Assembly: GCF_001517935.1 (NCBI RefSeq)
Contig: NZ_LOQF01000001.1
Span: 1 to 64,000 of the forward strand
Source of the DNA: Sneathia sanguinegens
Lineage (GTDB): Bacteria; Fusobacteriota; Fusobacteriia; Fusobacteriales; Leptotrichiaceae
Direction: 5' to 3'
Length of the DNA: 64,000 nt
A program made the position numbers and the translations under genes. The notes beneath the pieces are model-generated. The model made no database searches. It was not told where the DNA came from and saw only the letters and a list, made by a program, of their open reading frames with translations. This document shows positions 1 to 64,000 of the stretch, piece after piece. Numbering within the stretch: position 1 is the stretch's first letter; each line of letters starts with the position of its first letter.

Positions 1-52
1 TTTACTAAAGGATCTTTTTTACAACTACTATTTATTTCTAATTGTCTTATTA

Positions 53-165
53 AAACTTGGTGGCAAAGCTATAGGGGTACACCTAGCAACATACCGAACC
101 TAGAAGTTAAGCCTATATACGCCTAAAATACTCAGTAATGGGGAAGATTGGTAACTGCCAAGTTT
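53..165 (+). rRNA. rrf: 5S ribosomal RNA, copy 1
   Basis: This 113-nt sequence carries the conserved 5S core (ATACCGAACCTAGAAGTTAAG) and closes with a terminal helix AAACTTGG (53-60) pairing CCAAGTTT (158-165). Helix II/III pairing TATAGG (70-75) with CCTATA (112-117) is visible. The preceding 52 bases are probably the spacer after a 23S gene lying outside the window; I cannot identify a 23S end in them. A second, diverged 5S begins 6 nt downstream. Exact mature ends are inferred from the terminal helix. Confidence 0.93.
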
Positions 166-171
166 GTTTTG

Positions 172-284
172 AAATTTGGTGATTTGGCTACAGTGATACA
201 CCTAGTAACATACCGAACCTAGAAGTTAAGACTGTGTGCGTCGAAGATACTCAGAAATGGGGAAAATAGATGATTGCCAAATTT
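172..284 (+). rRNA. rrf: 5S ribosomal RNA, copy 2 (diverged)
   Basis: A second 5S of the same length (113 nt) follows copy 1 after 6 nt. The ATACCGAACCTAGAAGTTAAG core is identical, but many other positions differ, and several changes in paired regions are compensatory: C56-G162 becomes T175-A281, T72-A115 becomes C191-G234, and G75-C112 becomes T194-A231. The fold therefore looks preserved rather than decayed. It is followed by a run of ten T residues at 281-290, which could end the rRNA transcript together with the terminal helix. The annotated end is inferred from the terminal helix. Confidence 0.88.
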
Positions 285-305
285 TTTTTTAAGAAAGGGT
301 TGGGG

Positions 306-764
306 ATGAGAATGAAGTTAAGTGAGTATTTACATACTGAAAATATTAAGCTTGAACTAACAGCTAATAATAAGGAAGAAGCTTTGAGAGAATTAGCAGG
401 TCTTTTGAAAGATAAGGTAAATGATTTTGAAGGCTTTGTATCAGCAATACTAGCTCGTGAAAGTGCTGGGTCTACAGCAATGGAATATGGATTATGCATA
501 CCTCATGTTAGAACAAAATACGTAAATGAATTTGCAATTGCTGTTGGTACAAAAAAAGAAGGTATAGACTGTGATTCATTAGATAAAAAGAAATCTACTG
601 TATTCTTTTTGATAGCAAGTAATGATGAAACAAAATTATTACATTTAGATGCTTTAGTTAAGATTAGTAGATTATTAAAATCAGATGTAGAAACTGATTT
701 ACTTTGTAATACTAAATCAAAAGAAGGATTTATAGAATTAATAAAAAAAATGGAAGAAAAATGA
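306..764 (+). CDS. PTS EIIA domain protein (fructose/nitrogen-type)
   Basis: A 152-aa single-domain EIIA protein of the fructose/mannitol/PtsN group. The phospho-accepting histidine is H67 in the motif CIPHVRTKYV, matching the family pattern hydrophobic-PH. Such domains take phosphate from HPr and pass it to EIIB, or act as a regulator when, as here, no EIIB or EIIC is adjacent. A longer reading frame begins at 270 but would start inside the 5S gene, so I chose ATG 306, which has AAAGGG 6 nt upstream; ATG 312 is also possible. A strong terminator follows directly. The regulatory (PtsN-like) role is an inference from the isolated domain. Confidence 0.8.
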   Translation: MRMKLSEYLHTENIKLELTANNKEEALRELAGLLKDKVNDFEGFVSAILARESAGSTAMEYGLCIPHVRTKYVNEFAIAVGTKKEGIDCDSLDKKKSTVFFLIASNDETKLLHLDALVKISRLLKSDVETDLLCNTKSKEGFIELIKKMEEK

Positions 765-786
765 CAAAATATTTTGTCATTTTTTT
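761..786 (+). terminator. Intrinsic terminator after the EIIA gene
   Basis: A perfect 20-base palindrome, ATGACAAAATATTTTGTCAT (761-780), includes the EIIA stop codon and is followed by a T run. This separates the EIIA gene from dinB. Confidence 0.85.
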
Positions 787-801
787 GACATAAGGAGCTT
801 T

Positions 802-1836
802 ATGTTTTTACATTATGATATGGATTGCTTTTTTGCTTCAATTGAAATGAGAGATAGACCTGAATTAAAATCTAAAGCTTTGGTTGTAGGAGATCATGTA
901 GTTGCAACTTGTAACTATATTGCAAGAAAATATGGAATACATTCTGCAATGACGGTGAGTATGGCAAAAAAAATATTTCCTAAGATTTTAGTTATAACTC
1001 CTAGGAAAGAATATTATCTTTCTATTTCAAAAAAAATACAGGAAGTAATATGCAAAAAATTTAAAAAAGTAAAATTTTTATCCTGTGATGAAGGATATAT
1101 ACAGATTGATATTGATAAAAAAAATATATATGAATTTAGTTTAAAATTTCAAAAATTAATAGAGGATAAATTTAATTTGCCTGTTTCTATTGGCGTTGGA
1201 TACAATAGACTTGCTGCTAAAATTGCAAGTGAAGTTAATAAGCCAAATGGAATATATGCTATAACAAGCAAGGAAGAGTTTATTGATTATGTATATGATA
1301 AAAATGTTAAAATATTTCCAGGTATAGGAGAAAAGGCAAGAGAAGTATTATATAATTTGAACGTAAGCTATACAAAAGAACTTTATGCAATTTCAAAAGA
1401 AGATTTAAGAAAAGCCTTAGGCAAGGCAAGAGCAGATATGATTTATATGATGATAAGAGGAAATTCAGATGAGTATTTTGATATAGAAAAAATTGAAAAA
1501 TCTATAAGTAAAGAAAGAACTTTTTATCCAGCTTTAAAAAATTTTAATGAAATTTATAGAGAACTAGAAAGCCTAGTTGTGGAAATTAGGAGTGAAATTT
1601 TATCAAAGAATATTTATCCTTTAACATTAGTTATAAAGATAAGAAATGAAGAATTTGAAACTATTACAAAAAGTAAAACATTTTTTTCGCCAATTAATGA
1701 AAATAGTGATATACTATTACTAGCTAAAGAGTTATTAATTAATATATATAAAGGTGAAAATATTAGGCTTTTAGGTTTATCAATTAGTAATTTTACAAAG
1801 TGTAATTATGAGTATCTTAAATTATTTGGAGATTGA
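802..1836 (+). CDS. dinB: DNA polymerase IV (Y-family translesion polymerase)
   Basis: A 344-aa Y-family polymerase that extends damaged or mismatched primer ends. The metal-binding aspartates are seen in the N-terminal motif YDMDCFFASIE (D6, D8) and in SCDEGYIQID (D96, E97), the counterpart of the usual S-I-D-E-A-Y; the steric-gate region FFAS follows the first Asp pair. Helix-hairpin-helix thumb residues (FPGIGEKAREVLYNL, about 172-186) and a little-finger domain complete the family layout. RBS AAGGAG lies 5 nt before ATG 802. A 49-aa ORF begins 2 nt after the stop. The GY replacing AY after the catalytic Asp-Glu is slightly unusual, but both acidic residues remain. Confidence 0.95.
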   Translation: MFLHYDMDCFFASIEMRDRPELKSKALVVGDHVVATCNYIARKYGIHSAMTVSMAKKIFPKILVITPRKEYYLSISKKIQEVICKKFKKVKFLSCDEGYIQIDIDKKNIYEFSLKFQKLIEDKFNLPVSIGVGYNRLAAKIASEVNKPNGIYAITSKEEFIDYVYDKNVKIFPGIGEKAREVLYNLNVSYTKELYAISKEDLRKALGKARADMIYMMIRGNSDEYFDIEKIEKSISKERTFYPALKNFNEIYRELESLVVEIRSEILSKNIYPLTLVIKIRNEEFETITKSKTFFSPINENSDILLLAKELLINIYKGENIRLLGLSISNFTKCNYEYLKLFGD

Positions 1837-1837
1837 T

Positions 1838-1987
1838 ATGGATTATTATAAAAGATTGATAATAAAGATAATGGAAAGAAGTCTTGTTGGAAATGATGAT
1901 CATATTTTAAAAAAATTAAAGCAAGGTCGTGATTTGAATCAAGAAGAAATGAGATATTTAGAAGAATTATTAGATAATATATTATAG
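1838..1987 (+). CDS. Small hypothetical protein (49 aa)
   Basis: An ORF of 49 codons begins ATG GAT TAT TAT at 1838, 1 nt after the dinB stop, and ends at TAG 1985-1987, 10 nt before pepD. The product is charged and predicted helical (contains KKLKQGRDLNQEEMRYLEELL), with no signal peptide or membrane segment. Tight packing between dinB and pepD suggests translational coupling to dinB, but no separate strong RBS is visible. I do not recognise a family. It fills an otherwise empty 160-nt gap, which supports it being real. Confidence 0.6.
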   Translation: MDYYKRLIIKIMERSLVGNDDHILKKLKQGRDLNQEEMRYLEELLDNIL

Positions 1988-1997
1988 GGGAGGAACA

Positions 1998-3464
1998 ATG
2001 AATATAGAAAAATTATATCCACAAAGAGTATTTCACTATTTTTTAGAAATTTCAAAGATACCAAGAGGTTCTGGAAATGAAAAGCAAGTTAGTGATTATT
2101 TAGTATCATTTGCAAAAAAGCACAATTTATTTGTTTATCAAGATGAAAATAATAATATCTTAATTAGAAAAGAAGCAACAAAGGGTTATGAAAAATACAA
2201 ATCTATCTGTATTCAAGGGCATATGGACATGGTTTGTGAAAAAAACAAAGAAGTAGAATTTGATTTTGAAAAACAAGGGATAAATGTTTTAATTAAAGAT
2301 GGCTTTTTAACAGCAGATGGAACTACTTTGGGTGCAGATAATGGTATATCTATGGGAATGACTTTAGCAATATTAGAATCAGATACTATTCCTCATCCAA
2401 AATTAGAAGTATTAATTACTACAGATGAAGAAGTTAGCATGAAGGGTGCAACAAAATTTGATATATCAAAATTAGAATCAGATATTTTGGTTAATATAGA
2501 TAGTGAAGAATATGGTTCTATTTATGTAAGTAGTGCAGGTTGTTCAAGAGTTAGAACATTTTTAGAATTTGATGCTGAAGAAATTGTTTTAAAAGATAAT
2601 ATATACAACTTAGAAATTAAAGGTTTACAAGGTGGACATAGTGGAGCAGACATACATGAAAATCATGCAAATGCTATAAAAATATTGAATGAAATTTTAA
2701 GAAGAGTTTCAATAATGTGTGATGTAAATTATGTTAGTATAAATTGTGGAAGTAAAAATAATACTATACCTAGAGAAGGGCAAGTAACTTTTGTTGCAGA
2801 TGAAAATATTGATAAATTAAAGGAATATATAGATTTAGCAGTAGATTCATTGAATTATGAATACAAGGCAAGTGAAAGTGGTATGCAAGCTATACTTACT
2901 AAAGAAAATTATATGGCACAAAAACAATTTAGTAAAAAATCAACAGTTAAATTATTAAGATATTTGGAAGGATATTTAACAGGAGTTATTAGATTTTCAA
3001 AAGATATAGAAGGTTTGGTACAAACATCACTTAATTTGGGTATAATAACAACAATAGATGACGATAAAAAGAAATTTGTAACAGTTAATGCCTTAGTTAG
3101 AAGTGGAATTCTTTATGAACAAGAAGAATTATGTAAATATCTTGTAAATTATGGTGAAAAATATGATAGCAAGACTGTTATAGATGATAGTTGTAATCCT
3201 TGGGAATATAGAAAAGACTCAAAGATAAGAGACTATTTTGCAAGAATTTTTGAAGAACAAACAGGTAAAAAACCTAAGATAGCAGCTATACATGCTGGTC
3301 TTGAATGTGGAATTTTCTTTGAAAAAAATCCTAATTTAGATGTAATTTCTATAGGACCAGATATTAAAAATCCTCATACACCTGATGAAAGAATGAGTAT
3401 AGAAGCTGTAGGGCAAACTTATGAATATTTATTAAAAGCATTGAAGGATTATAACATTGATTAA
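1998..3464 (+). CDS. pepD: Aminoacyl-histidine dipeptidase (PepD, peptidase family M20C)
   Basis: A 488-aa cytosolic zinc dipeptidase that splits Xaa-His and other dipeptides. Family M20 metal and catalytic motifs are in order: IQGHMDMVCE (H75, D77), the GTTLGADNGISMGM block, LITTDEEVSMKGA (paired Glu), GLQGGHSGADIHENHANAIK in the dimerisation/lid domain, and IHAGLECGIF near the C terminus. Length matches the family. RBS GGGGAGG lies before ATG 1998. The gene overlaps the next start (TTG 3457) by 8 nt. It would feed amino acids from imported peptides, in line with the peptide transporters elsewhere in the window. Confidence 0.95.
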   Translation: MNIEKLYPQRVFHYFLEISKIPRGSGNEKQVSDYLVSFAKKHNLFVYQDENNNILIRKEATKGYEKYKSICIQGHMDMVCEKNKEVEFDFEKQGINVLIKDGFLTADGTTLGADNGISMGMTLAILESDTIPHPKLEVLITTDEEVSMKGATKFDISKLESDILVNIDSEEYGSIYVSSAGCSRVRTFLEFDAEEIVLKDNIYNLEIKGLQGGHSGADIHENHANAIKILNEILRRVSIMCDVNYVSINCGSKNNTIPREGQVTFVADENIDKLKEYIDLAVDSLNYEYKASESGMQAILTKENYMAQKQFSKKSTVKLLRYLEGYLTGVIRFSKDIEGLVQTSLNLGIITTIDDDKKKFVTVNALVRSGILYEQEELCKYLVNYGEKYDSKTVIDDSCNPWEYRKDSKIRDYFARIFEEQTGKKPKIAAIHAGLECGIFFEKNPNLDVISIGPDIKNPHTPDERMSIEAVGQTYEYLLKALKDYNID

Positions 3465-4536
3465 AATAGATGGTATTGTAGTAGTTGAAGGTAAAGATGA
3501 TAAAACAGCCCTAAGTAGAGTAATTGAACCAGAAAAAATATATATATTAAATGGAATGAGTGGAGCAAATCAAAAAAAAATTGACGATTTAAAAAGATTG
3601 GCAAAAAATAATAAAATATATATTTTAACAGATCCAGATTATGCTGGTAAAAAAATAAGGGAAAAGATAAATAAGAATATTCCAAATGCTATAAATATAT
3701 ATGCAAATAAATTTTTAGCAACAAAAAAGGATAATGTTGGAGTTGAAAATTTAAATGCAGATGATATTTTTGATTTATTTAAAAATATACATGAAGTTGA
3801 AAAGAATAAGAAAGATAAATTTACAATAACAGAATTAATGGATGCAGGACTATTAGTAGGTAATAATAGTAGAATTAAAAGAGAATTACTGGGAGATATT
3901 TTGGCTATAGGTTATTGTAATGGTAAAAAATTATTGAATTTATTAAACAGTCTTAATATATCAAGAAAAGATTTTGATGCTGCAGTTGAAATAGTAAATA
4001 AAATGTATAAATTTAAGGATAAAAATGCAGCAATATTTGGTAAGTTTTTTCCTGTACATAAGGGACATATTAAATTTATTAAATTAGTTGCAAGATATTG
4101 CAAAAATGTATATGTTTTTGTTTGTTCTGAAACAGAAAGAGATAAAAAATTAAATGAAAAATCAAAATTAGCTAATTTAACGATAAATGATAGAAAAAGA
4201 TTTGTTGAATTGGAAGTTAAGGGTTATAAGAATATAAAGGTATTAGAATTAAATGAAGATGGAATAGAGCCATATCCTAATGGCTGGGAAGCTTGGTCAA
4301 AAAGAGTTAATGAAAAAATAGAAAAAAATTCATTAAAGATAGATTGTATTTTTACAAATGAAGTTCAAGATCAAGAAAAGTATAATAAGTATTTTAATAT
4401 AAAAGCCTATTTATTAGATCCTAAAAGAGAAGATTATTCTATATCTTCTACAATGATTAGAAATGATCCAGAAAAATATATAGATTATTTTCCAGAAAGT
4501 GTAAAAAAGTGGTATTTTAAATTTAAGGAGAAATAA
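3457..4536 (+). CDS. Fused ribonuclease M5 / NadR-type NMN adenylyltransferase
   Basis: A 359-aa two-domain protein. Residues 1-178 are a whole RNase M5: Toprim motif VVVEGKDDK (E11) and LTDPDYAGKKIR (D59, D61), then the DUF4093 region (121-175, with GLLVGNNSRIKRELLGDILA and IGYCNGKKLLNLL). RNase M5 cuts precursor 5S rRNA in Bacillus. Residues 192-359 match the nicotinamide-mononucleotide adenylyltransferase domain of NadR: FGKFFPVHKGH (H201, H204), VCSETERD, EDGIEPYPNGWEAW, and ISSTMIR (329-335). The ribosylnicotinamide kinase domain and the N-terminal helix-turn-helix of enterobacterial NadR are absent. The start TTG 3457 is supported by GAAGGA 9 nt upstream and by alignment with the usual M5 N terminus; it overlaps pepD. 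The reading frame is open throughout, so this is not a frameshift joining two genes. Confidence 0.88.
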   Translation: MIKIDGIVVVEGKDDKTALSRVIEPEKIYILNGMSGANQKKIDDLKRLAKNNKIYILTDPDYAGKKIREKINKNIPNAINIYANKFLATKKDNVGVENLNADDIFDLFKNIHEVEKNKKDKFTITELMDAGLLVGNNSRIKRELLGDILAIGYCNGKKLLNLLNSLNISRKDFDAAVEIVNKMYKFKDKNAAIFGKFFPVHKGHIKFIKLVARYCKNVYVFVCSETERDKKLNEKSKLANLTINDRKRFVELEVKGYKNIKVLELNEDGIEPYPNGWEAWSKRVNEKIEKNSLKIDCIFTNEVQDQEKYNKYFNIKAYLLDPKREDYSISSTMIRNDPEKYIDYFPESVKKWYFKFKEK

Positions 4537-4537
4537 A

Positions 4538-6334
4538 ATGAAATTGAAAGTAATGGCAAGTTTAGTTATGCTATCAAGTATTATTGCTTATTCAGAAACT
4601 ATTTCTGAAATACAAGGTACAACTCATACCTCACCTTATAATAATAAAGAAGTAACAAAGGTAAAAGGTGTAGTTACAGCTATAGTTGGTAAAGGTTTTT
4701 ATATGCAAAGTTTAAAAGCTGATAATAATCAAACAACTTCTGAAGGTATTTATGTAGAAACTAAGGGAGAATTGCCTAATAAGGGTGATTATGTAAGTGT
4801 TGATGGGCTTGTAAAAGAAATTCAATTTGGAAGACCTAATCCTTCAGATTTAACAGTTACAAGTATACAAGCTAGTAATCTACAACTTATATCTAAAAAT
4901 CATAAAGTAAAAGCTACAGTAATTGATCCACATAAAATACCTAAAAAAGTATATATAGGTAAATTTAATGAAAAGTTGAATATAAAGAAAAATGCGATGG
5001 ATTATTATGAATCTCTTGAATCAATGTTAGTTAAAGTTAATAAACCTATGGTTACAGGTGTATCAGAAGATCATGGAGAAATAAGCGTAGTACCAGAATA
5101 TGGTAAATATGTAACAAATAAAACTAATAATGGTGGAATAAGATATACATATGATAATGAACAAACTCAAAGAGTGTTAGTTCAAGATAAATTATTCAAA
5201 ATAACAGAAGGACCTAGATATGATGGTAGATATAAAGATCCAAGTTTTACACCTAATCCAGGAGATGTATTTACAGCTCCAATAGAAGGAATATTAACAT
5301 ATAATTATTCAAATTATAAGCTAATAAATACAAATGAATTGCCTAAATTAAAGGATATGGGCTTCAAAAGAGATAAAAATAAATTTAATTATGATAAAAA
5401 TAAATTAAATGTAGTTTCATATAATATAGAAAATTTCACTATAGCAGATGGTGGTGAAAAAAGAGTTGAAATTTTAGCAAAACAAGTTAGAGATTATCTT
5501 AAAACTCCAGATATCATAGGTCTAGCAGAAGTTGGAGATGACGATGGAGGTAATGTAAAAGATAGAACTGTAGTATCTTCTGAAAAAACTTTAACTGCTA
5601 TAGTAAATGAAATAAAGAAAGTTACTGGAGTAGAATATAAATATATGGTTATAAATCCAGAAGATGGAAAAGATGGTGGTTGGCCAGAAATGCATATTAG
5701 AAATGCAATATTATACAGAACTGACAAATTAGAAGCACCATATATTAATCAAGGAAATGCAATAGTAGATACAGATATACAAAATGGTAAATTAACATAT
5801 AATCCAGGTAGATTAGGAAATGGTAAAGATTTCTTCAAAGATGTTAGAAAATCTCTTGTTGCACATCTTCAATTAAAAAATAGTAAAAAAGATGTATTTG
5901 TTGTAGTAAATCATTTAAAATCTAAGAGATTTGATGATAAAATTTATTCAAAGAATCAACCAGTAAAAAGAGCATCTGAAAATTTAAGAATACCTGAAGG
6001 GGAATATATAGGAGCATTTTTAAAGAAAATTAATAAACAAAAACCAAATGCAATAATTTTGTCAATGGGAGACATGAATGACTTTGAATTTTCACCAACT
6101 TTAAAGGCAATGAAAACTGATGTGATGGTTAGTGCTGTAGAACAATTACCAAAGAATCAAAGACATACATATATATATCAAGGTAATGCACAAGTATTAG
6201 ATAATTTATTGGTTAATAATAAATATGCTAAAAAAATGAAAGTAGATATTTTAAATATAAACTCAGAATCAACAAAGGCACAAGGATATTTCAGTGATCA
6301 TGATCCAATATTTATACAAATAGATGTTAAATAA
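4538..6334 (+). CDS. Secreted endonuclease/exonuclease/phosphatase-family nuclease (ExeM/NucH-like)
   Basis: A 598-aa exported protein. Residues 1-19 form a signal peptide (MKLKVMASLVMLSSIIAYSE). Residues 35-120 look like the OB-fold seen in extracellular nucleases (VKGVVTAIVGKGFYMQS). The catalytic EEP domain occupies about 290-598: VVSYNIENF, LAEVGDDDGG (metal-binding Glu), VNHLKSKRFDD (His), SMGDMNDFEFSP (Asp/Asn), DNLLVNN, and FSDHDPIFIQI (catalytic Asp-His pair). All key residues are present. It would degrade extracellular DNA for nucleotide supply or biofilm turnover. ATG 4538 directly follows the previous stop with GGAGAA upstream. Substrate is inferred from family. Confidence 0.87.
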   Translation: MKLKVMASLVMLSSIIAYSETISEIQGTTHTSPYNNKEVTKVKGVVTAIVGKGFYMQSLKADNNQTTSEGIYVETKGELPNKGDYVSVDGLVKEIQFGRPNPSDLTVTSIQASNLQLISKNHKVKATVIDPHKIPKKVYIGKFNEKLNIKKNAMDYYESLESMLVKVNKPMVTGVSEDHGEISVVPEYGKYVTNKTNNGGIRYTYDNEQTQRVLVQDKLFKITEGPRYDGRYKDPSFTPNPGDVFTAPIEGILTYNYSNYKLINTNELPKLKDMGFKRDKNKFNYDKNKLNVVSYNIENFTIADGGEKRVEILAKQVRDYLKTPDIIGLAEVGDDDGGNVKDRTVVSSEKTLTAIVNEIKKVTGVEYKYMVINPEDGKDGGWPEMHIRNAILYRTDKLEAPYINQGNAIVDTDIQNGKLTYNPGRLGNGKDFFKDVRKSLVAHLQLKNSKKDVFVVVNHLKSKRFDDKIYSKNQPVKRASENLRIPEGEYIGAFLKKINKQKPNAIILSMGDMNDFEFSPTLKAMKTDVMVSAVEQLPKNQRHTYIYQGNAQVLDNLLVNNKYAKKMKVDILNINSESTKAQGYFSDHDPIFIQIDVK

Positions 6335-6342
6335 AAAAAAAG

Positions 6343-6372
6343 AAAAACTAGAATTAAATTTCTAGTTTTTTT
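6343..6372. terminator. Shared terminator between convergent genes
   Basis: Stem AAAAACTAGAA (6343-6353) pairs with TTCTAGTTTTT (6360-6370) and is flanked by A-rich and T-rich tracts, so it can end transcription from both the nuclease gene and the minus-strand AEC operon. Confidence 0.8.
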
Positions 6373-7367
6373 TATACTAAATATAGACTATGTGTATAAT
6401 TTAAAATGACTAACCAAAATATCATCATAATAATAGAAATAAAGGTTCCTATTAAAGAAATATTAGAAGCTAGTAAAGCTTCATTATCATATTTAATTGC
6501 ATAAGAAACAGCAACAGTAGCTGGAGGAGTTGTAAGCATTATTATTATTGCAACAACAGCTTCATATTTAAAAATAATACCAAAGTAATTAAATAAAATT
6601 AATATTACTAAGAAAATAGCTGGAATTATAATTAAACGGAAAACGCAATATATAATAGTCATTTTTTCCTTTAAAGCTTCCTTTAAGGGTACGGTTGCTA
6701 ATGTCATTCCTATAGCTAAAAAGGCTAAAGGAGATGATGTTTCAGCTAAACATTTTAGTACAAAAAATATTGGCTTTGCACTTCTATCTATTCTCAATAT
6801 TGGAAAAGTATTTTGGAATATCCAACAGAATAGACCTAAAAAAGTAGCTATAATAATAGGATTTACTATAATTTTTTTTATATTTTTTCTTTCAAATTTT
6901 ATACCACTCATCATAACTAAACCAAATGTATATAAAAAGACTCTATAACCTATATTGAATATATTAGCATATAAAGTACCAGTAGAACCTATAATTCCAT
7001 CAATTATTGGAATAGCAAAAAAAGTTGTAGAACCAAAAGCAGTAAACACTATTAAGGCTTTTTTTAATTTACCCGAATATTTATAATAAAAGACATAGCC
7101 TAATAAAATTAACAAAACATATGCTATAAAGCTAAAAATTAAGACATTTATTCCTGTTGTAAATGTTTCTTTTTTTATATCTTGCATAAAGGCAGTGAAG
7201 GCTAATGCAGGTAGTGTAGCACTAAGTGATACACTACTAATTGCATGAGCACAATTATCTGGAACTAAGTTCTCTTTTAAAAGAAAATAACCCAGAAGTA
7301 TTATAAATATGCTACAAAAAATTGCGGATAAAAAACTGGTATTTAATATTATATTCAACTGATTCAT
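6372..7367 (-). CDS. AEC (auxin efflux carrier) family transporter, copy 1
   Basis: A 331-aa membrane protein with about ten hydrophobic segments. It shows AEC-family features: a first half with PALAFTAF in a crossing region and a second half with [13 protein letters not shown] and [12 protein letters not shown]. Bacterial members carry malate, lactate or other small organic anions, or amino acids. It lies 13 nt downstream of the 2-hydroxyacid dehydrogenase and is paralogous, at the same length, to the carrier upstream of that gene. RBS AAAGAGG precedes the ATG. Transport of the dehydrogenase substrate or product is an inference from the operon. Confidence 0.88.
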   Translation of the reverse strand: MNQLNIILNTSFLSAIFCSIFIILLGYFLLKENLVPDNCAHAISSVSLSATLPALAFTAFMQDIKKETFTTGINVLIFSFIAYVLLILLGYVFYYKYSGKLKKALIVFTAFGSTTFFAIPIIDGIIGSTGTLYANIFNIGYRVFLYTFGLVMMSGIKFERKNIKKIIVNPIIIATFLGLFCWIFQNTFPILRIDRSAKPIFFVLKCLAETSSPLAFLAIGMTLATVPLKEALKEKMTIIYCVFRLIIIPAIFLVILILFNYFGIIFKYEAVVAIIIMLTTPPATVAVSYAIKYDNEALLASNISLIGTFISIIMMIFWLVILNYTHSLYLV

Positions 7368-7380
7368 AGAGCCTCTTTCC

Positions 7381-8376
7381 TTATTTTATATTATTTTTAC
7401 ACTTGTCTGTTGTAATATATTCTTGTAAATTTTCAAAACTTGTTTCTATCATATTAGTAACAGCTTCATCAGTGTATGAACCTATATGTGGTGATAATAG
7501 AACCTTAGGATAAAGTTCAACTAGAGCTTCAAAGTCTTCATTTTCTATTGTAGAATTTGATAAATCTTTGAAGAAAATTCCAGCTTCTTTATCAACTGTA
7601 TCAAGACCAGCTCCAGCAAGATGACCAGACTTAATTGCAGCTATTAATGCCTTAGTGTCTACAACTTCTCCACGACCAGTATTAATTAATATAGAATTAG
7701 GTTTCATTTTTTCAATGAAGTCCTTATTAACAACTTTACCTTGTTCTTTGATAAAAGGAATATGTAAAGAAATTATATCACTTTTTTGTATAAGTTCTTC
7801 CATGCTAACTTGTGTTAAAATATCATCAACATTTTCTTTTTTCATTATGTCATAACCAAGTACAGTTGCTCCTAAACCTTTAAATAATTTTGCTGCTGTG
7901 AAACCTATTTTACCTAAACCAATTACACCTACTGTACATTTTCTAATTTCTCTTGAGAACATATTAGCTGTACAACGGAAATCTTTTTTAGAAGTTTGAC
8001 TTGTAGTTAATGCCATATTTCTAAGTAACATCATAGCATGAGTTATTGCTAATTCAGCTATAGCATTAGGTGAATAAAAAGGTACATATGCTAATTTGAA
8101 ACCTAAGCTCTTTGCATAAGCAATATCTATATGATTAACACCAACAGTTCTTGTTAAAACATATTTAACACCTAATTTTTTATAAATATCAAGATTTTCT
8201 TTGTTAGCAAAGCAATTACCACGAAGAATAACAGCATCAAAACCTTTAGCTAATTCAGCAGTTTCTTTACTATTTAAATATTCAGGTATTAAACTTAATT
8301 CAAAATTAAATCTTTCATTTATTTTTTTAAAGAATTTTTTTTCAACATCTCTAACACCGTAACATAATACTTTCAT
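7381..8376 (-). CDS. ldhA: D-lactate dehydrogenase-type D-2-hydroxyacid dehydrogenase
   Basis: A 331-aa NAD-dependent D-2-hydroxyacid dehydrogenase, most like fermentative D-lactate dehydrogenase, reducing pyruvate to D-lactate. The Rossmann motif [17 protein letters not shown] with the NAD-ribose Asp in GYD, the substrate Arg in [10 protein letters not shown], and the catalytic His in [11 protein letters not shown] are visible, as is [11 protein letters not shown]. Length matches the family. It sits between two AEC carriers, with gaps of 13 nt on each side, on one minus-strand transcript. Other 2-ketoacid substrates cannot be excluded. Confidence 0.88.
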
Positions 8377-8389
8377 TTTTTCCTCTTTT

Positions 8390-9385
8390 CTATATCAATG
8401 CATAAGCATGAGTTATTGCTAATACTATTATCCATATAATTATAGCAAATACAGATAAAACAGTATTTACTAATGAAATATCTGAAGCAAGTATAGCTTC
8501 TTTTTCAAATTTAATTGCATAAGCAACAGCAACAGTTGCAGGTGGTGTTGCAAGCATGATGATTATAGCAACAATTGCATCATATTGGAAAGTAATTCCA
8601 ACGAAATTTAGAATTATTAATAAAATTAAGAATAAAGCTGGGATTATAATTAATTTTATTGCACCATATACTAAAGTTTTTGTTTCTTTTAAAGCATCTT
8701 TTAAAGAAATATTAGCTAAAGTCATACCTATTGCAAGCCAAGCTAAAGGAGATGATAAACCACCTAAATACTTCAATGCAGCAAATATTGGTTTAGCAGT
8801 TTTATCTATTCTTGCAAAGGGTATTTCTTTTTGGAATATCCAAACAATAAGTCCCAAGAAAGTTGCTATTATTATAGGATTTAGAAAAATTTGTTTTAAA
8901 TTTTTCTTTTCAAATTTTATACCACTCATCATTATTAAACCGAATGAATATAAGAAAACTCTATAAGCAATATTGAAAATATTTGCATATAAAGTACCAG
9001 TATTACCAAGTAATCCATTGATTATTGGTATACCGAAGAATGTTGTAGAACCAAAGGCTGTTAAAACTATCATAGTTTTTTTAGTATCACCATGGTAGTT
9101 TATATAAAATAAATAACCTAGTAGAATCAACAAAATGTATGCCACAAAACCAAATATTAAAACATTTATACCTGTAGTATAAGTTTCCTTTTTAATATCT
9201 TGCATAAAGGCTGTAAATGCTAAAGCTGGTAAAGCAGCTGATAATAAAATTGAACTTAGAACCTTTGCTCCATGTTCATTAACTAAATTTTTTCTTCTTA
9301 AGTAATATCCAAGAAGGATAATAAATATTGTAGAAAAAATTGCTGATAAAAATTTAGTACTCAAAATTACACTTAGTTGTGTCAT
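8390..9385 (-). CDS. AEC (auxin efflux carrier) family transporter, copy 2
   Basis: A 331-aa AEC-family carrier, clearly paralogous to the one at 6372-7367: [16 protein letters not shown] is shared exactly, as are [16 protein letters not shown] and ATPPATVAV (T/A variant at the first residue). An upstream in-frame extension to 9442 would run into the promoter, so I chose ATG 9385, which has a GGGGGG-containing RBS 8 nt upstream and gives the same length as the paralogue. It is the first gene of the minus-strand operon with the D-lactate-type dehydrogenase. Confidence 0.88.
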
Positions 9386-9412
9386 CGTTGTCCCCCCTTT
9401 TTGAATAAATAA

Positions 9413-9442
9413 AGTATATAATATATTGCATTCAAAAGTCAA
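9413..9442 (-). promoter_or_regulatory. Promoter of the AEC-ldhA-AEC operon
   Basis: On the minus strand TTGACT (9442-9437) and TATACT (9418-9413) are separated by 18 nt, a good sigma-70 promoter, and lie 27 nt before the RBS. It is back-to-back with the recA promoter. Confidence 0.65.
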
Positions 9443-9470
9443 TTATTCTCTTTTTTTAACCATTAAAATA

Positions 9471-9479
9471 TGATATAAT
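9471..9479 (+). promoter_or_regulatory. Extended -10 promoter of recA
   Basis: TGATATAAT (9471-9479) is an extended -10 (TG-N-TATAAT) with only a T-rich -35 region (9451-9456). I see no obvious LexA-type palindrome overlapping it, although the lineage's SOS box is not known to me. Confidence 0.6.
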
Positions 9480-9514
9480 TAGGTTGATATTTTGAACTTA
9501 GAGAAAGGACAAAT

Positions 9515-10600
9515 ATGGCAAAGAAAAAAGAAGAAAATGTAGAAAATATTTCTAAAGATCAATCAATAGCACTTGCTATGAAAGAGGTACTTAAAGTATT
9601 TGGAAATGAATCAATAATGCGACTTGGAGAAAATAAGAGAATGAATGTGAGCTGTATTTCTACAGGAAGTATAAATTTGGATTTAGCCTTAGGTGTAGGA
9701 GGAGTTCCAAGAGGCCGTATAGTAGAGGTTTATGGAGCAGAATCATCAGGTAAAACAACTTTGGCCTTGAGTATTATAGCTGAAGCACAAAAAATAGGAG
9801 GTATAGCAGCATTTATTGATGCAGAACATGCACTAGACCCAGTATATGCAAAGGCCTTAGGAGTTAATATAGATGAATTACTAATATCTCAACCAGATAG
9901 TGGGGAACAAGCTCTAGAAATAGCTGATTTGTTAGTTAGAAGTTCAACAGTAGATGTTGTAGTAGTAGATTCAGTTGCAGCTTTAGTTCCAAAAAATGAA
10001 ATAGATGGAGATATGAGTGATTTGCAAGTTGGGCTACAAGCCAGACTTATGTCAAAAGCCTTAAGAAAATTAACTAGCTCTATAGGAAAATCAAAAACTG
10101 TTCTTATATTTATAAATCAAATAAGAGAAAAAATAGGGGGATTTAGCTTTATGCCTGGACCTCAAACAACTACATCAGGAGGAAGAGCTTTAAAATTTTT
10201 CTCAACTGTTCGTATGGAAGTTAAAAGAATTGGGCAAATTAAGCAAGGAGATGACCTTGTAGGTAATGAAGTTTTAGTTAAGGTTACTAAAAATAAGGTT
10301 GCACCACCATTTAGAGAAGCTAGATTTAGTATTATGTATGGAACAGGTATTTCAAAGATTGGAGAAATTATAGACTTAGCTATAAACTATAATATTTGTA
10401 AAAAAAGTGGGTCATGGTTTAGTTATGGTGATACAAAACTTGGTCAAGGTAAGGCAAATGTTGAAAAATTATTAAAGGAAAATGAAGAATTATTTGAAGA
10501 AATAAAAGCAAAAGTTTTAGAAAAAATCTCAGCTGAACCAACTAATAATTTTGGAGAAAAAATAGAAGAAAATGTTGATACAGAACTTAACGAAGAATAA
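9515..10600 (+). CDS. recA: Recombinase A
   Basis: A 361-aa RecA, the DNA strand-exchange ATPase of homologous repair. Walker A reads GAESSGKTT (usual GPESSGKTT), Walker [13 protein letters not shown], followed by the MAW-type catalytic region, loop L2 [14 protein letters not shown]...[15 protein letters not shown], and an acidic C terminus ([11 protein letters not shown]...[11 protein letters not shown]). RBS GAAAGGAC precedes ATG 9515. recX starts inside its last 29 bases, giving coupled expression. Pro-to-Ala in the Walker A second position is a mild change. Confidence 0.97.
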
Positions 10601-11123
10601 GTTATATCTACAAAATGATGAAATTATTGATGTTAGTCCTGATATAATACACGAGTATGGTTTGAAAATAGGGAAAGATATTAGTAATATTTATATAGAT
10701 GTATTAAAAGCTTCAATCAAACATAAAGCCTTATTTTATATTTATTTAAAAGCTAGAACAAAATATGAATTAATATGTAAATTAAAGGCAAAGTATAAAC
10801 AGGTAGAATATATTGAAGAAGTAGTTGAAGAACTAGAAAAATTAGGATATATTGATGATGTTGATTATGCCTTATCATATATAATGACACATAGTAATAG
10901 TAAACAAAAAAATATATTTAAATTAATGCAAAAAGGAATAAGTAGATCTAATATAGAGAGAGCTTATGAAGATGCACCTAATGAAATTGAAGATGACTTA
11001 TTAGAAAAAGAAATAAAGAAATTACAAAATAAGAATTTAGAGTTGGCACAGATAATAGTAAAATTAACAAGAAAAGGTTACGCATATTCCAAAATAAAAA
11101 AAATTATAGAAATAATAAAATAA
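10572..11123 (+). CDS. recX: Regulatory protein RecX
   Basis: A 183-aa RecX-family protein that limits RecA filament growth. The helical repeats are recognisable: [38 protein letters not shown] and the C-terminal [22 protein letters not shown] 10572 overlaps recA by 29 nt, a common arrangement for recA-recX, and no better downstream start exists, since the next codons (TTG at 10575) would change little. A hairpin with a short T tract follows and may reduce read-through into rdgB. Confidence 0.85.
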
Positions 11124-11125
11124 CT

Positions 11126-11151
11126 ATGCACACTTTTTAAGTGTGCATTTT
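11126..11151 (+). terminator. Weak intrinsic terminator after recX
   Basis: ATGCACACT (11126-11134) pairs with AGTGTGCAT (11140-11148) and is followed by only four Ts, then A-rich sequence carrying the rdgB RBS. Partial termination is likely. Confidence 0.6.
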
Positions 11152-11166
11152 AAAAAAAGGAGATAT

Positions 11167-11751
11167 ATGAAAGAAATAATTTTAGCTACTAGTAATAAAG
11201 GGAAAGTGAAAGAATTTAATGAAATGGCTAATAAATATGGAGTTAACTTTGTAAGTATAACTATGCCTTCTGTTGTAGAAGATGGTTTAACTTTTGAAGA
11301 AAATTCATTAATAAAGGCAAAGGCTGTTAGAGAATTAAATAAAGATAAGGCTATAGTTTCTGATGATTCAGGGCTTTGTATAGATTGCCTTGATGGAAAA
11401 CCAGGTATACATACAGCTAGATATAGAAATGACCTTGAAACATATAAAGAAAGGGGTCAAGCTTTAATAGAAGAAGTTAATAAAAAAAATACAACAAGAA
11501 CAGCTCATTTTGTTTGTGTTATAACTTTATTAAAGACAAATGGTGAGTATATAACATTTAGAGGAGAAACCGAAGGAGAAATAGCAAAGGAAAGTATGGG
11601 TACTAAGGGACATGGTTATGATCCAATTTTCTTTAGTTATGATTTGAATAAAACTTTTGGTATGGCAGATATAGAAGAAAAAGATAGGGTTAGTCATAGA
11701 GCAAGAGCTTTTCAAAAATTTATACAATGGTTAAAAGAAAATGAGCTATGA
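11167..11751 (+). CDS. rdgB: XTP/dITP diphosphatase (non-canonical purine NTP pyrophosphatase)
   Basis: A 194-aa Ham1/RdgB-family house-cleaning enzyme that hydrolyses dITP, XTP and ITP. Motifs: N-terminal EIILATSNKGKVKEF, VSDDSGLCIDCLDGKPGIHTARY, GYDPIFF, and a C-terminal SHRARAFQKF. ATG 11167 was preferred to an upstream in-frame start at 11143 because AAAGGAG lies 6 nt before it and because the family starts at this point. It overlaps recG by 11 nt, so the two are translationally coupled in a DNA-maintenance run with recA and recX. Confidence 0.94.
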   Translation: MKEIILATSNKGKVKEFNEMANKYGVNFVSITMPSVVEDGLTFEENSLIKAKAVRELNKDKAIVSDDSGLCIDCLDGKPGIHTARYRNDLETYKERGQALIEEVNKKNTTRTAHFVCVITLLKTNGEYITFRGETEGEIAKESMGTKGHGYDPIFFSYDLNKTFGMADIEEKDRVSHRARAFQKFIQWLKENEL

Positions 11752-13798
11752 TATATTATTTGAAGATATAAATAACCTTAAATTAAAAGGTTTAAATGCA
11801 AGTACACTAAAGGCATTAAAAAAATTAGAAATAGATAATTTGTATGATCTTTTTTATTATTTTCCAAAATATTATGAAAATAGTGCAGTGTATAAAAAAA
11901 TAGCAGAAGTTAAAAATGAAGAGGTAGCTATTATAGAAGGTAAAGTAGTTAGTATTAATAAAAAATTTTTACCAGGCAAAAGAATAATGGTTACCATACA
12001 ATTAATGGATCAAACAGGAATTATAGATTTACTATGGTTTAATAATAGATATATTTATTCAAATATAAAATATGACGATAAAATTTTGGTAACAGGTAAA
12101 ATAAAAAAATTTCCTAAATGTCAAATGATTAATCCAAGTTATAAAAAAGTATATAATGAAAATAATTTTAAGGAAGATTCACAATTAGAGCCAATTTATT
12201 CGTTGACTAAGGGAATAACACAAAATAAGATAAGAACACTTATTAAAAATGCTATAGATAAATTTGGTAATTTATTACAGGAAAATATGCCCCTAGATTT
12301 TATATATAACAATAAAATAATGTCAAGAATGACTTCAATATTGAATATTCATTTCCCAAGTAATGAAAAAGCATTAAAATTAGCTGTTAGAAGATTTACT
12401 TTTGAAGAAATAATGATACTTGAAATGGGTATTTTAGAAAAAAGATATATTGATAATAAGAAAAATATTAATAGATATAAATTGGAAGATACCAAAAATA
12501 TAGTAAAAGAATATATAAAATCTCTACCTTTTACCTTGACTAGTTCACAAAAAAAAGTCATTACTTCAATTTATAAGGAATTAAAAGAGGGCAAATATAT
12601 TAATAGATTAATACAAGGGGATGTTGGTTCAGGAAAGACTGTAGTCGTTCTTGTAATAATGCTATATATGGCTGAAAATAAGTACCAATCAGCTTTTTTA
12701 GCACCTACAGAAATTTTAGCCACACAACATTACAATAATATTGTGACAAAATTTAAAAATTTTAATATAAGAGTAGAGCTTTTAACAAGTTCTGTTAAGG
12801 GCAAAAAAAGAGAAAAAATATTAGAAGATATAAAAAATGGAAAAGTTGATATAGTTATTGGGACACATTCTTTGATTAATAAGGAAGTAGAATTTTTCAA
12901 TTTGGGTTTATCTGTAATTGATGAACAACATAAATTTGGTGTGGAACAAAGAAATGAATTAAGAAAAAGAGCAAAATTAGCCAATGTAATAGTTATGAGT
13001 GCAACACCTATACCTAGATCTTTAGCCTTGACAATATATGGAGATCTGGATGTTAGTATAATTAATGAAATGCCAAGTGGAAGAAAGAAAACTATTACTA
13101 AGTGGATAAAAACAGCTGAAGAAGAAAAGAAAATGTATTCCTTTATTAATGAAAAATTAATTAAGGGAGAACAAGTATATATTGTCGCTTATCTTATAGA
13201 AGATAGTACAAGTATTAATGCAAAATCAGCTTTTGCAACATATGAAGAAATAAAGGAAAAATTTCCTGATCAGAATATAGGCTTAATTCATGGAAAAATG
13301 TCTGCAAAGGAAAAAAATGAAATAATGAATAAATTTATAACTAAAGAAATAAGTGTATTAGTATCTACGACTGTAATTGAAGTTGGTGTTGATGTTAGTA
13401 ATGCTAATATTATAGTTATAAAGAATGCAGAAAGATTTGGTTTATCGACTTTACATCAATTAAGAGGTAGAGTTGGAAGAGGTGAAAAAAGAGGATATTG
13501 CTTTTTAGAATCTGAAAGTGAAAATGAAATATCAAAAAAGAGATTAGAAGTTTTAGAAAAAGAAATTGATGGTTTTAAAATAGCTGAAGAAGATTTAAAA
13601 CTTAGAAATTCTGGAGAAATATTCGGTGTTAGACAAAGTGGAATTTCTGATTTAGTTTTGTCGGATATAGTAAGAAATATTAAAGAAATAGAACAAGTTA
13701 AAGAATTTGTAAATTGCTATTTAGAAGAACATGAAGGTAAAATTGATAATAATTATTTAATAAAGGACATCGAAAATAAGCAAAGAATAGGAGACTAA
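11741..13798 (+). CDS. recG: ATP-dependent DNA helicase RecG
   Basis: A 685-aa branch-migration helicase that regresses stalled forks. An N-terminal wedge OB-fold (about 60-160, with VAIIEGKVVSI and IDLLWFNNRYI) precedes the two helicase lobes: Walker A GDVGSGKT, the DEQH box in VIDEQHKFGVEQR, SATPIPRSLALTIYGDLDVS, TTVIEVGVDV and LRGRVGRGEKRGYC. Length matches the family. The start ATG 11741 overlaps rdgB; the RBS is weak (AAAAGAAAA), which fits re-initiation after rdgB. The stop lies 3 nt before the DMT gene. Confidence 0.96.
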   Translation: MSYDILFEDINNLKLKGLNASTLKALKKLEIDNLYDLFYYFPKYYENSAVYKKIAEVKNEEVAIIEGKVVSINKKFLPGKRIMVTIQLMDQTGIIDLLWFNNRYIYSNIKYDDKILVTGKIKKFPKCQMINPSYKKVYNENNFKEDSQLEPIYSLTKGITQNKIRTLIKNAIDKFGNLLQENMPLDFIYNNKIMSRMTSILNIHFPSNEKALKLAVRRFTFEEIMILEMGILEKRYIDNKKNINRYKLEDTKNIVKEYIKSLPFTLTSSQKKVITSIYKELKEGKYINRLIQGDVGSGKTVVVLVIMLYMAENKYQSAFLAPTEILATQHYNNIVTKFKNFNIRVELLTSSVKGKKREKILEDIKNGKVDIVIGTHSLINKEVEFFNLGLSVIDEQHKFGVEQRNELRKRAKLANVIVMSATPIPRSLALTIYGDLDVSIINEMPSGRKKTITKWIKTAEEEKKMYSFINEKLIKGEQVYIVAYLIEDSTSINAKSAFATYEEIKEKFPDQNIGLIHGKMSAKEKNEIMNKFITKEISVLVSTTVIEVGVDVSNANIIVIKNAERFGLSTLHQLRGRVGRGEKRGYCFLESESENEISKKRLEVLEKEIDGFKIAEEDLKLRNSGEIFGVRQSGISDLVLSDIVRNIKEIEQVKEFVNCYLEEHEGKIDNNYLIKDIENKQRIGD

Positions 13799-13801
13799 CA
13801 A

Positions 13802-14710
13802 ATGAGAAAAGGTATTGCAGATATAGGATTATTATTAGTAGGATTGCTTTGGGGCTTAGGATTTATTGCAACCAAAATAGGCTTAAATGAGGGGATTAGC
13901 CCCATATATATGTTAGCACTTAGGTTTACAATAGCAAGTATATTCTTATTATTTATATTTCATGGTACAATAAAGAAAATAACAAAAAAAGATATAAGGA
14001 AAATGTTTTTAATATCTATTGTGATATTTTTTGCTTATGGATTTCAGATAGTTGGAAGTAAATATACAACGGCATCAAAGGCAGCTTTTTATACAGGACT
14101 TAATGTAATGTTTGTCCCATATATATCGTGGATGTTAAATAGAAAAGCACCTGATGTATACACATATATTTCAACATTATTATGCCTAGTAGGGGTAGGC
14201 TTTATATCATATGTTCCTAATCAAAATTTATTTACTTTGAATATGGGAGATATGCTGATAATAATTTCAGCTATTTTTTATGGGATACATATAGCTCTAA
14301 CAGGTTTTTATTCAAAAAAATATACAGTAGAAAAAATGATATTAATACAAAATACTATAGCAGCATTACTTTTTTTAATAACCTTAGGCTTGTCTAGTGT
14401 AACAGGAATTGGCGGAGAAAATGTAAGATTTTTGTCTGTAAATGAAATGCTAGCTGTTGCCTACATAGGATTAGTAACTACGGGTATTTGTTTATTCTTA
14501 CAAGCCTTATTTCAAAGATATACTAGCTCAGTTAAAGCATCAATTTTTTTAGGAACTGAATCAGTGTTTGCCCCTTTATTTGCAAGCTTAATATTGAAGG
14601 AAGTTTTAACGAAAAATGTAATAATTGGTGGAGTATTAATACTTATAGCAGTTGTTTTAACTGAAATGGAAATAATAATTAAAAATATAAAAAAAAGGAG
14701 GAAAAATTAA
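13802..14710 (+). CDS. EamA/DMT-family transporter
   Basis: A 302-aa inner-membrane protein with about ten hydrophobic segments in two EamA repeats: GLLWGLGFIATKIGL and a second repeat with TTGICLFLQALFQRYTSS and SVFAPLFASLILKE. Members move amino acids or other metabolites, usually outward. The RBS is in ATAGGAGAC before ATG 13802. It is packed between recG and proS, ending exactly one base before the proS start. Substrate cannot be deduced. Confidence 0.85.
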   Translation: MRKGIADIGLLLVGLLWGLGFIATKIGLNEGISPIYMLALRFTIASIFLLFIFHGTIKKITKKDIRKMFLISIVIFFAYGFQIVGSKYTTASKAAFYTGLNVMFVPYISWMLNRKAPDVYTYISTLLCLVGVGFISYVPNQNLFTLNMGDMLIIISAIFYGIHIALTGFYSKKYTVEKMILIQNTIAALLFLITLGLSSVTGIGGENVRFLSVNEMLAVAYIGLVTTGICLFLQALFQRYTSSVKASIFLGTESVFAPLFASLILKEVLTKNVIIGGVLILIAVVLTEMEIIIKNIKKRRKN

Positions 14711-16417
14711 ATGAGATTCTCAAAAACATTTATAAAAACATATAAGGAAAGCCCAAAAGAGGCAGAAGTAACTAGTCATAAATTAATGCTAAGAGCAGGT
14801 ATGATAAAACAAGTTTCAAGAGGTAATTATACTTATTTGCCTTTAGGTTTGAGAGTTTTACAAAAAATTGAAAAAATAGTTAGAGAAGAAATGGAAAAAT
14901 CAGGTGCTATTGAATTATTAATGCCTATTATGCAACCTGCAGATTTATGGATGGAATCAGGAAGATGGTCAGCATATGGACCTGAACTTATGAGATTTAA
15001 GGATAGAAACCAAAGAGATTTTGTATTAGGGCCTACACATGAAGAAATAGTAACATATTTATTCAGAGAATTGGTAAAATCATATAAAGAATTACCTGTT
15101 AATTTTTATCAAATTCAAACTAAGTTTAGAGATGAAATAAGACCTAGATTTGGACTTATGCGTGGTCGTGAATTTATTATGAAAGATGGATATAGTTTTC
15201 ACTTAACAAAAGAAAGTTTGGATAAAGAATATCTTAATATGAAAAAAACATATTGTAATATTTTTACAAGATGTGGACTTAATTTTAGACCAGTTGAAGC
15301 AGATACTGGTTCTATAGGTGGAGCAGAAAGCCATGAATTTATGGTTTTAGCAAAAGCTGGGGAAGATGATATCCTATATTCTGATACAGCTGATTATGCA
15401 GCAAATGTAGAAAAGGCAACAAGTAAAATAGATTTAATTATGCCAAAAGAAGAAGAAAAACAAAAAACTTTAGTTGAAACTGTTGATAAAACAAGCATTG
15501 ATAGTTTGGCAACATATCTTAATATACCTAAGCAAAAAATAGTAAAATCTATACTATTTAAGGAAATTTGTGAAGATGATATAAAATACTATCTAGCTTT
15601 AATTAGGGGAGATTTGGATATAAATGAAATTAAGGTTAAAAATGCCTTTAATTTAAATACTGAATTAGAATTAGTAACAGATGAAGAAATAGAAAAATTA
15701 GGACTTGTTAAGGGGTATATTGGTGCATTAGAAGGTATCAATGAAAATATACAAATTGTAATGGATGAAAGTGTTAAATATTTATTTAATTTCGTTACAG
15801 GTGCAAATAAAGAAAATTATCATTATATTAATGTTAATATTAAAGATTTAAAATATGATATTATTGCAGATATTAGACTAGCCAAAGCAGGAGATTTATC
15901 ACCTAAAGGAGATGGAGTTTTAAAAATAGCAAGAGGTATAGAAGTAGGACATATATTTAAATTAGGAGATAAATATAGTAAAAAAATGAATGCTAAGGTA
16001 TTAGATGAAAATGGTAAATTACAAACAGTTATTATGGGTTGCTATGGAATAGGTGTTTCAAGAGTAGCAGCAGCTACTGTTGAACAAAATAATGATGAAA
16101 ATGGAATTATTTGGCCAAGAAGTATAGCACCATATGAAATTGATTTAATTGCAACTAATATGAAAAATGAAAAAATAGTGGAAATTTCTGAAAAAATATA
16201 TGAAAAATTAAAGGTTAATAAATTTGATGTAATTTATGATGATAGAAATGAAAAACCTGGCTTTAAATTTAAGGATGCAGATCTTATAGGTTTCCCAATA
16301 AAAATAATAGTTGGAAACAAAGCAGAAGAAGGTTTTGTTGAAATAAAATATAGAAAAAATTCAGAATCAAAATTAATAAAAATTGAAGATGTTCTTGAAT
16401 ACTGTAAAGAAAAATAA
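14711..16417 (+). CDS. proS: Prolyl-tRNA synthetase (bacterial type)
   Basis: A 568-aa class II aminoacyl-tRNA synthetase. Motif 2/3 regions are seen (FRDEIRPRFGLMRGREFIMKD; GCYGIGVSRVAAATVEQNNDENGIIWP), with the catalytic TTY-like block RGNYTYLPLGLRV near the N terminus and the editing INS domain between motifs 2 and 3 (about 220-400). The anticodon-binding domain ends the protein (DDRNEKPGFKFKDADLIGFP). Length matches bacterial ProRS. The strong AAAGGAGG lies within the end of the preceding gene. Expression probably depends on the upstream operon. Confidence 0.97.
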   Translation: MRFSKTFIKTYKESPKEAEVTSHKLMLRAGMIKQVSRGNYTYLPLGLRVLQKIEKIVREEMEKSGAIELLMPIMQPADLWMESGRWSAYGPELMRFKDRNQRDFVLGPTHEEIVTYLFRELVKSYKELPVNFYQIQTKFRDEIRPRFGLMRGREFIMKDGYSFHLTKESLDKEYLNMKKTYCNIFTRCGLNFRPVEADTGSIGGAESHEFMVLAKAGEDDILYSDTADYAANVEKATSKIDLIMPKEEEKQKTLVETVDKTSIDSLATYLNIPKQKIVKSILFKEICEDDIKYYLALIRGDLDINEIKVKNAFNLNTELELVTDEEIEKLGLVKGYIGALEGINENIQIVMDESVKYLFNFVTGANKENYHYINVNIKDLKYDIIADIRLAKAGDLSPKGDGVLKIARGIEVGHIFKLGDKYSKKMNAKVLDENGKLQTVIMGCYGIGVSRVAAATVEQNNDENGIIWPRSIAPYEIDLIATNMKNEKIVEISEKIYEKLKVNKFDVIYDDRNEKPGFKFKDADLIGFPIKIIVGNKAEEGFVEIKYRKNSESKLIKIEDVLEYCKEK

Positions 16418-16425
16418 AAAAAAAG

Positions 16426-16454
16426 TTTGCATTTTTTGAAAAATAGGGTATACT
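16426..16454 (+). promoter_or_regulatory. Promoter of spoVG
   Basis: TTTGCA (16426-16431), 17-nt spacer, TATACT (16449-16454). It lies just past the proS stop and gives spoVG its own transcript. Confidence 0.65.
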
Positions 16455-16488
16455 TTACTAACAGATTATTTTAAAGTGAGGTACAGAA

Positions 16489-16758
16489 ATGACTATTACA
16501 GATGTAAGAATTAGAATCGTAAAGGGAACAGAAAGCGAATTGAAATTAAAGGCTTATGCAGATATTACTTTTGATGACTGCTTTGTGGTACATGGATTAA
16601 AATTAATTGATGGGCAAAATGGATTATTTGTTGCAATGCCATCAAAGAAATTAAGCAATAATGAATTCAAGGATATAGTTCATCCTATACAACCAGAATT
16701 TAGAGCTCAAATTACTGAAGTAATTTTGAAAAAGTATGAAGAAGAAAAGAATAATTAA
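16489..16758 (+). CDS. spoVG: SpoVG-family RNA/DNA-binding regulator
   Basis: An 89-aa SpoVG protein (TDVRIRIVKGTESELKLKAY; HGLKLIDGQNGLFVAMPSKK; HPIQPEFRAQITEVIL). In Bacillus it takes part in septation and sporulation control; in non-sporulating bacteria such as Listeria and Borrelia it binds nucleic acid and regulates genes after transcription. Nothing here suggests sporulation. It is monocistronic, with its own promoter and a terminator region. RBS GTGAGGTA precedes ATG 16489. Confidence 0.95.
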   Translation: MTITDVRIRIVKGTESELKLKAYADITFDDCFVVHGLKLIDGQNGLFVAMPSKKLSNNEFKDIVHPIQPEFRAQITEVILKKYEEEKNN

Positions 16759-16761
16759 GAA

Positions 16762-16787
16762 AAAGAGCTATATTAATATAGCTCTTT
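16762..16787 (-). terminator. Perfect 26-bp palindrome between spoVG and the methyltransferase gene
   Basis: AAAGAGCTATATT followed directly by its complement makes a perfect palindrome. The T-rich tail is on the minus strand (TTTTTCTT), so it fits best as the terminator of the minus-strand rpsO-trmH group, although it starts only 3 nt after the spoVG stop. Confidence 0.6.
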
Positions 16788-16838
16788 AATGAAAAAAAAC
16801 ATTTTATTAATTACTTATTACTACAATGTAATTATATC

Positions 16839-16868
16839 AAGCTTATCTTAGAATAAGCTTATTTTTTT
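16839..16868 (+). terminator. Terminator of spoVG
   Basis: AAGCTTAT (16839-16846) pairs with ATAAGCTT (16853-16860), followed by seven Ts (16862-16868) on the plus strand. Confidence 0.65.
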
Positions 16869-16904
16869 ATTATAAATGTCATATAAATTAATTAAATTTC
16901 TCTT

Positions 16905-17702
16905 TCATTTTTCAAGTTCTCTCATTTTATACAAAAATACAGCAGTAGCGACACTGACATTCAGTGAATTTACCTTATCTGATATTGGAATTATTACATT
17001 GTAATTGCAAAAATCTAGTAAAGTTTTAGAAACTCCACCACCTTCATTTCCAAAAATATATGCATTTTTATCTTTATTTAATTTACAATTTGTATATTCT
17101 ATAGAATTTTTTGCTAAATTTGTAGCAAAACTAATATATGAATTTTTTTCTATAAATTCTTTTATTTCATCATAAGTTGCATAAATAATATTTAATTTAA
17201 AAATGCTCCCCATAGAAGCACGAACAGCTTTTGGAGTGTAAACATCACAGCTACCTTTAGTTAATATTAAGTTTTCATAATTAAGTGCAACTAAGGTTCT
17301 AATTATTGTCCCAATATTTCCTGGATCTTGTACATCGTCTAATATAACAATATCACCCTTTATTTCATCAAGAGAAATTGTATTTTTTGAATGTATAAAA
17401 AGAATACCTTGACTATTTTCTTGACTAGAAATTTCTGAAAATAATTTATCATTAAGTATAGTTATTTTAATAAAGTTATCTAAATTATATTTTTTTTCAA
17501 AATAGTCAAATCTACTTTTTTGTATAATACAGTGTGAAGCAGTTTTGCACTCTTTTATGAATTTTTCGCCTTCAGCTATGAAAATATTATTCAAATCTCT
17601 ATATTTTTTTTGACTTAATTTTTTTAATAATTTGTATTTTCTATTTTCTTTGCTTTCTATATACTCAATATTAGTCCATTTTTGTTCCAAGTTTTTTACC
17701 AC
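16905..17702 (-). CDS. TrmH/SpoU-family RNA 2'-O-methyltransferase
   Basis: A 265-aa SPOUT methyltransferase using S-adenosylmethionine on the ribose 2'-OH of tRNA or rRNA. An N-terminal substrate-binding domain (about 20-105) is followed by the trefoil-knot catalytic domain: motif 1 DDVQDPGNIGTIIRT, motif 2 FGNEGGGVS, motif 3 IPISDKVNSLNVSVATAVFLY. The frame can begin at GTG 17702, but TTG 17690 has AGGTGG 8 nt upstream and may be the real start; both overlap the HIT gene. It is the last gene of the minus-strand group. The modified nucleotide cannot be told from sequence. Confidence 0.88.
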   Translation of the reverse strand: MVKNLEQKWTNIEYIESKENRKYKLLKKLSQKKYRDLNNIFIAEGEKFIKECKTASHCIIQKSRFDYFEKKYNLDNFIKITILNDKLFSEISSQENSQGILFIHSKNTISLDEIKGDIVILDDVQDPGNIGTIIRTLVALNYENLILTKGSCDVYTPKAVRASMGSIFKLNIIYATYDEIKEFIEKNSYISFATNLAKNSIEYTNCKLNKDKNAYIFGNEGGGVSKTLLDFCNYNVIIPISDKVNSLNVSVATAVFLYKMRELEK

Positions 17703-18012
17703 CTAATAAATGATAGTGCATTTGTTGAACAGTTTGTCCTCCAAAATCACCTATATTTGAAATAACTCTATATCCATCTTTATCCATACCTAAATCTCTA
17801 GCGACTTTAGCAATGGTTAATTGTATTTTTCCTAATAATAGGATATCTTCATCAGTAGTATAAGCTAAATTTTGAATTTCTTTTTTAGGAACAAATAAAA
17901 TATGTATAGGAGCAGCTGGATAAATATCTTTAAATGCTATTATATCATCATCTTCATAAACAATATCAGCTTTAATTTCTTTTTTTATTATTTTTGTAAA
18001 AACTGTTTCCAT
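17671..18012 (-). CDS. HIT-family nucleotide-binding protein (HinT-like)
   Basis: A 113-aa histidine-triad protein. HinT enzymes hydrolyse adenosine 5'-phosphoramidates and aminoacyl-adenylates. The fold is clear: DIVYEDDDIIAFKDIYPAAPIH, VPKKEI, GYRVISNIGDFGGQTV, and the triad region QMHYHLLGG. The first histidine of the H-x-H-x-H triad is Gln here, while the middle (catalytic nucleophile) and last His remain. ATG 18012 was preferred to GTG 18024; it follows the rpiB stop by 1 nt. The 3' end overlaps the methyltransferase. Confidence 0.9.
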   Translation of the reverse strand: METVFTKIIKKEIKADIVYEDDDIIAFKDIYPAAPIHILFVPKKEIQNLAYTTDEDILLLGKIQLTIAKVARDLGMDKDGYRVISNIGDFGGQTVQQMHYHLLGGKKLGTKMD

Positions 18013-18013
18013 T

Positions 18014-18451
18014 TTAACACCCACAACTTTCTAACATATCTAATCTTCTTTGATGTCTTCCACCTTCATATTCACTTGACATATATGCTTTTATGCAAGA
18101 GATTGCTAAATCTACACCCATAACTCTAGCACCAAAAGCAATGATATTAGCATTATTATGTTGTTTTGTAAGTCTTGCAGAATATTCATTTGTTACTAAA
18201 GCAGCACGAATTCCATGAATTTTATTTGCAGCAATTGAAATACCTATTCCTGTACCACAAATTAAAATACCAAAATCAGCTTTTTTATCTAAAATAGCTT
18301 GACTAACTTTTTTTGCAAAAACTGGATAATCTACAGAACTATATTCATCTGTACCATAATTTAAAACTTCATGACCTTCTTTTTCTAAAAAAGCAACAAT
18401 TTCTTTTTTAAAATCTGTAGCAGCATGGTCATTACCTATTGCAATTTTCAT
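18014..18451 (-). CDS. rpiB: Ribose-5-phosphate isomerase B
   Basis: A 145-aa RpiB/LacAB enzyme interconverting ribose 5-phosphate and ribulose 5-phosphate in the pentose phosphate path. Features: N-terminal IAIGNDHAATDFK, YPVFAKKV, the active-site Cys in ILICGTGIGISIAANK, IRAALVTNEYSARLTKQHNNANI and the terminal GGRHQRRLDML. Length is typical. The RBS GGAGG precedes the ATG inside the end of the MATE gene, which it overlaps by 20 nt. Confidence 0.96.
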   Translation of the reverse strand: MKIAIGNDHAATDFKKEIVAFLEKEGHEVLNYGTDEYSSVDYPVFAKKVSQAILDKKADFGILICGTGIGISIAANKIHGIRAALVTNEYSARLTKQHNNANIIAFGARVMGVDLAISCIKAYMSSEYEGGRHQRRLDMLESCGC

Positions 18452-19799
18452 ATTTTTTTTCCTCCTTTAAATACATAAATTTGTTCCAAATATACATAAA
18501 TAATATGAAACTAATAGTTCCTTTTACTATCATTGTTGAACAAATAACCCACCAAATAGCAGTTATACCAAATAAAGGAGCTAAAAAGTAAGCTAAGGGA
18601 ATTCTAGCAGCTGTACCTAGTACACCTATTATTGTAGGTTCATTTATTTTACCTATTCCATTGAAAGCACCATTTGTTATTATTTCTACACTTTGAAATA
18701 TTTGTGCAAAGCCGACTATCGTTAAATAATTAATACCTTGTTGTATAAGTCTTTCATTGTGAAGAAAAGCTCTGAATAAAGGTTCTGCACAAGTTACAAA
18801 CACTAAGGTTATTATTATAGAAAATATTGTTATACCCTTTAGGGAAATATAGTAGACTTTCTTTATACGATTGAACTGTTTTGCACCATAATTTTGAGCT
18901 ATATATGTAGCTACAGCACTTGAAAATCCTCCAGATATATTCCAAGAAAAAGATTCAAATTGCACACCTAGTCTTTGTACAGCTAAGACTTCTTCATCAT
19001 ATCTTGCAATAATATTTGCCAAAATTATGGCTATTATTGTGAATAAAGCTTGACTTATACCACCAGGCAAACCTATTTTGAATAATTTTATATACATTTT
19101 AAAAGGATCTAACTTGAATAATTTCATTTTTCTAAACTTAGATTTTGGTGATAAAAAATATATTGTAAGTAAAGTAAAAGAAATTATTTGTGACATAACA
19201 GTAGCTATTGCGGCACCAAAAATTCCAAATTTCAAAACACCAAGGAAAAAATAATCTAAAAATATATTGATTATTACCCCTAAGGAGTTGAATATAAAAG
19301 GACCAAATGTATCTCCATCTGCACTTATTATAGCAGAAATAGTATTAGAAAGAAATAGAAAAGGAATACCTAGACAACAACAAGTTAAAAAGGTTTTTGC
19401 ATCCTGTAATATTTCTGGATTAGATATACCAACTAATCTAATTAATTGTTCCGAAAAGATTAGTCCAACTGAAACACAAAAAGCAGAAAATAAAAGAGTT
19501 AAAAATATTGCAATTCTAGCATAGCTACGGGCAATTCTATTTAATTTTGCACCTATGGATTGGGCGACAAGAATTTGTGCACCATTTTTCGGTATTATTA
19601 ACAAGGCAAAACCTAAAACTAAAAAGAAAGTTGCTGCCGCTGCTGCTGCAACAGCTCTATCTCCTAGATACACACTTATAAATTTTATATCTGTCAAATT
19701 ATATAATATTGATATTAAAGAGGTAAGAACTATAGGCAAACCTAATTTAAATAAATTTGTTGCAATATTACCTGATAATATATCTACTTTTTTACGCAA
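18432..19799 (-). CDS. MATE-family multidrug/metabolite exporter
   Basis: A 455-aa membrane protein with about 12 hydrophobic segments in two MatE halves. The first half begins with the typical LSGNIATNLFKLGLPIVLTSL; the second contains IGLPGGISQALFTIIAIILANIIARY and NGAFNGIGKINEPTIIGVLG. Such carriers exchange Na+ or H+ for cationic drugs or metabolites. The frame can extend to ATG 19817, but AAAGGAGAG would then lie inside the gene; TTG 19799 sits 6 nt after that RBS and is the likelier start. It lies between rpsO and rpiB, downstream of the rpsO terminator. Confidence 0.88.
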   Translation of the reverse strand: MRKKVDILSGNIATNLFKLGLPIVLTSLISILYNLTDIKFISVYLGDRAVAAAAAATFFLVLGFALLIIPKNGAQILVAQSIGAKLNRIARSYARIAIFLTLLFSAFCVSVGLIFSEQLIRLVGISNPEILQDAKTFLTCCCLGIPFLFLSNTISAIISADGDTFGPFIFNSLGVIINIFLDYFFLGVLKFGIFGAAIATVMSQIISFTLLTIYFLSPKSKFRKMKLFKLDPFKMYIKLFKIGLPGGISQALFTIIAIILANIIARYDEEVLAVQRLGVQFESFSWNISGGFSSAVATYIAQNYGAKQFNRIKKVYYISLKGITIFSIIITLVFVTCAEPLFRAFLHNERLIQQGINYLTIVGFAQIFQSVEIITNGAFNGIGKINEPTIIGVLGTAARIPLAYFLAPLFGITAIWWVICSTMIVKGTISFILFMYIWNKFMYLKEEKKYENCNR

Positions 19800-19819
19800 T
19801 AATTTCTCTCCTTTCAATG

Positions 19820-19852
19820 AAAAAAGAACAACACTTAGTGTTGCTCTTTTTT
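19820..19852 (-). terminator. Terminator of rpsO
   Basis: An interrupted 11-bp stem with a 3-nt loop (AAGAACAACAC / GTGTTGCTCTT) has A/T tracts on both sides, giving a T tail on the minus strand directly after rpsO. Confidence 0.75.
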
Positions 19853-19853
19853 A

Positions 19854-20111
19854 CTATTTTCTTAATCCTAATTTTTCAATAAGAACTCTGTAATCATCAA
19901 TTCTCTTAGTTTTGATGTAGTTTAACATTCTTTTTCTTTTACCAACCATTTTTAATAGTCCAACTCTTGAGTGAACATCTTTTGGATGGATTTTTAAATG
20001 AGCAGTTAAGTGGTTAATTCTTTCTGTTAAAATAGCTATTTGTACTTCTGATGAACCTGTATCGTGTTCATTTTTACCAAATTCTGCAATTAATTCTTTT
20101 GTTGATTTCAT
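19854..20111 (-). CDS. rpsO: 30S ribosomal protein S15
   Basis: An 85-aa primary 16S-binding ribosomal protein needed for platform assembly. It matches S15 throughout: [41 protein letters not shown], and [12 protein letters not shown], with a slightly short C terminus (IEKLGLRK). The strong AAAGGAGGAAGG lies before ATG 20111. A promoter 75 nt upstream and a hairpin in the leader suggest autogenous control, as known for S15 in several bacterial groups. Confidence 0.97.
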
Positions 20112-20143
20112 TTGCCTTCCTCCTTTAAATATTATTTAATCTA

Positions 20144-20168
20144 AGAATATATTTGGCGGATATATTCT
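20144..20168 (-). promoter_or_regulatory. Stem-loop in the rpsO leader
   Basis: On the minus strand AGAATATA (20168-20161) pairs perfectly with TATATTCT (20151-20144) around a 9-nt loop UCCGCCAAA. The loop is complementary in part to the rpsO Shine-Dalgarno region (GGAGGAAGGC), so a translation-controlling pseudoknot is possible. The stem is seen; the role is inferred. Confidence 0.5.
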
Positions 20169-20186
20169 GAGAAAAAATTCATATTT

Positions 20187-20215
20187 ACTTTAACATAAAA
20201 AAAGTAAATTGTCAA
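20187..20215 (-). promoter_or_regulatory. Promoter of rpsO
   Basis: Minus strand: TTGACA (20215-20210), 17-nt spacer, TAAAGT (20192-20187). Confidence 0.7.
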
Positions 20216-20246
20216 ATAGATGTATAGGCATAAAGATAAATTTCAA

Positions 20247-20254
20247 GGTATAAT
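20247..20254 (+). promoter_or_regulatory. Probable -10 of the small secreted protein gene
   Basis: GGTATAAT (20247-20254) lies 33 nt before ATG 20287. The flanking ATTTCAAGGTATAA is identical to sequence at the ABC importer promoter (38348-38361). Confidence 0.5.
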
Positions 20255-20286
20255 TTTAATATATTTTAAAAGGAGAGAAAGCTACT

Positions 20287-20484
20287 ATGAAACAAGTATT
20301 TTTATTCTTAATCTTATTATCAATGATAAATTTCGGTTCTGAATTCAGTCAAGAAAGTATTGTAGAAAAACTTAAACCATTTCTTGAAAATGCTAGAGTA
20401 TATAAGAAATTTAAAAAAGTTTATGCAAGATCAGGGAAATTAAATGAAGAAATATTAAAGCAATACATAGAAAATCAAGGGTAG
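20287..20484 (+). CDS. Small secreted protein (65 aa), unknown function
   Basis: A 65-aa ORF with a signal peptide (MKQVFLFLILLSMINFGSEF) and a charged, probably helical mature part (ESIVEKLKPFLENARVYKKF, then KKVYARSGKLNEEI). It has AAAGGAGAG as RBS and its own -10 sequence. I do not recognise the family. The TnpB gene begins 18 nt after the stop, so the element could have cut short an originally longer protein; the left end of the element is not well enough defined to decide. Confidence 0.6.
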   Translation: MKQVFLFLILLSMINFGSEFSQESIVEKLKPFLENARVYKKFKKVYARSGKLNEEILKQYIENQG

Positions 20485-20501
20485 AAAGGCAGGTAAGCTG
20501 A

Positions 20502-21605
20502 ATGTTAAAAGCATATAAATATCGGATTTATCCAAGTAAAGAGCAAGAAATACAGTTGGAAAAGACATTTGGCTGTTGCCGTTTTGTATATAATCAGACC
20601 CTTGCATACAGGAAAGATGCTTATGAAAAAGAAAAAAACTCTATCAGTAAAACAGACTGTAATAATTATTGCAATAGAGAGCTGAAAAAAGTTTATGAAT
20701 GGCTGAAAGAAGTAGACAAATTTGCTTTAACAAATGCAATTCATCATATGGATAGTGCTTATCAAAAGTTTTTCAAAGAGCATGCAGGTTACCCAAAGTT
20801 TAAGAGTAAACACGATAGGCATAAATCCTACACAACTAATTTTACAAATGGGAATATAACTGTAGATTTTGATAGAGAAAGAATAAAGTTGCCAAAGTTA
20901 AAAGAGATAAAAGCAAAAATTCATAGGAATTTTGCAGGGCAAATAAAATCGGCAACTATATCACAACTGCCGAGTGGAAAGTATTATGTAGCAATCTTAG
21001 TAGAAACAGAGAATGTAAAAAAGCAGGAGACAAGAGGTAAAATAGGTTTAGATTTAGGGATAAAGGATTTGTGTATTACATCAGATGGGAGAAAATACGA
21101 AAATCCAAAGACAATAAAGAAGTATGAGAGAAATCTTACAAAATTGCAAAGACAGCTTGCACATAAAATAAAAGGGAGCAGGAACTATCAGAAAAAAAGA
21201 AAGCAAATAGCATTATGCCATGAGAAAATAACAAATACCAGAAAAGATTATCTTCATAAGATTTCAAGTGAAATAATAAGCGAAAACCAAGTGATTGTTT
21301 CAGAAAACTTGCAGATAAAAAATATGATAAAAAACCATAAATTGGCTAAGTCTATAAGTGACGTTTCATGGTATGAGCTTACAAGACAGCTAGAGTATAA
21401 AGCAAAGTGGAACAATAGAATATATGTTAAGGTAGATAGTTTTTACGCAAGTAGTCAGTTATGTTCTTGTTGTGGTTGCCAAAATAAGAACATAAAAGAT
21501 TTATCCGTAAGGCAATGGAAATGTCCAAATTGTGGGGAAATACACGATAGAGATGTCAATGCCGCAAAGAATATATTAGCAGAAGGATTAAGACAAATAG
21601 CGTAA
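20502..21605 (+). CDS. tnpB: TnpB, RNA-guided nuclease of an IS200/IS605-type element
   Basis: A 367-aa TnpB. The N-terminal helix-turn-helix/wedge region ([33 protein letters not shown]) leads into the RuvC nuclease with all three acidic residues: D in GLDLGIKDL (about 191), E in [10 protein letters not shown] (about 275) and D in [12 protein letters not shown] (about 352). The zinc ribbon CSCCG...CPNCG is intact. TnpB proteins are RNA-guided DNA nucleases and ancestors of Cas12. No tnpA transposase is adjacent, so this is a TnpB-only unit. Base composition is less AT-rich than the neighbours, suggesting transfer. RBS is weak (GGCAGGTAAGCTGA). Confidence 0.95.
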
Positions 21606-21713
21606 TAAAAAAAATATAGGGTAGGGACTACCCAAATTAACGCCTGTGGAGATAGTAGGTTACGAGGTCAGCGAAGCAGGAAGCCCATAGGCTTTAGACT
21701 ATGGGTAGTTCAC
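21606..21713 (+). ncRNA. Right end of the TnpB element with probable omega (reRNA) 3' part
   Basis: After the tnpB stop the sequence is GC-richer and structured: GGGTAG (21619-21624) pairs CTACCC (21628-21633), and CCCATAG (21684-21690) pairs CTATGGG (21699-21705), followed by TAGTTCAC ending about 21713. This GCCC...GGGC hairpin next to TAGTTCAC is characteristic of IS605/IS1341-type right ends. The CTACCC arm could also pair with GGGTAG at 21703-21708. In known TnpB systems the guide is the flanking sequence just beyond, here starting ACATATAGATAGGAAG. The 5' end of the RNA probably lies inside tnpB and is not defined. Confidence 0.72.
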
Positions 21714-21734
21714 ACATATAGATAGGAAGTAAAT

Positions 21735-22655
21735 ATGAAGAAAATGAAGAATCCTAAAGTTGCAATAATTCAAGCAGAGCCTATTTTGTTTGATAAAGAA
21801 GCAACCCTAAGTAAGGCTATTAGCTTAATTGAAAAAGCAAGTAAAAAACAAGTAGATTTAATTGTGTTTCCAGAACTATTTATACCGGGCTATCCCTATG
21901 GTATGAATTTTGGCTTTAAAATTGGTTGTAGAAAAAATAGTGCAAGAGCAGATTTTAAACGATATTACGATAATTCAATAAGTATTCCAAGTAAAGAAAT
22001 TGATATTTTAGAAGAAATAGCAAAAAAAGTTGGAGCATATATTAGTATTGGAATTAGTGAAAAAGATGAAAATAATGCAAGTCTATATAATACAAATTTA
22101 ATTTTTTCACCTGAGGGAAAGTTGGTTTATCGACATAGAAAATTAAAACCCACTGGAAGTGAAAGATTAATATATGCTGATGCTAATAAAGACTATTTAC
22201 CTATATTAGATACAGAATATGGCAAAATAGGTAGTTTGATTTGTTGGGAATCATATATGCTACTAGCTAGATTTGCTTTATTAAACCAGGGAATGTCTAT
22301 TTTAATAGCACCCAATACAAATGATAATCAAGAATGGCAAGATACGATAAAACATATAGCAATAGAGGGGCACATATACTACATTAATTGCAATATGCTA
22401 ATAAATAAATCTAATTATCCAAAAAATTTAGATGAATATTCTGAAATTGAAAAATTAGATGAAAATTTATGCAGAGGTGGAAGCTGTATAATTGATCCTT
22501 ATGGTCATTATTTAACAGAACCAGTTTGGGATAAAGAAGAAATAATTTATGCCGAACTAGATATGGCAAAAGTAATAGAATCAAGAATGGAATTTGACCA
22601 ATGTGGACATTATAATCGTTCTGATATATTCGACTTTTCTTTTAAAGATATTTAG
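21735..22655 (+). CDS. Nitrilase-superfamily carbon-nitrogen hydrolase
   Basis: A 306-aa enzyme of the nitrilase branch 1 type. The Glu-Lys-Cys triad is visible: E in IVFPELFIPGYPYG (about 48), K in YRHRKLKPTGSERL (about 135) and Cys in GSLICWESYMLLARF (about 169). The C-terminal GHYNRSDIF block is typical of true nitrilases. It would convert a nitrile to the acid plus ammonia, though amide substrates cannot be ruled out. RBS GATAGGAAG directly follows the TnpB element's right end, so the native promoter may have been displaced by the insertion. Confidence 0.88.
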   Translation: MKKMKNPKVAIIQAEPILFDKEATLSKAISLIEKASKKQVDLIVFPELFIPGYPYGMNFGFKIGCRKNSARADFKRYYDNSISIPSKEIDILEEIAKKVGAYISIGISEKDENNASLYNTNLIFSPEGKLVYRHRKLKPTGSERLIYADANKDYLPILDTEYGKIGSLICWESYMLLARFALLNQGMSILIAPNTNDNQEWQDTIKHIAIEGHIYYINCNMLINKSNYPKNLDEYSEIEKLDENLCRGGSCIIDPYGHYLTEPVWDKEEIIYAELDMAKVIESRMEFDQCGHYNRSDIFDFSFKDI

Positions 22656-22718
22656 GAGGTAATTTTGAAAAAATAAGTGAAATATATTATAATAAGTTAA
22701 AAAGATTTGGAGGATATT

Positions 22719-23051
22719 ATGAAATATTTCTTTTTAATAATTGATTATTTAATACCTATGTTATTGATTATCTCATATCCATATTGGAAAAAAATTGCAA
22801 ATGGACCTATTAATAATATGTCTGGAGTAAGAACAGAAAATTCAATGAAAAATCAAGAAAATTGGAGAAAAATAAATATGCTTTGTGGAAAATATTCTAT
22901 AATTCTAGGGATTGTGTTATTTATTTTTGTTTCAGTAGTCCTATATTTTAATGTATTGCCTATGGAGTGGAATGCACTTATGTTGACAGTTATCTGTGCA
23001 AGTGCTTTTGTATTTATGTGTATATTTATTAATAATAAATTCAATAAATGA
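22719..23051 (+). CDS. SdpI-like membrane protein
   Basis: A 110-aa membrane protein with three hydrophobic segments. The middle SGVRTENSMKNQENWRKIN matches the GxRTxxxxxxxENWxxxxxxxG signature of the SdpI family (immunity proteins against the SdpC toxin and related proteins). ATG 22719 has TTTGGAGG upstream and was preferred to an in-frame start at 22707. There is no sdpC-like toxin nearby, so the immunity role is uncertain. A terminator follows. Confidence 0.75.
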   Translation: MKYFFLIIDYLIPMLLIISYPYWKKIANGPINNMSGVRTENSMKNQENWRKINMLCGKYSIILGIVLFIFVSVVLYFNVLPMEWNALMLTVICASAFVFMCIFINNKFNK

Positions 23052-23061
23052 AATAGTATTT

Positions 23062-23094
23062 AAGTCTACTTGTCGTATAGTAGACTTCTTTTTT
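23062..23094 (+). terminator. Terminator after the SdpI-like gene
   Basis: AAGTCTACT (23062-23070) pairs with AGTAGACTT (23079-23087), followed by CTTTTTT. Confidence 0.8.
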
Positions 23095-23101
23095 ATTTTT
23101 A

Positions 23102-23131
23102 TTTACAAAATGCCATTAAAAGTAATATAAT
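23102..23131 (+). promoter_or_regulatory. Promoter of the MFS gene
   Basis: TTTACA (23102-23107), 18-nt spacer, TATAAT (23126-23131), 27 nt before ATG 23158. Confidence 0.6.
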
Positions 23132-23157
23132 ATACAAGGAAAGGTTTAGGGTGGAAA

Positions 23158-24306
23158 ATGAATAATAAAAAAAATTTATCACTATTAATACTTATGTCAA
23201 GTATTACTTTGATGGCAATATTATGTGAACTTATGCCTACTGGTTTTTTGCCTCAAATAGGTAGTGTATATGGAAAAAGTATTTCTGAAACAGGAAGATT
23301 AGTAGGTATTTATGCACTAGCATCTGCAATTTTTGGAATACCTATAATATCTTTTACAGTTTCTTGGGATAGAAAAAAACTTTTGACAACACTTTTAGCA
23401 GGTTTTGCTATTTCAAATTTAATTGTAGGATTGGCACCATCATTTGGTTTTATGTTATTTGGAAGATTAATTGGTGGGCTTTGTGCTGGAACACTTTGGC
23501 CTATGATAACTGCATATGGTATGAAATTAGTCGATAAAAATGAAGAAGGTAGAGCAGTTACAATAATTATGTCAGGAATAACCATAGGGATGTCTATTGG
23601 TTTACCAATTATGACTATTATAGGGAATTTATTGACTTATAGGGCTATTTTTTTAATTTTAGGTATTTCTTTAGTGCTAATAGGAATATTATGCCATTTT
23701 AAATTACCTAATATCAAAGGAGAAAATAAGAGTAAAAGTAATTCTCCTATAACAATGCTTAAAAATCCGGGAGTATTATTAGTTATTGCATTAACTTTTT
23801 TAGGAGTAGGTGCTAATTATGGAGTTTATACTTTTATAACTAATCTTATAAAAAATGCAACTTATCCGGGTGTTGCGATGGCACAATTTTTTATAGGTAT
23901 AGGGTCAATAATTTCAGTAATTATGACTATAAAATTTATAGATAAGTATTTGCACATCATGATTTTAACATTATTCGCATTGACAGCCGTAGTATTTTTA
24001 ATATTCATTGGCTTTAAAAATGTAATGTTATTACATTTAGTATTTTTCTTATGGGGATTGGAATTTGGATCTTTGAGTAGTATATTTCAAACAGCTACAG
24101 CTTACCAAGTTACAAAGGGTGTTGAAGTTGCAAATTCATTACAATCATCATCATTTAATTTTTCTATTATGATAGGTTCAACAATTACAGGATATTTGCT
24201 TGAAAGCAAAGGAGTTAGTGCAATGCTATTTTTTGCCTTAGTACTATCAATAATAGGTTTAGTAGTTGCCTTTTTAAATAAAAGAAAATTTATTGACAAA
24301 GCCTGA
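23158..24306 (+). CDS. MFS transporter (sugar efflux/AraJ-like)
   Basis: A 382-aa, 12-segment major facilitator. The opening region (ELMPTGFLPQIGSVYG), the A-motif-like FTVSWDRKKLLT between segments 2 and 3 and GRLIGGLCAGTLWPM in segment 4 resemble the AraJ/drug-proton antiporter 1 (DHA1) group, which exports sugars or drugs. The gene has its own promoter. Its stop codon lies inside the promoter of the rplJ operon. Substrate is unknown. Confidence 0.85.
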   Translation: MNNKKNLSLLILMSSITLMAILCELMPTGFLPQIGSVYGKSISETGRLVGIYALASAIFGIPIISFTVSWDRKKLLTTLLAGFAISNLIVGLAPSFGFMLFGRLIGGLCAGTLWPMITAYGMKLVDKNEEGRAVTIIMSGITIGMSIGLPIMTIIGNLLTYRAIFLILGISLVLIGILCHFKLPNIKGENKSKSNSPITMLKNPGVLLVIALTFLGVGANYGVYTFITNLIKNATYPGVAMAQFFIGIGSIISVIMTIKFIDKYLHIMILTLFALTAVVFLIFIGFKNVMLLHLVFFLWGLEFGSLSSIFQTATAYQVTKGVEVANSLQSSSFNFSIMIGSTITGYLLESKGVSAMLFFALVLSIIGLVVAFLNKRKFIDKA

Positions 24307-24321
24307 AAAATATGCTAACAT
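24293..24321 (+). promoter_or_regulatory. Promoter of the rplJL-rpoBC operon
   Basis: TTGACA (24293-24298), 17-nt spacer ending in TGC, TAACAT (24316-24321). Consensus -35 plus an extended -10; it overlaps the MFS stop codon. Confidence 0.75.
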
Positions 24322-24340
24322 AACTTGAAGTAGAAAAAAC

Positions 24341-24433
24341 AAAGCCAAAGACAGTAGGTACAAAGATAAATCCTACCGAGGTAGAGTATGAATATATAGC
24401 ATATATGTTTACCTCTGGCTTAGAGGTTTTTTT
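24341..24433 (+). promoter_or_regulatory. Ribosomal protein L10 leader with attenuator
   Basis: The leader has the L10-leader hallmarks: AAAGCCAAAGACAGTAGGTA (24341-24360), the paired GTAGG (24355-24359) and CCTAC (24372-24376) followed by CGAGGT, and CTCTGGCTT near the 3' end. L10 (with L12) binds this structure. The end forms a terminator, ACCTCT (24411-24416) with AGAGGT (24421-24426) plus seven Ts, whose loop GGCTT can instead pair with AAGCC at the 5' end. These two pairings share bases, so the leader probably switches transcription. The family is recognised; the switching is inferred. Confidence 0.88.
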
Positions 24434-24456
24434 GTTTAAGTAGGAGGTGAAACAGT

Positions 24457-24939
24457 ATGCCAGCACAATACAAAGTTGACGAAGTAAAAAAATTAGTTTC
24501 TAAATTAGAAAATGCTAAAGCAGTAGTCTTTGTTGATTACAAGGGAATAACTGTTAATGAAGATACAGAATTAAGAAGAATTGCAAGAAATAATAATGTA
24601 GAATATTTCGTAGCAAAGAATAGATTAGTTCAATTAGCCTTAAAAGAAGTTGGAATGGAAGCAGATTATGGTACTTTATTAGAAGGTACAACTTCATATG
24701 TTGTAGGTTATGAAGATGGTGTAGCACCATCAAAAACTATATATGAATATAGTAATAAGATAGACAAATTAGAAATTAAAGGTGGTTATGTTGACGGAGG
24801 TTTAGTTGATAAAGCAATGATAGAAGCCTTAGCTAAGTTACCATCAAGAGAAGAATTACTATCTCAAATAGCTTATGGATTATTAAGTCCAGTTCGTATG
24901 TTAGCAGTAGCATTAACAAATGTTGCTGAACAAAAATAA
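24457..24939 (+). CDS. rplJ: 50S ribosomal protein L10
   Basis: A 160-aa stalk base protein that anchors L7/L12 dimers on 23S rRNA. Matches the family: KVDEVKKLVSKLENAKAVVF, DYKGITVNEDTELRRIAR, FVAKNRLVQLALKE, LLEGTTSYVVGYEDGVAPSK, and a C-terminal helix (SPVRMLAVALTNVAEQ) that binds L12. The strong GTAGGAGGTG precedes ATG 24457. The L10 leader upstream gives autogenous control of the operon. Confidence 0.97.
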   Translation: MPAQYKVDEVKKLVSKLENAKAVVFVDYKGITVNEDTELRRIARNNNVEYFVAKNRLVQLALKEVGMEADYGTLLEGTTSYVVGYEDGVAPSKTIYEYSNKIDKLEIKGGYVDGGLVDKAMIEALAKLPSREELLSQIAYGLLSPVRMLAVALTNVAEQK

Positions 24940-24959
24940 TAAAATAGGAGGAAAATATT

Positions 24960-25328
24960 ATGGCGTTCAATAAAGAACAATTTATAGAAGATTTAAAAGC
25001 AATGAGTGTTTTAGAATTAAAAGAAGTAGTAGAAGCAATTGAAGAAACATTTGGTGTTTCAGCACAACCAGTTGCAGTAGCAGGTGCAGCAGCAGGTGCA
25101 GCAGCAGCTGAAGAAAAGACAGAATTTGATGTAATATTAGCATCAGCAGGTGCTTCAAAGATTAATGTAATTAAAGAAGTAAGAGGAATTACAGGATTAG
25201 GATTAAAAGAAGCTAAGGAATTAGCAGAAACAGCAGGAGCTAAAGTTAAAGAAGGTGTTTCTAAAGAAGAAGCTGAAGAAATTAAGGCTAAATTAGAAGC
25301 AGCAGGAGCTACTGTAGAAATTAAGTAA
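24960..25328 (+). CDS. rplL: 50S ribosomal protein L7/L12
   Basis: A 122-aa stalk protein that recruits translation factors. The N-terminal dimer domain ([20 protein letters not shown]), Ala-rich hinge ([14 protein letters not shown]) and C-terminal domain ([40 protein letters not shown]) are all present. AGGAGG precedes ATG 24960. The repeated GCA codons of the hinge produce a long but meaningless reverse-strand reading frame. Confidence 0.98.
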
Positions 25329-25345
25329 TAAACTAACATATATTT

Positions 25346-25382
25346 AGACACTCTACAATAGTATAGGTGTAGAGTGTCTTTT
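25346..25382 (+). terminator. Attenuator between rplL and rpoB
   Basis: AGACACTCTACA (25346-25357) pairs perfectly over 12 bp with TGTAGAGTGTCT (25368-25379), then only TTTT. A partial terminator here would lower rpoBC relative to rplJL, as described for the Escherichia coli rplL-rpoB gap. Confidence 0.7.
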
Positions 25383-25461
25383 GTGCATTTCAAAAATTTT
25401 CAAAAAAATCGTTAATTTATATTTTTAAAATATTTTAAGCATCTTTTATGGGAGGAAATAA

Positions 25462-28400
25462 ATGAGTAAACTGATAGAAAGATACAGTTTCGGTAAGATT
25501 AAAGACAGAGGACAAATGCCTAGCTTTCTTGAATTTCAAATAGATTCATATGAAGATTTTCTACAAGCTAGAGTTAAGCCTGAAGAAAGAGAAGTTAAAG
25601 GTTTAGAAGCAATCTTCAGGGAAATATTTGGGGAAATATCACATGGTGATATTCAATTGAAATATTCAAGTTATGAAATTCGTGATAATGATGAACCATT
25701 AAATGATGAACTTGAATGCAAAAGAAGAGGAAAAACTTATTCAGGACAATTAAAAGTTAAATTTACTTTAAAGAATAAAGATGGGGAGATACCATCAGAA
25801 TTTGTTCACTTTGGTGAAATACCAATAATGACTGATAAAGGGTCTTTCATAATAAATGGAGCAGAAAGAGTTGTAGTTTCACAATTACATAGAGCACCAG
25901 GGATAACTTTTAATAAGGAAATGGATATGCAAACAGGTAAAGACTTATTTGTTGGTAAAATTATCCCATATAAAGGAACTTGGTTAGAATTTGAAGTAGA
26001 CAAAAAAGATGTTTTAAATGTAAAAATTGACAGAAGAAAAAAAGTCCCAGCAACAGTTTTTATGAAAGCAATTGAATTTTTCCATGATAATATTGAAATA
26101 ATGTCAGAATTCTTTGAAGAAAAAACAATAGACTTAACAGAAATCTATAAATATCATAAAGATGAAATGCTAAGTGTTATAAAATCAAAATTAGAAGGAT
26201 CTTTTTCAAGAGAAGATAAGATAGATGGAGAAACTGGAGAATTTATAGTTGAAATAGGTAAGAGAATAGGAGAAACAACTATACAAAGATTAATAGATTT
26301 AAAAGAACCATCTATACAAATATGGGAAGTTAAACCAGAAGATATACCTTTAGCAAATTCAATACAATTAGATTTAACAAGAGATTCTGACGAAGCTGTA
26401 GTTGAAATTTATAGAAAATTAAGACCAGGAGATTTGGTAACTGTTTCAAGTGCAAAGCAATTGATTATACCTATGTTTACTAATGTACAAAGATATGATT
26501 TAGCAAATGTAGGAAGATATAAGATAAATAAAAGACTTAAATTAAATTTACCAGATACAGATGTAGTATTGAAAAAAGAAGATGTTGTTGCAACAGTAAA
26601 TTATATTAAGAAATTAATTAGTGGTAATGGTGTAACAGATGACATAGATAATTTATCAAATAGAAGAGTTAGAGGTGTAGGAGAACTATTAGCTATTCAA
26701 ATAAAAGGTGGAATGATTAAATTAGCTAAAATGGCTAAGGAAAAAATGACAACTATACAAGATTTAAAGGCTTTATCTGTACAAAGCTTACTTAATACTA
26801 AACCTTTAAATGCTTTAATTCTTGAATTCTTTGGTAGTGGGCAATTATCACAATTCATGGATCAATCTAATCCATTAAGTGAATTAACACATAAAAGAAG
26901 AATATCGGCCTTAGGACCTGGAGGTTTATCAAGAGATAGAGCTGGGTTTGAAGTTCGGGATGTACACAATTCGCATTATGGTAGAATTTGTCCTATTGAA
27001 ACTCCAGAAGGACCAAATATAGGGCTTATAGCATCACTTTCAACTTATGGTAAGGTTAATAAATATGGATTTATAGAAACACCTTATGTAAAGGTAGAAA
27101 ATGGAGTTGCCAACTTCGATAAAATTGAATATTTAGGTGCAGATGAAGAAGAAGGACTATTTATAGCACAAGCAGATACACCTATAGATGAAGAAGGAAG
27201 ATTATTAACTAATCCTGTATGTAGATATGATGATGAAATAGTTACAATAGATAAAACAAAGGTAGATTTAATGGATGTGTCTCCTAAACAATTAGTTTCT
27301 GTTTCAGCAGCATTAATACCATTCTTGGAACATGATGATGCCAACCGTGCTTTGATGGGTTCAAATATGCAAAGACAAGCAGTACCTTTACTTAAAACAG
27401 AAGCTCCATTAGTAGGAACTGGACTAGAAAGAAAGGTAGCAATAGATTCAGGAGCAGTAATATGTTCTAAAGCAAGTGGTATTGTAACAGCAGTAGATGC
27501 TAAGAAAATTATTGTAACAGACAAAAAAGGTAAAGAATATCTACATAGATTATTAAACTTTGAAAAATCAAATCAATCTATGTGTTTGCATCAAAAACCT
27601 ATAGTAGATTTGAATGAAAAAGTTAAAAAAGGACAAATATTAGCAGATGGTCCAGCAACTTCAGGTGGAGATTTAGCCTTAGGTAAAAATATCTTAATTG
27701 CTTTCATTCCTTGGGAAGGATACAATTATGAAGATGCGATATTAATTTCAGAAAGATTAAGAAAAGATGATGTATTAACTTCATTACATGTTGAAGAATT
27801 TGATATAGAATCAAGAACAACAAAATTAGGTGATGAAGAAATTACAAGAGAAATACCTAATGTATCTGAAGACGCTTTAAGAAATCTTGATGAACATGGA
27901 ATTATTAGAGTGGGAGCTTATGTTAAACCTGATGACATTTTAGTTGGTAAAGTTACTCCTAAGGGAGAAACAGAACCACCTGCAGAAGAAAAATTATTAA
28001 GAGCAATTTTTGGAGATAAGGCTAAAGATGTAAGGGATACTTCACTTAGATTACCACATGGTGTTAAGGGAACTGTAGTAGAAGTTTTAGAATTATCAAA
28101 AGAAAATGGAGATGATTTAAAAGCTGGAGTAAATAAATTAATCAGAATTTATGTAGCAGAAAAGAGAAAAATAACAGTTGGGGATAAAATTTCAGGAAGA
28201 CATGGAAATAAAGGTATTGTTTCAAGAATTTTACCAGTTGAAGATATGCCACATTTAGAAGATGGAACTCCAGTAGATATATGCTTAAATCCATTGGGTG
28301 TGCCATCTCGGATGAATATAGGTCAAGTACTTGAAGTTCACCTTGGTTTGGCTTTAGGAAAATTAAAGAAACACATTTCAACACCAGTTTTCGATGGAGC

Positions 28401-28899
28401 AAGTGAAGAAGAAGTTAAAGATATGCTAGAAAAAGCAGGATTTAATAGAACTGGTAAAGTAAAATTAATAGATGGAAGAACAGGGCAACCATTTGATAGC
28501 GAAATAACAGTTGGATATATGTATATCTTGAAATTGCATCACTTAGTAGAAGATAAGATGCACGCAAGAGCAATAGGACCTTATTCATTAGTTACTCAAC
28601 AACCATTAGGAGGTAAAGCACAATTTGGTGGTCAAAGATTAGGAGAAATGGAAGTTTGGGCACTTGAAGCATATGGAGCATCTAATGTATTACAAGAAAT
28701 GTTAACAGTTAAATCAGATGATATTAATGGAAGAACAAAGAGTTATGAAGCAATTGTAAAAGGGCAACCAATGCCAGAAGCAGATGCACCTGAATCATTT
28801 AAAGTTCTTATGAAAGAATTTCAATCATTAGGACTAGATATTAATTTATATAGTGCAGATGGTGAAAAAATTGAATTAGACAATAATGTAGATATGTAA
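25462..28899 (+). CDS. rpoB: RNA polymerase beta subunit
   Basis: A 1145-aa beta subunit. The rifampicin-binding cluster (residues about 458-490) reads [20 protein letters not shown] then [20 protein letters not shown], with the usual Asp, His and Ser residues, so no classical resistance substitution is visible. Other blocks include [31 protein letters not shown]-like [20 protein letters not shown], the catalytic-lysine regions [12 protein letters not shown], and the C-terminal [26 protein letters not shown] precedes ATG 25462. rpoC starts 13 nt after the stop. Confidence 0.98.
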
Positions 28900-28912
28900 G
28901 GAGCTTATTTTA

Positions 28913-31900
28913 ATGAGTATTAAAGATTTTGATAGCATACAAATAAAATTAGCTTCTCCAGAAAAAATAAGGGAATGGTCTTATGGAGAAGTTACTAAAG
29001 CTGAAACTATAAATTATAGAACATTAAAACCTGAACCAAATGGGTTATTCTGTGAAAAAATATTTGGTCCAGCTAAAGATTATGAATGTTCATGTGGAAA
29101 GTATAAAAGATTAAAACATAAAGGAATAAAGTGTGAAAAATGTGGTGTAGATGTTACAACTTCTAAGGTAAGAAGAGAAAGAATGGGGCATATAGAGTTA
29201 GCAGCACCAGTAGCACATATTTGGTATTCAAAAGGAACACCTAATAAAATGAGTCTATTACTTGGAATTTCTACTAAAGATTTAGAAGCTGTGCTTTATC
29301 ATTCAAAATATATAGTAATTAATGGGGATAAAGAATATCCTACAGGAAGTGTAATACAAAGTAGAGAATACGAATTAATAAAAACACAAAATCGTGAAGG
29401 TTTTGAAGCAAAAATGGGAGCTGAAGGTGTTCTTGAACTACTTAAGGCAATAGATCTTGATAAAGCTGAAGAAAAATTAGAAGAAGAATTAGAAGAAGCA
29501 AATTCTGTACAAAAAAAGAAAAAACTTGTTAAGAGATTAAAAGTAATAAGAGATTTCAAGAATTCAGGAAATAGACCTGAATGGATGATTTTAACAGTTT
29601 TACCAGTTATGCCAGCTGATTTAAGACCAATGGTTCAATTAGATGGTGGTCGTTTTGCAACTTCAGATTTGAATGATTTATATAGAAGAGTAATAAATAG
29701 AAATGCAAGATTGTATAAATTATTAGAAATTAATGCACCAGAAACTATGATAAAGAATGAAAAAAGAATGCTTCAAGAAGCTGTTGACTGTTTAATTGAC
29801 AATGGTAGAAGAGGTAAAGCAATATTATCACAAAATAATAGAGAATTAAAATCTTTATCATCTATGTTAAAGGGTAAACAAGGAAGATTTAGACAAAATC
29901 TATTAGGTAAGCGGGTTGACTATTCAGGAAGATCTGTTATAGTAGTTGGACCAAGTCTTAAGATAAGTCAATGTGGTATACCTAAAAAAATGGCATTAGA
30001 ATTATATAAACCATTTTTAATGAGAGAATTGGTAAAAAGAGAATTAGCTATTAATATAAAGATAGCTAAAAAGATGGTTGAAGAAGAAGATGAAAATGTT
30101 TGGGAATTAATAGAAGAAATTATAAAGAATCACCCAATATTACTTAATAGAGCACCGACTTTGCATAGACTATCTATTCAAGCTTTTGAACCAGTATTAA
30201 TAGAAGGTAAGGCAATGAGATTGCATCCTTTAGTTTGTGCAGCCTTCAATGCTGACTTTGATGGTGACCAAATGGCAGTCCACTTGGTATTATCACCTGA
30301 ATCACAAATGGAAGCAAAATTATTGATGTTATCAACAAATAATTTATTATCACCTTCAAGTGGAAAACCTATAGCTGTTCCATCACAAGATATGGTTATG
30401 GGATGTTACTATATGACAACAACAAGAAAAGGTGAAAAGGGAGAAGGTTTAGTATTCTCAAGTAAGAACCAATTAATAACAGCATATCAAGCTGGAAAAG
30501 TTGGTACACATGCTGTTGTAAAAGCAAGAATCGATGGCGAATTAATAGAAACTACACCAGGTAGATTGATGTTTTCAACAATGTTACCTAAGGAAGTAAG
30601 AGACTATAATCAAACTTATGGTAAAAAGCAAATAGCTCAATTAATAACTATTCTATATAAAAAGTTTGGTCCAGAAAAGACTGCTGAATTATTAGATAAA
30701 ATAAAAGAATTTGGATACCACTATGGTACTTTAGCTGGTGTTACAGTCAGTGTTGAGGACCTTGAAATTCCAGCTACTAAAAAAGGTTTACTTGAAGAAG
30801 CAGATAAGCAAGTTCAAGAAGTAGAAGAAGAATATAGACAAGGAAAAATCATTAATGATGAAAGATATAGAAAGATAGTTGAAATTTGGTCAGAAGTTAC
30901 TGAAAAAGTTACTAATGATATGATGAATAATCTTGATGAATTTAATCCAGTATATATGATGGCAAACTCAGGAGCCAGAGGTAGTATAGCACAAATGCGT
31001 CAACTTGCAGGTATGAGAGGATTAATGTCAGATACACAAGGAAGAATTATGGAAAAACCTATAAGAGTAAACTTTAGGGAAGGACTTAGTGTATTAGACT
31101 TCTTTATGTCTTCACATGGTGCGAGAAAAGGAGCTTCAGATAGAGCGTTAAGAACTGCTGACTCAGGATATTTAACAAGAAGATTGGTTGATATATCACA
31201 TGAAGTTATTATTAAAAAAGATGACTGTGGTTGCAAGGGTGTCGGAATTTTAGTATCTAATCTAGTTGATTCAGGTGAAGTAATAGAACCTTTAGCAGAA
31301 AGAATATATGGAAGAAGATTAGCAAAAGACTTAGTATATAATGGAGAAGTAATAGCAGAATATAATACTATAATTACAGATGAACTTAATAAAAAGATAA
31401 AAGATTTAGGTATAACTGAAGTTATGGTAAGAAGTCCATTAACATGTACTTTGGAAAATAAGGGAGTATGTAGAAAATGTTATGGTATAGATTTATCTAA
31501 TCATAAAGAAATTCTAAAAGGGGAAGCAGTAGGAGTTATAGCAGCTCAATCAATTGGTGAGCCAGGTACTCAACTTACAATGCGTACTTTCCATACAGGA
31601 GGTGTTGCTCAAGCAGCAGCTGTTCAATCAAGTTATAAGGCATTTGAATCTGGAAAAATAAAATATGTTGACTTAGAATTAATTAAGGATGAAACAGGAA
31701 AAGAAATTGTTGCATCTCAAACAGCTAAGGCAATAATAGGAAAACATAAATATGAAATTCCTAGTGGTTCAGTAGTTAAATTTAAAAATGGTGACAAGGT
31801 TAAAAAAGGTGATTTGATTGTAGAATTTGATCCTTTCCAAACACCTATAATTACTACAAAATCTGGTAGAATAGAATATAGAGATATTTATATAAAAGAA

Positions 31901-32884
31901 AATGTAGATATAAAATATAATGTTGTAGAAAGATTAGCAATTAAACCTATAGAAAATAATGAAGTAAATCCTCGTGCAATAATTTATGATGAAGAAAATA
32001 AAAAAATTGCAGAATATAGTATTCCTTATGGAGCATATTTAATGTATGGTGAAAAGGAAAAAGTTAATTCTGGGGATATAATAGCTAAAATTTTAAAAAC
32101 AGCAGAAGGAACAAAGGATATTACAGGTGGTCTACCAAGAGTACAAGAATTATTTGAAGCTAGAAATCCTAAAGGTAAAGCCCTATTAGCAGATGTAAGT
32201 GGAAGAGTAATTTTCAAGGAAGATCCTAAGAATAAAAAAGGAGCTCGTAGTATTTCAATAATTGATCCAGAAACTGGAAATGAAATAAAACAATATGTAA
32301 TTCAAGGTGGAGAAAGATTAGTTGTAACAAATGAAATGCTAATTGAAAAAGGTGCTAAAATTACAGATGGACCTATATCACCACATGATATGTTAAGAGT
32401 TAAGGGAGAAGTTGCAGCACAACAATTTATACTTGAATCTGTACAAGGTGTATATAGAAGTCAAGGAGTTACTGTTAATGATAAACATATAGAAATTATC
32501 GTTAAACAAATGTTCCAAAAAGTTAGAATACTTGAATCAGGATCTACTTTATTCTTAGAAGATGAATTAGTTGATAAAAAGATAATAGAAAATATAAATA
32601 AAAAGAAAATAGAAGAAGGTAAAAAACCAGCTAAATATGAACCTATCATACAAGGTATAACTAAGGCTGCGGTTAATACTGAAAGCTTTATTTCAGCTTC
32701 TTCATTCCAAGAAACAACTAAAGTTCTAGCAAATGCTGCAATAGAAGGAAAAGTTGATAGATTGGAAGGATTAAAGGAAAATGTAATAATTGGTAAGAAG
32801 ATACCAGGAGGTACAGGTTTCAAAGATTATGCAGATTTAAAAGTTACAGAATTAGAAGAAATTGATGAAAATGAAATTCTTTAG
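28913..32884 (+). CDS. rpoC: RNA polymerase beta' subunit
   Basis: A 1323-aa beta' subunit. Zinc site 1 is [20 protein letters not shown] near residue 60; the active-site magnesium loop is [12 protein letters not shown] (about 445-456); zinc site 2 includes CGCKG and CRKCYG; the bridge-helix and trigger-loop regions follow ([27 protein letters not shown]). The C terminus binds omega. A large insert typical of gammaproteobacteria is absent, explaining the shorter length. AAGGAG precedes ATG 28913. Confidence 0.98.
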
Positions 32885-32892
32885 GAGTTTAA

Positions 32893-33462
32893 ATGAAAAG
32901 TAAATTATTTGTTGTTTCAGGGCCTTCGGGCTCTGGAAAATCAACTATTACTAAGGAAGTATGCAAAAGATTAGGTGTTGTTTTATCTATTTCTGCTACC
33001 TCAAGAAAGGCAAGAGTAGGAGAGGTAGATGGAAAAGACTACTATTTCTTATCTAATGAGGAATTCGAGAAAAAAATTAAAAATGATGAATTTTTTGAGT
33101 ATGCTAAAGTACATGGAAACTATTATGGAACTTTAGTTAGTACAGTTGAGAAAAATTTAGCAGAAGGTAAAAGTGTACTTCTTGAAATTGATGTTCAAGG
33201 TGGACTTATAGTCAAAAAAAAGAAAAAAGATGCAGTATTAATTTTTTGTAAAACAGAAAATGAAGAAATCTTAGAAAAAAGACTTAGAAGCAGAAATACA
33301 GATGCTGAAGATGTTATACAATTGAGATTGAATAATGCAAAAAAAGAAATGAAATATATAGATAAATATGACTATGTAATAGTCAATAAAGACTTAGAAA
33401 TTTCTATTGAAAATTTAATGAGTATTATACTAGAGGAAGAAAAAGATGAAAAAAAATCATAA
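32893..33462 (+). CDS. gmk: Guanylate kinase
   Basis: A 189-aa kinase phosphorylating GMP to GDP. The P-loop is VVSGPSGSGKSTITK; GMP-binding residues lie in ATSRKARVGEVDGKDYYFLS and VHGNYYGT; LLEIDVQGG is the Walker-B-like strand; RLRSRNTDAEDVIQLRL is the lid. It starts 8 nt after rpoC and overlaps rpoZ by 17 nt. The gmk-rpoZ pair is common in many bacteria, here joined to rpoBC. Confidence 0.97.
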   Translation: MKSKLFVVSGPSGSGKSTITKEVCKRLGVVLSISATSRKARVGEVDGKDYYFLSNEEFEKKIKNDEFFEYAKVHGNYYGTLVSTVEKNLAEGKSVLLEIDVQGGLIVKKKKKDAVLIFCKTENEEILEKRLRSRNTDAEDVIQLRLNNAKKEMKYIDKYDYVIVNKDLEISIENLMSIILEEEKDEKKS

Positions 33463-33631
33463 AATAACAGTTAATGAATTATTTGCTAAATTTCCTAATA
33501 AATATGAATTAGCAATAGCTTGTGGGAAATTAGCTAGAAAGAAACTACAAGAAGGTGTTTCAAAATCAAAAGTTATGGATATAGTCTTTGAAGAAATTAT
33601 GGAAGATAAGGTTAAAATCGAAGAAAATTAA
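33446..33631 (+). CDS. rpoZ: RNA polymerase omega subunit
   Basis: A 61-aa omega subunit that helps fold beta'. Matches the family in ITVNELFAKFPNKYELAIAC and GKLARKK. It is rather short but complete in the conserved region. ATG 33446 lies within the end of gmk with GAGGAAG upstream. Placing rpoZ directly downstream of rpoC-gmk means all large core subunits other than alpha are made from one operon. Confidence 0.93.
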   Translation: MKKNHKITVNELFAKFPNKYELAIACGKLARKKLQEGVSKSKVMDIVFEEIMEDKVKIEEN

Positions 33632-33640
33632 AATATCATG

Positions 33641-33668
33641 TTGACAAAAGAAAATATCACAATATACT
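33641..33668 (+). promoter_or_regulatory. Promoter of dnaG-rpoD
   Basis: TTGACA (33641-33646), 16-nt spacer, TATACT (33663-33668), 18 nt before ATG 33687, so the leader is very short. Confidence 0.7.
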
Positions 33669-33686
33669 ATAGCATGAGGGTAAAAG

Positions 33687-35459
33687 ATGTTGAAAGATGA
33701 AGATAAACAACTATTGTTATCTAAGATAGACATAGTTGAATTAATATCACAATATGTTGATTTAAAAAAATCTGGTTCAGGATACAAGGGGTTGTCACCT
33801 TTTAAGGATGAAAAGACCCCGTCTTTTATGGTAAGCCCAACAAAGAAAATTTTCAAAGATTTTAGTTCAGATATAGGTGGAGATGCAATTCGTTTCTATA
33901 TGTTAATTAATAAAATTAGTTACTTAGAAGCAATAGAACAACTAGCGAAAAAATATAATGTGAATATAAATCTTGCTAGAAGTAATGCTAATTACTATGA
34001 TAAATACTATAACTTAACTAAAAAAATTTGTGAATATTATGCTACTAATCTTTTAAATTCTCCTATAGCACAGAATTATTTAAAAAATAGAGGCTATAGC
34101 TTAGAAGATATAAAGAAGTTTAAATTAGGCTATGCTAAAAATACTTGGGATGATATTTATAAGGCATTTTCTAAAGAAGATATAAATATTTTATTAGAAT
34201 TAGGACTTGTAGCTAAAGGTGAAAATGGCTATTATGATATTTTTAGAGATAGAATTATGATACCTATATTTAATAAAAAAGGTGATATAGTAGGTTTTGG
34301 TGGTAGAGATATTTCAGCAAAGCCAGAAGTAGCAAAATATATTAATTCTAAAGAATCTAAAATATTTAAAAAAAGTAATGAATTATATGGGATCTTTGAT
34401 GGCGGAAATATAATAGAAAAATATAATTCATGTATGCTAGTTGAAGGATATTTTGATGTTCTAGCCTTACATAAGGCGGATATAAGAAATTCAATAGCTA
34501 GTTTGGGAACAGCACTAACAGCAAATCAAGTGAAATATATAAAAAAATTAACCGAAAATATTCTTATAGCTTATGATAATGATAGTGCAGGTTTGGCTGC
34601 AAAAATTAGAGCGATACTTTTATTGAATAATTATGGCTTTAATGTAAAAGTTATGGATTATTCAAATATGGGCAAAGACCCAGATGAAATTTTAAAGAAT
34701 TATGGAAAAGATGCTTTTATTGAAGAAATAAAAAAATCTGAAGATGCTTTTGACTTTCTATATAAATATTATTTGGCAGAAGGAGATATAGAAAAGTTAG
34801 GTGTAAAAAGAAAGTTAATAAAAGAAATGAATTCATATTTTGCTTCAATTAAAAATCCGATTTACTATGAAGAATTTATAAAAAAATTTGCTAAAAAGTT
34901 AAATATTTCTATTGAAGCATTAAAATCTAATTTAGTTAAATCAGCAAAAATGCCAGTTGAAGAAAGAAAAGTTACAACTAAAAGTAAAAAACAAATAAAT
35001 AATAGACAAAGACAATTAGAAGAAATGACCATATTTTTACTCTATAAAGATTTCAAAAAGGGCATAAAAGAGAAATTATCTTTGTTTGAAAAAATTTCTT
35101 TTTCAAATATATATTTCTCACAAATGTTTGAGAAGTTATATCAAAATGATTTTAAAGTTGAAAATCTAAGTAATGAAGAGTCGAGAATATTATTTGATTT
35201 AACCTTGAAGTATGATGATATTAAAATAGACTATGTAATTCTCTATAGAGAATGGATTTTACAATATATTAAAAATTCAAGAGAAATGATAGTAAACTAT
35301 TTTGAAGGCTATGATAATATGAATGATGAAGACTACGCTAGCTACATGTCTTTTGTGAGCCGTGTGAAACATATTGAAAAGAGCGTGGATTTACCAAAAA
35401 TAAAGAAAGTATATGACGATTATTTGGAATATGAAAAGGGGAAAATGCATGCTTTATGA
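33687..35459 (+). CDS. dnaG: DNA primase DnaG with a zinc-ligand-less N-terminal domain
   Basis: A 590-aa primase that lays RNA primers at replication forks. The catalytic Toprim domain is complete: [16 protein letters not shown] (catalytic Glu), [23 protein letters not shown] (Asp-x-Asp) and the earlier GFGGRDIS and [19 protein letters not shown]. The N-terminal domain aligns with the CHC2 zinc ribbon ([19 protein letters not shown], then [13 protein letters not shown]), but the four usual ligands C-H-C-C are S37, K40, D58 and S61. The C-terminal helicase-binding part is less conserved. It overlaps rpoD by 11 nt. The frame is intact, so the ligand loss is not a sequencing shift. Confidence 0.93.
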
Positions 35460-36555
35460 TAAAAAAAATAATAGTTTAAAAGAAGATATATCTAAAATAT
35501 TAAAAGATGCACGAGAAAAAAAAGAAATAAGTAGATCTAAGATTGATAGTATTTTAAAGAATAGAATATCAACTGAAAAAATAGATCAAATAGCAAATAA
35601 ATTAAAAAAAGAAGGTATTATAGTAATTGAAGATGTAGATTCAGATGTTCCATATGATAAATTAGATGATGCAGAAGTTCAAAAAATGTTAAATGATGAC
35701 ATTATGAAACTTGCAGAATACATGGATGTGGATGAACCTATAAAAATGTATCTTCGTGAAATAGGGCAAATTCCCTTGCTTTCTCATGAAGAAGAAATTG
35801 CTTTAGCCCAAAGAGTAGTTAAGGGTGATGCTGCTGCTAAACAAAAATTAATAGAGTCAAATTTAAGATTAGTTGTAAGTATTGCTAAAAAACATACGAA
35901 TAGAGGGCTTAAATTGTTAGATCTTATTCAAGAAGGCAATATGGGTCTTATGAAAGCGGTTGAAAAATTTGAATATGAAAAGGGATTTAAATTTTCAACT
36001 TATGCCACTTGGTGGATAAGACAAGCTATAACAAGGGCAATAGCAGATCAAGGAAGAACAATTAGAATACCAGTACATATGATAGAAACAATAAATAAGA
36101 TAAAAAAAGCAAGTAGAATTATACTACAAGAAACAGGAAAAGATCCTACTCCAGAAGAACTTGCTAAGAAATTGAATATACCAATAGATAAGGTAAAAAG
36201 TATTTTGGAAATGAACCAAGATCCAATATCTTTAGAAACCCCAGTAGGTAGTGAGGAAGATAGTGAATTAGGAGACTTTGTTGAAGATGACAAATTCTTA
36301 AATCCATATGATGCTACTGCTAGAGTTTTACTTCGTGAAAAATTAGAAGGAATTTTAAAAGATGCTCTTAATGAAAGGGAAGAACAAGTCTTAAGACATA
36401 GATTTGGTCTTGATGATGGAGCACCAAAAACATTAGAAGAAGTAGGAAAAATTTTCAATGTTACAAGGGAAAGAATTAGACAAATTGAAGTTAAGGCTAT
36501 TAATAAATTAAAAAGCAAAAAATATACAAGCAATTTGGAAAATTATAGAAAATAG
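35449..36555 (+). CDS. rpoD: Primary sigma factor RpoD (sigma-70)
   Basis: A 368-aa housekeeping sigma factor. A short region 1.1 (about 1-70) is followed by region 1.2/2 ([60 protein letters not shown]), region 3 ([11 protein letters not shown]) and region 4 with the helix-turn-helix ([20 protein letters not shown]). ATG 35449 was preferred to in-frame starts at 35413 and 35431 because AAAAGGGG lies 9 nt before it. The dnaG-rpoD pairing is typical of bacteria. Its -10 partner sequences recur as TATAAT/TATACT through this window. Confidence 0.97.
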
Positions 36556-36567
36556 GGGGAAGATATT

Positions 36568-36927
36568 ATGGAAAATTTAATTCCTAAGGCTGTAGGGCCT
36601 TATTCAGCTTATAGAATGGTTGGTGATTATCTATATGTTTCAGGACAAATAGGTTTAGATCCAGCTGTTAATGAATTGAAGGAAGGCTTGGAAGAACAAG
36701 CTAAACAAGTTTTCACTAATATAAAGAATATATTAGCAGTTAATGGTATGACTATGGACAATGTAGTTAAAACCACAGTATTATTAGATGACATAAAGGA
36801 TTTTGTTAAAGTTAATGAAATTTATGCAACATTCTTTAAAGAACCTTATCCTACAAGATCAGCTTTTTCTGTTAAGGCATTACCTAAGGGAGCATTGGTT
36901 GAAGTAGAAGTATTGGCACATAAGTAA
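36568..36927 (+). CDS. ridA: RidA-family reactive imine/enamine deaminase
   Basis: A 119-aa YjgF/RidA protein, which hydrolyses reactive 2-aminoacrylate and related imines. Conserved: AVGPYSAYRMVGDYLYVSGQ, the block NIKNILAVNGMTMDNVVKTT, active-site Arg in YPTRSAFSV and the C-terminal ALVEVEVLA. AGGGGGA precedes ATG 36568, 12 nt after rpoD, so it may be co-transcribed with dnaG-rpoD. A terminator follows. Confidence 0.95.
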   Translation: MENLIPKAVGPYSAYRMVGDYLYVSGQIGLDPAVNELKEGLEEQAKQVFTNIKNILAVNGMTMDNVVKTTVLLDDIKDFVKVNEIYATFFKEPYPTRSAFSVKALPKGALVEVEVLAHK

Positions 36928-36948
36928 AATATTAAAGAATAGAGTATG

Positions 36949-36988
36949 AACTGACCTCAAAAAGTAATTAAAGGAGGTCAGTTTTTTT
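36949..36988 (+). terminator. Terminator after ridA
   Basis: AACTGACCTC (36949-36958) pairs with GAGGTCAGTT (36974-36983), followed by a T run to 36988. Confidence 0.85.
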
Positions 36989-37030
36989 ATAGTAAAATAT
37001 AGATAAAAACTTCGGATTATATAATATTTA

Positions 37031-37060
37031 TTGACTTTTTATTATAAATTAGAGTAAGAT
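37031..37060 (+). promoter_or_regulatory. Promoter of the trimeric autotransporter gene
   Basis: TTGACT (37031-37036), 18-nt spacer, TAAGAT (37055-37060), 22 nt before ATG 37083. Confidence 0.6.
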
Positions 37061-37082
37061 TATGTAGAGAGGAGAATATACT

Positions 37083-38198
37083 ATGAAAAAAACATTCTTA
37101 ATTATTTTATCTATTTTATCAACTATAATTTATTCAGAAGAAACAAAAGGTTATGAAGTAGGTGGTGGAAGTGCAAGTGGAAATGATGCAATAGCTATAG
37201 GTAAAAATTCTAAGGCTAATGAACAATATTCCATAGCTATAGGTAAGGATGCAAGTACAAATAATGCAACTACTCCAAAAGATAAAAAAGAAAATAAGGA
37301 AATAATTAGTGATAAAGCTATAGCAATAGGATATAGTTCAAAAACTATTGGAAGAGAAGGAGTTGCTATAGGATCTTCAGCAGAAGTTGTAGGACAAGAA
37401 GGTATAGCAATAGGAAATAGTTCGAGTTCTGAAAGTACAGCAGTTGCTATTGGAGGTTTGGCTGATGCTACAAAAGGGACTTCAGTAGCTATAGGATATA
37501 TGTCAAAAGCAGATGAAGCTATGACAGTTTCTGTAGGAAGAATATCTAAAAAGGATGGATTTACTAGAAGAATAGTAAATGTAGGAGATGGTATAAATCC
37601 AAATGATGCTCCAACAATGAGACAGTTGGTATATGCTACAGCAATACAAGTATCCGCAGACAAGACATCAGATATGGCATATTTATCTAAAGATGGAAAT
37701 AATAATTTAACACATGTAGGGTTTAATGTTTTGAAAATTTATGGTAAAAATGGAATTTCTACAGAAGTAAATAATAAAGGAGAAATTACAATTAGTTTAA
37801 AAAATACAAGTATGAATGGTATTGATAAAGAAACAATAAAAAAAATAGATGATAGTTTATCAAAATCAGATTTAGCAATAAATGGAATATCTAATGCAGT
37901 AGCAATTGCAAATTTGATTCAAACTTATGGGCATAATTTAAGTGCAGCTTATGGATACTATGGAGGGGCTCATTCTGTAGCTATAGGTTTTACTGGAGTT
38001 GAAGGCAAATTAGGATATAAATTAAGTGGATCTTTAAATAATAAAGGGAATTTAGCTTTAGGATTAGGAATTAGTGTGAATTTAGATAAAAAAAATAATG
38101 AAGATCTTCGTAAAATAGTAAAAGAACAAAAAAAAGAAATTGAGGAACTTAAAGAAAAATATGATAAGTTAATAGAAATTTTAAAAAGTTTACATTAA
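37083..38198 (+). CDS. YadA-like trimeric autotransporter adhesin with a C-terminal coiled-coil tail
   Basis: A 371-aa surface adhesin. A signal peptide (1-20, ending TIIYSEE) is followed by head repeats of the YadA/Hep_Hag type, each around AIAIG or VAIG at roughly 14-16 residue steps (residues 33-150), a neck (VNVGDGINPNDAPTMRQLVY), a short stalk, and the YadA membrane anchor (about 270-335: ISNAVAIANLIQTYGHNLSA, HSVAIGFTGVEGKLGYKLSG, LGLGISVNL). The protein does not stop at the last beta strand but continues with about 36 residues of heptad-like coil (RKIVKEQKKEIEELKEKYDK). Trimeric autotransporters usually end at the barrel. It has its own promoter and terminator and likely mediates adhesion. 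Confidence 0.88.
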   Translation: MKKTFLIILSILSTIIYSEETKGYEVGGGSASGNDAIAIGKNSKANEQYSIAIGKDASTNNATTPKDKKENKEIISDKAIAIGYSSKTIGREGVAIGSSAEVVGQEGIAIGNSSSSESTAVAIGGLADATKGTSVAIGYMSKADEAMTVSVGRISKKDGFTRRIVNVGDGINPNDAPTMRQLVYATAIQVSADKTSDMAYLSKDGNNNLTHVGFNVLKIYGKNGISTEVNNKGEITISLKNTSMNGIDKETIKKIDDSLSKSDLAINGISNAVAIANLIQTYGHNLSAAYGYYGGAHSVAIGFTGVEGKLGYKLSGSLNNKGNLALGLGISVNLDKKNNEDLRKIVKEQKKEIEELKEKYDKLIEILKSLH

Positions 38199-38229
38199 GA
38201 GTTAAATTTTCTATATTTAGTTCAAGTTA

Positions 38230-38259
38230 AATAGTTAGTTATTTGCTAGCTATTTTTTT
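38230..38259 (+). terminator. Terminator of the trimeric autotransporter gene
   Basis: AATAGTTAG (38230-38238) pairs with CTAGCTATT (38246-38254; one G-T pair), followed by seven Ts. Confidence 0.75.
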
Positions 38260-38266
38260 ATATTTT

Positions 38267-38275
38267 TGATATAAT
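38267..38275 (+). promoter_or_regulatory. Extended -10 promoter of a short RNA
   Basis: TGATATAAT (38267-38275) is identical to the recA extended -10 and would start transcription about 38281. Confidence 0.6.
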
Positions 38276-38280
38276 TAAGA

Positions 38281-38322
38281 GGCACTCATAGTGTGCCGTT
38301 GGCATAGTTATGAGTTTTTTTA
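38281..38322 (+). ncRNA. Putative short terminated RNA / leader upstream of the ABC importer operon
   Basis: From the extended -10, an RNA starting GGCAC would be about 40-45 nt. Two exclusive folds are visible. Fold A: GGCAC (38281-38285) with GTGCC (38293-38297). Fold B: ACTCATA (38284-38290) with TATGAGT (38309-38315), with TGCC/GGCA (38294-38297/38301-38304) inside, followed by seven Ts, an intrinsic terminator. It matches no riboswitch or sRNA family I recognise. It may be a small RNA or an attenuator of the operon at 38404, which also has its own downstream promoter. Confidence 0.5.
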
Positions 38323-38333
38323 ATTATTTGATG

Positions 38334-38362
38334 TTTACTTTTGAAATATTTCAAGGTATAAC
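38334..38362 (+). promoter_or_regulatory. Promoter of the ABC importer operon with palindromic operator
   Basis: TTTACT (38334-38339), 17-nt spacer, TATAAC (38357-38362). The spacer holds the perfect 14-bp palindrome TTGAAATATTTCAA (38341-38354), well placed for a repressor that would block polymerase. Confidence 0.6.
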
Positions 38363-38403
38363 ATTATCCCAATATAAAATAAATAAGAATTTAGGAGGCT
38401 TAT

Positions 38404-39987
38404 ATGAAAAAAATTATTTCTTACATTATGTTATTATTCACACTTTTTTCTTGTGGAGTTGCTAGCAAGAATGCTGATACATTTGAATTAGCAGGATTTT
38501 TAGTAGGTACAGGAGATAAGATTAATTATTACTGGCAAAGTGGGGATGGATTAATGCCATATTTACTTTATCGTGGGCTAGTAATATCATCTTCAAATTT
38601 CAAAGAAGTTAAACCTGATTTAGCTGAAAAATATGAAATTTCTAAAGATGAAAAGACTTATACTTTTACTATGAAGCCTAATTTAAAATGGTCAGATGGA
38701 CAAGCATTAACTGCAGAAGATGTTAAATTCAGTATTGAAGAAGCTCTTAAAGTTTCATTAATAAATGGTATTTTTACAGAAGCATTTACAAAAATAGAAG
38801 GAGCTAAGGATTTAAAGGACGAAAAAGCTAAAGATTTGAAGGGTGTAATTGTTGATAAAGATAAGGTAACAATTAAATTAACAAAACCTATAGGTAATTT
38901 TATGAATGTTTTAGCACAATTCTATATTTTACCTAAACATTGCTTAGAAAAAGAAAATCCACTTGAATTACATAATAGTTCATTTTGGTCAAAACCAGTT
39001 ACAAGTGGTATGTACAAAGTAGATAAAATACAAGTTGGAAACTATATTGAATTAGGTATAAATCCAAATTATGAAGGAACAAAGCCTAAGATAAAAAAAG
39101 TAGTATATAATTTTGTACAAGATCATACTTTAGCAGTACAAAATGGAAATGAATATATTTTCCAAACAAATAAACCTAAAGAAATTCAAGAAATAAGTAA
39201 AATAAAAGGAATGAAAAAAATACCAGTAGATGCTTTATTTTATAGATATTTTATAGTTAATTTAGCAGGTATAGATGGTAAAGGAAATTCTAAATTATCA
39301 GATGTAAGAGTAAGACAAGCCTTATTATATGCAATAGATAAGGTTACGTTAGGTAATAAGCTATATCCAGAAGTAGCAAAGGCAAATTATACTGCAGTAC
39401 CTGATGGTAAGCCAGAAGAATTAAAAGATGTTAATAAATTTGAATTTAATCAAGAAAAGGCAAAGGCTTTATTAAAAGAAGCAAACTATAATTTTAATGA
39501 TCCTTTGGTTATAACATACTACTATAAAGATCAAACATCAGTAGACTTTATGCAAGCAATTAGTTATCAATTAAATCAAATAGGAATTAAAACAAAATTA
39601 GTTCAAATACAATCAAGTTCAACACCAGCATTATTTAAACAAAGAAAGTATGATATAGCATATAAAGGCTTCTCATCATTTGGATATGAAAGTTGGTATG
39701 GAGAATATACTTCAAATAATGTAAACTTCAAAAATATATATAATGGAGATACATCTTTTGATGCTCTAGTTGAAAAATTATCACAAACAAGTGATGAAAC
39801 TGAAAGAAATAATATATTACAACAATTACAAAAATTAGAACAAGAAAAATTATATAAATTACCATTATATACTTTCAATAACTATTTATTCATAAATGAA
39901 AATAAGGTTAAAATACCAAGTGATGTAACTTTTGCTAATACATTCTACAGATATGATTACAACTTTGAAAAATGGGAATTAAGATAA
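38404..39987 (+). CDS. ABC transporter family 5 substrate-binding lipoprotein
   Basis: A 527-aa solute-binding protein of the OppA/DppA type. The lipobox LFSC gives a lipidated Cys at 17 after a short signal peptide. Family 5 signatures include LPYLLYRGL-like LMPYLLYRGL, KPDLAEKYEISKDEKTYTFT, LKWSDGQALTAEDVKFSIEE and VRVRQALLYAIDK. It would capture oligopeptides, or possibly oligosaccharides, for the permeases directly downstream. TTAGGAGG precedes ATG 38404, and the stop overlaps the next start (TAATG). Confidence 0.92.
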   Translation: MKKIISYIMLLFTLFSCGVASKNADTFELAGFLVGTGDKINYYWQSGDGLMPYLLYRGLVISSSNFKEVKPDLAEKYEISKDEKTYTFTMKPNLKWSDGQALTAEDVKFSIEEALKVSLINGIFTEAFTKIEGAKDLKDEKAKDLKGVIVDKDKVTIKLTKPIGNFMNVLAQFYILPKHCLEKENPLELHNSSFWSKPVTSGMYKVDKIQVGNYIELGINPNYEGTKPKIKKVVYNFVQDHTLAVQNGNEYIFQTNKPKEIQEISKIKGMKKIPVDALFYRYFIVNLAGIDGKGNSKLSDVRVRQALLYAIDKVTLGNKLYPEVAKANYTAVPDGKPEELKDVNKFEFNQEKAKALLKEANYNFNDPLVITYYYKDQTSVDFMQAISYQLNQIGIKTKLVQIQSSSTPALFKQRKYDIAYKGFSSFGYESWYGEYTSNNVNFKNIYNGDTSFDALVEKLSQTSDETERNNILQQLQKLEQEKLYKLPLYTFNNYLFINENKVKIPSDVTFANTFYRYDYNFEKWELR

Positions 39988-40925
39988 TGAAAAAATATAT
40001 TGTAAAAAAAATATTACTCATAATACCAACAATGATATTAATAAGTTTTTTAGTATTTGTTGGCTTACAATTAGTTCCGGTTGATCCAATAACATATATT
40101 GTTCCTCCAGATATGGCAGCTAATGTTGAACAAATTAATAAATTGAGAGTGCAATTAGGATTGGATAAACCAATAATATATAGATATTTTAAGTGGCTAA
40201 TAGGAATTTTAAAAGGCGATTTTGGCTATAGTATAGTTTCAGGTACTGCTATTAAAGATATAATTAAGCAAGCTTTACCTGCAACTTTCATATTAGCCTT
40301 TACAGCTTTAATATTTTCAACAATTATTGGTATAGCTATAGGGATACTTGCAGCTATAAAGCAAAATAGTATAGTGGATAATATAGTTAGATTTTTTTCA
40401 GTATTAGCTGCTGCTATACCGAGTTTTTTCTTTGGAATTTTATTACTTAATATATTTGCAATAAAATTACAACTATTTCCAATAAGTGGTAGATATTCTT
40501 CTAGTTATAGCTCGATAAGACATTTAGTCTTACCGAGTTTAACTCTATCACTAGCTCTAGTTTCAGCTGTAATGAGATATACAAGAAATTCAATATTAGA
40601 TATTTGTAATATGCCTTATGTTAAAACAGCTAGAGCTAAAGGGATTTCAGAATTTAAGGTATATTTTAAACATATTTTAAAAAATGCATTAAGACCTATC
40701 TTAGTTTTATTAATTTTCAGATTACCTATACTTGTAGGAGGTTCAGTAATAATAGAAAATATTTTTGCTTGGCCTGGAATAAGTCGTGTAATATTAGAAG
40801 GCATTACAGCAGGGGATTATCCTGTGATAATGATGACAACTTTGATGGTGGCTTTTGTTATGCTAGCTTGTAGTTTGATAGTTGATATAGTTATGGCTAT
40901 ATTAGATCCAAGAATAAGATATTAG
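39987..40925 (+). CDS. ABC transporter permease (DppB/OppB type)
   Basis: A 312-aa inner-membrane permease with six predicted segments. It shows the OppB N-terminal DPITYIVPPDMAANVEQINK loop preceded by VDP, RLGLDKP-like QLGLDKPIIYRYFKWL, and the EAA loop YVKTARAKGISEFKVYFKHI that contacts the ATPase. ATG 39987 overlaps the previous stop by one base and replaces an in-frame start at 39972. It pairs with the permease at 40935 to form the pore. Confidence 0.94.
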   Translation: MKKYIVKKILLIIPTMILISFLVFVGLQLVPVDPITYIVPPDMAANVEQINKLRVQLGLDKPIIYRYFKWLIGILKGDFGYSIVSGTAIKDIIKQALPATFILAFTALIFSTIIGIAIGILAAIKQNSIVDNIVRFFSVLAAAIPSFFFGILLLNIFAIKLQLFPISGRYSSSYSSIRHLVLPSLTLSLALVSAVMRYTRNSILDICNMPYVKTARAKGISEFKVYFKHILKNALRPILVLLIFRLPILVGGSVIIENIFAWPGISRVILEGITAGDYPVIMMTTLMVAFVMLACSLIVDIVMAILDPRIRY

Positions 40926-40934
40926 GTGATATGA

Positions 40935-41771
40935 ATGAGAAAAAAATTAAAAAAACTTTTGAATAATAATTTGGCTATTTTTGGATTGATACTTTGCATA
41001 ATATTAACCTTAGCCTGTATTTTTGCCCCTTTATTAACAAAGTATGGAGCAAATACTGTAGAAGTTAATGAAATATTACTTGCACCATCAAAAAAACATA
41101 TAATGGGAACAGATCAATTAGGTAGAGATGTTTTTGCAAGATTACTTTATGGAGGAAGAGTCTCCATAGCTGTTGGGGTTATAAGTGCAATATTTGGAGC
41201 ATTGATAGGAACAATTTTAGGTAGCATATCTGGTTACTTTTCAGGGAAAATAGATGAATTTTTTGTTAAATTATCAGAACTATTTCAAATATTTCCTAGT
41301 ATAATATTGATACTTTTAATTTCTAGTATCATAGGACAAGGAGTTAAAAATATTATATTCATTTTTTCTATAACAGGTTGGATGACAACATTTAGAATGG
41401 TAAGAAATGAATTTTTATCTTTGAAACAAGAAAATTATGTTCAAGTTTCTAAAGCTATTGGAATGTCTAATTTAAGAATAATATTTAAACATATATTACC
41501 CAATGCAATGTCTCCAGTTATAGTGGCACTTAGTCTTAATGTTGCTGGCTTCATATTAGGAGAAGCAGGGCTTAGTTTTTTAGGAGTAGGTGTTCCGGTA
41601 GATGTTCCAACTTGGGGAAATATAATAAATGCAGCAAAATCTTTAGATGTTATACAAAATAATTGGTGGTTATGGCTAATACCAGGTATTACTATATCTC
41701 TATTTATTCTATCTATTAATTTTATAGGTGATGGTTTAAGAGATATAATGGATCCAAAACAAGGAGAATAA
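40935..41771 (+). CDS. ABC transporter permease (DppC/OppC type)
   Basis: A 278-aa second permease. The family opening is seen in LAIFGLILCIILTLACIFAP, then HIMGTDQLGRDVFARLLYGG, and the EAA loop YVQVSKAIGMSNLRIIFKHI, with ILGEAGLSFLGVGVPVDVPT near the end. AGGTGAT lies 5 nt before ATG 40935. The ATPase gene begins one base after its stop region (AATAAAATG). Confidence 0.95.
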   Translation: MRKKLKKLLNNNLAIFGLILCIILTLACIFAPLLTKYGANTVEVNEILLAPSKKHIMGTDQLGRDVFARLLYGGRVSIAVGVISAIFGALIGTILGSISGYFSGKIDEFFVKLSELFQIFPSIILILLISSIIGQGVKNIIFIFSITGWMTTFRMVRNEFLSLKQENYVQVSKAIGMSNLRIIFKHILPNAMSPVIVALSLNVAGFILGEAGLSFLGVGVPVDVPTWGNIINAAKSLDVIQNNWWLWLIPGITISLFILSINFIGDGLRDIMDPKQGE

Positions 41772-41772
41772 A

Positions 41773-43641
41773 ATGAGAGAAAATATATTAGAAGTTAAAG
41801 AATTAAATACTTATCTAAAAAAAGACAAAAAAGAACTTAGAATATTAAAAGATATTTCATTTAACCTAAAAAAAGGAAAAATACTTGGTATAGTTGGTGA
41901 ATCAGGTTGTGGAAAGAGCTTAACAGTCAATTCTATCATAAATTTACTTGAAAATTGCAAGATAGAAGGAGAAATAAAGTACTATAACAAAGATGAAGAA
42001 ATTACCTTAAATAAATTAAAGCAATATGGAAAAATTTTTAGAAATATACGTGGAAATAAGATTTCTATGATATTTCAAGATCCAATGGCTGCTTTGAATC
42101 CAGTATATACAATAGCTAATCAAATAATAGAAGTGTTATTAGAACATAAAGATATAAAAAAAAGTGAAGCCTTGAAAGAAGCAATAGAACTTTTAGAAAA
42201 ATTAGGTATAAAGAATGCAAAGGATAGAATTAATGATTATCCTCATCAATTTAGTGGGGGGCAATTACAAAGGATAATCATAGCTATGGCGATGATATGT
42301 AAACCTGATATTTTGATAGCAGATGAACCAACAACAGCATTAGATGTAACAATACAAGCACAGATACTAAAGTTACTTAAAGATTTAAAAGAAGAATATA
42401 ATATGTCAATAATTTTAATAACTCATGATCTTGGAGTAATAGCTGAAATGGCAGATGAGGTATTGGTCATGTATGCAGGTGAAGTTGTTGAAGGAGCTAC
42501 TGCTTATGAAATATTCAAAAATCCTCTACATCCTTACACTCGTTCTTTATTACAGGCTATACCTACAAAAGGAAATAAGGGGAAAAAGCTATATGTAATA
42601 GATGGTATTGTTCCACCTATAACAGAATTTACTGAAAATGTTTGTAGATTTTCAAATAGAATTCCTTTTTTACCTAAAGAAGCTCATGAAATCAATCCTA
42701 GTTTACATGAAGTAGAAAAAGACCATTTTGTTCGTTGTACTTGCTATAAGTCATTTAAGTTAAATAATAGAAATGAAGAAATATTAGAGAAAAATAAGTT
42801 TGATGAAGTAGTTTTAGAGGTTAAAAATTTAAAAAAATACTATAACCCCAAAAGATCAATTTTTAGAAAAAAAGAACCAATAAAGGCTCTTGAAGATATT
42901 AATTTTAATGTAAAAAAAGGACAAACTATAGGTATAATAGGAGAATCAGGTTGTGGTAAATCTACTTTAGCAAAATCAATTATGAAATTGCATGACATAA
43001 CGGATGGAGAAATAAATATAGACTTGGGAAAAGGCTTGCAAAATATATATAAGCTGTCAAAAGGAAAAGATTTACTTTTTAGAAAAAAGGTACAAATGGT
43101 ATTTCAAGATCCATATTCTTCTCTTAATCCATCAAAAAAAATATATGAAGCCTTAGATGAACCAATGAGAGTACATAAAATGGGAGATAAAAATAAAAGA
43201 TATGAAAAAATCTTAGAGGCTTTAAAAATGGTTAATTTACCAAAAGAATATCTGGACAGATATCCTCATGAGTTTTCAGGAGGTCAAAGACAAAGAATTT
43301 GTATAGCAAGGGCTTTGTGTCTTGAACCAGAATTACTTATACTTGATGAACCTGTTTCAGCACTTGATTTATCAGTACAAGCACAGGTACTTAACTATTT
43401 GATAGAAATACAACAAAAAAAGAGTATAAGCTATATTTTCATTTCACATGATTTGGGTGTAGTGAAATATATGTGTGACTATATCTATATAATAAATAAT
43501 GGAAAATTTGTGGAAAAAGGAACAACGGAAGAAATCTTTAATTCACCTAAAAATGCTTATACTAAGAAATTATTAGAGTCTATTCCAGACATATCTAAAA
43601 TATATGGAAAGGATAAAAATGAAAGTAATACACTTGTTTGA
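41773..43641 (+). CDS. Fused double ATPase subunit of the ABC importer (DppD-DppF type)
   Basis: A 622-aa protein with two nucleotide-binding domains in one chain, comparable to GsiA. Domain 1 (about 5-270): Walker A GESGCGKS, signature FSGGQLQRI, Walker B LIADEPTTALD. Domain 2 (about 350-610): Walker A GESGCGKS, signature FSGGQRQRI, Walker B LILDEPVSALD. After domain 1 is the Opp-type C-terminal extension, with TRSLLQAIP and a Cys-bearing stretch (ENVCRFSNR, HFVRCTCY), which in relatives is a [4Fe-4S]-like or structural motif. Both domains look catalytic. It overlaps the next gene by 23 nt. Confidence 0.94.
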   Translation: MRENILEVKELNTYLKKDKKELRILKDISFNLKKGKILGIVGESGCGKSLTVNSIINLLENCKIEGEIKYYNKDEEITLNKLKQYGKIFRNIRGNKISMIFQDPMAALNPVYTIANQIIEVLLEHKDIKKSEALKEAIELLEKLGIKNAKDRINDYPHQFSGGQLQRIIIAMAMICKPDILIADEPTTALDVTIQAQILKLLKDLKEEYNMSIILITHDLGVIAEMADEVLVMYAGEVVEGATAYEIFKNPLHPYTRSLLQAIPTKGNKGKKLYVIDGIVPPITEFTENVCRFSNRIPFLPKEAHEINPSLHEVEKDHFVRCTCYKSFKLNNRNEEILEKNKFDEVVLEVKNLKKYYNPKRSIFRKKEPIKALEDINFNVKKGQTIGIIGESGCGKSTLAKSIMKLHDITDGEINIDLGKGLQNIYKLSKGKDLLFRKKVQMVFQDPYSSLNPSKKIYEALDEPMRVHKMGDKNKRYEKILEALKMVNLPKEYLDRYPHEFSGGQRQRICIARALCLEPELLILDEPVSALDLSVQAQVLNYLIEIQQKKSISYIFISHDLGVVKYMCDYIYIINNGKFVEKGTTEEIFNSPKNAYTKKLLESIPDISKIYGKDKNESNTLV

Positions 43642-44914
43642 TTTGAGTTTTTACTATCCTCATAATATGAATAATGCAAAAATATATATAAATAAGGCAA
43701 TAAAGGAAGAAAAAATACTTTTCACAGAAGAAAAAGCTTGGGAAATAAGATTTGATAATTCATATCCTAATGTATTTTACGATAAACAACAAAAAAAATA
43801 CCGTTGCTATTATTCAACTTTTACAAAAGATGATAATAATGGGAAAGAACCATATATACCAACAAATAATAGAATAGTTTCTTTATGTTATGCAGAAAGT
43901 ATAGATGGTGTAAATTGGATAAAACCTAATTTAGGTTTAGTTGAATTCAATGCGAGCAAAGAAAATAATATTATTGCTAATTTTTTTCATGGAACTTCTG
44001 TTTTTTTTGATGAAAAAGAAAAAGATGAAAATAAAAAATATAAATTATTCACTAAAATAGATTATGGCAATGAAGTAACATATTTAGCAGTTGCTTTTTC
44101 AAAAGATGGGATAAATTTCTCAGAACCAATTAAATTAGAAAATTTTAATCCTCGTGCAGATACTCATAATCAAATAATTTATGATGAATATTTAAAAGAA
44201 TATATTTTGGTTACAAGAATTTGGAAAGATGCAATGAGATATCCATTACTTGCAACAAGCAAAGATTTTTTTAAATGGGAAAATAAGGAAATTATACCAC
44301 TAACTCAAACTTATGAAAAACAAGTATATTCTATGCCAATTTTTAAATTGGCAGACTATACCTTGGGTTTAGCCTCAATATATAACGAAGGAAATATGTT
44401 AGATAAAGAATATGATACAGTTTCTTTGCATTTGACATATTCTAATGATTATACTACGTGGCATTATATAGATCAAACACCATTTATAGATATTAAGGGT
44501 TGTATTTTTAGTTCTACTCCAATTAAAATAGCTAATAGATTGTATTTTTACTATATTTCTTCTGAAGGTAAACATACAGGAAATAGAAAAGGTAGCTTGA
44601 TGAGAGCCTATGTTGAAGATGATAGATTAGCATACTTGGGGCAATTAGATAATGGTAAAGAGGCAAGTATTACTACATGCAAAATGTTTTTTATGGAAGA
44701 TAAATTCTATATTGATGCAGATATAGAAGAAGATGGATATATTTTAATAAGTACAGATAATCACGAGGAAGTAGAAGTAAAAAAAGGAAAAAATATTTAT
44801 GTAGCTACTTTTAAAGAAGCAACAAATAGACAATTAATTAGATTAAATATTAGGTTTAAAAAGGCGAAGATATATAAAATTTATGGAGAATTAGAAAAAA
44901 AGGAGTTTAAATGA
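43619..44914 (+). CDS. Predicted five-bladed beta-propeller glycoside hydrolase-like protein
   Basis: A 431-aa cytosolic protein (no signal peptide) with repeated propeller-blade phrases of the GH32/GH43/GH130 type: NVFYDKQQKKYRCYYSTF, AESIDGVNWIKPNLG, HGTSVFFDEKEKDENKKYKLF, FSKDGINFSEP, YSNDYTTWHYID. Blades repeat the pattern of aromatic-rich strands followed by S.DG..W. I cannot assign catalytic residues securely. ATG 43619 was chosen over 43604 because GGAAAGGA lies 6 nt upstream. Its place in the importer operon suggests that the transported substrate may be a glycan or glycopeptide. Confidence 0.7.
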   Translation: MKVIHLFDLSFYYPHNMNNAKIYINKAIKEEKILFTEEKAWEIRFDNSYPNVFYDKQQKKYRCYYSTFTKDDNNGKEPYIPTNNRIVSLCYAESIDGVNWIKPNLGLVEFNASKENNIIANFFHGTSVFFDEKEKDENKKYKLFTKIDYGNEVTYLAVAFSKDGINFSEPIKLENFNPRADTHNQIIYDEYLKEYILVTRIWKDAMRYPLLATSKDFFKWENKEIIPLTQTYEKQVYSMPIFKLADYTLGLASIYNEGNMLDKEYDTVSLHLTYSNDYTTWHYIDQTPFIDIKGCIFSSTPIKIANRLYFYYISSEGKHTGNRKGSLMRAYVEDDRLAYLGQLDNGKEASITTCKMFFMEDKFYIDADIEEDGYILISTDNHEEVEVKKGKNIYVATFKEATNRQLIRLNIRFKKAKIYKIYGELEKKEFK

Positions 44915-45396
44915 AATATGAATTATATGATTTAACTATTAGCCTTATAGAACAACGAGGGGTAAAAATTCGAGATATCGCAGAATTAGTTTTAATTTCT
45001 CAAAAAAAATATTATAAGGATCTTACTATAGAAGAAGCAGAATTCAATGTAGAAAGAGTATTAAGAAAAAGAGAAGTTCAAAATGTAATAATTACAGGAA
45101 TACAATTAGATAAATTAGCAGAAGAAGGAAAGATATCAAGTCCATTAGATAAGATTTTAATGGAAGATAATCCTCTTTATGGTGTAGATGAAATAATGGC
45201 TTTATCTATTTGCAATATATATGGAAGTATAGGTTTTACTAATTATGGTTATTTAGATAAACTTAAACCTGGGATATTAGAAAAAATAGACAAAAAAGTT
45301 GAAGGTAAATGCAATGTTTTCCTTGATGATTTAATAGGAGCAGTAGCTGCAGCTGCTTGCAGTAGATTAGCACACAATTATGGTTGGGAAATATAG
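44911..45396 (+). CDS. Phosphatidylglycerophosphatase A-related protein (YutG-like)
   Basis: A 161-aa PgpA-superfamily protein, most like Bacillus YutG: LIEQRGVKIRDIAELVLISQ, KREVQNVIITGIQLDKLAEE, YGSIGFTNYGYLDKLKPGIL and VFLDDLIGAVAAAACSRLAH. PgpA removes phosphate from phosphatidylglycerophosphate in E. coli; the YutG branch lacks membrane segments and its activity is less certain. It overlaps the preceding gene by 4 nt (ATGA). Its link to the importer operon is not obvious. Confidence 0.85.
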   Translation: MKYELYDLTISLIEQRGVKIRDIAELVLISQKKYYKDLTIEEAEFNVERVLRKREVQNVIITGIQLDKLAEEGKISSPLDKILMEDNPLYGVDEIMALSICNIYGSIGFTNYGYLDKLKPGILEKIDKKVEGKCNVFLDDLIGAVAAAACSRLAHNYGWEI

Positions 45397-45409
45397 TTGA
45401 TAAAAAATT

Positions 45410-45437
45410 TTGCAAATTAAAAAAAACAGGATATACT
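45410..45437 (+). promoter_or_regulatory. Promoter of the MsmK/UgpC-type ATPase gene
   Basis: TTGCAA (45410-45415), 16-nt spacer, TATACT (45432-45437), with a 64-nt leader before ATG 45502. Confidence 0.6.
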
Positions 45438-45501
45438 CTTAATATAATGAACAAAACTAGATAATTTTACAGAAAAATAATTTATCAAGGAGTTGAAATA
45501 A

Positions 45502-46593
45502 ATGGCTTGTGTTATTTTAAAAAATGTTGAAAAGCAATATCCTAATGGATTTAAAGCAGTGCATGGAATTAATTTGGAAATCAAAGATGGAGAATTTATG
45601 GTATTTGTAGGTCCATCTGGTTGTGCAAAATCTACTACATTAAGAATGATAGCAGGTTTAGAAGAAATAACTGGTGGTGAAATATATATAGGTGATACCC
45701 TAGTTAATGATGTTGCACCAAAGGATAGAGGAATAGCTATGGTTTTCCAAAATTATGCACTTTATCCACATATGACAGTATATGAAAATATGGCATTTGG
45801 TCTTAAATTAAGAAAGATATCTAAGCAAGAAATTGATAAAAGGGTTAAGGAAGCAGCGGAAAAATTGGAAATAACAGAGTTGTTGAATAGAAAACCAAAG
45901 GAAATGTCAGGAGGACAAAGACAAAGGGTAGCCTTAGGAAGAGCAATAGTTAGACATCCTAAAGTATTTCTTTTTGATGAACCTTTATCTAATTTGGATG
46001 CCAAATTAAGAGTGTCTATGCGTGTAAGAATAACTCAATTACATAAAGAACTTAAAACTACAATGATATATGTTACTCATGATCAAGTTGAAGCGATGAC
46101 AATGGGAGAAAGAATAACAGTTTTAAATTATGGTAAAATTATGCAAGTAGATACACCTTTGAATCTTTATCATAGACCAGCAAACAAATTCGTTGCAGGT
46201 TTCATTGGTTCGCCAACAATGAATTTGATAGAGGCAGATTTAATAGAAGAAGATTCAAAAATATATGTAAAAATAGCTGACCAAAAGATACCTTTAAATG
46301 CAGATAAGGCAGCTAAAGTTAAATCATATATTGGAAAAAGAGTAATTTTTGGAATAAGACCAGAGTCAATATCTTTGGGAACAGAATTAGACATTAAAGG
46401 GGAAGTAACTGTTGTAGAACAAATGGGAAATGAAGAATATATTTATTTTAATATGGGAATGAAACAATGGACTTCAAGAATAAATGTTGAAGGAATAGAT
46501 CTTAGTAAGAAATCAGGAACTTGCTATTTTAAATTTGATACAAGCAAGTGCCATATATTTGATATTGAAACAGAAAAGAATGTTAGTTTATGA
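45502..46593 (+). CDS. ugpC: Carbohydrate ABC importer ATPase (MsmK/UgpC type)
   Basis: A 363-aa ATPase with the C-terminal TOBE regulatory domain (about 240-360, FIGSPTMNLIEADL; IFGIRPESISLG). Signature MSGGQRQRVALGRA and Walker B LFDEPLSNLDAKLR are normal. Walker A reads GPSGCAKSTT, with Ala42 where Gly is usual before the lysine. Such ATPases often serve several sugar importers; no permease is adjacent. AAGGAGTTG precedes ATG 45502. It overlaps the LacI-type regulator by 4 nt, which may control it. Confidence 0.92.
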   Translation: MACVILKNVEKQYPNGFKAVHGINLEIKDGEFMVFVGPSGCAKSTTLRMIAGLEEITGGEIYIGDTLVNDVAPKDRGIAMVFQNYALYPHMTVYENMAFGLKLRKISKQEIDKRVKEAAEKLEITELLNRKPKEMSGGQRQRVALGRAIVRHPKVFLFDEPLSNLDAKLRVSMRVRITQLHKELKTTMIYVTHDQVEAMTMGERITVLNYGKIMQVDTPLNLYHRPANKFVAGFIGSPTMNLIEADLIEEDSKIYVKIADQKIPLNADKAAKVKSYIGKRVIFGIRPESISLGTELDIKGEVTVVEQMGNEEYIYFNMGMKQWTSRINVEGIDLSKKSGTCYFKFDTSKCHIFDIETEKNVSL

Positions 46594-47177
46594 AAATAAG
46601 GGTAAAGGATATCGCAGATAAATTAGGCTTATCAACATCAACTGTTAGTGTTGTTTTGAATAATAGACCTTCTAGAGTTTCAGAAAAAACAAAACAGAAG
46701 ATATTTGATATGGCAAATAAGTTAAATTATCAAAAAGATATAGATGTTAATATAGAGGATAAATTAAGAGCAAAAACTATTGCAATTTTAATAGTTTCAT
46801 TTTCTTGTGAAGAACAGATGAAAATTGTAGTTAAATTAGTAGAGGAATTAAAAAAAATTAATTATACAAGTTTAGTAATTCAAACTAAGGATGAAGATAT
46901 TTTGAATGTTTTGGATATAGTAGTTTCAAAAGCAGTAGATGGTATTATACTACTAGAGCCAAATGAATTAGATATTTTGGAACAATATTTTGAAATTTTT
47001 AGTTTGCCAAAGGTTATATTCACTAGAAGTGATAAGATATTTAATTTTAATTGCTTTAGCATAGATAAAGAAGAAAAAATAAATGAAAAGAATATAGAAT
47101 ATATTATAAAAAAACTTATTGATTTAGTTCTATATCCTGAAGAAAAAGCAGTTAATATACATTTAAAAAGGCTATAA
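46590..47177 (+). CDS. Shortened LacI-family transcriptional regulator
   Basis: A 195-aa LacI-type protein, against about 330 in the family. The DNA-binding HTH is intact (RVKDIADKLGLSTSTVSVVL, RPSRVSEKTKQKIFDMANKL), and the first half of the sensor subdomain is present (IAILIVSFS to VDGIILLEPNEL and LPKVIFTRSD). After FSIDKEEKI the chain passes straight to a C-terminal-like end (IIKKLIDLVLYPEEKAVNIH), so about 130 residues of the sensor seem to be missing from the middle. The frame is open and ends in a proper terminator. It overlaps the ATPase gene by 4 nt. It may bind DNA without responding to a sugar. Confidence 0.8.
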   Translation: MKIRVKDIADKLGLSTSTVSVVLNNRPSRVSEKTKQKIFDMANKLNYQKDIDVNIEDKLRAKTIAILIVSFSCEEQMKIVVKLVEELKKINYTSLVIQTKDEDILNVLDIVVSKAVDGIILLEPNELDILEQYFEIFSLPKVIFTRSDKIFNFNCFSIDKEEKINEKNIEYIIKKLIDLVLYPEEKAVNIHLKRL

Positions 47178-47192
47178 TCATAGCCTTTTTTG
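47165..47192. terminator. Bidirectional terminator holding both stop codons
   Basis: AAAAAGGCTAT and ATAGCCTTTTT (47165-47191) form a stem with a tiny loop; the loop contains the LacI-type stop TAA (47175-47177) and the complement of the synthetase stop TGA (47178-47180). Confidence 0.8.
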
Positions 47193-47867
47193 TTGAGTAA
47201 TTAAATTTTTAACATTACGCATTTTATCGTCTAAATTTGCACTCAATTTTGCACATTCAAGTAAGAGTTCTTGAATTTTTTCTGTATTATCAATATCTTT
47301 TTTATAGCGAATTTTATGCTCTATAGTTGCCCAAAAATCCATACCTATAGTTCTAAATTGAATTTCAACTTTTCTATATATCATTTTTTCATATAGAAAA
47401 ATGGGAATTTCAACAATTAGATGATAGCTTCTATAACCATTAGGTTTTGGATTTTTAATATAGTCTTTCTCTTCAAATATTTTCAAATCATATTGTGCCT
47501 TAAGTGATTCAATGATGCTATAAACATCATCAACAAAGTGACAAATAACTCTTATTCCAGCAATATCAAAAATATTTTCTTCTATATCTTTTTTTGTTAA
47601 AGCAATGCCCCTTCTTTTTAGCTTTGAAATTAAACTTATAGGGGTTTTGATCCTACTTTTTATGCTTTCTATTGGATTCCCTTCTTTTCTAACAGAAAAT
47701 TCTACATTCAAAACTTTTAATTTAGTTTCAACTTCTAATAAGGCACATTCATGCTCAGCAATTAATTTTTGATAGGGATAAGAGCTTTTTAAAATAACTT
47801 CAAATTGCTCATCATCTAAAGTTTCATAGAGTGTTTGTAACTGTTCAAAAACAGTAAAATCAAGCAT
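47178..47867 (-). CDS. Small alarmone synthetase / GTP pyrophosphokinase family (RelQ/YjbM-like)
   Basis: A 229-aa RelA/SpoT-synthetase-domain protein lacking the hydrolase and regulatory domains. Recognised by SRIKTPISLISKLKRRGIAL, DIEENIFDIAGIRVICHFVD (catalytic Asp-Ile-Ala-Gly-Ile-Arg), KNPKPNGYRSYHLIVEIPI and the Glu in VEIQFRTIGMDFWATIEHKI. It would make (p)ppGpp from GTP/GDP and ATP. GGTGGTG precedes ATG 47867. Upstream on the minus strand, TGCTAAAAT is a plausible extended -10. Confidence 0.92.
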   Translation of the reverse strand: MLDFTVFEQLQTLYETLDDEQFEVILKSSYPYQKLIAEHECALLEVETKLKVLNVEFSVRKEGNPIESIKSRIKTPISLISKLKRRGIALTKKDIEENIFDIAGIRVICHFVDDVYSIIESLKAQYDLKIFEEKDYIKNPKPNGYRSYHLIVEIPIFLYEKMIYRKVEIQFRTIGMDFWATIEHKIRYKKDIDNTEKIQELLLECAKLSANLDDKMRNVKNLITQQKRL

Positions 47868-47898
47868 TTAATTCACCACCTTTACTATATTTTAGCAT

Positions 47899-47936
47899 AA
47901 AAAAAACAAACAAGCTAGAAAATCTAACTTGTTTGT
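47899..47936 (-). terminator. Terminator of the 47945-49528 outer-membrane protein gene
   Basis: ACAAACAAGCTAG (47906-47918) pairs with CTAACTTGTTTGT (47924-47936; one non-canonical pair), and on the minus strand the stem is followed by a run of Ts (47899-47906). Confidence 0.8.
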
Positions 47937-47944
47937 AATTATTT

Positions 47945-49528
47945 TTACCATTCATATTTAACATTTACACTTGGTTTAATTTGAACATTTCTAAATTCAA
48001 ATTTATCTCTCTTATCATTTTTCTTATTATCCAAAGTAATAGGTAATTCAGCATTAGCACTTACAGTGAATTTAGAAATTGGTTTGTATGCAACTGATAA
48101 TTTAGGTGTAATTTCTAATGAAACAAAGTTGTAATTTGTATTGTCAACGCCATTAGTCTTAAATTCATGTTGACTTCTCTTCTTAGCTAATGGAGATTTC
48201 AATTCAGTAGCTTCAACCTTAACATTAAGTTCTGGAGTTAAAGTAACTGCATCTATTAATTCATAATCATATTTAGCACCTAAAGCAACTTTTACATAAC
48301 CAGCATGTAGAGTATGGTTAGTTTCATTTGTTTTACCATCTTTATCAAGGTGATCACTATTGTTCTTTTCTAATTTTCTTTCAATCTTATTATCTTTTTT
48401 AGTTAAAGTAGTTTTAATATCAATATTACTGCTTGTTCCACCAAATGTAGTATCAGCAGTCAATGTTAATTTGTCAATAGCAGTATATGTAGCCTTTATA
48501 TTTGTTCCGTAGTGGAATTTTAAAAGAGTTTCAAAAGATGTAGGGTTATTAGCATCAGTAGAAATACTGTTTATATCTATCATACCAAAATTATTTCTAG
48601 TAATTGTATCATCTTGAAGTTCAAATATATTTTGTAAGAATACCTTATTTTCTAATTTTAATTTATCTTTTTCGTATGTAAGATTTAAAGCAACAGCACC
48701 TGTTCCAGTATGTTTTACACCTTCAGCAAACTCGGCATCATCCTTACCAATTAAGAAGTCTTTATATTTTCCTTTATCATTACCATCGATAAAGTTAATA
48801 TATTTGACATATGCTTCTCCACCTAAAACTAAGTTATTAAGAACTTTGTAATTTAATTTAGCTTCTCCTCTAATATCTTTAACTGATTTAAAGAATTCAG
48901 GTTCATAATATGTGAATTTCTTTTTATCTTTAGTAACTTCTTTCTTTTCAAATTGCCAATCATGTTTAACTTCAGCTTCAAGTTTAGAATCAACAAATTT
49001 AGGGTTTGTAACATTTAAATAAACCTTTTGAGTAGATGTTATGCTTTTACCTTCAACTTTTTCAGTTCCACCTAACTTTAATTCGTGAGTAGTGTTATAT
49101 CCTAATGTAGCTTTGTTCTTTATTTCATAATTTGCATCTAATTCAGCTTTAATTTTTTCTGGAATATTGTATTCAGCTTTAACTGATGAATGGAAACCTT
49201 TTAATTCAGGGAATTCATATTTAGCCCAAACTTTTGAACCATCATTTTTTTCTTTTAAAGTTTTGAACCCTTCAAATTGAGTAGAATCTTTTTTACCTAA
49301 TTTAAATAATGTCAATTCTTTTAATCCTAATTCAGTACCAAAACTAAATCCTGAATTTGCAACCTTAACTTCAGATTTTAATTTAGCAGAAGTCTTATTT
49401 TCAGTTAGCACTTCATTTACTTTTTCAGCTTTCATTTCATTTTTTACTTCTAATTCAACTGTTCCTGTAGTAGCAGCTAATGAAGCAACACTTGCTATTA
49501 ATGCAGTTAATAATAGTGATTTTTTCAT
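47945..49528 (-). CDS. Outer-membrane beta-barrel protein, paralogue 1
   Basis: A 527-aa exported protein with a signal peptide (MKKSLLLTALIASVASLA, cleavage after about residue 19). The rest has the alternating pattern of beta-barrel strands, with aromatic strand ends, and the C terminus is KPSVNVKYEW, the terminal-Trp signal used by barrel assembly. ATG 49528 was preferred to an upstream in-frame start at 49576 because AAAAGGAGAT precedes it and a signal peptide follows. It is a paralogue of the gene at 49696-51237. A porin or structural barrel role is inferred. Confidence 0.78.
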   Translation of the reverse strand: MKKSLLLTALIASVASLAATTGTVELEVKNEMKAEKVNEVLTENKTSAKLKSEVKVANSGFSFGTELGLKELTLFKLGKKDSTQFEGFKTLKEKNDGSKVWAKYEFPELKGFHSSVKAEYNIPEKIKAELDANYEIKNKATLGYNTTHELKLGGTEKVEGKSITSTQKVYLNVTNPKFVDSKLEAEVKHDWQFEKKEVTKDKKKFTYYEPEFFKSVKDIRGEAKLNYKVLNNLVLGGEAYVKYINFIDGNDKGKYKDFLIGKDDAEFAEGVKHTGTGAVALNLTYEKDKLKLENKVFLQNIFELQDDTITRNNFGMIDINSISTDANNPTSFETLLKFHYGTNIKATYTAIDKLTLTADTTFGGTSSNIDIKTTLTKKDNKIERKLEKNNSDHLDKDGKTNETNHTLHAGYVKVALGAKYDYELIDAVTLTPELNVKVEATELKSPLAKKRSQHEFKTNGVDNTNYNFVSLEITPKLSVAYKPISKFTVSANAELPITLDNKKNDKRDKFEFRNVQIKPSVNVKYEW

Positions 49529-49551
49529 ATTGTATATCTCCTTTTCACGAT

Positions 49552-49565
49552 ATTTACTAAATATA
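49552..49565 (-). promoter_or_regulatory. Probable -10 of outer-membrane protein 1 gene
   Basis: The minus strand reads GGTATAATATATTT close to the RBS, preceded by a small CCTC/GAGG hairpin with a T-rich loop. Good -10, no clear -35; the exact extent is approximate. Confidence 0.45.
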
Positions 49566-49670
49566 TTATACCTCAAAAAACGAGGATTAGAAAGTGAATA
49601 ATTAGTTTATCCTTAGTATTTTTATTAACCAATTTATTTTATTATAAATTAAATGTAATAAAAACGGTAT

Positions 49671-49693
49671 TTAACTAATTTAACTAATTTAAC
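49671..49693. repeat. Short tandem repeat, 9-bp unit
   Basis: TTAACTAAT repeats at 49671, 49680 and partly 49689 (2.6 copies), just downstream of the minus-strand outer-membrane protein 2 stop. Confidence 0.8.
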
Positions 49694-49695
49694 AA

Positions 49696-51237
49696 TTACC
49701 ATACATATTTAATATTTAATCCACTCTTAACAACTTGAGTGTAATAAATTGATAATGCTGATTTCTTAACTGTGTCATTTCCATTTTTTTCTTCTTTAAA
49801 ATTAATGAATTTGGCTGGTGCACTAACAAAACCAGTTAATGTTAAGCTTTTAACAGGTGTGTAAGCTACTGTTAATTTAGGTTCTACTTCAGCTGTAGTT
49901 AAGAAAAACTTATTGAATTGATCTGCTGTTGCTGCATTTTTTCTAGCGTTTTCATCCTTCAACATTTTAAATCCTTCTTTAACCTTAGTATAATCAAATT
50001 TATCTACTGAAGCAGATAATACTAATTCAGGGCTTACAATTAATTTGTTCTTAACAGCATTTATGTTGTATTTAAGACCTAATTTAGTTTTCCAATATCC
50101 TAAAGTATTGCAATTATTTTTATCTAAAATATTTTCACTTGTTGCAGCAAATACATTATTGAAATCTACATTCATACCAAATTTATTATTATATTTAACA
50201 CCTAAAATAGCACCATATTTTAAATCGTGTATAGAATCATTACCAGAATTTTCAATTTTTTTAAAGTGTTGTATGAATAATTTACCTATTAAATTAGTTT
50301 TTGTATTTGCCTTATATGTAGCTTCTCCTATAACTGATTCTAGGTGTCTAACATCTTTTACTTTTTCAACATCTTTTTCTAACATGAAATCAAAATATTT
50401 AAGTTCAGTTGCACCGAATCTGTATTTGAAGTATGATCTTGCATCTAATGATAATTTATCAAAAGCATTGTAATATACTAAAGCTTGTCCACGAAGATTT
50501 TTAACAGCTTTTTCAGGTTCTTGACCATAGTCATGTTCTACACTGAATGAAAGCTTTGAGTTCTTGAACATAGGATGTGCAGTTTCAACTGATATAGTAT
50601 GTTCAGATCTAATATCTTTGTCTGCTGTAAATTTTTCATTGGCATTAAAAGTAGTTTTAGTTAAGAATTTAAATGTATTTTCTTCATACATAGTCTTAAA
50701 TTCAGCTTCTCCAGTAACTGGTACAACATATTTGTTGTCTTTATATTTAGCACCAACTTTTAATTTACCAGACATAATGAAGTTGTTATATTCAGGTAAA
50801 GTTAATTTTGCCCAAATATTTGAATTGTCATCAAAATCTGTTAAGTAATCTTTTAAAGATATAGTTTTATTATCATCAGCAAATTTAAATAATTTTAAAT
50901 CTTTACCTTTAATATCAGCACCAAAACTAAAACCAGTGTCTTTAATGTTTACTTGAGTTTTAACACCTAATTTTGTTTTATGTTCTTTTAAACCAAATTT
51001 TTGTTCATCTTTTTTTTCTGTTGGTTTTTTTTGATTTGGATCTTTTTTTCCTAAAACAGTAGTAGATTGAATAGCTACACCACTAGTTTTAGGTTTAGGT
51101 TTATTACTGTCATCAAGCAATTTCTTCTCATAAGTTCCGAATTCAGTTTCATTTTCAATATATGATTCAACAAAACCAGTAGTTGAGGCTAAAGCAACTG
51201 AGGCTAGTAAAGTTGACAATAAAATTGTTTTTTTCAT
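49696..51237 (-). CDS. Outer-membrane beta-barrel protein, paralogue 2
   Basis: A 513-aa exported protein related to the one downstream: signal peptide MKKTILLSTLLASVALAS, a shared stretch (DTGFSFGADIKGKDLKLFKF here, SGFSFGTELGLKELTLFKLG there), KNLRGQALVYYNAFDKLSLD, and the C terminus SGLNIKYVW. The C-terminal aromatic and alternating strands indicate an outer-membrane barrel. A lysine- and threonine-rich segment (residues about 40-90) differs from paralogue 1. GGAGAAAAA precedes ATG 51237. Likely major outer-membrane porin-type proteins. Confidence 0.77.
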   Translation of the reverse strand: MKKTILLSTLLASVALASTTGFVESYIENETEFGTYEKKLLDDSNKPKPKTSGVAIQSTTVLGKKDPNQKKPTEKKDEQKFGLKEHKTKLGVKTQVNIKDTGFSFGADIKGKDLKLFKFADDNKTISLKDYLTDFDDNSNIWAKLTLPEYNNFIMSGKLKVGAKYKDNKYVVPVTGEAEFKTMYEENTFKFLTKTTFNANEKFTADKDIRSEHTISVETAHPMFKNSKLSFSVEHDYGQEPEKAVKNLRGQALVYYNAFDKLSLDARSYFKYRFGATELKYFDFMLEKDVEKVKDVRHLESVIGEATYKANTKTNLIGKLFIQHFKKIENSGNDSIHDLKYGAILGVKYNNKFGMNVDFNNVFAATSENILDKNNCNTLGYWKTKLGLKYNINAVKNKLIVSPELVLSASVDKFDYTKVKEGFKMLKDENARKNAATADQFNKFFLTTAEVEPKLTVAYTPVKSLTLTGFVSAPAKFINFKEEKNGNDTVKKSALSIYYTQVVKSGLNIKYVW

Positions 51238-51311
51238 TATTTTTCTCCTTATCTAAAAATATATATTTACGAAAATTTTTAAAGCTGCTTTCTGCAACTG
51301 CATATATCTAT

Positions 51312-51340
51312 ATTTTAACCAAAAAAACACTTAAAGTAAA
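51312..51340 (-). promoter_or_regulatory. Promoter of outer-membrane protein 2 gene
   Basis: Minus strand: TTTACT (51340-51335), 17-nt spacer, TAAAAT (51317-51312). Confidence 0.6.
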
Positions 51341-51398
51341 GAGATTAAAGAATAATTTATTTTATTTTTTTAATAAAAGATAAAGAAGGGAGCAAACA

Positions 51399-51427
51399 TT
51401 GCAATTTGTTAATTGAGATGATATAAT
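51399..51427 (+). promoter_or_regulatory. Promoter of the SurA/PpiD-like gene
   Basis: TTGCAA (51399-51404), 17-nt spacer ending TGA, TATAAT (51422-51427): an extended -10 promoter, divergent from the outer-membrane protein gene. Confidence 0.7.
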
Positions 51428-51460
51428 TGATAACATAAATGAGAATTTTGGGAGGAAACA

Positions 51461-53251
51461 ATGGCACTTAGAAAATTTAGCAAATATATGAAAATAATGA
51501 CAATATTAATAATAGTTTCAGCTGTCTTGTCTGCTGGATTTGCGGGATATCAATATTTAACAGCATATTTTCATAATAGAAAAGAAGTTTTGTGTGTAAT
51601 CAATGGCGAAAAAGTGTATAAGCAAGACTATGAAAATGAATACAAAAATATTAAAGAAAATATAGAAAATGTATATCGTCAATATGGAAGAGAAAAAGAT
51701 AAAGACTTTGTTAAAGTACCAGATAAAGTTGTTAAAGAAATGGCAATGGCATCTATTACTAATAGTACTTTATCAAAAGTTTTGGCACATAATTTAAAAA
51801 TTGAAGTTAGTTCTGTAGATGTAAATGCAAAAATGACTGAAATAGAAAATAAATATGGTGGTAAGGAAACTTTATCTTTATTATTAGCACAAAAGGGAGC
51901 TACTATAGCTGATTTGAAAGCAAATATTAAAGATTCATTGATAGCTCAAAAAACAATTGAAAAATTCAAAGAAAAGATAAGACCTACAGATAAGCAATTA
52001 GCAGATTTGTATAATAGATTTAAATATACTGAATTTGATTCAAGACAATTTTCAGAAGTTAAAGATCAAGTAGAAGATATGTATTATAAGCAAAATCTTG
52101 ATTATTTACTTAATTCTAGTGTAGAAGAACTATTTAATAAAGCAACAATTAAGACTAAGAATAAGGAAATAAAGGAATTATTTGATAATATAAAGAAGAT
52201 TGAAGTTCAAGTTTCAGATGTTAAGGTTTCAAGAAAAGATATGTTAAACATGTATGTAACATTAGCAGTACAAAGTGAAAAAGGATATTCTGCTGATCTA
52301 GAAGCTAAGACTAATGAAGAACAAAAGAAAGAAATTGAAAAATTAATTGAAAAAGAAAAAATTGCAAATGAACATGGAATAAAAGGTATGGCAGGTGTTA
52401 CACCAATTAATAGAATACATAGTGCATTGCAAAACTATTATTACTACTTAGTTGATACATATAAACCAAGTGAAGAAGAAATGAAAGCATGGTTTGCAAA
52501 AAATAAAAGTAGATATGATATAAAGAATACTGTAGCTGGTGAAATATTTGGTAAAGATTATAAAACATCAGAAATAGACTTGAAAAATACTGAAAACAAG
52601 GCTAAAGAATTAATGAAGACAATAACAAAAGGTAATTTTGCAAGCAAAGCAAAAGAAAATTCAGATGATACTGGAACAAAGAAAGTCGGTGGAGAATTAG
52701 GTTGGGTTGATATAGATAGCTTAGTTAAGGAATTTAGAGTAGTTGAAGGTAAAAAAGCTGGAACTATAGTTGGACCTATAAAGACTGTTTATGGATATCA
52801 TATTGTTTTAGTAGAAGATGTTGATGCAAAAAATTCTAAGAGGGTAAAATTAAGACATATACTTTTAAAACCAATTAGTTCAGAAGATACAAAAAATAAG
52901 GTAAAGAAAGAAGTTGTTGATATAGAAAATCAAATTAAAGCAGGTAAATTAACTTGGGAACAAATAACAACAGATAAGACACAAAAATATAGTGAATTTA
53001 ATATAAGAGAACAATTTTCATTAATAGAAAGAAATTCAGCACTACCTAAAGTAGGATATTCAAAAGAATTAATGGATGAATTATTCAAAATAAAAGTTGG
53101 TGAATTTTTAGAAAAAGATTTAGGAAATTGTTTTGTAATAATACAAAAAACACAAGAAATTCCATATAAAGAAGCAAAATTTGATGATCTTAAAGATAGA
53201 ATTAGGGTAGAAATGGGATTCAAATATGCTGATAGCGAATTAGGTAAATAG
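51461..53251 (+). CDS. Periplasmic peptidyl-prolyl isomerase/foldase (PpiD/SurA-like)
   Basis: A 596-aa envelope protein with one N-terminal membrane anchor (about 12-32, IMTILIIVSAVLSAGFAGYQ). A SurA-N-like chaperone domain follows (EVLCVINGEKVYKQDYENEY, TNSTLSKVLAHNLKIEVSSV), then a PpiC parvulin domain about residues 370-470 (GGELGWVDIDSLVKEFRVVE; GPIKTVYGYHIVLVEDV) and a partial second rotamase-like segment (VKLRHILLKPISS). It probably escorts outer-membrane proteins. It lies divergently beside the two outer-membrane barrel genes, which fits a client relationship. GGGAGGAAAC precedes ATG 51461. Confidence 0.85.
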   Translation: MALRKFSKYMKIMTILIIVSAVLSAGFAGYQYLTAYFHNRKEVLCVINGEKVYKQDYENEYKNIKENIENVYRQYGREKDKDFVKVPDKVVKEMAMASITNSTLSKVLAHNLKIEVSSVDVNAKMTEIENKYGGKETLSLLLAQKGATIADLKANIKDSLIAQKTIEKFKEKIRPTDKQLADLYNRFKYTEFDSRQFSEVKDQVEDMYYKQNLDYLLNSSVEELFNKATIKTKNKEIKELFDNIKKIEVQVSDVKVSRKDMLNMYVTLAVQSEKGYSADLEAKTNEEQKKEIEKLIEKEKIANEHGIKGMAGVTPINRIHSALQNYYYYLVDTYKPSEEEMKAWFAKNKSRYDIKNTVAGEIFGKDYKTSEIDLKNTENKAKELMKTITKGNFASKAKENSDDTGTKKVGGELGWVDIDSLVKEFRVVEGKKAGTIVGPIKTVYGYHIVLVEDVDAKNSKRVKLRHILLKPISSEDTKNKVKKEVVDIENQIKAGKLTWEQITTDKTQKYSEFNIREQFSLIERNSALPKVGYSKELMDELFKIKVGEFLEKDLGNCFVIIQKTQEIPYKEAKFDDLKDRIRVEMGFKYADSELGK

Positions 53252-53276
53252 AAAATGCTCGAAAGAGCATTTTTTT
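53252..53276 (+). terminator. Terminator of the foldase gene
   Basis: AAAATGCTC (53252-53260), GAAA tetraloop, GAGCATTTT (53265-53273), T run. Confidence 0.88.
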
Positions 53277-53337
53277 ATGGAGAACTATTTGAAAATATAG
53301 TATAATAAGTATATTAAATTTGAAAAGAGGCATCGGC

Positions 53338-54258
53338 ATGTATTATCTAAAAAAAATAATAAAGGGAATATTCAGTATTTATATAATAACAACAATATCA
53401 TTTTTTTTGATATCGATAATACCAGGCAATCCTGCAACAGTAATTCTGGGTGTTGACGCTTCTCAAGATAGGATAGATGCATTTATAAGAAACTTTGGTT
53501 TAGATAAACCATTGGGAATAAGATATGTTCTGTGGTTAAAAAAAGTTTTACATGGTGATATGGGTATATCATTAAAATTACAAATACCTGTAAAAGAATT
53601 GATTTTAGATAAATTACCCATAACAATATTAACCAGTCTTATAACTTTGCTTATAATCTTTATAGTGTCTATACCTTTATCTTTTTATTTAAATAAAATA
53701 AAAGATGAAAAAATAATAAAAAGATGGAATAAAATTTTGGCACTAACTATATCTATACCTTCATTTTGGTTAGCTATTTTAATAATTTATGTATTCAGTG
53801 TAGTTTTAAAAGTGGCTCAATTAAGTTATGATGATAGTATTTTTTCTCTATTTATTCCTTGTCTAATAATTTCATTATCAAAAATAGGACAATTAACATA
53901 TAATTTGAAAAAAAATTTATATCACGAAACTAGAGAAGAATATATAAAATATCTATATTCAAATGGAATGAAACTTAAATATCTTAATATGTATGTTTTA
54001 AAAAATGCAATTTTACCAGTGATACCATTAATAGGTCTAATGTTAATTGACTTAATAACAGGAGTTGTAATTATAGAACAAATTTTTGCTATACCGGGTA
54101 TAGGAAGATTATTGCTACTTTCTGTATATACAAGGGATATTCCTTTATTACAAGGCTTAATAATTTATACTTCAACAGCTGTAATTGCCATTAATGTAGT
54201 CATAGATATACTTTATGGACTTTTAGACAAGAGAATAGTGCTAGGTGATAAAAAATGA
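53338..54258 (+). CDS. Peptide/nickel-type ABC transporter permease (NikB/OppB type)
   Basis: A 306-aa permease. The N-terminal SIIPGNPATVILGVDASQDR loop and NFGLDKPLGIRYVLWLKKVL are typical, as is the EAA loop YIKYLYSNGMKLKYLNMYVL, and ITGVVIIEQIFAIPGIGRLL. ATG 53338 was preferred to TTG 53320 since AAGAGG lies 7 nt before it. A TATAAT sits at 53301. It overlaps the next permease by 4 nt. The Arg/Gly-rich EAA loop is less conserved than in the 39987 permease. Confidence 0.9.
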   Translation: MYYLKKIIKGIFSIYIITTISFFLISIIPGNPATVILGVDASQDRIDAFIRNFGLDKPLGIRYVLWLKKVLHGDMGISLKLQIPVKELILDKLPITILTSLITLLIIFIVSIPLSFYLNKIKDEKIIKRWNKILALTISIPSFWLAILIIYVFSVVLKVAQLSYDDSIFSLFIPCLIISLSKIGQLTYNLKKNLYHETREEYIKYLYSNGMKLKYLNMYVLKNAILPVIPLIGLMLIDLITGVVIIEQIFAIPGIGRLLLLSVYTRDIPLLQGLIIYTSTAVIAINVVIDILYGLLDKRIVLGDKK

Positions 54259-55022
54259 AAAAATTAAAATACATACTTTTTCTTATTCCAATAATTTTTT
54301 TAAGAAATCCTTATACAATATCTGATAGTAAAATTTTATTAGCACCAAGTTTTAGAAATATATTAGGTACAGATAATTTAGGAAGAGATATTTATACGAG
54401 ATTATTAATAGGAACTTGTAATACACTTTTGATAGTTTTAATATCTATTGTACTTGCTAGTCTTTTAGGGATTTTATTAGGAGCAATATCTGGGTATTAT
54501 TCAGGAACCTTAGATAATATCATTCAAATGTTTATAGAAATAATATTATCTATACCTTCAATTTTAATAGCAATTTCAGTGATTGTTATAATAGGAGTAG
54601 GGTATAAGGCACTAATTTTGGCAATAATGTTAATGTATTTACCTTCAATAACAAATTATTCAAGAGGACTTTTTATTAAAGAAAAAGATAAGGAATATAT
54701 AATAGCTGCAAAGACATATGGAGTTAAAAGTTTTAGGATAATAACAAGGCATATATTACCTAATATTGCAAAATACATATTTTTGAACTTTGAAATTAAT
54801 TTTTCAAAGGCAATTTTAACTGAAGCAGGACTTGGTTTTTTAGGTATAGGAATAGATCCTTCTATACCAACACTAGGAAATATGCTAAATAGCTCTCAAA
54901 CATATTTTTTAACAGCTCCTTGGTTTCCACTATTTCCTGGTCTGACTATAATATACATAGTCTATTTGGTTAATAATTTTAGTTTGAAAAAAGGAAAAAA
55001 ACATGGAAGAATTAGAAATTGA
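54255..55022 (+). CDS. Peptide/nickel-type ABC transporter permease (NikC/DppC type)
   Basis: A 255-aa second permease, short at the N terminus for the family. Family marks: NILGTDNLGRDIYTRLLIGT, LGILLGAISGYYSGTLDNI, the EAA loop YIIAAKTYGVKSFRIITRHI and ILTEAGLGFLGIGIDPSIPT. It overlaps the upstream gene by 4 nt and the ATPase by 20 nt, so the three are coupled. Confidence 0.9.
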   Translation: MKKLKYILFLIPIIFLRNPYTISDSKILLAPSFRNILGTDNLGRDIYTRLLIGTCNTLLIVLISIVLASLLGILLGAISGYYSGTLDNIIQMFIEIILSIPSILIAISVIVIIGVGYKALILAIMLMYLPSITNYSRGLFIKEKDKEYIIAAKTYGVKSFRIITRHILPNIAKYIFLNFEINFSKAILTEAGLGFLGIGIDPSIPTLGNMLNSSQTYFLTAPWFPLFPGLTIIYIVYLVNNFSLKKGKKHGRIRN

Positions 55023-55725
55023 AAATTTGAATGTTACAATAGATTCAGAACATTTACTTAAAAATATTTGTATAAAGATTAATAAAAATGAAGTTGTAGG
55101 AATATTGGGAGAATCTGGTAGTGGAAAAACACTAACAACAAAATTTATGTTAAATATTTTACCAGAAAAAGCTATTGTAAGTTATGATAAATATATTAAA
55201 AATACAAGTATAGGTGCAATATTTCAAAATGCCTTTATAGTTTTTAATCCGACTATTAAACTTGGTAGACAATTGAAACATTTATACAAATCACACTATA
55301 ATACTTTAAAGGGTTTTGATGAAAAAATAGAAGAAATATTTAAACAAGTTGGCTTAGATAAAAAAGATTTTTTAAAAAAATATTCTTTTGAATGTAGTGG
55401 TGGAGAAAGGCAAAGATTAGCTATAGCAGGAGCTTTGATAGGTAATCCTGGTATTTTAATAGCTGATGAAGTGACTACAGCTCTTGATACGGATACCAAA
55501 AATGAAGTTCTCAATTTGTTAAATAAGATTAGAGAAAAAACTTCTATCATATATATTTCACATGAAGTTAATACAATGAGAAATTTTGTAGATAGAATTT
55601 ATGTGGTATATAAGGGTGAAATTATTGAAGAAAATAGTACAAAAGAGATTTTTGAAAATCCAAAACAAGAATATACGAAAAAATTAGTAGAATTAGCTAA
55701 TAAATATAGCGATGATTTAAATTGA
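55003..55725 (+). CDS. Peptide/nickel-type ABC transporter ATPase
   Basis: A 240-aa single nucleotide-binding domain: Walker A GESGSGKTLTT, Q-loop IFQNAFIVFNPTIKLGRQ, signature ECSGGERQRLAIAGALIGNP, Walker B LIADEVTTALD, and the switch His in ISHEVNTM. It ends without the Opp-type C-terminal extension. Operons of this kind normally encode two ATPases and a binding protein; here only one ATPase is present, so it may form a homodimer, and the binding protein must be elsewhere. The gene is 14 nt before uppP. Confidence 0.9.
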   Translation: MEELEIENLNVTIDSEHLLKNICIKINKNEVVGILGESGSGKTLTTKFMLNILPEKAIVSYDKYIKNTSIGAIFQNAFIVFNPTIKLGRQLKHLYKSHYNTLKGFDEKIEEIFKQVGLDKKDFLKKYSFECSGGERQRLAIAGALIGNPGILIADEVTTALDTDTKNEVLNLLNKIREKTSIIYISHEVNTMRNFVDRIYVVYKGEIIEENSTKEIFENPKQEYTKKLVELANKYSDDLN

Positions 55726-55739
55726 AAAAGGAGAAATAG

Positions 55740-56513
55740 ATGTTTTTACAAATAATAAAAGTATTGATTTTAAGCTTTATAGAAGGATTAACAGAATTTA
55801 TACCTGTTAGTAGTACAGGGCATATGATATTAATAGAACATTTTTTGAAATTATCAACTAATAAAAATTTTGTTAATTCTTTTGAAATAATTATACAACT
55901 AGGTGCTATTTTATCCGTAGTAATATATTTCAGAAAAAAAATATTTCCTATAAATATTTGTTTGTGGACAAAGATAATAATAGCAATGTTGCCTGCAGCT
56001 GTAATAGGAGTTTTAGCAGACGACTTTATAGATGCTCATTTATTCAATGTATATGTTGTGGTAGCAATGCTAATAATTTATGGAGTAATTTTAATATTTT
56101 TGGAAAAAATTACAAAGAATAAAAAAATTGAAAATTTAACACAAATTTCATATAAAAAAGCATTTATTATAGGTTTATTTCAATGTTTAGCAATGATACC
56201 TGGAACTTCAAGATCTGCTGCTACTATAATGGGAGCAATGTTAATGGGAATTTCAAGAATAGCAGCAACTGAGTTTTCATTCTTCTTGGCAATTCCAACA
56301 ATGTTAGGTGCGACTGCTTTAAAATTATTGAAAATTAAAAGTATGGGAGCAATGGAATTATCATTAATAGCCTTAGGTTTTGTTCTTTCCTTTATATTTG
56401 CCTATATATTCATTGCTATATTTATGGATTATATAAAAAAGCACAATTTTAAAATATTTGGATATTATAGAATAATTCTTGGAATAATTGTTGCAATAAT
56501 ATTAGTTAGATAG
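55740..56513 (+). CDS. uppP: Undecaprenyl-diphosphatase (UppP/BacA)
   Basis: A 257-aa, eight-segment membrane enzyme that recycles the undecaprenyl carrier for peptidoglycan and O-antigen-like synthesis and gives low-level bacitracin resistance. The catalytic motifs are present: EGLTEFIPVSSTGHMIL (with the Glu-rich E-G-x-T-E) and IPGTSRSAATIMGAM (Arg and Ser). AAGGAGAAA precedes ATG 55740. It links the ABC operon to the cell-wall cluster that follows. Confidence 0.95.
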   Translation: MFLQIIKVLILSFIEGLTEFIPVSSTGHMILIEHFLKLSTNKNFVNSFEIIIQLGAILSVVIYFRKKIFPINICLWTKIIIAMLPAAVIGVLADDFIDAHLFNVYVVVAMLIIYGVILIFLEKITKNKKIENLTQISYKKAFIIGLFQCLAMIPGTSRSAATIMGAMLMGISRIAATEFSFFLAIPTMLGATALKLLKIKSMGAMELSLIALGFVLSFIFAYIFIAIFMDYIKKHNFKIFGYYRIILGIIVAIILVR

Positions 56514-56531
56514 GTGAATGATAGGTAGAAT

Positions 56532-57044
56532 ATGAAAAAAATAATATTTGCAATACTTTGTATAGTTGGTGTTATCTATATTTCTAAATATCTTGATATA
56601 ATAAATCCAAGTGATACTTCAGAAAAAGTAGAAATAAATGAAAATGTTGTATATAAGGAATATAACACTCAAAAAAAGAAAAGTATAAATGATATAAGCT
56701 ATTCTGATATGAAGTCAGTAGGTATATCAAAGAAAAAAATGGATAAATTTATGTTGTATAAAGATTATATGGGAGCTATAGAAAAACTTGAAGATCTTAA
56801 TGTTATCCCCAGAGTTAGTGATGAGGATATAGCAAAATTAAACAAGATATATATAGATTCCAAAAATGTTAGTTATAAGGAACATAATATAAATAAGGCG
56901 ACAGAAATGGAACTTAAATTTTTAGGCTTGAGTAATAGTAGCATAAAGAAAATAAAGAAAAAAGGTAAAATAAAAAATATGTTTGAATTAAAAGAGCTTA
57001 TTAATTCAGATTATAACAATATAAAGGGTGCTATTACTTTTTAA
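56532..57044 (+). CDS. Membrane-anchored helix-hairpin-helix protein (ComEA-like)
   Basis: A 170-aa protein with an N-terminal anchor or signal (MKKIIFAILCIVGVIYISKY) and two weakly conserved helix-hairpin-helix regions: about 55-90 (INDISYSDMKSVGISKKKMD) and about 120-170 (NINKATEMELKFLGLSNSSI, KNMFELKELI). The second matches the ComEA pattern in which N.A...EL..L.G......I. precedes a DL..I. stretch. ComEA binds incoming DNA during transformation, but the hairpin glycines are incomplete, so function is uncertain. No other competence gene is nearby. Confidence 0.55.
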   Translation: MKKIIFAILCIVGVIYISKYLDIINPSDTSEKVEINENVVYKEYNTQKKKSINDISYSDMKSVGISKKKMDKFMLYKDYMGAIEKLEDLNVIPRVSDEDIAKLNKIYIDSKNVSYKEHNINKATEMELKFLGLSNSSIKKIKKKGKIKNMFELKELINSDYNNIKGAITF

Positions 57045-57057
57045 AAAGCATTAATTA

Positions 57058-57066
57058 TGGTATAAT
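57058..57066 (+). promoter_or_regulatory. Extended -10 promoter before the cell-wall cluster
   Basis: TGGTATAAT (57058-57066), 17 nt before ATG 57083. No convincing -35. Confidence 0.55.
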
Positions 57067-57082
57067 ACAGTTTGGAGTAATT

Positions 57083-58069
57083 ATGAAAACGATTTTTGAT
57101 TATTTAAAAAATAATAATGATGAATTAAAAGAAACTAATTTTACAGCAGTAGATGCTTTAATTTTAGCTAGAATTTCTTATTTACCATTACAACATCTAT
57201 TGAAAAAAGATGAAAAAAAGCCTTTAATTGAGCTTTTTGAAATATTAACTTGTTTTAGAGATGAATTTTTTGTTGTAGAAGATGACAGAAAATTTGTCAA
57301 TTTTTTACTAAAAAATAAAAGATTTTCTAAATGTATGCTAAGTTACTGCGTAAATGAAGTAGATACTACTGATTGCATGCAATTTGGAGCAGTTTTAATA
57401 GACATAGGTTTTGCAAAATATGTGTCATTTAAAGGCACAGATAGGAGCTTAGTAGGTATAAAAGAAGACTTAGATATGTCATATAAGGAAATTCCAGCTC
57501 AAAAAAAAGCTTTGAAATATTTGGAAAATATTTTAGCAAAGACAGAAGGTAAATTCATTGTAGGTGGACATTCAAAAGGTGGAAATATGGCTATTTATTC
57601 TTGCATTTACTTAGATCCTGAGGATAAGAAAAGAATAATAAAAATATATAATTTTGATGGACCAGGTTTTTTACAAACAGTGCTAGATGAAGAAGGGTAT
57701 ATAGAAATATTAGATAAAATAGAAACAATTTTACCAACTTCAGCTTTTATAGGTTTGCTTTTAGAAAGAAAAGAAAAAGTAAAAATAGTTAATAGTGATA
57801 GTTTCTTTGTAATGCAACATGATATTTATTCATGGGAAGTTAAGGGAAAAGATTTTGCCTATTTGAAATCATTGACTAATATAAGTAAAACAATGAATAA
57901 GTCTATAGATATTTGGCTAAAAGAAATAAGCAAAGAAGAAAGAATGGAATTTATAGATAAACTATATGCTTTGGCTAAAGAAAAAAAGATAAAGAATATA
58001 AAAGAATTAGATTTAAGATTAGTATCAAAATTATTTAATACAGTTATAAAAAATATAAAATTTAGATAG
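57083..58069 (+). CDS. DUF2974 (Mbeg1-like) alpha/beta-hydrolase
   Basis: A 328-aa lipase-like protein of the DUF2974 family. It shows SFKGTDRSLVGIKEDLDMSY (oxyanion region), the nucleophile elbow VGGHSKGGNMAIY (Ser about 173), a following Asp in IYNFDGPGFL and a C-terminal His in MQHDIYSWEV, giving a complete Ser-Asp-His set. The substrate is unknown; relatives are found widely in Firmicutes and Fusobacteria. No signal peptide. It has its own -10 and is 11 nt from murF, so it may lead the cell-wall operon. Confidence 0.8.
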   Translation: MKTIFDYLKNNNDELKETNFTAVDALILARISYLPLQHLLKKDEKKPLIELFEILTCFRDEFFVVEDDRKFVNFLLKNKRFSKCMLSYCVNEVDTTDCMQFGAVLIDIGFAKYVSFKGTDRSLVGIKEDLDMSYKEIPAQKKALKYLENILAKTEGKFIVGGHSKGGNMAIYSCIYLDPEDKKRIIKIYNFDGPGFLQTVLDEEGYIEILDKIETILPTSAFIGLLLERKEKVKIVNSDSFFVMQHDIYSWEVKGKDFAYLKSLTNISKTMNKSIDIWLKEISKEERMEFIDKLYALAKEKKIKNIKELDLRLVSKLFNTVIKNIKFR

Positions 58070-58080
58070 GAATAGAAGAC

Positions 58081-59298
58081 ATGAAAAAAAGCGAGATATT
58101 TCAAGAACTTCTTGAAAGTAATTTTAATTTTAGTGGAACAGTATGTATAGATTCAAGATTACTAAAAAAAGGAGATATATTTTTTGCAATAAGAAAGGGT
58201 AATGCTTATGTAGAAAGTGCAATACAAAAAGGTTGCTATCCAATTTATGATGAGGGCGAATATATACAAGGTAAAAAAGTTGATGACACAGTAGCATATA
58301 TGCAAAAGTTAGCTAGTGAATATAGAAATAGATTGAAAGCAACAGTTATAGGAATTACAGGTAGTAATGGTAAGACAACTGTTAAAGATGTTGTGGCATA
58401 TTTACTAGAAAATTCATACAAAACTGAGGGAAATCATAATAATTTAATAGGTGAACCTTTGACTATACTTAATTGCCCAATAGAAGCAAAATATTTAGTT
58501 CTTGAAATGGGAATGAGTGCTATTAATGAAATAGATAGGCTAGCAAGTATAGCAAAGCCTGATTATAGTATAATAACAAATATAGGGGATTCACATTTAG
58601 AATTTTTAAAGACTCATGAAAATGTATTTCGTGCAAAATGTGAAATAATACCACACACAAAAAAAAGTGTAGTTGTTAGTGGAGAAGATAAGTATTTAAA
58701 GACTTTAGATATGAAAAATATTATAAAAGTAAAACTTGGAGAGTATAAAATAAGTGACTATGGTTCAGAATTTATTTTTTCTAATATAAAATATAAGACT
58801 AATTTATATGGTAGACATAATGCTTTAGATATTTGTTTGGCATTGGCACTTCTTAAAGAAATGAATGAAAAAATTGATAAGAAAAAAATAGAAAATTTAA
58901 AAATAACAGATATGCGATTTCAGATAATAGAAAAAAATGCTAAAACATATATTAATGATGCGTACAATGCTGCACCTAAATCAATGGAAAGTTCTCTTTT
59001 AACACTTAATGAAATATTCAAAGATAAGAAAAAATATTTAGTTCTAGGGGATATGTTGGAATTAGGTGAAAATGAAATTAAATATCATGAAGATTTAGCA
59101 AAAGTATTAGATAAAATAAATTATGAGAAAGTATATCTTTATGGACCTTTAATGAAACATCTTAAAGCAAAAAATTGTGTTTATGTAGCTGATAAAAAAC
59201 AAATAAAAGACGAACTTGATAAATTAAGCAATATAATTGTATTTTTAAAGGGGTCAAGAGGTATGAGATTAGAAGAAATAATAGGAGATGATGATTAG
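58081..59298 (+). CDS. murF: UDP-N-acetylmuramoyl-tripeptide:D-Ala-D-Ala ligase
   Basis: A 405-aa Mur ligase adding D-Ala-D-Ala to the cytoplasmic peptidoglycan precursor. N-terminal domain with CIDSRLLKKGDIFFAIRKGN, ATP loop GITGSNGKTTVKD (about 96-108), LVLEMGMSAINEIDRLASIA, the conserved NIGDSHLEFLKTHENV, and domain 3 with NDAYNAAPKSMESSL and LVLGDMLELG. GAATAGAAGAC precedes ATG 58081. It abuts mraY with a 1-nt overlap. Confidence 0.96.
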   Translation: MKKSEIFQELLESNFNFSGTVCIDSRLLKKGDIFFAIRKGNAYVESAIQKGCYPIYDEGEYIQGKKVDDTVAYMQKLASEYRNRLKATVIGITGSNGKTTVKDVVAYLLENSYKTEGNHNNLIGEPLTILNCPIEAKYLVLEMGMSAINEIDRLASIAKPDYSIITNIGDSHLEFLKTHENVFRAKCEIIPHTKKSVVVSGEDKYLKTLDMKNIIKVKLGEYKISDYGSEFIFSNIKYKTNLYGRHNALDICLALALLKEMNEKIDKKKIENLKITDMRFQIIEKNAKTYINDAYNAAPKSMESSLLTLNEIFKDKKKYLVLGDMLELGENEIKYHEDLAKVLDKINYEKVYLYGPLMKHLKAKNCVYVADKKQIKDELDKLSNIIVFLKGSRGMRLEEIIGDDD

Positions 59299-60386
59299 TG
59301 CTATATTTTATACAACTTTTTTTCATAAATAATCTATCAATATTAAGAATATTTAAATCAATAGCAATAAGAGGAGCAGTAGCATTTTTTATCTCCCTTT
59401 TTATAATGCTGATTTTCGGACAAACATTTATTAATTATTTAAGAAAGAAAAAGATGGGTGATACCATTAGAGAAGAAGGACCTAGTACACATTTTAGTAA
59501 GGCTGGAACTCCAACAATGGGTGGTATAATGATAATTTTTTCAATAATAGTATCAATGTTAATAAGTGGGAATTTTACAAATAAATTTACAATCTTTTTG
59601 GTACTTATGACAATTCTATTTACTACAATAGGAGCTTATGATGATTATTTGAAGTTAACAAAGAGTAAAAATGGTTTATCAGGTAGAAAAAAACTTATAG
59701 GTCAATTGATTATGACTCTTATAACATATATCTTTATATATCATTTTGGTTTAGTTAATAAGACAATAGATTTTGCTATTATAAATCCCTTTATTAAATT
59801 ATCATATTTGTACATAGGGCCTATAGTTTTCTTGATATTTATGGCAATTGTAATATTAGGTTCATCAAATGCAGTTAATTTGACAGATGGTTTAGATGGC
59901 TTAGTTAGTGGACCTATAATGATAGTTAGTATAATATTTTTAATGGTTTCATATTTTACAGGCCATAAAGAATTAGCACAGTATCTAAATATTTACTATA
60001 TTGAAGGAGCTGGTGAAATAGCAGTATATTTATCTTCTGTAATAGGTGCAGTTATTGGCTTTCTTTGGTATAATTTTTATCCAGCTCAAGTATTTATGGG
60101 AGATACAGGTTCTCTAACCTTGGGTGGAATACTTGGAATGATAGCTATATTTGTAAAACAAGAGTTATTACTACCAATAGCAGGTTTTGTATTTATTATG
60201 GAAGCTTTGTCTGTAATTATACAAGTTGGATATTATAAGAAATATAAGAAAAGAATTTTTAGAATGGCACCAATACATCACCATTTTGAAATGGGAGGTC
60301 TAGCAGAAACTAAGGTAACTATTAGATTCTGGATAGTTACTATAATTACATGTATAATAGCATTTATGATACTTAAAATTAGATAG
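59298..60386 (+). CDS. mraY: Phospho-N-acetylmuramoyl-pentapeptide transferase
   Basis: A 362-aa, ten-segment enzyme making lipid I. Conserved: GPSTHFSKAGTPTMGGIMII, AYDDYLKLTKSKNGLSGRKK, the catalytic NAVNLTDGLDGLVSGP, VFMGDTGSLTLGG and MAPIHHHFEMGG. The start is GTG 59298, whose G is the last base of the murF TAG stop. GGAGATGATGA upstream acts as RBS. Confidence 0.96.
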   Translation: MLYFIQLFFINNLSILRIFKSIAIRGAVAFFISLFIMLIFGQTFINYLRKKKMGDTIREEGPSTHFSKAGTPTMGGIMIIFSIIVSMLISGNFTNKFTIFLVLMTILFTTIGAYDDYLKLTKSKNGLSGRKKLIGQLIMTLITYIFIYHFGLVNKTIDFAIINPFIKLSYLYIGPIVFLIFMAIVILGSSNAVNLTDGLDGLVSGPIMIVSIIFLMVSYFTGHKELAQYLNIYYIEGAGEIAVYLSSVIGAVIGFLWYNFYPAQVFMGDTGSLTLGGILGMIAIFVKQELLLPIAGFVFIMEALSVIIQVGYYKKYKKRIFRMAPIHHHFEMGGLAETKVTIRFWIVTIITCIIAFMILKIR

Positions 60387-60397
60387 GAAGTAAGAAA

Positions 60398-61648
60398 ATG
60401 AAGTATATAGTATTTGGTTTAGGAATTAGTGGTAAGGGAGCAATACAATTATTAGAAAAAAAGAAATTAGAATATATAGTTGTAGATGATAAATTAGGAA
60501 TAAGTAGTGAAGAAGCAAAAAAATTAACAGCTAAGACTGATATTGTGATTAAAAGTCCCGGTATTTCATGGAAAAATACCTATTTACAATATTGTTTAGA
60601 AAATAAAATTAAGATTATATCTGAAATAGATCTAGCATTAAAATATATAAATCCGAATACAAAAATTATAGCAGTTACTGGTACAAATGGTAAAACAACA
60701 GTGGTTACTAAAATATATGAATTACTAAAATATGTAGGATATAAAGCAAGTTTGGGTGGAAATGAAGGACATTCATTAGCTAAAATTGTAGCAGATGGAA
60801 AAGATCAAGACTTTGTTGTGTTAGAGATGAGCAGTTATCAATTAGAAAATAAACCTACAATAAAGCCATATATTGCCTTGGTAACTAATTTAACACCAGA
60901 CCATTTATTAAGATATGATAGTGTAGACGAATACTATAATACAAAGATGAATATATTTTCAAATCAAGATGAAAAAGATTATGCTATTATAAATCAAGAA
61001 GATAAAGAATTTAAAAGAATATTTAAAGGAACTCGTGCAAAAATAGTTGCAATGAATGCTAATAAGGACTTTTTAAACTTTGATACAGTATTAAAGGGAA
61101 AACATAATATTCAAAATATGTTAAATATTGTAACTGTAGCTAAGATATTAAATATAGATGAAAGTAAAATAAAAGAATTTTTACAAAAAACTAAACCTTT
61201 GGAACATAGAATGGAAGTATTTTTTAAGGTTAAAAATACTAGTTTCATAAATGATTCTAAGGGAACAAATGTAGAATCAACACTTTTTGCAATAGATGCA
61301 TACAAGAATAAAAAGCTTTATTTAATTTGTGGAGGACAGGATAAAAAAATAGATAACTCAAAATTATTTGAAGCTATATATAAATATTGCAATTTTGTCT
61401 ATTTGATAGGAGAAAATGCACACTTATATGAGGAAGATTTTAAGAAAAATTCATATAAAAACTATATTAATCTAAATAATTTAGAAAATGTGGTTAAATA
61501 TATAAAAGAAAAAGTTGATTTAGATGAAGAAAAATATATACTTTTAAGTCCTGCTACAGCAAGTTTTGATCAATATAAAAGTTTTGAAAAAAGAGGAGAA
61601 CATTTTAAAGAATTAGTTAAAAAATATTTTGGAGGAATAAATGAATGA
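60398..61648 (+). CDS. murD: UDP-N-acetylmuramoyl-alanine:D-glutamate ligase
   Basis: A 416-aa ligase adding D-Glu. N-terminal Rossmann domain (VFGLGISGKGAIQLLEKKK), ATP loop AVTGTNGKTTVVTK, LGGNEGHSLAKI (usual GN-G-P), the substrate block VLEMSSYQLENKPTIKPYIA and LTPDHLLRYDSVDEYYNTKM, LEHRMEVFFKV, FINDSKGTNVEST and the C-terminal LICGGQDKKIDNS and LSPATASFDQYKSFEKRGEH. AGGAAGTAAG precedes ATG 60398. It overlaps ftsW by 8 nt. Confidence 0.96.
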   Translation: MKYIVFGLGISGKGAIQLLEKKKLEYIVVDDKLGISSEEAKKLTAKTDIVIKSPGISWKNTYLQYCLENKIKIISEIDLALKYINPNTKIIAVTGTNGKTTVVTKIYELLKYVGYKASLGGNEGHSLAKIVADGKDQDFVVLEMSSYQLENKPTIKPYIALVTNLTPDHLLRYDSVDEYYNTKMNIFSNQDEKDYAIINQEDKEFKRIFKGTRAKIVAMNANKDFLNFDTVLKGKHNIQNMLNIVTVAKILNIDESKIKEFLQKTKPLEHRMEVFFKVKNTSFINDSKGTNVESTLFAIDAYKNKKLYLICGGQDKKIDNSKLFEAIYKYCNFVYLIGENAHLYEEDFKKNSYKNYINLNNLENVVKYIKEKVDLDEEKYILLSPATASFDQYKSFEKRGEHFKELVKKYFGGINE

Positions 61649-62786
61649 TATAGAAAAAAGAAAAAGGAAAATATTAATTTGCTTATTTCTTCTAACACTT
61701 ATTGGCTTGATATTTGTTGGTAGTTTATCGCAACCAGATGCAGAGTACAATAGTGGAAATAAATTAAAATATTTTTATGCATATATTGCCTACATAGTTA
61801 TAGGAGTAGGTATGGGTAGTATAACTTATGTTTTTAATTTTATTGTTGAAATTGTTGTAAAAAATAAATTTAAAAGAATTATTATATCAGGTCTATTTGG
61901 AGTTATTATAGTAGGTTTATCAATTTGGGTTTTATGGAAGGGAGTCAGTATTAACGGAGCAACTAGATGGATAAGAATTGGAAGCTTTACTATACAGCCT
62001 TCTGAATTAATGAAACCTTTAGTAATATATATTTTTGCTACCCTATTTTCTGAAACAAAATTATTAATAGATTGGGGCATTATTACTTTTAAGGAAGAAA
62101 CAAAATTATTAATAGGTTGGGGCATTATTACTTTTTTTGTAGTTGGTATTGTAGTTTTACAAAAATCAAAGACTTCGGCTATTCAATTGGCTCTAATATC
62201 TTATCTTATGCTTTGTATTTGCAGTAAGGTGAAAGAAATAAAAAAATTTATATTTGGAGCTGTAGGTCTATTCGGCGGTATAATTGGTATAATGATTATA
62301 AAAGATTATAGTACAAATAGGTTGAATAATTTTTTAAATGGTAGCTCTGTTCAAGTAAATGCTGCTATTTTAGCAATAAAAAGTGGTGGTATTTTTGGTC
62401 GAGGTATAGGAAATGGACTTCAAAAATATTTCTATTTACCAGAAGCACATAATGACTATGTATTTGCTTCAATTTGCGAAGAAGGGGGCTTGATATTTGC
62501 TGCATTAATAATAATAATATTTGTAGTTTTAATATTTAATATGTTAGTAATAGCATTTAAAATGAAAGAATCTTTTAATAAATATTTGATTTATGGGGTT
62601 ATATTTTCAATATTAAATCAAGCAATTTTAAATATTGGAATTAATCTTAATTGCCTACCATCAACAGGAATTACTTTACCCTTTATAAGTTATGGAGGAA
62701 GTTCTTATGTTTCTAATATGATTTGTATGGGTTTACTGTTTTCGGCAATAAATATAGCCCAAGCTAAGAAAGGAATGTATCAATGA
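61641..62786 (+). CDS. ftsW: FtsW/RodA-type SEDS peptidoglycan polymerase with internal duplication
   Basis: A 381-aa SEDS-family membrane protein that polymerises lipid II with its class B penicillin-binding partner. Marks: NGATRWIRIGSFTIQPSELM, GIGNGLQKYFYLPEAHNDYV with FASICEEGG, and the C-terminal NCLPSTGITLPFISYGGSSY. Position between murD and murG favours FtsW over RodA. Residues about 137-164 contain a tandem repeat, ETKLLIDWGIITF then ETKLLIGWGIITF, from a 45-bp duplication in the DNA. The frame is kept; whether the extra 15 residues harm the protein is unknown. Overlaps murD and murG. Confidence 0.92.
   Translation: MNDIEKRKRKILICLFLLTLIGLIFVGSLSQPDAEYNSGNKLKYFYAYIAYIVIGVGMGSITYVFNFIVEIVVKNKFKRIIISGLFGVIIVGLSIWVLWKGVSINGATRWIRIGSFTIQPSELMKPLVIYIFATLFSETKLLIDWGIITFKEETKLLIGWGIITFFVVGIVVLQKSKTSAIQLALISYLMLCICSKVKEIKKFIFGAVGLFGGIIGIMIIKDYSTNRLNNFLNGSSVQVNAAILAIKSGGIFGRGIGNGLQKYFYLPEAHNDYVFASICEEGGLIFAALIIIIFVVLIFNMLVIAFKMKESFNKYLIYGVIFSILNQAILNIGINLNCLPSTGITLPFISYGGSSYVSNMICMGLLFSAINIAQAKKGMYQ
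62052..62135 (+). repeat. 45-bp in-frame tandem duplication inside ftsW
   Basis: Copy 1 (62052-62090) and copy 2 (62097-62135) are 39 bases with a single mismatch (A versus G at 62071/62116) and a 45-bp period, an exact multiple of three. Confidence 0.93.
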
Positions 62787-63835
62787 AAAGGATAGCATTA
62801 ACTACTGGAGGTACTGGAGGACATATTTATCCAGCACTTGCACTTGCTAAAGAAATGAGAAAAAAAGGTTATGAAGTAATCTTTATAGGAACTTCACATA
62901 GAATGGAAAAAGAAATAGTTCCTAAAGAAAAATTTAAATTTTATGGCTTAGATATTTTACCATTTAGTAGTATTAAAGCAGTAATTAAAGGTATAAAGGC
63001 TGTATTTGAAATTAAAAAAATTTTGAAAAATGAAAAAATTGATACAGTAGTAGGTTTTGGAAACTATATTTCTATACCTACAATACTTTCAGCAAAGTTA
63101 CTAGGTTTAAATATTTATTTACAAGAACAAAATATAGTTATGGGAAAGGCAAATAAATATTGTTTACCTTTTGCTAAAAAAATATTTTTGGCTTTTGGTC
63201 AAAGTCTTGAACAAATAAAGAATAAGAAAAAATGTGTAGTAACAGGGAACCCTTTAAGACAAGAATTCTATAATATCACAAAAGAGGATGCAAGAGAAAT
63301 TTTAGGTATACCTAAAAAAAATAAGGTAGTTTTAGTTATGGGTGGAAGTTTGGGAGCAAAAGTCCTTAATGAAGCTATTATAGCTAATATTGAATATATA
63401 AATAAAAAGAAAGATTTTAATTTATATTGGTCTACAGGTGAGAGCCTATATAAAGAAAGTATGCTTAGAATAAAGGATTTTAAAAATATAATAGTGATGC
63501 CATATTTTGAAAATGTTTATGAAATAATGGCAGCATCAGATTTAGTAATTTGTAGATCTGGAGCTTCAACAATATCAGAGCTATTACAATTAGAAAAACC
63601 AGCAATATTTATACCTTATGATTTTGTTGGGCAAAAAGAAAATGCAGAAATGCTAGAATATGCAAATGCTGCAAAAAGTTATTCAAATGAAGAAGCCAAA
63701 AATGCTGTAAAGGAAGCTTTAGCTCTTTGTGAACAACAAGAAATGCTTGATTTTATGAAAGGGAATATAAAAGAGTTGAATCCTGGAAATGCAATAAATA
63801 ATATATTAAAAGAAATGGAAGATGATGCAAAGTGA
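62783..63835 (+). CDS. murG: UDP-N-acetylglucosamine:lipid I N-acetylglucosaminyltransferase
   Basis: A 350-aa GT28 enzyme making lipid II on the inner face of the membrane. Motifs: TTGGTGGHIYPALALAKEM, VVGFGNYISIPTILSAKLLG, LQEQNIVMGKANKY, VTGNPLRQEF, VMGGSLGAKVLNEAI and ICRSGASTISELLQLEKPAI. It overlaps ftsW by 4 nt. The murC start lies within its stop codon region. Confidence 0.96.
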   Translation: MKRIALTTGGTGGHIYPALALAKEMRKKGYEVIFIGTSHRMEKEIVPKEKFKFYGLDILPFSSIKAVIKGIKAVFEIKKILKNEKIDTVVGFGNYISIPTILSAKLLGLNIYLQEQNIVMGKANKYCLPFAKKIFLAFGQSLEQIKNKKKCVVTGNPLRQEFYNITKEDAREILGIPKKNKVVLVMGGSLGAKVLNEAIIANIEYINKKKDFNLYWSTGESLYKESMLRIKDFKNIIVMPYFENVYEIMAASDLVICRSGASTISELLQLEKPAIFIPYDFVGQKENAEMLEYANAAKSYSNEEAKNAVKEALALCEQQEMLDFMKGNIKELNPGNAINNILKEMEDDAK

Positions 63836-64000
63836 GAAGAATATATTTTAGTGGGATAAATGGAATAGGAATGAGTGGAATAGCAAAAATACTTAAGCAA
63901 CAAGGTAATATTGTTGAAGGATCAGACTTAGAATATAAAGATATTACAAAATCTTTGGAAGATTTGGGTATAAAGGTACATATAGGTCAAAGAGTGGAAA
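63832..64000 (+). CDS. murC: UDP-N-acetylmuramate:L-alanine ligase (partial, runs off the window)
   Basis: The first 56 codons of MurC: GTG 63832 overlaps the murG TGA, and the product opens RRIYFSGINGIGMSGIAKIL, the typical MurC N-terminal G-x-G-G-x-G-M-S-G motif, then GSDLEYKDITKSLEDLGIKV. The rest lies beyond the window. MurC adds L-Ala to UDP-MurNAc. Start choice follows coupling with murG. Confidence 0.9.
   Translation, partial: MRRIYFSGINGIGMSGIAKILKQQGNIVEGSDLEYKDITKSLEDLGIKVHIGQRVE

Follow-up and report, generated by a model that had tools for sequence, protein, structure and literature searches.

The stretch of DNA analysed here (the window) comprises 64,000 nucleotides of Sneathia sanguinegens and carries, a few genes downstream of a tandem pair of 5S rRNA genes, a single open reading frame that joins an RNase M5 (rnmV) to the NMN adenylyltransferase (NMNAT) domain of a NadR-type protein. 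The locus is organized as follows:

56 to 163, plus strand: 5S rRNA, copy 1 of the tandem pair (Rfam RF00001), likely substrate of the M5 half
175 to 282, plus strand: 5S rRNA, copy 2 (Rfam RF00001)
1998 to 3464, plus strand: pepD-like M20 peptidase, an upstream neighbour that is kept before rnmV or the fusion
3457 to 4536, plus strand: rnmV::nadR(NMNAT) fusion gene, 359 aa, with a TTG start and the stop codon within the range
3463 to 3987, plus strand: RNase M5 part, residues 3-177 (Toprim 7-76; DUF4093 93-177)
3487 to 3489, 3631 to 3633 and 3637 to 3639, plus strand: M5 catalytic codons E11, D59 and D61
3964 to 4020, plus strand: junction, residues 170-188, placed by AlphaFold2 secondary structure and alignment with standalone M5 and NadR
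4021 to 4521, plus strand: NadR-type NMN adenylyltransferase part, residues 189-355, placed by profile matches, PDB and Foldseek
4057 to 4068 and 4441 to 4461, plus strand: NMNAT motifs HxGH (residues 201-204) and ISSTMIR (residues 329-335)

The 3' end of the pepD-like gene overlaps the TTG start of the fusion by eight bases (3464 versus 3457). TIGR00334, the RNase M5 model, matches residues 3-175 with 112.0 bits and narrowly passes its curated cut-off of 110.65 bits, and Pfam detects a Toprim domain (7-76) as well as a complete DUF4093 (PF13331, 93-177, 81.2 bits). The NMNAT half is matched by TIGR01526 at residues 192-355 (E 1e-35) and by PRK08099 at residues 184-355 (E 7e-44), but TIGR01526 scores 123 bits against the cut-off of 341 for a full NadR, and no further domain follows the NMNAT domain before the last residue, 359. 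By sequence, its nearest PDB chains are NadR 8X7F and 1LW7 and RNase M5 6TPQ. The initial annotation had described a single 359-codon frame with a complete RNase M5 (E11, D59, D61 and DUF4093), on which TIGR00334, Pfam and the predicted fold agree. The complete NadR-like NMNAT core that it described next is borne out by TIGR01526, PRK08099 and the fold of 1LW7 and 8X7F; the ribosylnicotinamide kinase half of NadR is missing.

An AlphaFold2 model of the fusion (45 aligned sequences) reached a mean pLDDT of 89.6 and a pTM of 0.64, indicating well-defined domains whose mutual arrangement is predicted without confidence. Foldseek aligned the M5 Toprim domain to 6Z2B and 6TG6 (TM of target 0.89 and 0.81) and the NMNAT half to H. 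influenzae NadR (1LW7; rmsd 1.5 A, E 1.8e-15) and trifunctional NadR (8X7F; rmsd 1.1 A, E 7.7e-15), at 34-36% identity in the structural alignments. In the model, the last M5 helix (170-184) reaches the first NMNAT strand (190-195) almost without a linker. The fusion shares the Toprim and DUF4093 domains, the catalytic E/D/D and the place behind pepD with known RNase M5 (TIGR00334; 6TPQ, 6TG6, 6Z2B), but has about 180 additional C-terminal residues that form the NMNAT domain; unlike 1LW7 and 8X7F, with which it has this domain in common, it lacks both the kinase and the HTH and carries M5 in front. Over the NMNAT domain, the fusion is 40-45% identical to Leptotrichiaceae NadR-A proteins (353-361 aa) and to the NadR of genome G068 (301 aa), whose kinase is eroded, yet these are encoded by separate genes and are not joined to M5. 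Both halves belong to known families, and the joined architecture appears to be new: as the initial annotation had supposed, no such protein was found described in the open-access literature on RNase M5 with NadR or NMNAT.

Across 98 Fusobacteriia genomes, the full-length fusion is present in nine, all of them in four genera of one family, the Leptotrichiaceae (G000 and G092 of the window's genus, g1; G065 of g2; G083 and G084 of g8; and G093-G096 of the Streptobacillus-type genus g11). Each of the nine has one M5 match and one NadR-type match, both within one gene whose frame is uninterrupted, and the contig is chromosome-scale in G092, G094 and G083. The fusion proteins are 43-74% identical to that of the window, and a split version was found in none of the four genera. 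Most remaining Fusobacteriia genomes have a standalone M5 of ca. 185-200 aa, and Leptotrichia-type genomes (G076, G081 and G082) carry two separate NadR genes besides it. In trees of the separate halves, the nine fusions form one clade for either half (support 100/99 for M5 and 99/97 for NMNAT), which gives the fusion a single origin. The fusion itself is real. Eight residues (E11, D59, D61, H201, H204, S330, T332 and R335) are invariant in all nine proteins, and dN/dS amounts to 0.09-0.21 for both halves in six closely related pairs and to 0.33 and 0.38 for the halves in the more distant, near-saturated pair G000-G084, though several pairs are strongly diverged at synonymous sites, which makes these ratios rough. 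Both halves are under selection and, judged from their sequences, look active. Outside this family, a contig scan with six short peptides, which says little about fusions elsewhere, detected no fusion and matched only NadR genes from outside the phylum, chiefly those of Pasteurellaceae and Xenorhabdus; a plasmid collection gave single-domain matches without the fusion, and a BFVD search yielded no viral protein with both halves convincingly aligned.

The fusion is probably the sole recognizable NMNAT of its genomes, as suggested by profile searches in which every absence is a profile-search absence and most genomes are drafts (the window's own is 97.55% complete; G092 and G094 are near-complete). 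In each of the nine genomes, PF01467 matches two to four genes in addition to the fusion. No other nadD or nadR gene, whose possible presence the initial annotation had raised, was found in the window's own genome, where the PF01467 genes besides the fusion are RibF and CoaD. NadD stayed below cut-off in all nine fusion genomes, and the same profile scored above cut-off in G068 and in the Sebaldella-type genome G091, showing that the search works in this family. NadE gave weak, local partial matches in the fusion genomes and strong ones in G081, G076 and G091; PnuC was not found in the fusion genomes and, among the genomes examined, was positive only in G091. An RNK-type AAA_28 domain was likewise found in no fusion genome, the single above-cut-off match in the window's own genome being dephospho-CoA kinase; G076, G081, G082 and G091, by contrast, have a clear NadR kinase domain. 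The second NadR paralogue of Leptotrichia-type genomes (L042:4898-6061, L050:4796-5926) has a well-kept kinase domain together with a changed NMNAT end motif (NVNSxxIR) and is possibly a kinase-only specialist. G081 also carries a cluster (L106) of an archaeal-type NMNAT-like gene of 178 aa, pncB and nadE (2247-2783, 2900-4096 and 4098-4835), a deamido route that is missing from the fusion clade.

Every fusion genome encodes one NAPRTase-family protein of about 475-488 aa. For the one examined most closely, the best PDB matches are of the NAMPT type (E 1e-120 to 1e-144), and it conserves the positions corresponding to D219 and H247 of human NAMPT; its NCBIfam label is nicotinate phosphoribosyltransferase, so that nicotinamide as its substrate is what we infer. 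Combined with a sole M5 and a sole NMNAT, this NAMPT/NadV-like gene makes the last step from nicotinamide over NMN to NAD, in addition to pre-5S trimming, the likeliest job of the fusion. The proposed sequence of a phosphoribosyltransferase followed by an NMNAT is comparable to the NadV route of V-factor-independent Pasteurellaceae such as H. ducreyi, which proceeds through nicotinamide phosphoribosyltransferase and NMN adenylyltransferase (PMC4081464). The NMNAT of the Pasteurellaceae route has been described as unidentified (PMC4081464), whereas the candidate in the fusion genomes is part of the M5 fusion.

No RNase M5 other than the fusion was found in the window's own genome or in the other fusion genomes. 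In both predicted 5S structures, helix I gains ca. 3 A-U pairs from the flanks. The pre-5S of copy 1 nevertheless folds no better than shuffled sequences (z -0.04) and that of copy 2 only slightly better (z -1.11), so that folding alone gives no evidence of an M5 site. The 5S pair lies a few genes upstream of the fusion in both g1 genomes, but a distance of ca. 11 kb in G084 shows that proximity is no family-wide rule. In Listeria, deletion of rnmV abolished processing of the 5S 5' end, and growth on plates at low temperature was like wild type (PMC12774634). With the listerial gene dispensable, the likely reason why the fusion gene cannot be lost would lie in its NMNAT half and not in M5.

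Some features of the 5S genes themselves were apparent. The tandem copies at 56-163 and 175-282 are 11 bases apart and clearly diverged in sequence, and similar tandem 5S genes are present in G092, G065, G083 and G094. A comparison of 5S length (window 56-282 and loci L088-L099, L111, L114 and L119) gave 107-109 nt in the fusion genomes examined versus 113-115 nt in G068, G076, G081, G082 and G091, with nearly all missing bases at one place that corresponds by alignment to the tip of helix IV. The short 5S tracks the fusion clade and represents at most one phylogenetic event.

Gene order offers a route by which the halves may have met. A pepD-like gene lies directly 5' of standalone rnmV in G081, G082 and G076 (one reverse-strand ORF separates the two in G091) and directly 5' of the fusion in all nine fusion genomes. 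In G082 and G068, a separate nadR immediately precedes tRNA-Trp-secE-nusG-rplK-rplA, and in the three Streptobacillus-type genomes in which the downstream side could be read the fusion precedes tRNA-Trp-(secE)-nusG-rplK-rplA, with rpmG and secE read downstream in G094 (rpmG-tRNA-Trp-secE-nusG-rplK-rplA). The Streptobacillus-type locus, whose position before tRNA-Trp-secE-nusG is shared by the G068 NadR, has the pepD side and the tRNA-Trp-secE side together and thus joins both ancestral neighbourhoods. Other genes precede tRNA-Trp-secE in g1, g2 and g8 and also in G081 and G076, so that this adjacency rests on one genus, could have come about by chance arrival, and makes the history the most economical one rather than a proven one. 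The NadR of G068 has lost the kinase P-loop, indicating that the kinase half can decay ahead of any fusion; neither M5 nor a pepD-like gene was found in this genome, which is 88% complete.

Several further observations concern the surroundings of these genes. The G068 NadR gene (L039:5698-6603) lies ca. 90 bases from a 5S gene, before tRNA-Trp-secE-nusG. In the window, an L10 leader, rplJ, rplL and rpoB stand behind an MFS-type transporter gene (23158-25462), and secE-nusG-rplK-rplA of the same genome is on another contig, not before this rplJ-rplL-rpoB. The window also carries a D-2-hydroxyacid dehydrogenase gene on the minus strand between two similar AEC-type (Mem_trans) transporter genes (6372-9442). 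An IS605-type OrfB (TnpB-like) gene at 20502-21605 encodes 367 aa and matches a TNB domain. A nuclease gene downstream of the fusion had been proposed as a possible fit with nucleotide salvage, but it is conserved only in the other g1 genome and replaced in the other fusion genera; being kept only within g1, it carries no weight for the function of the fusion, and we rejected it as a functional partner.

We consider it likely that the gene is a bifunctional housekeeping fusion that arose once by pepD-rnmV meeting nadR and needs no regulatory coupling of its halves. Its N-terminal RNase M5 would trim pre-5S rRNA, as family, catalytic residues, fold and its status as sole M5 suggest, and its C-terminal NMNAT would convert NMN and ATP to NAD, a role to which family, motifs, fold and the lack of any other NMNAT found all point. 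A NadV/NAMPT-type enzyme would supply the fusion with NMN from nicotinamide. Most likely, pepD-rnmV was placed directly before nadR in an ancestor shared by the four genera, after which the boundary between rnmV and nadR would have been lost and the RNK half of NadR, redundant once nicotinamide gave NMN, deleted. Fixation was possibly neutral, and the joined gene would afterwards have been hard to lose with an NMNAT half apparently lacking a backup. Long retention in four genera, unsplit in nine of nine genomes, is equally expected from a useful coupling, yet an indispensable NMNAT half would let us expect it even without one.

Such coupling, in which NMN, ATP or NAD on the NMNAT half alters M5 or binding of 50S or RNA alters NAD synthesis, would be consistent with the single origin and unsplit persistence across four genera at 43-74% identity, the short junction with a continuous helix up to the start of the NMNAT domain, and the 5S pair a few genes upstream in both g1 genomes. 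We nevertheless regard it as unlikely: with a pTM of 0.64 the two halves are not confidently fixed relative to each other, no allosteric element or additional conserved surface was identified in the fusion, the 5S of G084 is ca. 11 kb away, and an indispensable NMNAT alone would explain retention. For the tie between 5S maturation and NAD supply that the initial annotation had raised, long retention is the sole argument found. The stricter idea that occupancy of the NMNAT half by NMN, ATP or NAD determines how fast 5S is matured, or that 50S binding determines NAD synthesis, seems to us slightly less probable still. More improbable than either is a compressed operon, with internal initiation or cleavage yielding two separate proteins from the fused ORF. 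An in-frame ATG does lie near the boundary in eight of the nine genomes (residue 183 in the window), but seven of these eight have no Shine-Dalgarno-like site and that of G093 has merely a weak GAGG, G083 has no internal start at all, and Shine-Dalgarno-like sites do precede the main start in g1, g2 and g8; at the level of the nucleotide sequence, one polypeptide is to be expected.

The initial annotation had also suggested that the nucleotidyltransferase acts on RNA 5' ends. We found nothing in support of this proposal, and an NMNAT half that adenylates or caps 5' ends near the M5 site instead of making NAD is very hard to credit: beyond the physical link to an RNase nothing favours it, the signature motifs and NadR fold are kept, and no replacement NMNAT was found. 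A frameshift error at the junction and a missing NMNAT fold had been named as outcomes that would speak against the fusion, and what we found is the fused frame in nine genomes and an NMNAT fold predicted with high confidence. The chance that two genes were joined artificially, by misassembly or a frameshift error, is negligible given nine independent uninterrupted frames, of which those of G092, G094 and G083 lie on chromosome-scale contigs, and we consider this explanation refuted.

The likely bifunctional housekeeping fusion ties an rRNA-processing enzyme to the apparent sole NAD-forming enzyme in several host-associated genera and provides a candidate NMNAT for their NAD route. It predicts that the fusion genera live on nicotinamide via a NadV-type step and that the fusion gene is essential through its NMNAT half even though RNase M5 is dispensable elsewhere, a consequence that would be overlooked if the gene were annotated from its first domain only. 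Relatives with separate genes constitute natural controls for the effect of the fusion on either activity. Should control by metabolites be true after all, ribosome building would follow NAD and energy supply in these reduced-genome bacteria.
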